This document shows, one piece after another, positions 1 to 33,824 of a DNA stretch of 33,824 bases. Position 1 is the stretch's first letter. Every line of letters starts with the position of its first letter. The translations under genes were made by a program, and so were the position numbers. The notes below the pieces were generated by a model. That model saw only the letters and a program-made list of their open reading frames with translations, was not told the DNA's origin and ran no database searches. The DNA is from Planctomycetales bacterium 4572_13 (GTDB lineage: Bacteria; Planctomycetota; Phycisphaerae; Sedimentisphaerales; Anaerohalosphaeraceae). The stretch is from assembly GCA_002084585.1 (NCBI GenBank), contig NBLM01000006.1, positions 1 to 33,824 on the forward strand, given 5' to 3'.

Positions 1-60
1 GATTCTCCGTATCAAAGTTTTAAGTTTGAGGAATTGTCGGAGAAATGTCGAGCGGCGTAA
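1..60 (+). CDS. Possible C-terminal end of a CDS truncated by the window edge (DSPYQSFKFEELSEKCRAA*)
   Basis: Frame 1 is open from base 1 to TAA at 58-60; only 19 residues visible. Confidence 0.25.
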   Translation, partial: DSPYQSFKFEELSEKCRAA

Positions 61-307
61 ATAATAATTTTAACTTTTTTGGTTCCGGCTTGTCCGGGTT
101 AGGAAAACCCAAAAACCCCCAAAATATCAGCCCGAAAAACGCCTAAAAACCCCCCTAACGCCCCCGCCATCCCGCATACTCCCGCTCAATTCCGCTATTT
201 CCCGCTCGATGTCCGTTTGTGCCATATAGCCCATTAGTCTACACCAGGACGGCTGTTCTGTTCTGGCGGTATCAACTCCACAATATGGCATTTTTCAGGT
301 TGGGTAA

Positions 308-520
308 TTATCAAAATCGATACCGATATTTGCATTTGACAATATTGCGTGCGGTGAGGGTGTCGATTTTGTTGATTTCGCGTTCTTTGCCAGCCGATGG
401 CTTGAGATTGATTGCGATACGGCAAATAATTGCAGCAATGCCGACTTGGATTTCTCAGCAGATATTGATTGGCCTGATTTACAAATCTTTGCAGAGAACT
501 GGTTAAAAGAAAGCCCATAA
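308..520 (+). pseudogene. Orphan C-terminal fragment of a secreted protein with dockerin/EF-hand-like tail
   Basis: Frame starting at 308 reads ...FDNIACGEGVDFVDFAFFASRWLEIDCDTANNCSNADLDFSADIDWPDLQIFAENWLKESP*; two VDFxDFxxFAxxWL / DxxDLxxFAENWL half-repeats typical of planctomycetal secreted proteins. Stop at 305-307 and no start codon. Not in the supplied ORF track. Confidence 0.55.
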
Positions 521-589
521 AATTAACTTCCCAAAAATCCACATTAATCCGTGTCTGGCTATCTGACCGAACGATATGGATAATCAATA

Positions 590-1387
590 TCAGTGTATTC
601 TAAAAGCTCGTTGTTTTGTATATTCCAAAATACAATCCGTCACTTGCCTAAGCTCATCTGTCTGTGGCAACAAGTCGATGATTGCCTGCAAATACCCACG
701 ATCATGGATTTGTTTTAGCGACCAGTCAAAATAAATATCGTACACCCAGCCGAGCTGCATCAGTTTGGCATCGTTGATGGTTTTGATTTGTTCATAGTGA
801 ATCAGTTTCTGATTTCTCAAAGCATCAATGATTTCAGAATTGCACTCCGGCGAAGTGGAATACTCAATAACCTCTTGGCCAAAGTTTTCCGGATCGGTCA
901 TCATTTGATGAAAATACTTGATAAGCAAATCAAAAATATCAATCTTGTCCGCATCCCGAATCAGCTTTGCAAAGTGCATCGTCCGCTCGACCAGCGTTGG
1001 CAAATCCTTAGCACCATGAAACTCAATGGCCGTTTCGATAATCACCCGTTCATCATCCGGCAAATCCGCCAGCACATCATGTTCAGCTAAAACCTTCAGA
1101 GCCAGCAAGCAATGGTTTTCGCTGTCCTCATCTTTGTAAGTACGATAGACCTGGATCTGCGGAAACCGCCCCACATCATGCAGTAATGCAATGGTCTCGG
1201 CGATCAGTGTATCATTATTACCCATCTTCAACGCCGCAGTTAACTGCCGCATCTCGTTACAGACACGATGCGTATGACATTCCTTAAGCTGAACATGCCG
1301 GTTGATGAAATCATCGTCAGCAGTATAGAAACCGCGAACGAAATCCGTAAACCACTTTTTCAATGTTATAAGCTGAGCGTCCTGCAT
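590..1387 (-). CDS. HD-domain phosphohydrolase family protein
   Basis: ORF 590..1435 -; H..H..HD-type motifs (HTHRV, LLHDVGRF, AIEFHGAKDLP). Internal start MQDAQLITLKKW at 1387 preferred. Confidence 0.8.
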   Translation of the reverse strand: MQDAQLITLKKWFTDFVRGFYTADDDFINRHVQLKECHTHRVCNEMRQLTAALKMGNNDTLIAETIALLHDVGRFPQIQVYRTYKDEDSENHCLLALKVLAEHDVLADLPDDERVIIETAIEFHGAKDLPTLVERTMHFAKLIRDADKIDIFDLLIKYFHQMMTDPENFGQEVIEYSTSPECNSEIIDALRNQKLIHYEQIKTINDAKLMQLGWVYDIYFDWSLKQIHDRGYLQAIIDLLPQTDELRQVTDCILEYTKQRAFRIH

Positions 1388-1422
1388 TGATTCCCTGTCA
1401 TTAGGAACGATTATAAGGATAA

Positions 1423-1710
1423 ATGAAAATGCCAACAGTTAATGATATCACGGTGCAAAAACCAACCGAACGGGAAATCACCCATTGCCAAACCTGGCCG
1501 ATCTGGACCTGTGGGGTCAGCGAGTTTGAGTGGGAATACACCCAGACCGAGAAATGCCTGATTATCGAAGGCCGTGTTACCATCAGCGACAATCCCGACT
1601 CCGGGCAGACGGTTTCGTTCGGCCCCGGCGATTTCGTTGTTCTGCCGGACCGGCTCAAATGTTTCTGGAAAGTGACCGAACCAGTCAAAAAACACTATAA
1701 TTTCCAGTAA
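1423..1710 (+). CDS. Small cupin-domain protein (Cupin_3/DUF861-like)
   Basis: ORF 95 aa; TEKCLIIEGRVTISDNPDSGQTVSFGPGDFVVLPDRLKCFWKVTEPVKKHYNF is a classic cupin core. Confidence 0.8.
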   Translation: MKMPTVNDITVQKPTEREITHCQTWPIWTCGVSEFEWEYTQTEKCLIIEGRVTISDNPDSGQTVSFGPGDFVVLPDRLKCFWKVTEPVKKHYNFQ

Positions 1711-1768
1711 ATGATATACAAAAAACCGTAAATGCCTTAATGCCCCACTACAGATTGAAAGGCTTAAA

Positions 1769-3301
1769 ATGTTTGTGCAAAAGAGGTTAAAGAAATTCGC
1801 GAGCGGCAAAAACTGTCTCGCGACGATGTTAATTTTCGCCTTGGCGGCGGCGTTCTGCGTCCCGCACTGCCTCGCCGAAAAACCGCAGACGCACGAAAAG
1901 TCGGTTGTGATGATCCTGGCGGTACATCAGGAATATGATTTCGCAACCCCGTGGAAAAAGGGATCGATGGGGCAGGGAACCGGCTCCGGCTTTGTCATTG
2001 AAGGCAACCGGATTTTGACCAATGCGCACAATGTTGCCAATCAGCGATATATCGAGGTCAAAAAGCAGAATCTCGCCAAACGCTATCCCGCGCAGGTTCA
2101 GTTTGTCGGCCACGACTGCGATCTGGCACTGATTACGGTAGTTGATCCCGTTTTTTTTTCAGACACTATTCCGCTTTCTTTCGGCCCCCTGCCGCAAGTC
2201 AATACAGCCGTACAAACATGCGGTTTTCCGATGGGCGGACGACAGGTTTCAATCACCAAAGGCATTGTATCTCGTTTAGAAAGAACAACTTACAGCCATA
2301 GTCAGTCGAGCCAGCACCTCGTTGTCCAGACCGACGCCGCCATCAACCCCGGCAACTCCGGCGGACCTGTCCTGCAGGACGGCAAAGTGGTCGGTGTTGC
2401 TTTCCAGGGCCTGACGACAGCAGACAACATCGGCTTTATGATACCAACAACAGTTATCAAGCATTTTTTGGCAGATGTCGAAGACGGCGATTATAATGGT
2501 TTTGGTAAGCTGGGAGTGGCGTTGTACCCTGGGTTGCACAGTCGGCATTATAAAGAATACCTGCGGATCCCCCCTGCTGAGGAGGGTGTGGTCGTTACCG
2601 ATATTCCCCTGAATAGCCCCTCGTTTGGAAAGCTGAAAAAAGGGGATGTTCTGACGAAAATCGGCGATTTTAATATTGATAATGACGGTCAAATCCTTAT
2701 TGACGACCTTTCGCTGGGGTTCAGTGAAGCCATGGATCGCAAACAGATTGGCGAAAAACTCCTACTGGCCTATTACAGAAACGGCGAAAAACAGCAGCTG
2801 GAACTTTCTGTTGTAGCGGACACCCCCGTCATTCCGTGGAATCTCCTTTATGATGTTAAGCCGGACTATCGTGTTTACGCGGGGCTGACATTTGTTCAGT
2901 TGAATCGAAACTTCCTCAGCAGATGGGGCCGAAAGTGGGTTACCGACATTCCGTTCGATCTGAGATACCTCTTTCTTGAACATACCCAGCTCAATAAAAA
3001 CCCGCTTCGCGAAGAATATATTATTATTTCAGAGATTCTTCCCGATGAGGTCAATGCTTATCTGGGGCCTTATAAAAATCATGTCATAGAAAGCATTAAC
3101 GGCATTGCTGTAAATAAGTTAGAAGATATTGACACCGCCCTCGAAACAAATGAAGATGGCTTCTGGATTTTCAAATTTATCGATAATGAGGCCCCGATGA
3201 TTGTCGATGCCAACAAGGCCACACAGCGACGGGACTCTATCATGCAAAAATATCAAATTCCTGTGGAGAAGAAAAAAAATGAAAAGAAATTTTTGTTTTA
3301 G
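1769..3301 (+). CDS. Secreted Deg/HtrA-family serine protease with PDZ domains
   Basis: N-terminal signal peptide; catalytic motifs TNAHNVAN (His), DCDLALI (Asp), NPGNSGGPV (Ser); PDZ-like KLKKGDVLTKIGDF; C-terminal IISEILPDEVNAYLGPYKNHVIESINGIAVNKLEDI resembles the second PDZ of Deg9-type proteases. Confidence 0.88.
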   Translation: MFVQKRLKKFASGKNCLATMLIFALAAAFCVPHCLAEKPQTHEKSVVMILAVHQEYDFATPWKKGSMGQGTGSGFVIEGNRILTNAHNVANQRYIEVKKQNLAKRYPAQVQFVGHDCDLALITVVDPVFFSDTIPLSFGPLPQVNTAVQTCGFPMGGRQVSITKGIVSRLERTTYSHSQSSQHLVVQTDAAINPGNSGGPVLQDGKVVGVAFQGLTTADNIGFMIPTTVIKHFLADVEDGDYNGFGKLGVALYPGLHSRHYKEYLRIPPAEEGVVVTDIPLNSPSFGKLKKGDVLTKIGDFNIDNDGQILIDDLSLGFSEAMDRKQIGEKLLLAYYRNGEKQQLELSVVADTPVIPWNLLYDVKPDYRVYAGLTFVQLNRNFLSRWGRKWVTDIPFDLRYLFLEHTQLNKNPLREEYIIISEILPDEVNAYLGPYKNHVIESINGIAVNKLEDIDTALETNEDGFWIFKFIDNEAPMIVDANKATQRRDSIMQKYQIPVEKKKNEKKFLF

Positions 3302-4757
3302 TGCAGGCCTTTTGCTTTGTTTGGCCGCTGCGACAAGCTGTTTTGCCGATACGGTGGATTTAACTGAGAAAATGAAACCGTCATTGGTCTATCTGGAAGT
3401 CTCGACGAGTTCTTATGACCTGTCCCAGCCATGGAAACAAACACCCATCGCAAAGAATGGCGGCTACGGTTGTGCGGTCGGACCGTATGAAATCCTGACA
3501 ACAGCCGAAGTGGTAGCAGACGCAACTCTTATTCAGGTAATGCGTTATGGAAAAAATGCTCGCCTTGGCGCAACCGTTAAAGCCGTCGATTATGAGTGCA
3601 ATCTTTGCCTGTTAACTCTCGACAAAGACGCGGCGGATACACCCCTAATCCCCCTGTCGTTCGAAAAATTGTATCCGAAAGGAAAGCAGCTAACGACTTA
3701 CTGGCTGTCTTCGGGCAACCACCTGACAACGGCTCGTTCAACGCTGGACCGGGCACAGATGAAACGCTCGTTTGTTTCATTTGTCAATAATCTGACTTTT
3801 TTCGTGACGAATGTCTCCCGCCCTTTCGGCGATGGCCAGATATGTTGCTATGGAGAAAATGTCATCGGTATTGCCGGATGGGGAACGGATTCAGAGAGTG
3901 GAATTATTCCGTCTGAAACAATTAGTCGATTCTTAACTTATTGTAATAAAAAGAGTTATGTTGGCTTTGCAACGGCTGGCTTCGTGGCTTCCACCCTGTT
4001 GGACCCTGCCAGAAGAAAGTATCTCAATATCCCGGACAATATTGAATACGGCATTTATGTCAGCGATGTTTTCACCATTGGAACCGGAAGCAGCGAACTA
4101 AAAACCGGCGATGTTATCCTGTCAATCAAAGGGCAGAAGCTAAACGCCTACGGCCGCTATGAGCATCCGGAATACAAACGCATTTCCTTTCACCATATAC
4201 TCTCACAGACTCCCAACGGAGATATAATCCCGTTTGAAATCGTTCGAGACGGCAAGATTACAACGCTTGACATCACAGCCAGAAGCATTAAGTCCGATAA
4301 CATGCTTGTTCCGTATTATACATACGGGAAACAGCCCGAATTCATGGTTGTCGGCGGATACATCTTCCAAAAGCTGAACCGTGACTACCTGACAATGTGG
4401 GGCAGCAATTCAGGCGATAAAGCCCCCCCGCACTTTTATCATTACAAAAGAGACTTTGCCTTTAAGCCGTCTAAGGAGCGAAGGGACATTGTTATCCTGA
4501 GCTTCGTCTTCCCCGCTGAGATCAACCTCGGTTACCAGAAAATATCGCAACTGGTTGTCGATTCGGTAAATGACACAAAGGTTACATCGATGAAAAACTT
4601 CGTCAATCTTGTAAATGAAACCGAAAACGAGTCCATTAAAATCACCTTCGAGATGGACTCCCCCACGCTTATCATCCCAAAATACGAGCTGGCTCTGGCA
4701 AATATGCAGATTGCCAAGTCATATGGGGTAACGAAAATGGTGCATCTCGATGAATAA
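3279..4757 (+). CDS. Deg/HtrA-like paralog lacking catalytic residues (pseudoprotease)
   Basis: ORF 3201..4757; start MKRNFCFSAGLLLCLAAATSCFA (signal peptide) at 3279. Same architecture as upstream protease, but His motif reads TTAEVVAD, Asp motif YECNLCLL, and GNSGGP is replaced by RPFGDGQICC. Confidence 0.8.
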   Translation: MKRNFCFSAGLLLCLAAATSCFADTVDLTEKMKPSLVYLEVSTSSYDLSQPWKQTPIAKNGGYGCAVGPYEILTTAEVVADATLIQVMRYGKNARLGATVKAVDYECNLCLLTLDKDAADTPLIPLSFEKLYPKGKQLTTYWLSSGNHLTTARSTLDRAQMKRSFVSFVNNLTFFVTNVSRPFGDGQICCYGENVIGIAGWGTDSESGIIPSETISRFLTYCNKKSYVGFATAGFVASTLLDPARRKYLNIPDNIEYGIYVSDVFTIGTGSSELKTGDVILSIKGQKLNAYGRYEHPEYKRISFHHILSQTPNGDIIPFEIVRDGKITTLDITARSIKSDNMLVPYYTYGKQPEFMVVGGYIFQKLNRDYLTMWGSNSGDKAPPHFYHYKRDFAFKPSKERRDIVILSFVFPAEINLGYQKISQLVVDSVNDTKVTSMKNFVNLVNETENESIKITFEMDSPTLIIPKYELALANMQIAKSYGVTKMVHLDE

Positions 4758-4778
4758 CAGCACAGATTAGATTGATTC

Positions 4779-4814
4779 AAAACAGGGGTGTTTCACATGA
4801 AACACCCCTGTTTT
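4779..4814 (+). terminator. Intrinsic terminator hairpin (17-bp arms) containing a parS-like palindrome
   Basis: AAAACAGGGGTGTTTCA-CA-TGAAACACCCCTGTTTT followed by TT, 21 bp after the stop of the preceding CDS. Confidence 0.8.
4789..4804. promoter_or_regulatory. parS: parS-like site TGTTTCACATGAAACA
   Basis: One central mismatch to TGTTTCACGTGAAACA-type parS; upstream of parB. Confidence 0.82.
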
Positions 4815-4845
4815 TTCCTCCACCCCACCGCCATATCCATAAAAA

Positions 4846-4861
4846 TGTTTCATGTGAAACA
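4846..4861. promoter_or_regulatory. parS: parS-like site TGTTTCATGTGAAACA
   Basis: Exact reverse complement of the 4789-4804 site; ~100 bp upstream of parB. Confidence 0.82.
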
Positions 4862-4958
4862 GTATTTTTGAATTAGTTCTGGTTTTTTGTAATTATTTTT
4901 GTATAAGTGACTCGATAAGAGAAAGGAATCTATTTAACTTATTTGTATGGAGGCAAAA

Positions 4959-5891
4959 ATGTCGGAAACAAAAAAAATCAAAAAACCCCATCTCGGACGC
5001 GGCTTGGAAGCGTTGCTTGGCCCCATGACAAAACAAACCCCCAACCTGGATAACTCCGAAACTGCATCCAAGTTTCCGACAGACCCAAAGCTTCAGCTTT
5101 TCCAAAGCGAACTTCCGATCGATCAGATTGAAGCCAACCCATACCAGCCAAGAACAGTCTGGGATGAGCAGCAGCTTGATACTCTGATGCAATCCATTAA
5201 GGAAAACGGGATTATCCAGCCAATCATCGTGCGTAAGAATACGGATGGCTATGAGATCATAGCAGGGGAACGGCGTTATCGAGCGGCCTGTATGGCAGGG
5301 CTGGAGAAAGTGCCGGTTCTGGAGCGAAAGGCAACTGACGATGAGATGCTCGAATTGGCATTGGTTGAGAACATCCACCGTACAGACCTGAATCCAATTG
5401 AACGGGCCAAGGCCTATCAGCGATTCATTGACACCTTTAATTTGAGCCAGACGGAGGCCGCGAAACGGCTCGGTGAAGATCGAACAGTTGTAGCTAACCA
5501 CTTGAGGATACTTAACTTACCGACAGACATTAAGAATATGTTATCGGACCAAAGACTCAGTATGGGACATGCAAGGGCGATCCTTGCTTTGCCAAACGAT
5601 GATCTCAGAAGGAAGCTGGCCAATCGTGCGATGGCAGGGCGGTTGAGTGTGCGGGAGGTCGAACGGCTGGTCAGAAAGCACCTCGAGGGCAAGTCAGAAA
5701 AGGTTGTTCATATCAAGGAAAAGGAGGCCCATATTGTTGACTTAGAGCGCCGTTTGCAAACACTGCTCGGCACCAAGGTCAACATCAAGCCCAATAAACG
5801 CAGCAATCGCGGCCGAATCATTATTGATTACCACTCAATCGATGAATTTGACCGGCTAACAGAGCAAATAGGGCTTACAGTAGAGGAGTAA
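4959..5891 (+). CDS. parB: Chromosome-partitioning protein ParB (Noc/ParB family)
   Basis: LGRGLEALLG N-terminus, IEANPYQPRTVWDEQQLDTLMQSIKENGIIQPIIVRK, GERRYRAACMAGL, HTH domain. ORF begins 4947; ATG 4959 has a better-placed GGAGG. Confidence 0.95.
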   Translation: MSETKKIKKPHLGRGLEALLGPMTKQTPNLDNSETASKFPTDPKLQLFQSELPIDQIEANPYQPRTVWDEQQLDTLMQSIKENGIIQPIIVRKNTDGYEIIAGERRYRAACMAGLEKVPVLERKATDDEMLELALVENIHRTDLNPIERAKAYQRFIDTFNLSQTEAAKRLGEDRTVVANHLRILNLPTDIKNMLSDQRLSMGHARAILALPNDDLRRKLANRAMAGRLSVREVERLVRKHLEGKSEKVVHIKEKEAHIVDLERRLQTLLGTKVNIKPNKRSNRGRIIIDYHSIDEFDRLTEQIGLTVEE

Positions 5892-5966
5892 TCGATCGTT
5901 GCCGGGAAGTGTTGGCGCAGACCGTATTTTCTGTTAAGATTCCCCGCTCCACATTGTTGCTCGTAA

Positions 5967-6683
5967 ATGGTTGAGATTAAATTGATGCATAAAAGCCCTT
6001 TTAATGTTGTTCATCAGAAATTAGATGCCAACTTCGGCATCTTTGACGGATGGTCTCTGCCGGCAGATTTCGGTGATACGGGGGCTGAATCAAAAGCTCT
6101 GTCGGAGAGCTGTGCGGTGGTCGATCTGTGCAGTTTTGGACGGATCCAGATTAGCGGCAAAGCCGCCAAAGAAACAATTAACACGCTTTTCAGTGCTGAA
6201 AACGGCAAAATAAGACCAGATAGCTGGGCCTGGGCAAAGCCGATTGACTACAACGGCAAAACTTTATGCCGCATTTTCAGATTAAATGGCGGCTACACGC
6301 TGCTGACACAACCCAGCCAAACGGACTCGCTCTGCCAGTGGGTTCAGTCCGCCGCCGAAGAGGGCGTTTCGGTAACAAATGTTACAAATAAGACAGCGAT
6401 GCTCGGCTTGTACGGACCAAAGGCCTTTGATTCGATGCGAGGGGTGCTGCCCTTTGATATTGACCACCTGGACACTGGGGATGTTGAGAAAATATCGTTT
6501 ATGATGTTGAGTTTCACATTGTTGCGAGGAAGCTGGCTGGACACCGAGGGGCTGGAACTAATCTGCCCGGCCGCAGCCGGGCCGTTAGCTGCTGGCGCCG
6601 TCGCTAAGTATCGCCATAAACACAATATAACGCCCGCCGGGATGGATTCACTCCGCAGGGCAATACAACAGCACCACGAATAA
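5967..6683 (+). CDS. GcvT/YgfZ-like folate-binding protein, short form
   Basis: ANFGIFDGWSLPADFGDTGAESKALSESCAVVDLCSFGRIQISGKAA is the GcvT/YgfZ N-terminus; only 238 aa, ending at PAGMDSLR, so the C-terminal portion is absent. Confidence 0.75.
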   Translation: MVEIKLMHKSPFNVVHQKLDANFGIFDGWSLPADFGDTGAESKALSESCAVVDLCSFGRIQISGKAAKETINTLFSAENGKIRPDSWAWAKPIDYNGKTLCRIFRLNGGYTLLTQPSQTDSLCQWVQSAAEEGVSVTNVTNKTAMLGLYGPKAFDSMRGVLPFDIDHLDTGDVEKISFMMLSFTLLRGSWLDTEGLELICPAAAGPLAAGAVAKYRHKHNITPAGMDSLRRAIQQHHE

Positions 6684-6815
6684 CAAAAATGCCCGCCCCT
6701 TTGTATGCTCTAAAAATCCTTGCGCCGGTTTTTTAGAGCATTAAAGTTTCAAGCCGGCCGGCTATTTTGTCCGATAATCATAGACAGATGACGACATAAA
6801 TTGAAAGGGCATATC

Positions 6816-7541
6816 ATGAATGAGCGTATTAATGAAGTAGAAGTGGTTGAGCAGGATTTGCTTATGACGGTTGACGATTTTTCCAGACAAGAGGGCGTTA
6901 CACCTCGGACAGTGTACCGTTGGATCGAACTTGGACGGCTTGACACCGTTGAGCGTCTCGGAAAGAAGTATGTCAACGCCTCTATACCCCTAAAAACGGC
7001 CGTCAGTGACATTGACAAAAATGGACATGACATGAAGTCGTCGAGTGTCGGGGCACTGCAAAGCGTCAATGTCTTCGAAGAATACCTAAAAACGCTTCGT
7101 GAAAACAGCAGACGACATGAAAAGTCATGTCGTCGTTGGCAGATGTCTTGTTTTGCGAGCGTCTTCTTGTTTTTTGTCGCTTTATTAGCCGGCACCGCCA
7201 TCAGCTTGTTCTATCATTATGGATATGAGAACCTGTCCGACAAACTGGAAACATCGTCAACAGAACTGGACGAAGTCGAATCCGGCAGGACGGATGCATT
7301 GGCCAGGATCGACATGCTCAACAATCGGATGGGAGCAAAATTAAAACCGTACAAAGACGAAAATATCCGGCTCCAGAAGCGTCTTGACGAGTTAGTTGCC
7401 AGAAATGATGATCTCCGTGATCGGCTCGATGAAACATTCGACCGAAACGCTGTCCTGCTTCAATGGTTCTCAGAGCAAACCATGATTGATGAAGTCGCCT
7501 CGGCTGAGCCATTGGAAACCCCGAACGACACAAAACCTTAA
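6816..7541 (+). CDS. HTH (MerR/excisionase-like) protein with a transmembrane segment and C-terminal coiled coil
   Basis: LMTVDDFSRQEGVTPRTVYRWIELGRLDTVERLGKKYVNAS HTH; SCFASVFLFFVALLAGTAISLFYHYGY TM helix; charged heptad-like C-terminus. ORF begins 6801. Confidence 0.65.
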   Translation: MNERINEVEVVEQDLLMTVDDFSRQEGVTPRTVYRWIELGRLDTVERLGKKYVNASIPLKTAVSDIDKNGHDMKSSSVGALQSVNVFEEYLKTLRENSRRHEKSCRRWQMSCFASVFLFFVALLAGTAISLFYHYGYENLSDKLETSSTELDEVESGRTDALARIDMLNNRMGAKLKPYKDENIRLQKRLDELVARNDDLRDRLDETFDRNAVLLQWFSEQTMIDEVASAEPLETPNDTKP

Positions 7542-7788
7542 GCTGCACCAGGTTCGTTATAGAGGGGCGGTCCATGACCGCTAACCTGCTCTCACCCGTT
7601 CATCAGGGCATCGGAAATCCGCTTTTTTGTCAGCGCCAGGACCCCATCAAGGCAAATTTGAGGGGTCTGACCTTTCTTAATTCTTAATTTTCATGGAAAC
7701 GCGAGGCAGTTTGTGTTATATGTCGCTTTTGGCCGTTGTTTTTTCATAGCTTGAACTTTCTTCTATTGTGTATATTAGGTAAAAATTT

Positions 7789-8565
7789 ATGTTTGCGATT
7801 ATCAGCGATATTCATTCGAATTTAGAGGCCCTGACGACGGTCTTGGATGATATTGAAAAAAGAGGCATCAAAATGATCTATTGCCTCGGCGATGTGGTGG
7901 GCTATGCGGCCAATCCGAAGGAGTGCCTGGATTTGGTAATTGAGAAGACCGAAAACTGCATTCTTGGCAACCATGATTATGCGGCGATGTATGAGCCGAC
8001 CAATTTTAACTCCGGTGCCGAAGCGGCGGCCTACTGGACCCGTAAAGTGCTGGAAGAGGAGCCGGACCGGAAAAAAAGTGACCAGCGGTGGCGCTATTTG
8101 GGCAACCAAAAGATGCGGTGGACCATGGAAACCCGAATGGCCGGTATAGATGCGACGCTGGATTTCGTACATGCTTCGCCGCGGCGGCCCATCAATGAAT
8201 ATATCTTTCCTGATGATGTTTATACGACCAGCGGCAAGATGACCGCGCTGTTCGAGCGGGTCAAGCATATCTGCTTTATCGGACATACGCATTTGCCGGG
8301 CGTTTTTCTCGAAGACCCGGATTTTTATTCGCCGGATGAGCTGGACGGAGCGTATCCCATCATACCGGACGAAAAGGCCATTATTAATGTTGGATCGGTC
8401 GGCCAGCCGCGCGACCGGGACAACCGCAGCAGCTATGTGTATATCGAAGACAATAATGTAAACTTTGTCCGTCTCGAATATGATTTCAAAGCCGCCGCGG
8501 CAAAGATTTATGAGATTCCAGAACTAGACGACTTCGAAGGCAACCGTCTCGCTGACGGAAGATAG
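7789..8565 (+). CDS. Calcineurin-like metallophosphoesterase
   Basis: ISDIHSNLEAL, LGDVVGYAANP, ILGNHDYAAM, FIGHTHLPG motifs. Confidence 0.9.
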   Translation: MFAIISDIHSNLEALTTVLDDIEKRGIKMIYCLGDVVGYAANPKECLDLVIEKTENCILGNHDYAAMYEPTNFNSGAEAAAYWTRKVLEEEPDRKKSDQRWRYLGNQKMRWTMETRMAGIDATLDFVHASPRRPINEYIFPDDVYTTSGKMTALFERVKHICFIGHTHLPGVFLEDPDFYSPDELDGAYPIIPDEKAIINVGSVGQPRDRDNRSSYVYIEDNNVNFVRLEYDFKAAAAKIYEIPELDDFEGNRLADGR

Positions 8566-8645
8566 CGGCCCGGGGCTTAAAGCACGCCATAAGACAAAAC
8601 GCCCTGAAAGGGCAGAATAAGCTTTAATGTAAAGGCATAAACTCG

Positions 8646-10748
8646 ATGAAAATAAAAACAGCAGGGATTGTGGTTTTATCCGTTTTCTTTTTATTATGTG
8701 GCGGACTGATTATCCATTCGGTTGTGAGCCATCCGCAACAAGCTAAGCGGCTGCTTTCCAAAGTGGTTCCACTGGCCGCCGAACTCGACGAAACCGAAGC
8801 TATCTCCGAAGTGTCCGTGGAAGCACCCGCGGAACCGGTTGCGGAAATCATTACAGCCGCTCCAGTGATTTACCCACAACTTTCGGCAACCAATACCAAC
8901 GAACAAATTATTACGCTCGGTGCGACCTATGACGAAATTGAACGATTTGACGACCGGGACAAATACAAATTTCAAGTCGAATTAACCAGCAAAGGCGCCG
9001 CGGTTAAAACGCTGATGCTCAGTGAGTTTGAGGATCGCAACACCCAAGACCCTGCGCCGCTTGCATTGCTGATGCCGCTGGGTTCTGCTCAAAACATTTA
9101 CTCGCTGGCCAACACCGCCTTAAAGGTAGCACCGGCCGCAGCGGCACAATTCGACAGCAGAGCGTTTCCGCTGAACAAGCTCAACTGGAAACTTATCGAA
9201 ACTGACACCCCGGATGAAGTTCGTTTTGAAGCGGAATTATTTGATGCTGCACCTGCAATCAAGACAGATAAACCGGGAATGGTCGCCGTTCCAATAATGC
9301 TTAAGATCGTCAAGACCTATCGCGTCGAAACCGACAGTTATGATCTGTCGTGTGATATCGCTGTCGAAAATCTTTCCACCGAACCGATCAAAGTGTTGAT
9401 GCAAATCCAGGGCCCCGGCGGAATGGCACGCGAGGGTGTGCGGCAGGATGCACGCAAGATCAAGGCGGCGTACCACTCCGGCGAAACCGGTGTTGCTGTT
9501 GAAGCCCTCGATGTGGCCGCAATGCAAAAAAAGATTCGTAAAAATGATACGGATGCGTTCAAAGTTAAAGACAAAAATGACGAAGATGCTTTGGTTTGGT
9601 CAGCCCTGACAAACAAATACTTCGCGGCTATCGTACGGCCCATACAAACCGAGTCCCAAAACGGTCCGTGGCTGAGATTTACAAAGGCACAATACTATCC
9701 AGCCCCTACTCTAAACGATGACGACAAAGATCTGCAAAACGGTTCTTTCAGCATGACCTCTCAGCCGATCATACTGGCTGCGGCAGGACAGGACAATGCA
9801 CAGCAGTCGTTTTCATTACAGATGTATGTCGGCCCCAAGGACAAAAAAGTATTCAAAAAGAACGCTGTCTATCATTCGCTGCAATACTTCAAGACCATCG
9901 ATTTTCGCGGCTGCTGTTGCCCGCAGTCAGTCATCGCACCGATGGCGTTCGGCATTATGTGGCTGATGAATACGATGTTTACGCTGATGGGACCGCTGGG
10001 CAACTATGGCGTGGTCATTATGGTACTGGTCGCTTTGGTGCGGCTGGCGATGCACCCGGTTACCAAGAAGAGCCAGGTCTCAATGATGAAGATGCAGAAG
10101 CTGGCTCCGAAGATGAAAGAGATTCAGGCCAAGTACGCGGGCAACAAGCAGGAAATGAATAAGCAGGTGATGGCGATGTATCGGGATCACGGTGCTTCAC
10201 CGATTTCAGGGATGCTGCCGATGATGCTGCAGATGCCCATCTGGATCGCCCTGTGGACAGCGGTCTATACGAGCATCGATCTTCGCGGGGCTGGCTTTTT
10301 GCCGATTTGGATTACAGATTTATCGATGCCGGATCAGTTGTTCGCCATTCCCTATGCGGCCAAGATACAAACGCTACCGTATATTGGAAAAATCTTTCCG
10401 GCCTACTTCAATCTATTGCCGCTCCTGATGGGCGTGGTGATGTTCCTCCAGCAAAAGATGATGCCGTCGGCGCAGGCCTCGGCCCAGACCAATCCGCAGA
10501 TGGCTCAGCAGCAAAAGATGATGATGATCATGATGCCGCTGCTGTTCCCAATCATGCTCTACAGCGGCCCGTCCGGCGTAAACCTCTATATTATGTCCAG
10601 CATCAGCGCCGGTGTGATCGAACAAAAAATCATCCGCAACCACCTCAAGGACAAAGAAGAGCAGGACTCCATCGGCAAAGTTCCTGTAACATCCAAAACC
10701 GGCGGCAAACTAAAAAAGAAAAAACCAAAACCGTTTTACAAGGGTTAG
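8646..10748 (+). CDS. yidC: Membrane protein insertase YidC
   Basis: N-terminal TM, large periplasmic domain, C-terminal 60KD_IMP region (GNYGVVIMVLVALVRLAMHPVTKKSQVSMMKMQKLAPKMKEIQAKY). Confidence 0.95.
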   Translation: MKIKTAGIVVLSVFFLLCGGLIIHSVVSHPQQAKRLLSKVVPLAAELDETEAISEVSVEAPAEPVAEIITAAPVIYPQLSATNTNEQIITLGATYDEIERFDDRDKYKFQVELTSKGAAVKTLMLSEFEDRNTQDPAPLALLMPLGSAQNIYSLANTALKVAPAAAAQFDSRAFPLNKLNWKLIETDTPDEVRFEAELFDAAPAIKTDKPGMVAVPIMLKIVKTYRVETDSYDLSCDIAVENLSTEPIKVLMQIQGPGGMAREGVRQDARKIKAAYHSGETGVAVEALDVAAMQKKIRKNDTDAFKVKDKNDEDALVWSALTNKYFAAIVRPIQTESQNGPWLRFTKAQYYPAPTLNDDDKDLQNGSFSMTSQPIILAAAGQDNAQQSFSLQMYVGPKDKKVFKKNAVYHSLQYFKTIDFRGCCCPQSVIAPMAFGIMWLMNTMFTLMGPLGNYGVVIMVLVALVRLAMHPVTKKSQVSMMKMQKLAPKMKEIQAKYAGNKQEMNKQVMAMYRDHGASPISGMLPMMLQMPIWIALWTAVYTSIDLRGAGFLPIWITDLSMPDQLFAIPYAAKIQTLPYIGKIFPAYFNLLPLLMGVVMFLQQKMMPSAQASAQTNPQMAQQQKMMMIMMPLLFPIMLYSGPSGVNLYIMSSISAGVIEQKIIRNHLKDKEEQDSIGKVPVTSKTGGKLKKKKPKPFYKG

Positions 10749-10759
10749 TAAATAATTAG

Positions 10760-10871
10760 GGCACAGAGTTTTTATTTGAAAACCACTGAAGGCACGGAAT
10801 GACACTGGATTAATTTTTCTGTGTACTTCCGTGCTTTCCGTGGTTCTTTTTTTCTCTGAGTTCTCTGTGGC
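10760..10871. repeat. Imperfect palindromic intergenic repeat with ~9-nt periodicity (copy 1)
   Basis: Arms AACCACTGAAGGCACGGAATGACACTGG (10781-10808) / CTGTGTACTTCCGTGCTTTCCGTGGTT (10819-10845); outer arms GGCACAGAG (10760-10768) / CTCTGTGGC (10863-10871). Confidence 0.7.
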
Positions 10872-10897
10872 TTATTTTTTATTCAATCGGCAAATAT

Positions 10898-12292
10898 ATG
10901 CTGAATATCGACGACACAATCGCGGCGGTGAGTACGGCGACTGTTCCGGCAGGAACGGCGGGGCGGAGCATTATTCGTATTTGCGGCCCGGATGTGTTTG
11001 ATGTGCTGAAAAAAACTGTTACAACTTCCGAATCAATTCAAAGGAATCATATTACTTCCTGCGTGGTTCATGTTGACACTGATCTCGATATAGACGGATG
11101 GCTCTATGCCTTTTTCCAGCCACACTCTTATACGGGGCAGGATTTGGCGGAACTGCATCTGGATGCGTGCGGTGCGGTTATTGAAACCATCCTCGAAAAA
11201 CTCTATCAATCTGTGCGCCCTGCATCACCGGGTGAATTCACCCAGCGGGCGTTCCTCAACGGCAAGATGGATCTCACGCAGGCTGAGGCCGTTGCCGAGA
11301 TTGTATCGGCGGCCAATACCACGCAGCTTGCCGCCGCTGAACGCCTGCTGCATGGGCGATTTTCAGATACAATTGCCCTGCTGCGAAGCCGCATTATCGA
11401 CCTACTGGGCCATCTCGAAGCGGGGCTGGACTTTTCCGAAGAAGACATCGTGTTCATCTCAACTGCCGATGCCCTCAAAGAAGTCGATTCGATCCGGCAG
11501 CAACTGGCCGATCTGCTCGACGGCAGTATCCGTTGCGAGCGCATCATCGATATGGACTCAGTCGGTCTGGCCGGTGTGCCGAACGCAGGCAAGAGTCGCC
11601 TGCTCAATGCCTTGCTCGGTCATTCGCGAAGTATCGTTTCGGGTATCGAAGCCACCACGCGCGATGTCCTGACGGGTCTGCTGCAACTGGAACAGACCGA
11701 CTGCGTCCTGTTTGACTGTGCCGGACTGCTGGATGAAAGCCGGCAGAATACCCGAATCAATCAGTTATCACACGAAGCATCACTGGCCGCACTGAACACC
11801 GCAGCGATTGTGCTGTTCTGCATCGATGCGGGAAAGCAGGATTGCAAAGCAGAAAGACAAATGCGTCAGCAGATCACCGCCGAGACGGTCCTCTTCGTAA
11901 TGACTCAAATCGACACGGTACCACCCGAACAGATGGCCCGGCAACAGGCCCACTTGCAATCGTTATTCAATGCAGAGTTTCTCCCGACCAGCGCCGCGAC
12001 AGAGGAGGGTCTGGAACCGTTAAAAAAACGGATACAGGCAGAACTGCTGCGACTTCGCTCGGCGGATGCCGAATATGAAAGCCGCCATATGATTAACCAG
12101 CGGCACGAACAAAAACTCGCTGAAGCGATCAAACTGCTGGACGAGGCGGGCAAAGAAATCAAAGCCGAATCAACAGAGATCGCGGCGATGCTGTTGCGAC
12201 AGGGGTATGAACGGCTGGGCGGACTGGAAACCGAAGACATCAGCGAAACGATTCTCGATGATATTTTTTCACGGTTTTGTATTGGAAAATAA
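10898..12292 (+). CDS. mnmE: tRNA uridine-5-carboxymethylaminomethyl modification GTPase MnmE
   Basis: N-terminal DTIAAVSTATVPAGTAGRSIIRICGP, P-loop GVPNAGKSRLLNALLG, terminal FCIGK. Confidence 0.95.
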   Translation: MLNIDDTIAAVSTATVPAGTAGRSIIRICGPDVFDVLKKTVTTSESIQRNHITSCVVHVDTDLDIDGWLYAFFQPHSYTGQDLAELHLDACGAVIETILEKLYQSVRPASPGEFTQRAFLNGKMDLTQAEAVAEIVSAANTTQLAAAERLLHGRFSDTIALLRSRIIDLLGHLEAGLDFSEEDIVFISTADALKEVDSIRQQLADLLDGSIRCERIIDMDSVGLAGVPNAGKSRLLNALLGHSRSIVSGIEATTRDVLTGLLQLEQTDCVLFDCAGLLDESRQNTRINQLSHEASLAALNTAAIVLFCIDAGKQDCKAERQMRQQITAETVLFVMTQIDTVPPEQMARQQAHLQSLFNAEFLPTSAATEEGLEPLKKRIQAELLRLRSADAEYESRHMINQRHEQKLAEAIKLLDEAGKEIKAESTEIAAMLLRQGYERLGGLETEDISETILDDIFSRFCIGK

Positions 12293-12351
12293 GCTTTTGA
12301 ATAATTCTTGAAATTTGATGAAAACAACAAGCTAAAGCTTGAACTCTTGCA

Positions 12352-13062
12352 TTAGTCCAAGTGGACGACACCTTGTTTTCGGTCGGCTTCTAATGAGGCC
12401 TTTTTGAGGATGTCGTAGAGTTGTTTGGGGTTGGCGACCTTTTCGAGTTCGAAGAGCGGGTCGGTGTCGTCTTTGGTTACAAGCGTTACCGAGCCGATGC
12501 CGGTGAGGCAGTCCAGCAGCGAACGGTGCAACTTCAGGTCCACCACGCGGAACATATCGAGATTATCGATCTTGCGGCTGAAGATCCCCCGACCGTACTC
12601 GATGCGGTCCGGGCTGACTTCATAATAAATGCTCTTGAGTTGAGCCGCCCGCAGAATCACCATCAACAGCGTCAATATCCCCAGTGCCATCCCGACATAG
12701 CCGGTATAGCGGTCGATCCGCTGGATGAAATTCTCGTCTAAAACCTTTGGAGTCAGCCCCTGGACAAGATCGCCAATCGGATAGGACAACAAAAACACCG
12801 CGACAACCATAAACATCGCCGCTGTTAAAAAAAATCCAAGCAACCCCCACAGCGATGGGCTGACAGAACACAAGCCGAAATCGTCGGCATTTTCCTCTGG
12901 ATCCGGCTCTGCGGCGTTTCGGCCAAAGCCCCGGCGGGCGTGATGCGAGACAGGCAGGCCGTCGTCATCTTCGAGAAACTCCCGGCAATAGCGGCATTTG
13001 AGTGCTTCGGCGTGAATGACTTCGCCGCAAAATGGGCACTTTTTTGTCGATTCGTGTGGCAT
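12352..13062 (-). CDS. Zinc-ribbon plus PH-like (bPH2/DUF304-type) membrane protein
   Basis: KKCPFCGEVIHAEALKCRYCREFLEDD double-CxxC ribbon; two TM segments; YYEVSPDRIEYGRGIFSRKIDNLDMFRVVDLKLHRSLLDCLTGIGSVTLVTKDDTDPLF. Start MPHESTKK preferred. Confidence 0.8.
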   Translation of the reverse strand: MPHESTKKCPFCGEVIHAEALKCRYCREFLEDDDGLPVSHHARRGFGRNAAEPDPEENADDFGLCSVSPSLWGLLGFFLTAAMFMVVAVFLLSYPIGDLVQGLTPKVLDENFIQRIDRYTGYVGMALGILTLLMVILRAAQLKSIYYEVSPDRIEYGRGIFSRKIDNLDMFRVVDLKLHRSLLDCLTGIGSVTLVTKDDTDPLFELEKVANPKQLYDILKKASLEADRKQGVVHLD

Positions 13063-13200
13063 ATCGGACAAGAGTAGGGCAAAATGGGGTTTTTCGCAAG
13101 AAAATTTACTCCCCGATTGAGGGTTCCAAAAACCGGGGTTTGCGGTTATACTATGCCGATTGTGTATGGCTAAAATCAAAAATAGGAAATCAAAAATAAT

Positions 13201-14514
13201 ATGTCGTTACCCGTTGTCGCTATCATAGGTCGCCCGAATGTGGGCAAAAGCAGTTTATTGAATTCGCTCTCAGGTCAGATGATTAGCATTGTCGATCCGA
13301 CCGCCGGGGTGACGCGCGATCGCGTTTCGACGATTATCAACCGGGACGACCGGTATTTTGAACTGGTTGATACCGGCGGCTACGGCATTGTTGACAGCGA
13401 CGCACTGGAAGAACATGTCGAGAATCAGATATTTCAGGCCATCGGCACCGCCGATGTGGTCGTCTTTATGGTCGATATTCGCGAGGGCGTGATGTCGCTG
13501 GATACCCGCATCGCCCAGCTTATTCGCAAGTACGATCTCAACATCATCCTCGTCGCCAACAAGGCCGACAGCCCCAAGCAGATTCCCCATGCCGGCGAAT
13601 TTGTGAAGCTCGGTTTTGGCGAGGCCATCTGTATCTCAGCGAAGAGTTTGGTCAATCGTGCCGAACTCATGGATCGTATTTGCGACGAACTGGACCATCT
13701 GCCCAAGGAAAAACCGGCCAGTGCGGTGATGAAGGTCGCCATCGTCGGCAAACGCAACGCCGGCAAGAGTTCCTTTATCAATTCCGTCGTCGGCTCCGAC
13801 CGGGTTATCGTCAGTGAAGTCCCCGGCACGACGCGCGATGCGGTGGATGTGCGATTTGAAAAGGACGGCCAACAGTTCGTTATCATCGACACCGCCGGCG
13901 TGCGCAAGGTGGCAAAGATGAAGGACGACATCGAATACTACGGCTACACCCGCGCGACCCGCAGCATCCGCCGGGCCGATGTGGTGCTGTTTATGATGGA
14001 CGCGACGACGAAGATTTCGCAGGTCGATAAAAAGCTGTGCCATCTGATTCGGGAGGAATTTAAGCCATGTGTGATCGTGGTCAATAAGTGGGACTTGGCG
14101 AAGAATTTCGCTGATACGCAGGACTATGCCGATTACCTCGACAAAGTGCTGGTTGGCATTCGTTACGCACCCATCGCGTTTACCACCGCGACCGAAGCGA
14201 AAAACACCCAGAGTGTCCTCGACTTGTCGGCGGAACTCTTTAAGCAGGCCAATACGAAAATTACGACTGGCAAGCTGAACAAGGCCATCGAGATTATCGC
14301 TGAAGAAAAGGCCGGCGGCGGCCGCAAGAAGGGCGGGTTCCCGAAGATTTATTACGCCACGCAAGTCGCCACCAACCCGGTGTGTATCCTGATGTTCGTC
14401 AACAACCCCAAGCTATTCGATAACACCTACCAACGCTTCGCCGTCACCCGCCTCAGCGAACTGCTCGGCATCGAAGAAATCCCGATACGACTGATGCTGC
14501 GAAGACGCAGCTAG
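13201..14514 (+). CDS. der: Ribosome-associated GTPase Der (EngA)
   Basis: Two GTPase domains: GRPNVGKSSLLN and GKRNAGKSSFIN, DTAGVRK, NKWDL, C-terminal KH-like domain. Confidence 0.96.
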   Translation: MSLPVVAIIGRPNVGKSSLLNSLSGQMISIVDPTAGVTRDRVSTIINRDDRYFELVDTGGYGIVDSDALEEHVENQIFQAIGTADVVVFMVDIREGVMSLDTRIAQLIRKYDLNIILVANKADSPKQIPHAGEFVKLGFGEAICISAKSLVNRAELMDRICDELDHLPKEKPASAVMKVAIVGKRNAGKSSFINSVVGSDRVIVSEVPGTTRDAVDVRFEKDGQQFVIIDTAGVRKVAKMKDDIEYYGYTRATRSIRRADVVLFMMDATTKISQVDKKLCHLIREEFKPCVIVVNKWDLAKNFADTQDYADYLDKVLVGIRYAPIAFTTATEAKNTQSVLDLSAELFKQANTKITTGKLNKAIEIIAEEKAGGGRKKGGFPKIYYATQVATNPVCILMFVNNPKLFDNTYQRFAVTRLSELLGIEEIPIRLMLRRRS

Positions 14515-14521
14515 TGGGAAC

Positions 14522-14538
14522 GCGGGCATCTCGCCCGC
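14522..14538. repeat. GC-rich hairpin GCGGGC-ATCTC-GCCCGC (REP-like)
   Basis: Perfect 6-bp stem, 5-nt loop, 7 bp after the der stop. Confidence 0.55.
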
Positions 14539-14549
14539 AACAGAAAATA

Positions 14550-15587
14550 ATGCGAAGTATTGCCAAAAAAAATGACTGGAATACAAAACCAATGCCCAAG
14601 ACTCATAGGGTTGTCTCAGTTAATATGAGTTTTTCAGCAGAGGAATATAGGGGGCTCTCAAAAGGGATTGTGCCATGTCATATGGAGGATAAATGGTTCA
14701 TCTATTTTGAAAACAATAATCTACATTGTCATCGTAGCTGGACAGGTTATTGCATATTCATCGGAAAGTTCAAGCGAATAAAAGGTGAATATGTTCTCTA
14801 TGAAGTTTTAGTCAATGACAGTAAGCAATATGAGCCTCAAAGCGATTTCCATGAATTAAAGCTATTTTTCACTTTAATCGAAAGCATTGATGACTATCTG
14901 TCATCTAACATTTTAAGAACCGTTGTTGCAAATGATCCATCTGGAATATTAAAAGATGACTTTGAAGATTATTATAGGGAGTTGTCTAATGAGTTGAAAT
15001 GTCATTACAGTGATTTACTCGTTGGGGATAAACTCAGACTGAATAGTAGCGACATCACAAAAGCGATTATTCAACGGCTTAAAACCTACTATGAAACCCA
15101 GGATGAGATTATTGATTTTTTGGGCAAAAGAAGTGTTTCGCCCGCATCTGATTTCTTTGTTGAAACCGTCCTTTTTTATCTAAAGTTGTTAATTGAACAA
15201 CGCAACAAAAAATTGACCGTCAAATCTGAAGTGAGATTTTCTACAATATCTGGTTACATGAAACCAGATATTTCTATCTGGAAAGAGGACGATGTCATAG
15301 CAATCATTGAATGCAAAACAAACCTTGGATTTCGAAGAAAGGAATGGGAGACCGATTTTAAATCAAGGACAAAGGAACTAAAAACAGCATCTCCAAAAGC
15401 AATGGCTTTTTTACTTGTCTTGTCTTCAAAAAACTGGTCTGGTTTTGATAAAGAAGACGATAAGGTTGGTAAGCAGTATTTTGCCCTATCAAATACAAGT
15501 CTTAGGAAAATCAAAGATATCCCATTGGATAATGTTGTTGAAAATAGGATTGAAAAGTTATTCGGGCAGATATTAAAACTTGCTTAA
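14550..15587 (+). CDS. Uncharacterised protein with C-terminal PD-(D/E)XK-like nuclease domain
   Basis: GYMKPDISIWKEDDVIAIIECKTNLGF gives PD-x(n)-ECK; N-terminal MEDKWFIYFENNNLHCHRSWTGYCIFIGKF. Start uncertain: ORF begins 14514, other ATGs at 14550, 14592, 14625. Confidence 0.7.
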   Translation: MRSIAKKNDWNTKPMPKTHRVVSVNMSFSAEEYRGLSKGIVPCHMEDKWFIYFENNNLHCHRSWTGYCIFIGKFKRIKGEYVLYEVLVNDSKQYEPQSDFHELKLFFTLIESIDDYLSSNILRTVVANDPSGILKDDFEDYYRELSNELKCHYSDLLVGDKLRLNSSDITKAIIQRLKTYYETQDEIIDFLGKRSVSPASDFFVETVLFYLKLLIEQRNKKLTVKSEVRFSTISGYMKPDISIWKEDDVIAIIECKTNLGFRRKEWETDFKSRTKELKTASPKAMAFLLVLSSKNWSGFDKEDDKVGKQYFALSNTSLRKIKDIPLDNVVENRIEKLFGQILKLA

Positions 15588-15636
15588 CTAAACAACGAAA
15601 ATTAGGTAAAACTGCCCCCATTCCAAGGAGTACACG

Positions 15637-17397
15637 ATGGATGCGTTGCTTTTGATGGTTGTTTGTTTTGGTGGGTACATTCTGGCCTATCATACTTATG
15701 GGCGGTTTTTGGCGAGGAGGATTTTTAAGCTGCGTGGTGATGCGCCGGTTCCCAGTCATGAGCGGAATGATGGGGTTGATTTTGTGCCAACGCGCAAGGG
15801 GATTATTTTTGGGCATCATTTTACCTCTATTGCCGGGACGGGTCCGATTGTCGGCCCGGCTATTGGGATTATCTGGGGGTGGCTGCCAGCGTTGTTGTGG
15901 GTGTTTTTCGGTAGTATCTTTATGGGGGCCGTTCACGACTTTGGTTCGCTGGTCGTTTCATTGCGAAATGACGGCAAGAGCATTTCCGAAATTGCCGCCC
16001 GTTATATCAACAAACGAGTACGACTGATCTTTTTTATCATCGTCTTTCTTGCACTGCTAATCATCATCGCCATTTTCGGCATCGTTATCGCCACGGTTTT
16101 TAAACTGTATCCCGAATCGGTCACCGCCGTCTGGCTGGAAATCCCTATCGCGATTATCCTGGGCTGGGCTATTTACAAGAAAAGTGCCAACATCAAGCTG
16201 GCTACGATAGTAGCTGTCGCCGCGATGTATGTCGGCGTTGTTCTGGGTGCATGGTTGGAGCATGTCCATCCCGGTCTGACCAGTTTTCCGGCGGACTTCG
16301 CCATCCCGCCAACGGGCATGTGGACGATTATCCTGCTGATCTACGCGTGGGTCGCCTCGACGCTTCCGGTAACGACGCTGCTGCAGCCGCGAGACTACAT
16401 CAACGCCTGGCAATTGGCGATTATGATGGCTTTGCTGGCCGCCGGGGTGGTCGCCTCGGCCTTGTTTGGTGGCGGCGATTTTAAGATCGTCGCCCCGGCA
16501 ATCAATCAAGTGGGACCGGATATCCCGCCGATGATGCCGATGATGTTTGTAACAATCGCCTGCGGAGCCATCAGTGGATTTCATTCGTTGGTTGCCGGCG
16601 GTACCAGTTCCAAGCAACTCACCGCCGAACCGGATGCACAATTTGTCGGCTACGGCTCGATGCTCACCGAAGGGGCATTGGCGGTATTGGTTATCCTGTG
16701 CATCTGTGCCGGACTGGGCATGGGCCATGAGGGCCAAACCGGCTCGGCAGCGTGGCAGGGCTTTTATAACTCGTGGATGGGAGGTAAAGGTCTGGGCGAC
16801 AAACTCCAGCCGGTTGTGATAGGGGCGTCGAATATGATGGGGTCGCTTGGCATTCCGCAAACGCTGGGCTTTGCGATTATGGGCGTTTTTATTGCATCGT
16901 TCGCCGGAACCACGCTTGATACCGCCGTACGGATTCAGCGATATGTCGTGGGTGAATTGGCCGAGGATTTGAAACTCCCCAAGCTGTCCAACCGGTGGAC
17001 GGCCACAACCATCGCTGTGATAACCGCCGCCGCACTGGCATTCGTCAATACACGGGACGGCAAGATCACATTCGGCGCCAACGCACTGGGGGCGTTAAAA
17101 TTGTGGCCGCTGTTCGGCACGGTCAATCAGCTTCTGGCGGCACTGGCGCTGTTGGTGATAACGATGTACCTGAAGAAGCAAGGCGGCTTGAAATATCTGG
17201 TTGCCGGTATCCCGTGCATTATCATGCTGATCGTTACCGGCGGGGCGATGGTGCTGAACGAACGGACATTTTACGAAGAGAAAAATGTTCTGCTGATCGT
17301 CATCGGCGGGGCGGTTTTTCTGCTGGCGGTCTGGATGACAGCGGAAACGCTGATCCTGTTTTGTCGAAACAAGACTACGGCGTCAAAACCGGATTGA
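15637..17397 (+). CDS. cstA: Carbon starvation protein CstA family transporter
   Basis: Multi-TM; RKGIIFGHHFTSIAGTGPIVGPAIGIIWGWLPALLWV, SGFHSLVAGGTSSKQL, TTLDTAVRIQRYV. Confidence 0.93.
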   Translation: MDALLLMVVCFGGYILAYHTYGRFLARRIFKLRGDAPVPSHERNDGVDFVPTRKGIIFGHHFTSIAGTGPIVGPAIGIIWGWLPALLWVFFGSIFMGAVHDFGSLVVSLRNDGKSISEIAARYINKRVRLIFFIIVFLALLIIIAIFGIVIATVFKLYPESVTAVWLEIPIAIILGWAIYKKSANIKLATIVAVAAMYVGVVLGAWLEHVHPGLTSFPADFAIPPTGMWTIILLIYAWVASTLPVTTLLQPRDYINAWQLAIMMALLAAGVVASALFGGGDFKIVAPAINQVGPDIPPMMPMMFVTIACGAISGFHSLVAGGTSSKQLTAEPDAQFVGYGSMLTEGALAVLVILCICAGLGMGHEGQTGSAAWQGFYNSWMGGKGLGDKLQPVVIGASNMMGSLGIPQTLGFAIMGVFIASFAGTTLDTAVRIQRYVVGELAEDLKLPKLSNRWTATTIAVITAAALAFVNTRDGKITFGANALGALKLWPLFGTVNQLLAALALLVITMYLKKQGGLKYLVAGIPCIIMLIVTGGAMVLNERTFYEEKNVLLIVIGGAVFLLAVWMTAETLILFCRNKTTASKPD

Positions 17398-18397
17398 GCG
17401 GTTCGATTTTAATGTTGGCCGACCTTGGAAGTTTTGTTTCGTCCAATTCGATCTGGCCGCTTTTGACATGCTCCAGCGGAAAATTGTATAGAACCGTTTT
17501 CGGCGGGATTTCCGACAAATCTACAACATCGCCGTCTTTGATGACAATGTAAAGCGGATAGGCCACACTCTCGTATGCCCGAAAGGCCTCATCAGTCGCA
17601 TAGATTGTCGTTGTCTTACGCAATTCCTCATCATTCAAAATAGTAACTTTATAGGCATTTTGAATTTCCGGACTCATAAAAATGCCGATCGGTTTCGTCG
17701 TCTGAAATGCACGCGGCTGCAGCAACAGTTTGCTTTGCAGGATTACTTCCACCGGCTCCGTAGATTTCCGTATAACGCCGGCAACGCCCAGATCCACATA
17801 GGGTATCACTAAAACCGGCTGTTGTTTTCGCGCGGTTTCAATCTGCTGCTGTGTCAACGAAACGGTCGCCGATGCGTTGTATCCTTTTCTTACATAGATA
17901 TTCGCAAAGGCCGGGGTAATGACGGCGGTTTTCTTCAACAAACCGTTTTCATCCAGACACTGGATGGGAAGTTTTTTTTCCTCCAGCAGCTCGATTTTCA
18001 CATCAACCTGTTTCGGCGTACAGGATTTCAGCGTCAATGCCAATTCCTGAATCTTGCTTCTTTTCTGTAAATACTCCAGGATATCCAGCATGTAAACGCC
18101 CTCCGCATGCCCCTCTTTGGTCGGATCATAGTAAAAGTCCAAAGGCAACTGATGGCGATTCTGCAACTCAGATAATTTTGAAGGGGCCCCTTTAAGAGCG
18201 ATTGGCGCAAGCGGTATCTTTGTTTGTGGACGACTTCCCGACAATGAAAATGTGACCAGCAGACTCGGGTCCGCTGAGTCCGCGACTTGCAGCGTTCCGG
18301 TGATCTCGTCCGGCATTTCCTGCGACATATAGGCCCATATCCAGACCAGCAGGGTCAAAGACACAACGACCAATAGTTTCTTTAGTGTATCGCTCAT
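17375..18397 (-). CDS. cdaR: YbbR-domain protein (CdaR-like)
   Basis: Single N-terminal TM (LLVVVSLTLLVWIWAYMSQEMP), YbbR-type repeats; directly downstream of cdaA. Internal start MSDTLKKL at 18397. Confidence 0.7.
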   Translation of the reverse strand: MSDTLKKLLVVVSLTLLVWIWAYMSQEMPDEITGTLQVADSADPSLLVTFSLSGSRPQTKIPLAPIALKGAPSKLSELQNRHQLPLDFYYDPTKEGHAEGVYMLDILEYLQKRSKIQELALTLKSCTPKQVDVKIELLEEKKLPIQCLDENGLLKKTAVITPAFANIYVRKGYNASATVSLTQQQIETARKQQPVLVIPYVDLGVAGVIRKSTEPVEVILQSKLLLQPRAFQTTKPIGIFMSPEIQNAYKVTILNDEELRKTTTIYATDEAFRAYESVAYPLYIVIKDGDVVDLSEIPPKTVLYNFPLEHVKSGQIELDETKLPRSANIKIEPLNPVLTP

Positions 18398-18404
18398 TGT
18401 TTGT

Positions 18405-19259
18405 TTATGATTCTGTGCTTTCTTCTTTGTTTTCGGTTCGTGTGAGTTTGCCCAGTTTTTCAAGAACCGGCGTCGCTTCCACGAGGGCTGTTGTCAGATG
18501 CCGGCGAAGCTGGGCCTCAGAGATGTTGCGGACCAGGGTTCCATCGCTGGCCACCGAGACAATGCCCGTTTCTTCGCTGACAACGATGACCACCGCATCC
18601 GAACTGGCTGTTACGCCAACCGCCGCCCGATGCCTTGAACCCAGTCGGCCAAACCGGCTGCCGGCCTCAGCCAGCGGCAGCTGAACCCGTGCGGCCACAA
18701 TGCGGTCGGCCTGAATGACTATCGCCATATCGTGCAGCACCGTGCCACCGTGAAAGATCGTCCGGATCAATTCACTGGTTACTTTAGCGTCAACCCGAAC
18801 GCCGGTTTCAATAAACTCGCCCAGCGCCACCTGCTGGGGGATCACGATAATAGCGCCGACGCGCTCAGTCGCCATCTGGGAGACGGCGGTGATGATTTCC
18901 TCGACCGAGCGGGAAAGCTGCTGCGGGGAACTTGTAAAAAAACGGGCCTGCCCAATGCGAATCAGGCCGCGACGAATCTCCGGCTGAAACGCAACCACGG
19001 CAATGACCAGAATCGCGATCAAAAAACCATTATACAGGTAGTCGATACGCGACATATCGAAAGTTTTCACCACCAGGTTCAGTACAAGAGAACCGGCAAC
19101 GAGAACAAAGATCATCCCGCGAAATAGTCGTTCGCCGCGAGTGCCTTCGAGAAAGGTGATAATCGCATAGACAAAAAGGCCGATCAATAAAAGCTCGGCA
19201 ACGACAATGAGTCGCTCATAGAGACTGATATTTAGAATATACTCGAGGATTGCGCTCAA
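18405..19259 (-). CDS. cdaA: Diadenylate cyclase, CdaA type
   Basis: Three N-terminal TMs, YNGFLIAILVIAVVAFQPEIRRGLIRIG, LGEFIETGVRVDAKVTSELI, LGSRHRAAVG, IVVSEETGIVSVASDG. Confidence 0.93.
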   Translation of the reverse strand: MSAILEYILNISLYERLIVVAELLLIGLFVYAIITFLEGTRGERLFRGMIFVLVAGSLVLNLVVKTFDMSRIDYLYNGFLIAILVIAVVAFQPEIRRGLIRIGQARFFTSSPQQLSRSVEEIITAVSQMATERVGAIIVIPQQVALGEFIETGVRVDAKVTSELIRTIFHGGTVLHDMAIVIQADRIVAARVQLPLAEAGSRFGRLGSRHRAAVGVTASSDAVVIVVSEETGIVSVASDGTLVRNISEAQLRRHLTTALVEATPVLEKLGKLTRTENKEESTES

Positions 19260-19351
19260 GAGTTAGCTTTCTTATCCTTAAGACCTGAAAGTATATACAC
19301 CTAACGCCGCTGGGGACAATCCTTTCGGCGCAAGGCAAAAAGAGTCTTTTG

Positions 19352-19582
19352 TTACCGCACTGTCAACCGGTGCATACGCCCGGGACGGTCAAACAGAAAA
19401 AAAGCGTCGATATCGTCCTGCAACTGCCACCAGTCAACCTGAATGGCTTCAACATGTCGTTGGTTCACCTGCTCTTTTGTCAAACCCGGAGCGGCCAATC
19501 CAACGGCTTTTCCATTAGAACAACCCGTCAAAGCAACAACTACCACCAGCAGTAACAATGAAAATACCACCTGTTTTATCAT
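19352..19582 (-). CDS. Small lipoprotein
   Basis: 76 aa; MIKQVVFSLLLLVVVVALTGCSNG with lipobox LTGC. Confidence 0.6.
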   Translation of the reverse strand: MIKQVVFSLLLLVVVVALTGCSNGKAVGLAAPGLTKEQVNQRHVEAIQVDWWQLQDDIDAFFLFDRPGRMHRLTVR

Positions 19583-19854
19583 CTTTAAGCCCCTGCAAAA
19601 TATGCTCTTACAATCATTTCATCGGCTATATCCACATTTCAACTGTAAACATAGGTACATTCCTACAGAGGATTGTACCCCCCCACACCCAAAAAGTCAA
19701 CGAAAAAGGCGGAACAATCAAAAAGCTGAACAAAAATTGTTGACTTTTCCCAGCCACTCCCTTAGAGTTACAGGGCTTTTTGGCTTGTGCTGAAAGCGAA
19801 TGCAATACAGTAAATTATAACTCTAAGAACATCAGAAAAGGACGGTAGAACAAA

Positions 19855-21708
19855 TTGGCTAAAGCAATGGACATTTTGAAGAATAAGCTGGACCCGAAAA
19901 ACCTTGAGAAGCTGGTCGCGATCTCGAATGCAAAGATGCATGCGTTTGTCGCCGAGGCAATCGAGCTGACGAACCCGGCGAGTGTGTGCGTTTTCACCGA
20001 TTCGGCAGAAGATTTGGCTGTTATCCGCGAAAAGGCGAAGAACGGCGGCGGAGAGTGCGTTTTGGCCACCGAAGGGCACACCTCTCACTTTGACGGACCC
20101 AAAGATCAGGCCCGCGATAAGGCCAACACTAAATACCTCCTGCCGGAAGGCATGGAGTTGGGAGCCAGCTTGAACTCCACCGACAAGGCCTCCGGTCTGG
20201 CTGAGGTTCAGGGCTTTTTGAAAGATTCCTATGCCGGCAAGGAAATGCTGGTTTGCTTTTTCTGCTTAGGCCCAACAAAATCGGACTTCTCGATCTCCTG
20301 CGTACAGATTACTGACTCCTATTATGTCGCTCACAGCGAATGCCTGCTGTATCGACCCGGCTATGAGCAGTTTAAGAATGTCGGCGAAAACGAGGAATTC
20401 TTCAAGTTCCTGCACACCCAAGGCAAGCTCAATGAGAGCGGATGCAGTGCGGAAACTGATAAACGCCGTGTGTATATAGATTTAGTTAAAAACACCGTAT
20501 ATTCCACCAACACGCAGTACGCCGGAAACACCGTCGGCCTGAAAAAGTTGGCACTGCGGCTGGCAATCCAGAAAGCCGCCAAAGAGGGCTGGCTCGCCGA
20601 GCATATGTTCATCATGGGCATCAACGGCCCGGCCGGTCGCAAGACCTATTTCGCCGGTGCGTTCCCCTCGGCTTGCGGCAAAACATCGACCGCGATGCTA
20701 CCCGGACAGACGATTGTCGGTGACGACATTGCCTATTTCCGCAAGAAAGACGGCAAGATGATGACCGCCAATGTCGAACAGGGCATCTTCGGTATCATCG
20801 AAAATGTCAATGCGGACGACGATCCAATTATTTTCGAGTCATTGAACAACCCCGGCGAAGTCATCTTCGGCAATGTGCTGATTTCAGACGGCAAGCCGTA
20901 CTGGATGGGCATGGGCGCCGATGTGACCGCAAGCGGTACCAACTATCAAGGCGACTGGAACCCAAGCATGACCGATGTGAATCCGTCGCACAAGAACGCC
21001 CGTTATACCATCCGACTGAATGCGTTGGACAATATGGATCCCGAACTGGAAAACCCAAACGGTGTTGAGACCGGCGGCATCATCTACGGCGGCCGCGACA
21101 GCGATACGCAGGTGCCGGTTGAGCAGGCGTTTGACTGGACCGAGGGTATCATCGCCAAGGGCGCTTCGATTGAATCCGAAACCACCGCCGCAACATTGGG
21201 AGCAGCGGGCGTGCGAACCTTTAACATTATGGCCAATCAGGACTTTGTTTCGATCCCGCTGGGTCAGTACATCCAAAATAATCTGGACTTTGCCAAGGGC
21301 GTGGACAGCGTTCCGCCGATCTTCTCGACGAACTACTTCCTCAAGGAAGACGGCGAATTTCTTAATGGCAAGCTCGACAAGATGGTCTGGCTGCTGTGGG
21401 CCGAGTTGCGAGTCAATGGCGATGTCGAGGCCATCAAGACCCCAACCGGATGGATTCCCAAGTATGAGGATTTAGCTCCGCTGTTCAAGGAAAAACTGAA
21501 CAAGGATTACACTCAGAAAGAGTATATCCAACAATTTACGATCCGCACAGCGAATATGCTGGCCAAGTACGACCGCGTCGAAGCGATCTACAAAGAAAAG
21601 GTCGCCGATACGCCGAAGCTGGTGTACGACACCTTCGCCGCGATCCGCAAACGCTTGAAAGATTTGCAAGCGGCCAAGGGCGATTTCGTCAGCCCACTGG
21701 ATCTATAA
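19855..21708 (+). CDS. pckG: Phosphoenolpyruvate carboxykinase (GTP)
   Basis: FPSACGKTSTAMLPG nucleotide site, NPSHKNARYTIRL, GGIIYGGRDSDTQVPVEQAFDW. Start TTG 19855 or ATG 19867. Confidence 0.94.
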   Translation: MAKAMDILKNKLDPKNLEKLVAISNAKMHAFVAEAIELTNPASVCVFTDSAEDLAVIREKAKNGGGECVLATEGHTSHFDGPKDQARDKANTKYLLPEGMELGASLNSTDKASGLAEVQGFLKDSYAGKEMLVCFFCLGPTKSDFSISCVQITDSYYVAHSECLLYRPGYEQFKNVGENEEFFKFLHTQGKLNESGCSAETDKRRVYIDLVKNTVYSTNTQYAGNTVGLKKLALRLAIQKAAKEGWLAEHMFIMGINGPAGRKTYFAGAFPSACGKTSTAMLPGQTIVGDDIAYFRKKDGKMMTANVEQGIFGIIENVNADDDPIIFESLNNPGEVIFGNVLISDGKPYWMGMGADVTASGTNYQGDWNPSMTDVNPSHKNARYTIRLNALDNMDPELENPNGVETGGIIYGGRDSDTQVPVEQAFDWTEGIIAKGASIESETTAATLGAAGVRTFNIMANQDFVSIPLGQYIQNNLDFAKGVDSVPPIFSTNYFLKEDGEFLNGKLDKMVWLLWAELRVNGDVEAIKTPTGWIPKYEDLAPLFKEKLNKDYTQKEYIQQFTIRTANMLAKYDRVEAIYKEKVADTPKLVYDTFAAIRKRLKDLQAAKGDFVSPLDL

Positions 21709-21782
21709 CAAAAGCGCGTCGGCGCAAGCCGACCGATGATAACGCCAGCGTTTTCAGTAACGCAATCGCGCGGCTCCGCTGT
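21709..21782. repeat. Dispersed hairpin-flanked repeat, copy A
   Basis: GTCGGC-GCAA-GCCGAC then CGATGATAACGCCAGCGTTTTCAGTAACGCAATCGCGCGGCTCCGCT; shared with the reverse complement of 23635-23719. Confidence 0.7.
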
Positions 21783-21796
21783 TGTTAGCAAACCCC

Positions 21797-21831
21797 AAAG
21801 GGACGGCCTCAAAGCCGTCCCTTTTTTTATT
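21797..21831 (+). terminator. Intrinsic terminator after the PEPCK gene
   Basis: AAAGGGACGGC-CTCAAA-GCCGTCCCTTTTTTTATTT. Confidence 0.88.
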
Positions 21832-21964
21832 TCAACAAGGCCAATAAAACCAAACTTTTATAGGAGCCAAACACGAAGCGAAACACGGCCAAGCACAGCT
21901 TGACCGTGCCACTTGTTTGGGTTATAATCATATCTTGGTCGCTCGTCGGATTAGGAAGCTATAT

Positions 21965-22302
21965 ATGACAGAGATTACAGCAAAAAGTTTCAATAGTGTT
22001 GAAGACTCACGAATCTTTCTGGATGGCAGTAAAAGGTCTGTAATAGTCTTGGAATCTGTAGCTATTGGGCGAGGGGAATATCTCCCCGGTTGGAGATGGT
22101 CTCTGCATGCATACCCACAGATTGGAAAGAATTCAGAAGCTCATATTGGTTATGTTCTTTCCGGCCAAATGGCAGTTCGGTCGGCTAGCGGAAAAAAATT
22201 ACGGTTGGCCCTGGAATGGCATTTGAGGTGCGGCCTGGACATGATGCTTGGGTCGTGGGCGACGAGCCATGTGTAGCTCTGGACTTTACAGCTTCCCCTT
22301 GA
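21965..22302 (+). pseudogene. Cupin-domain gene interrupted by a -1 frameshift at A_AAA_AAA
   Basis: ORF frame gives MTEITAKSFNSVEDSRIF...GRGEYLPGWRWSLHAYPQ...HIGYVLSGQMAVRSASGKK; the -1 frame after 22198 continues ITVGPGMAFEVRPGHDAWVVGDEPCVALDFTASP* to 22302. Confidence 0.8.
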
Positions 22303-22312
22303 TGGATAATTT

Positions 22313-23611
22313 ATGCGAATATTGATGAATTTACTTTATTGTGTTGGGTTGGTGCTTTACAGCCCGAAGATTTTGTATCGGCGGGCGTTTCATGGACGCT
22401 ATCGTGGCGGGTGGGGTCAGCGGCGGGGGTTTATTTGTCGCAGACATCCCGGTAAACAGTGCATCTGGATTCACGCCGTCAGTGTCGGTGAGGTCAACGC
22501 CGCTCGCACTCTGATCGACCAACTCGCCCAGCAAATGCCCGATTATGAAGTCGTGCTGTCTTCGACGACCGATACCGGTCTGGCCCGCGCCCAAGCATTG
22601 TATGGGCATGACTATTCGGTGTTTTATTTCCCGTTCGATTTTTCGTGGATGATGAACCGCGCGTTTGCCCGGCTCAACCCGGCGATGATCCTGCTGATGG
22701 AACTGGAAATCTGGCCGAATATGGCCTCCATTGCCAACAAAAAAGGTGTGCCGATTGTTGTCGTCAACGGCCGCATCAGCGACCGCAGTTTTCCAAAATA
22801 CAAAAAGATTCGCAGCGTCACAAAAGCGATGTTCCGAAAGGTCTCGCTGGTGCTGGCCCAGACGGATGAATATGCCGAGCGGTTTGTTGATTTGGGCTGC
22901 CAAAAAGACAAGGTCATCGTTACCAGTTCGCTCAAGTACGATACCGCCCAGACCGATGGGGCCGTCGAAGGCGCAGACCGACTGGCCGAGCAAATCCATT
23001 TGCTGAATGAGCGATTGTGGGTCGCCGGCGGAACCGGTCCCGGCGAGGAAAAGATGATCCTGGCCGCCTTTGCCAAGCTCAAAAAACAAGACGGCCTTGA
23101 GAATCTGCGGCTGGCGATTGTACCGCGAAAGCCGGAACGCTTTAACGAAGTGGCAACGCTGATCGATGAAGCGGGCTTCGGGTTCGTGCGATACAGCGCG
23201 CTAAAGGAAAATGACTCGATTACCACCGGCAAGCCCACAGTGATCCTTGGCGATACGATGGGCGATTTGAAAAAGTTTTACTCACTGGCGACCGTCGTCT
23301 TTGTCGGGCGAACGCTCGTACCGATGGGCGGCTCGGACATGATGGAGCCGACCGCACTGGGTAAATGCACCCTGTTCGGCCCGCACACCTTCAACTTCAA
23401 GCAGACTGTCGAGGTCCTGCTAACCGACCAAGGCGCGATCGAGGTAGCCGACGAAGCGGACTTGTTCGACAAAACCCTGCAAACGCTGACCCATCCCGAA
23501 CTTGCCCGCCGCACCGCCACCAACGGCCAAACCGTCATCCGCCAAAACCAAGGCGCCACACAAAAAACCCTCGCAGCGATAAACCAGCTACTGAAACCAT
23601 CCCAAAAGTAG
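22313..23611 (+). CDS. waaA: 3-deoxy-D-manno-octulosonic acid transferase
   Basis: WIHAVSVGEVNAARTLIDQL, SSTTDTGLARA, PFDFSWMMNRAFARLNPAMILLMELEIWPN, VVFVGRTLVPMGGSDMMEPTALGK. Confidence 0.94.
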   Translation: MRILMNLLYCVGLVLYSPKILYRRAFHGRYRGGWGQRRGFICRRHPGKQCIWIHAVSVGEVNAARTLIDQLAQQMPDYEVVLSSTTDTGLARAQALYGHDYSVFYFPFDFSWMMNRAFARLNPAMILLMELEIWPNMASIANKKGVPIVVVNGRISDRSFPKYKKIRSVTKAMFRKVSLVLAQTDEYAERFVDLGCQKDKVIVTSSLKYDTAQTDGAVEGADRLAEQIHLLNERLWVAGGTGPGEEKMILAAFAKLKKQDGLENLRLAIVPRKPERFNEVATLIDEAGFGFVRYSALKENDSITTGKPTVILGDTMGDLKKFYSLATVVFVGRTLVPMGGSDMMEPTALGKCTLFGPHTFNFKQTVEVLLTDQGAIEVADEADLFDKTLQTLTHPELARRTATNGQTVIRQNQGATQKTLAAINQLLKPSQK

Positions 23612-23634
23612 CTCAAGCGTCCCTGCTTGAGAGC

Positions 23635-23719
23635 AAAAGCGGAGCGGCGCGAGCCGCCCGATTGCGTTATCGAGAAATGCTGGCGTTATAATCGGAGGGC
23701 TTTCGCCCTCGCGATTTTG
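23635..23719. repeat. Dispersed hairpin-flanked repeat, copy B (opposite orientation to copy A)
   Basis: GCGGC-GCGA-GCCGC, CGATTGCGTTATCGAGAAATGCTGGCGTTATAATCG, then GAGGGC-TTTC-GCCCTC; reverse complement matches 21709-21782. Confidence 0.7.
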
Positions 23720-23850
23720 TTTCCCCGAAGCACGAAGGCTTCGGCTACGATCAATCCCGGATTTTCAGTCGTTATTAAAGGCATCTTGCCTGAACTGGGG
23801 TTAGTTGGTATAATCGTTGTTTTTGATGCTTTAACTAAAAAATAGAGAGA

Positions 23851-25062
23851 ATGGCACAAATGAACATCGCAGAACAGGTAAGCTTGCTTAAGCGCGGCAC
23901 GGTCGAGGTTTACAGCACCGATGAACTCGCTCAGCGGCTGACCGAAGCCGCCGCCAATGGGTCGCAACTCCGGGCCAAGCTCGGCATGGACCCCACGGCT
24001 CCGGATATTCACCTGGGGCATACAGTTGTACTGCGCAAGCTGCGTCAATTTCAGGACTTAGGACATAAGGCCATTCTGATTATCGGCGATTATACCGCCC
24101 GTATCGGCGACCCGACCGGTCAAAATACCACCCGGCCGATGCTCACGCCGGAGCAGATCAAAGAAAATGCTCAGAGCTATTTCGACCAGGCCGGTAAGAT
24201 TTTGGATATGTCGCCGGAAAAGGTCGAAGTCCGCTACAACAGCGAATGGCTGGCGGATATGAAGCTGGCCGATGTGATCAAGCTGACCGCTTCGATCACG
24301 GTCGCGCGGATGCTGGAGCGGGACACCTTTGACCTCCGTTACAAAAACGGTGACCCCATCGGCGTTCACGAGTTTCTGTATCCATTGATGCAGGGGCATG
24401 ACTCAGTCGCGATCAAGAGCGATGTCGAACTCGGCGGCACCGACCAAACTTATAACAACCTTGTCGGCCGCGACTTACAGCGGGCCGACGGGCAAAAACC
24501 GCAGATCGTCATCACCATGCCGATTTTGGTGGGCCTCGACGGTGTGCAGAAGATGTCCAAGTCCAAGGGCAACTACATCGGCGTTACCGACACACCAACG
24601 GATATGTTCGGTAAAACAATGAGCATCCCCGATAAACTGATGGAAAATTACTTTACCCTGCTGACCAATGTGCCGACTGATGAAATTGCGATTCTGTGCG
24701 ACGGAGCCAAGACACACCCGAAAGAGGCCAAGGTCAAGCTCGCTCAAATCATCATCGAACAGTTTTATGATGCCGCCGCCGCGAAAAAGGCCGCCGCGGA
24801 GTTTGAAAAAGTGTTTGCTCAAAACCAATTGCCAGACGATATGCCGGAGGTTAAAATCGCTGCCGAGCCAATTATGGCCAGTAAACTGCTGACCCATTGC
24901 AACCTCGTCGCTTCCGGCGGCGAAGCCAAACGCATGTGCAAGCAGGGCGGCGTAAAAATCAACGATGAAAAGATCGCCAACCCGTCGCAGGAAATCACCC
25001 CCGCCGCTGGGATGGTGGTGCAGGTCGGAAAACGAAAATTCGCCAAATTAATCATCAAATAA
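23851..25062 (+). CDS. tyrS: Tyrosyl-tRNA synthetase
   Basis: KLGMDPTAPDIHLGHTVVLRKLRQFQDLGH, ELGGTDQTYNNLVGRDLQ, KMSKSKGNYIG, C-terminal S4 domain. Confidence 0.96.
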   Translation: MAQMNIAEQVSLLKRGTVEVYSTDELAQRLTEAAANGSQLRAKLGMDPTAPDIHLGHTVVLRKLRQFQDLGHKAILIIGDYTARIGDPTGQNTTRPMLTPEQIKENAQSYFDQAGKILDMSPEKVEVRYNSEWLADMKLADVIKLTASITVARMLERDTFDLRYKNGDPIGVHEFLYPLMQGHDSVAIKSDVELGGTDQTYNNLVGRDLQRADGQKPQIVITMPILVGLDGVQKMSKSKGNYIGVTDTPTDMFGKTMSIPDKLMENYFTLLTNVPTDEIAILCDGAKTHPKEAKVKLAQIIIEQFYDAAAAKKAAAEFEKVFAQNQLPDDMPEVKIAAEPIMASKLLTHCNLVASGGEAKRMCKQGGVKINDEKIANPSQEITPAAGMVVQVGKRKFAKLIIK

Positions 25063-25065
25063 CAA

Positions 25066-25137
25066 ACCATGAAGGACACGAAGGGCATGAAGAAGAAATA
25101 ATTATAAATACTTCATGTACTTCATGCTCTTCATGGT
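25066..25137. repeat. Imperfect palindromic intergenic repeat with 9-nt periodicity (copy 2)
   Basis: 27-nt arms ACCATGAAGGACACGAAGGGCATGAAG (25066-25092) / CTTCATGTACTTCATGCTCTTCATGGT (25111-25137); AT-rich loop. Confidence 0.8.
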
Positions 25138-25160
25138 AAAAATAATCTATGGAGAACACA

Positions 25161-25739
25161 ATGAAACTGCCGGAAGTGGAAAACGCAGACAAATATACTG
25201 GGTTGTTCGTGGTTGATTTTGGTAACCATTGCGGCGTGGGGTTTGTTGCCGAAGAGGTCGCCGAGCTTCTGGAAAGCGAGCAATTTGCTGATGTACAGGT
25301 TTATCAGGTTCATCGCGCCAATCCCGATGGAACCATGGAGCTAAAAGGCGTGCATAAAGCAACCTTTCAGCTTGAGGCGGGGATGTTTTTCTATGCCGCT
25401 GATGCCGAAACCGCACAAGGTGATTACCAGCGGCTTTTGGCATGGTCAGATACGCAACTGCCGCCTGCCCGATGCAAAGTACAGCTTGCCGATACTGATA
25501 ATGCCCCTTGGGTCGCACTGATCTACCCGGCGGAGTTTGATGAAGCATTCAGCTGCTGGCTGCTGGACGGCAACTACCGCACCGCCGGAGAGGTCCAAGG
25601 CGGAACCGGTGCGGTGCAGCGATATTACGATTCCAAGCCGAATGTGCTGAAACACCAACAGCTTTGGCCCGCGTCATCGATTGAACATTTACAGGGCGAA
25701 GCATTGCTGGAAGCAACAAGCAGGGCGATCGTGCGATGA
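25161..25739 (+). CDS. Conserved-looking hypothetical protein
   Basis: ORF begins 25149; MKLPEVENADKYTGLFVVDFGNHCGVGFVAEEVAELL at 25161 with upstream GGAG. Confidence 0.7.
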   Translation: MKLPEVENADKYTGLFVVDFGNHCGVGFVAEEVAELLESEQFADVQVYQVHRANPDGTMELKGVHKATFQLEAGMFFYAADAETAQGDYQRLLAWSDTQLPPARCKVQLADTDNAPWVALIYPAEFDEAFSCWLLDGNYRTAGEVQGGTGAVQRYYDSKPNVLKHQQLWPASSIEHLQGEALLEATSRAIVR

Positions 25740-25942
25740 AACCGTCAAAACCGGACATTAAATCGCATCGGCTCGGCTTTGGAGTGGGTTTACTGTTAAA
25801 TCTTTTCAGCAGAAAGCCCCGGCCTCATTCGACCACCGAGTTGTATAAAAAGGATTTTCATCCCAATACGCAAAAAATGGGATTGCATTTTTCGGATCGA
25901 GTGCGTAAAGTATTCCGTCTGCGATGGTTGCGGCTTAAGTAG
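25736..25942 (+). CDS. Small basic hypothetical protein, translationally coupled
   Basis: 68 aa; ATGA overlap with the preceding stop; basic C-terminus SDRVRKVFRLRWLRLK. Confidence 0.55.
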   Translation: MKPSKPDIKSHRLGFGVGLLLNLFSRKPRPHSTTELYKKDFHPNTQKMGLHFSDRVRKVFRLRWLRLK

Positions 25943-25959
25943 CGAATGAGCATTAAAAT

Positions 25960-26046
25960 GGAGAGGTGTCGGAGTGGCTTATCGAGCTGGTTTCGAAAAC
26001 CAGTGTGCTCGTAAGAGTACCGGGGGTTCGAATCCCCCCCTTTCCG
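25960..26046 (+). tRNA. tRNA-Ser (anticodon CGA)
   Basis: Acceptor GGAGAGG/CCTTTCC, anticodon stem CTGGT-TTCGAAA-ACCAG, long variable arm, T-arm GGGGG-TTCGAAT-CCCCC, discriminator G, then poly-T. Confidence 0.95.
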
Positions 26047-26167
26047 TTTTTTTTATTTCCTGCCAAAACACACGCTATAAGTTCTTCTAATCCCACAGGT
26101 TGAAACGGTGTCCTCTGTGAACAATCACCCTTAACGGGTGACACCTTCAAGCGTTAGCTTGTGGGTG

Positions 26168-26824
26168 CTATTGAGTCGCGGGGGCCGTTTCGATATCGGT
26201 TGTGCGGGGCAAGCCGATGATTACACCCATACGGCCAAGTTCACCGGCAACATCGGTCTGATAAGGGTCCAGCTCAAAGCTGCGGCGGAGATTTTCCTCA
26301 GCCCGCACCTGGTCATTTTCGCCGAGATAGTAAAACCCAAGCAACTTATAGGGTTCGGGTGATTTCGGCATCAAGCCGGTGGCCTGATAATAACAACTGA
26401 GCGCATACTCACCAAGCCCTTCATTCTGGAACGCCTTACCCAATCGTACCGACGCCGGAGCAGAAACGGCCGCCTGGCTGATATAGAGTTCGGCGATAAT
26501 CTGCGATCGTTCAGTTTGTTTTTGGTCGGCCGCCACTCTAACCACGCCCGCCTGAGCACGGTAATGCACCGGATTGAACCCAAGGGCCACACGATACTCA
26601 AAGTCCGCCTTGTCCAACTGTCCATCGGTATAAGCCAGCTTGCCAAGCTGGTAGTGGGCCTCGGGGTTTTCATACTTGCGGTCGATCTGCTCGAGCAGTT
26701 GGGCCTTGGGGCTTTGTTGAATGGTTGTTTCCTCATTCGCTGAATCCGGGGCCTTGGGAGTGGATTCGCAGCCCGTCCAAACAAGTGCCAACAGCAATGA
26801 TAGAATTGTAACAGTCCGTGTCAT
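26168..26824 (-). CDS. TPR-repeat lipoprotein
   Basis: Start MTRTVTILSLLLALVWTGCES (lipobox WTGC); TPR-like repeats (EAHYQLGKLAYTDGQLDKADFEYRVALGFNP). Confidence 0.82.
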   Translation of the reverse strand: MTRTVTILSLLLALVWTGCESTPKAPDSANEETTIQQSPKAQLLEQIDRKYENPEAHYQLGKLAYTDGQLDKADFEYRVALGFNPVHYRAQAGVVRVAADQKQTERSQIIAELYISQAAVSAPASVRLGKAFQNEGLGEYALSCYYQATGLMPKSPEPYKLLGFYYLGENDQVRAEENLRRSFELDPYQTDVAGELGRMGVIIGLPRTTDIETAPATQ

Positions 26825-26928
26825 AAGATGCCTCCGTTCATTCAAAAAGTAAAGCTCACACATTATTGTATTTATTGTGAACGCCCTGAAACCATTTTTC
26901 AAGGCAAAACTTAATTTCTTTTCAACCT

Positions 26929-29373
<2,445 letters not shown>

Positions 29374-29730
29374 TTACTCCCTGTTATTATTTCTGATCGG
29401 TACGACCTTGATTTTCTGTATCCCGCAACGGGGAGCCAGTTGTTTTATTTTGTTTAATAATTCACCTGAAAGCATCTGGGCCTGGTGCATATATGGCCCC
29501 GTCGCTGCCTGAAGATAAAGGGTGCTGCCGACCCGTTTATCCAGCCGACAAAACGGTTGCAGTGTCGGCGGAACAACCGCTTCCCAGGCATCCATAATCA
29601 CCGCATTCTTCATAAGGGTGCGATTGTGATATTTCAAATAAGAAAAAACCTCATCCCCTAAACAGGACTCGGTTTGCCGGGGCTTGTGTTGCCAACTCAA
29701 GGCACCTTTTAATCGTCTTTCTTCATCCAT
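29374..29730 (-). CDS. DciA-like (DUF721) protein
   Basis: 118 aa between gyrB and dnaN; NAVIMDAWEAVVPPTLQPFCRLDKRVGSTLYLQAATGPYMHQAQML is the DUF721 pattern. Confidence 0.75.
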   Translation of the reverse strand: MDEERRLKGALSWQHKPRQTESCLGDEVFSYLKYHNRTLMKNAVIMDAWEAVVPPTLQPFCRLDKRVGSTLYLQAATGPYMHQAQMLSGELLNKIKQLAPRCGIQKIKVVPIRNNNRE

Positions 29731-29736
29731 GACATT

Positions 29737-30834
29737 TTAGAGGTTTACCGGCATTACGATATACAGGAAATTACTGCCGCTCTTGATGAGGCCGGGGCGG
29801 TCTGACTGGCCGAGGTGCAATTCGAAATCATCCGCTTTCAGCACGCGCAGTACATCAACCAAAAATTGTGGATTGAACCCAATCTCAATCGGCTCGGCCT
29901 CATATTCAATCGCCATATCAATCTTTGCGTCGCCCGTTTCCGGTGTCCGACTGGTAAAGACCAGCGTCCCTTTGTCCAGGGCCAACTTGATTCCCTTGCT
30001 GTCTTCATTGGCCAACAGGGCTGCCCGGCGAACGGCGCTCAGAACAGTGTCCCTTGGAAGCGTAATTTTCTTATCGTGGTCCTTCGGGATGATGTCGTCG
30101 TATTTCGGAAAGTTCCCTTCAACCAAATTCGAACTGATCACAACCGTCTCACACGCCAACACAATCTGGTTGTTGACAAACCGCACCTGGACCATCCCGT
30201 CGTCGTGTGCGGGTATCTTATCCAGTAGCGACATCGTCTTGGCCGGTACAATAATTCTATTCTCCGGCAACTTCGCTGTTTTTTCAAGAGCCACCGTCGC
30301 TTTTGCCAGTCGTCGCCCGTCCGTTGCCACCAGCGATAGTTTTTTGCCGGATACTTCCCAGAGAATCCCGTTCAGCGCGTAGCGAGTGCTTTCTCGCGCG
30401 GCTGAAAAGATGGTATATTCAATGCCTTCCTGAAGGGCACTTAACCTGACCTCTAAGTCCGCTTCGCCACCAAATCCCGGGATCGCAGGGTACTGTTGCG
30501 GGTCGTGGCTATAAATCGTAAATCGACTGTCCGAACCGATCAGATGCACCGCCGACTCCGTGGCTTCTAACACAATGACCTCATCAAAACTTTCCCGAAC
30601 GATCGAAGATAACTTGTCCGCAGGCACTATAATATCTCCCGCCTCGCCGATATCCACCTGCGAAATCAGGCAGGTAATCCCCGCTTCCAGATCTGTTGCG
30701 CTAATCCGAACAGCATCCTGCTCTGTAGCAATCCGTAAACACTGCAAAATCGGTTTGGGCGTCCTGCTGGGGATGATGCTGGTGACTAAGTTCAATGCTT
30801 CCTGGAGTGCCGAACGGTTAAATTTCACTTTCAT
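29737..30834 (-). CDS. dnaN: DNA polymerase III sliding clamp (beta)
   Basis: MKVKFNRSALQEALNLVTSIIPSRTPKPILQCLRI, ATDGRRLA, terminal FLYIVMPVNL. Start at 30834. Confidence 0.96.
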   Translation of the reverse strand: MKVKFNRSALQEALNLVTSIIPSRTPKPILQCLRIATEQDAVRISATDLEAGITCLISQVDIGEAGDIIVPADKLSSIVRESFDEVIVLEATESAVHLIGSDSRFTIYSHDPQQYPAIPGFGGEADLEVRLSALQEGIEYTIFSAARESTRYALNGILWEVSGKKLSLVATDGRRLAKATVALEKTAKLPENRIIVPAKTMSLLDKIPAHDDGMVQVRFVNNQIVLACETVVISSNLVEGNFPKYDDIIPKDHDKKITLPRDTVLSAVRRAALLANEDSKGIKLALDKGTLVFTSRTPETGDAKIDMAIEYEAEPIEIGFNPQFLVDVLRVLKADDFELHLGQSDRPGLIKSGSNFLYIVMPVNL

Positions 30835-30939
30835 AAATCGCCTCTTTTCTGATTTTGTTCTTGGCCTTCTCTGCATGGTTTTGGATTGCAGTGATCCGAG
30901 CCGATACTATACACGAAAAAAACGGCTTAGGAAAGTGTT

Positions 30940-31336
30940 TTCAGAACAAAACAAGAGATTTTTGAACAAAACAAAGGTCGCCTAAGAGGGGCGATAGATT
31001 TACACAAAAGAATAACTAATATAATAAGTAAATAAAGACTTATTGGTATTTGTTATATGGTCAGTGAGATTGTGGGGTTTTTGAGCGGCCCGTCTATAAC
31101 TCCTTATTTTATAACAGATTATATAAAATGGAGAAGGTTCGCGGATGTGGACAAGCTGTTAAGAAATGTGGCATTAAACTTGTTACATTCACAAAAACCC
31201 ACAACCCAGCTATCCCCGCCGCAAAACTCACAGTCTGGCACTCACATTCTCTACAGGGGAACTCACAGGTTATCAACAACGCTGTCGGCGGCTTGAGATA
31301 AGTTTCAGGCGGATTTTTGATTATTAAACGACCCTC
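30940..31336. promoter_or_regulatory. Possible oriC-like/regulatory intergenic region
   Basis: Non-coding, AT-rich; direct repeats GAACAAAACAA at 30944 and 30964; DnaA-box-like TGTGGACAA (31146-31154) and TTATCAACA (31270-31278); three ACTCACA (31226, 31240, 31261). Each box has one mismatch to TTATCCACA. Confidence 0.4.
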
Positions 31337-32260
31337 TTAATTGAACAACGCCTCGATAAATTCGTCCGGGTCGAACTCGGCGATGTCTTCGGGCGTCTCG
31401 CCCAAGCCGACAAACTTGACGGGGATGTCCAGCATATCCTTGATTGCGATGACGATGCCGCCGCGGGCGGTGCCGTCGAGTTTGGCCAAAAAGATCCCCG
31501 TTACATTAATCGCGGCGGTAAACATTTTTGCCTGCACAATCGCGTTTTGGCCCGTTGTGCCGTCCACCACAAGGAGTACCTCGTGCGGCGCTTCGGGGAT
31601 GATCTTCGTAATCACCTTGCGGATCTTCGACAATTCGTCCATTAAATGTTTTTGCGTATGCAACCGCCCGGCGGTATCCATAATCAGATAATCCACATCT
31701 CTCGCCACCGCCGCCTGACAGGCATCATAGGCCACTGCCGCCGGGTCGGCCCCGGACTTATGCTTGACGATCTGGACGCCGATGCGTGCGGCCCAGATGG
31801 TCAACTGCTCCACCGCTGCGGCACGGAAGGTATCACAGGCCGCAACGATCACACGGCTGCCGGCCTTGTTCAAAGCATAAGCCAGCTTGGCAATGCTGGT
31901 GGTCTTGCCGGAACCGTTGATGCCCGCCACTAGAATCACTGTTGGACCGGAAGCGGCTTTATTTAGTTGGCGGCCCTGCTCGGGCCAATAACCCTTCATG
32001 TGTTCTTTTAAAAACGGCAGGATGTCATCGGTTTTTTTGATGGCTCCCGTTTTATAGGCCCCTCGAAGATCATCTATCAACTGCGAGGTGGTTTCCACGC
32101 CGATGTCATCACTAATGAGCGTTTCTTCAAGTTGCTCCAAAAGCGCGTCGTCAATATTCCGTCCCATCGTCAAAATCGAAGACAACCCTGACGATATCTT
32201 CCGCCGGGTTTTGCCCAGTCGTTCCTGTAAGTATTGAACTGTTTTTGTAAAGATACCCAT
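31337..32260 (-). CDS. ftsY: Signal recognition particle receptor FtsY
   Basis: VAGINGSGKTTSIAKLAYAL, ACDTFRAAAVEQL, DTAGRLHTQKHLMDEL, LAKLDGTARGG. Start MGIFTKTVQYLQERLGKTR at 32260. Confidence 0.95.
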   Translation of the reverse strand: MGIFTKTVQYLQERLGKTRRKISSGLSSILTMGRNIDDALLEQLEETLISDDIGVETTSQLIDDLRGAYKTGAIKKTDDILPFLKEHMKGYWPEQGRQLNKAASGPTVILVAGINGSGKTTSIAKLAYALNKAGSRVIVAACDTFRAAAVEQLTIWAARIGVQIVKHKSGADPAAVAYDACQAAVARDVDYLIMDTAGRLHTQKHLMDELSKIRKVITKIIPEAPHEVLLVVDGTTGQNAIVQAKMFTAAINVTGIFLAKLDGTARGGIVIAIKDMLDIPVKFVGLGETPEDIAEFDPDEFIEALFN

Positions 32261-32328
32261 ATATACCTTTATCTCAAAAAATCCGCGTTCATCTGTGAAA
32301 TCCACGGTTTCATTCTTTTTAGTTGCAG

Positions 32329-33378
32329 TCAGCCACTGGCTTTAACGGCTTCCGCCAACCGCCCGATCAATTCTTCAGTCTCGTCCCAGCCGATACAGCC
32401 GTCAGTCAGCGAAATTCCGTATTTCAAGCCGCCCGCAGCGCCGATATTCTGCTTTCCTTCTTTAATAAAACTTTCAATCATCACCCCGGCGATACTGGTG
32501 TTGCCTAACTGAATCTGGTCGGCAATGTCGAGCAGTGCCCGTCCTTGGCGTTTATGATTTTTAGCTGAATTGGCGTGGCTGCAATCCACCACCATTCCAT
32601 TACTCAGATTGGCTTTGCTTAACAGGACTTCGGCAAATGCTACGAACTCGCTGGAGTAATTCGGTCTGTTTGTGCCCCCGCGCATCACCAAATGCCCGTA
32701 TTTGTTTCCCCTGGTTTCGGCGACGATCACCTGGCCCTTACGATTAATTCCCAAAAACGAGTGGGGATTTGAGGCCGCTTTGATTGCATCCATCGCAACC
32801 GCTATATTGCCGTCGGTGGCGTTCTTGAAACCAATCGGCATTGACAGCCCACTGGCCATTTGGCGGTGGATCTGTGATTCGGCGGTGCGCGCCCCGATGG
32901 CGGCCCAGCTAATCAGGTCTGCCAGATACTGCGGCACGATCGGATCCAAAAACTCCGTCGCACACGGCATGCCGATTTCGGCAATCTCGCATAACAGCTT
33001 CCGGCTCGTCCGAATGCCAAAATCCAGATCGTATGAGCCGTCCAGATGTGGGTCATACAATATTCCCTTCCAGCCCAGCGTGGTTCTCGGTTTTTCAAAA
33101 TAAGCCCGCATGAGAATCAGCACCTGCCCGCTATAACTCTTTTGCACCTTAAAAAGGCGTCTCGCGTAGTCGAGTGTCGCCTCTTCGTCATGTAGACTGC
33201 AAGGCCCCACGATGATCATTCGTCGCTTATCGTTCCGGCGGAGTATCCGCTCGACCTGACGGCGCGATTCGGCCACCAAATGAGCCGCTGCTTCTGTTTC
33301 CGGAAAGTCGGCTTTGAGTTTTTCCGGTGTCGTCAGCGGCTTAAACTGCTCTATATTTAGATTGTCGGTGAGTTCCAT
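32329..33378 (-). CDS. 3-deoxy-7-phosphoheptulonate synthase (class I AroFGH type)
   Basis: RRMIIVGPCSLHDEEATLDYARRL, MRAYFEKPRTTLGWKG, GLSMPIGFKNATDGN, VDCSHANSAKNHKRQ. Start MELTDNLN at 33378. Confidence 0.94.
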   Translation of the reverse strand: MELTDNLNIEQFKPLTTPEKLKADFPETEAAAHLVAESRRQVERILRRNDKRRMIIVGPCSLHDEEATLDYARRLFKVQKSYSGQVLILMRAYFEKPRTTLGWKGILYDPHLDGSYDLDFGIRTSRKLLCEIAEIGMPCATEFLDPIVPQYLADLISWAAIGARTAESQIHRQMASGLSMPIGFKNATDGNIAVAMDAIKAASNPHSFLGINRKGQVIVAETRGNKYGHLVMRGGTNRPNYSSEFVAFAEVLLSKANLSNGMVVDCSHANSAKNHKRQGRALLDIADQIQLGNTSIAGVMIESFIKEGKQNIGAAGGLKYGISLTDGCIGWDETEELIGRLAEAVKASG

Positions 33379-33619
33379 TGCAATTCCCTTTATCATCGAA
33401 AATATCACACAAGAGCCACTATACATACTCTGTTTCGGTCCAAAAAGCAAGAAGCGACGGTATCACTTCTCGCTGAGCAAAAGCGCCGGCATCCGGACAC
33501 CGCAACGAAAAATCGGAAATTACGAATAGAAAATCTCTCAAAAGGCCCTTTTGGCTGTTAAGAGGGCGGGATTTGGAGTCGATATGATGGGTGAAAAGAT
33601 TCTTATTCTATGAAAAAAT

Positions 33620-33793
33620 ATGATTAAACAATTACTCGAAAAATGGTTCAAACCGCACGATCCAATAGAAGATGTTAACCACAATATATGGGTCTATCCA
33701 AGCCATAAAAGCTGTGTAAAACACAATATGAGCCAAGTCAAGCCCGAACAGATGCCGCCCCTGATGGTCCGAAAAGCTGCTTGGCGGCGTTAA
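33620..33793 (+). CDS. Possible 57-aa small protein
   Basis: ATG-to-TAA reading MIKQLLEKWFKPHDPIEDVNHNIWVYPSHKSCVKHNMSQVKPEQMPPLMVRKAAWRR*; below the ORF-track cutoff; weak RBS. Confidence 0.3.
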   Translation: MIKQLLEKWFKPHDPIEDVNHNIWVYPSHKSCVKHNMSQVKPEQMPPLMVRKAAWRR

Positions 33794-33824
33794 CTAACGG
33801 TATATAGACTCATCGTGGCGTTTA

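Follow-up and report, generated by a model that had tools for sequence, protein, structure and literature searches.

REPINs with GNRA-capped hairpins in a planctomycete genome and their probable class-3 RAYT partner

Main finding

Two structured repeats in the 33,824-nt stretch of planctomycete DNA analyzed here (the window; contig C52 of a 1.8-Mb MAG, G000, that is 83% complete) are very probably non-autonomous REPINs that a class-3 RAYT mobilised in trans, their mobility being deduced from sequence comparisons. The elements, of about 80–120 nt, each contain a 29-nt REP twice, in inverted orientation, which in single-stranded form is predicted to fold into an 8-bp stem with one bulge, a GNRA loop and an unpaired 5' CAAMAG. 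The enzyme that copies them in trans would be a Y1 HuH transposase (RAYT/TnpA-REP) belonging to class 3 of TnpA-Y1, whose own gene is framed by matching REPs in relatives. The transposase may bind both folded REPs of one strand, its single tyrosine would cut, the ends would be rejoined, and the doublet would insert elsewhere in single-stranded DNA, mostly between genes. Binding, cutting, the strand preference and any present-day mobility are predictions of this model. What is new is the REP family, which belongs with the little-known class-3 REPtrons; REPIN/BIME mobile repeats themselves were already known.

Architecture of the two window copies

Copy A occupies 21709–21784 on the plus strand and begins at the base that follows the TAA stop codon of pckG (21706–21708); the names pckG, waaA and tyrS were assigned by reading the ORFs of the window. 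Its intact left REP (21709–21737, plus strand) matches the search pattern given below with 0 mismatches and folds as ssDNA into CAAAAG, an 8-bp stem interrupted by a single bulged C, and a GCAA loop (CAAAAGCGC-GTCGGC-GCAA-GCCGAC-CGAT). A 27-nt spacer (21738–21764) leads to the truncated right REP (21765–21784, minus strand), where 9 nt comprising the loop and half of the stem are gone. Judging from the same pckG site in the congener G007, at which this REP is intact, the loss in copy A is a derived deletion. Copy B (23634–23719, minus strand) is located between waaA and tyrS and has both REPs intact around a 28-nt spacer. Both match the pattern and fold as ssDNA, the second-subtype REP (23634–23662, plus strand; CAAAAGCGG-A-GCGGC-GCGA-GCCGC-CCGAT) with a bulged A and the first-subtype REP (23691–23719, minus strand; CAAAATCGC-GAGGGC-GAAA-GCCCTC-CGAT) with a bulged C. 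The two copies share one plan, two inverted REPs around a spacer of 27–28 nt.

A sequence-only reading of the window had reported a dispersed repeat with two copies in opposite orientation, and its coordinates proved right to 1–2 bases. It had also called the unpaired core nearly identical, which is true of copy A versus copy B because both share one spacer class, but not of the family, in which spacers vary freely. The second hairpin it described is intact in copy B and collapsed in copy A, as it said; its account is corrected in that each strand of a doublet carries only one of the two GNRA loops.

Other features of the window were noted in passing. A 71% inverted match to the copy A REP at 12379–12406 is either a decayed REP or chance. 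Just after tyrS (25066–25137) there is a long palindrome, built of ATGAAG-like repeats, with two 36-nt arms that are 75% complementary without gaps. An ORF read as cupin-like (21965–22300) has an apparent frameshift near a run of seven A residues (22192–22198), which reflects either real decay or an assembly error.

Family size and distribution

REPs were searched for with the 29-nt pattern CAAMAGCGC-GNNNGC-GNRA-GCNNNC-CGAT (CAAMAGCGCGNNNGCGNNAGCNNNCCGAT), allowing up to 3 mismatches, and the reversed pattern was used as a control. The repeat is not confined to the two copies in which it was first noticed: its own MAG has 52 REPs (28 forward, 24 reverse) and 0 matches to the reversed pattern, which gave at most one match in every genome searched. 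The same search found 42 REPs in G002, 33 in G007, 16 in G009 and 12 in G001, and the unit is present in seven of nine congeners. With copy A as an 80-nt query, 29 matches were obtained in its own genome, together with clear recurrence in G002, G007 and G009 and weaker matches in G004. REP, BIME and REPIN families are built from a palindromic unit of 20–40 nt in many genomic copies, and this one has a unit of 29 nt in 52 copies. By crude ORF calling, 36 of 50 REPs lie outside ORFs of at least 150 aa, compared with 27% of random positions. The 5' end is CAAAAG, CAACAG or TAAAAG in nearly all listed copies, and neither a GTAG (GT[AG]G) nor a CGTC tag was found at the REP end.

Among the matches listed, 27 of the 28 REP pairs less than 200 nt apart are inverted in the order "+ then −", and an element of this form (REP, spacer, REP) is therefore a REPIN/BIME. 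Spacers are mostly 26 to 60 nt long, with classes of 26–28, 37, 45–48 and 56–60 nt, and are otherwise variable. As a separate observation from few independent cases, these lengths step by about 9–10 nt, perhaps as a result of modular growth or helical phasing.

REP structure and covariation

The single-stranded REP folds into an outer helix of 2–3 bp and an inner helix of 5–6 bp under a GNRA cap, with one bulged base between the helices that is usually C in subtype 1 and A in subtype 2. Stem and loop were analyzed on a gap-free REP alignment with degenerate patterns; a 38-row alignment whose rows were chosen by hand forms no part of the evidence. Three stem positions are unconstrained in the pattern, and there 80 of 103 distinct REPs pair perfectly, compared with a mean of 20% and a maximum of 33% in 2000 shuffles, which ignore the relatedness of copies. 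In a control that preserves relatedness, the stem partner was slid by 1–3 columns and perfect pairing was found in only 0–5 of the 103. Eleven different paired triplets occur among the distinct REPs. The loop is GNRA in 94% of 149 listed copies, a value that is partly conditional because the pattern, within its tolerance of 3 mismatches, fixed the first and last loop letters; it put no constraint on the R in third position. The sequence-only reading, made from two copies, that stem changes are compensated and the loop stays GNRA thus holds across the 149 listed copies, and compensatory changes continue beyond the first pair. The fold energy of whole doublets is weak relative to shuffles (copy A, z −0.8, no better; copy B, z −2.2, modest), so the structural evidence is the covariation and not the energy.

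A partner Y1 transposase in relatives

In G002 (JAOUFG010000052.1), a 167-aa Y1 gene lies between two complete REPINs, and its stop codon, TAA, is the start of TAACAGCGCGG, so that the gene overlaps one of the flanking REPINs. The protein has the motifs NHVH (HuH) and YVVYEQ, its predicted catalytic tyrosine is Y148, and it scored just above the cut-off of the Pfam Y1_Tnp model (25.4 bits vs 23). The NCBIfam REP_Tyr_transpos and IS200 models scored far below their cut-offs on it, and a PDB profile search returned only weak matches to IS200-type transposases (best E 0.005). A homologue with 45% identity in G030 (WGDE01000234.1) is framed by an inverted pair of CAAMAG-type REPs, and that genome has 12 more REP copies elsewhere. 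The G002 and G030 proteins are sisters in the tree (97/90), and the next branches (G001, a Sedimentisphaerales MAG) have different flanking repeats: the G001 enzyme is framed by CAAAAGCCCGAAGCGGCAGCGCAGGG and its REP is of the CCCGAAGCG type. Transposase and REP type are inherited together. Overall, 29 of 37 class-3-like Y1 genes have matching repeats on both sides, compared with 1 of 68 control positions.

Judged by its sequence, the G002/G030 partner enzyme fits the published description of "class 3" TnpA-Y1 in its Y----Q motif, its planctomycete bias and its non-GTAG, REPtron-like flanks. A Y----Q motif is present in 35 of 35 relatives. The taxonomic distribution agrees with that given for class 3, mainly Planctomycetes with some Acidobacteria and Proteobacteria. 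The named carriers of the partner gene, two congeners included, are Phycisphaerae/Sedimentisphaerales MAGs. The CnGA foot occurs as CGGA in the second REP subtype and is absent from the first. The multicopy state of a self-moving IS200/IS605 transposase was not seen in G001 or G002, each of which has one close match. Across Planctomycetota, class-3 Y1 genes were also observed to be framed by related hairpins (e.g., GAGCCGGAAGCGTAAGCGACGG), whose loops are GNRA-like and whose stem is interrupted.

The sequence-only reading had proposed a REP/BIME or a non-autonomous element mobilised as ssDNA, which the copy number, the compensatory changes and the REP-flanked Y1 genes of relatives all support. 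The REP-associated tyrosine transposase that it suggested looking for was found flanked by the matching REP in G002 and G030, but the window's own MAG, which is incomplete, yielded no intact one.

The window's own genome and orthologous sites

We found no intact class-3 RAYT in G000, G007 or G009 despite their 52, 33 and 16 REPs; the absence is not proven, because these assemblies are 83%, 88% and 70% complete, respectively. The own MAG does have a decayed class-3 RAYT gene (G000:C86:4380-4499; 42 aa remaining, 58% identity), which adjoins a second, different REP type, AGCCCGAAGCGCAAGCGCAGGG. Because no intact gene was found here, it is from the relatives that we infer that a RAYT moved copies A and B, and an enzyme like that of G002/G030 would have served this genome.

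At the 3' end of pckG, a REPIN is present in G000, G007 and G009 with three different stems (GTCGGC, GAGGGC and GGGATC), all of them compensated. The site is without a REPIN in G002, G003, G004, G005, G006 and G008, the G003 contig stopping shortly past it. The sequence-only reading had also proposed a search for empty sites, and element-free orthologous neighborhoods do exist for both copies; those at pckG are not clean single-step empty sites, since the neighboring sequence differs too. The pckG site shows no target-site duplication, and we saw neither a target-site rule nor an excision event. In G003, G007 and G009, an extra GGGAACGCGGGCGTCCCGCCCGC-like hairpin was noted between pckG and the REPIN site; it is missing in the window copy.

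The REPINs could alternatively be inherited remnants that are immobile in the window's species, consistent with the own MAG yielding no intact RAYT and with copy A having lost half of one REP. Two observations argue against this. Between 13 and 17 of the REPs in the own MAG still match the degenerate pattern perfectly, and copy B is missing in G003 and G007, both of which retain the waaA-tyrS neighborhood, so that it was either gained in the window's lineage or lost in the others. Presence and absence between species, as compared here by sequence, give by themselves neither the direction of change nor the present activity of REPINs. We regard immobile remnants as unlikely, though a serious alternative, and as a present-day state they would be compatible with earlier mobilisation by a class-3 RAYT.

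It is improbable that another Y1 enzyme of the genome, either class 1 (IS200-like) or class 2 (RAYT), mobilised the REPINs in trans. Further Y1 genes do exist in the own MAG and in congeners, but none of the approximately 30 inspected (in G000, G001, G002, G004, G007 and G009) is framed on both sides by the CAAMAG REP.

Even less probable, in our view, is that the hairpins are RNA elements, such as intrinsic terminators or 3'-UTR stabilisers of upstream genes, that are kept by selection on RNA structure. REPs elsewhere can acquire such side roles, and both window copies do follow stop codons, as had been pointed out from the sequence. However, REPs sit between genes in all orientations, divergent pairs included, and copy A is followed at about 21798–21827 by another hairpin, which has a T run and resembles a terminator. 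In addition, since either strand of a doublet has a GNRA loop at one end only, any transcript has one GNRA and one non-GNRA hairpin. An Rfam scan of the window at the gathering threshold identified one tRNA only and matched no REPIN. The intrinsic terminator was rejected as a candidate, there being no T run directly behind the hairpins and mixed gene orientations. A MITE of a DDE transposase with terminal inverted repeats is barely conceivable, as the doublet ends are indeed inverted but each end is itself a palindrome whose loop and bulge are conserved, the partner gene encodes a Y1 HuH enzyme, and the pckG site has no visible target-site duplication.

Comparison with known systems

The window family offers a clean test case for class-3 enzymes, with a strongly structured REP, covarying doublets and two sister enzymes with a matching REP. 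Because these sister enzymes share one REP type and related lineages carry others, enzyme/REP co-evolution and the recognition of a GTAG-free guide are directly testable in vitro. More tentatively, and with considerable doubt, class-3 REPINs may be an extensive and mostly undescribed set of mobile repeats throughout Planctomycetota. Their bulged, GNRA-capped hairpins, lacking a GTAG guide, would co-evolve with a Y1 enzyme that branches deeply and stands between classical RAYTs and the IS200 transposases, and REPINs could outlast their own RAYT.

REPINs/BIMEs with a RAYT are known from Pseudomonas fluorescens SBW25 and E. coli (PMC3116915, PMC8266576). Like them, the window family is made of extragenic, many-copy inverted doublets of short imperfect palindromes with compensatory changes, and its REPs frame a Y1 transposase gene whose product probably moves them; the bulged stem is shared with the REPs of E. 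coli. In contrast to these REPINs, it lacks the GTAG/GT[AG]G foot and has an unpaired 5' CAAMAG and a GNRA loop, and its partner enzyme falls outside the class-2 RAYTs. The GTAG- and CGTC-tagged REP superfamilies, which include members in the PVC superphylum (PMC3733652), are likewise short intergenic stem-loops that form dimers, but the window family carries neither tag.

Another close system is that of the class 3 TnpA-Y1 proteins (Quentin et al. 2018, PMC6006769), which have a Y----Q motif, were described from a few genomes, occur mainly in planctomycetes, and are flanked by atypical non-GTAG structures also found elsewhere in the genome; that study suggested that they may be intermediate between domesticated RAYTs and the IS200/IS605 transposases. 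We found no report of doublet organization and covariation for this class. The described CnGA foot is matched by the second REP subtype only (CGGA), and the 8-bp stems of the window family are strong, whereas the described structures are weaker. The Y----Q motif, the planctomycete bias and the non-GTAG, REPtron-like flanks that recur elsewhere in the genome are common to both.
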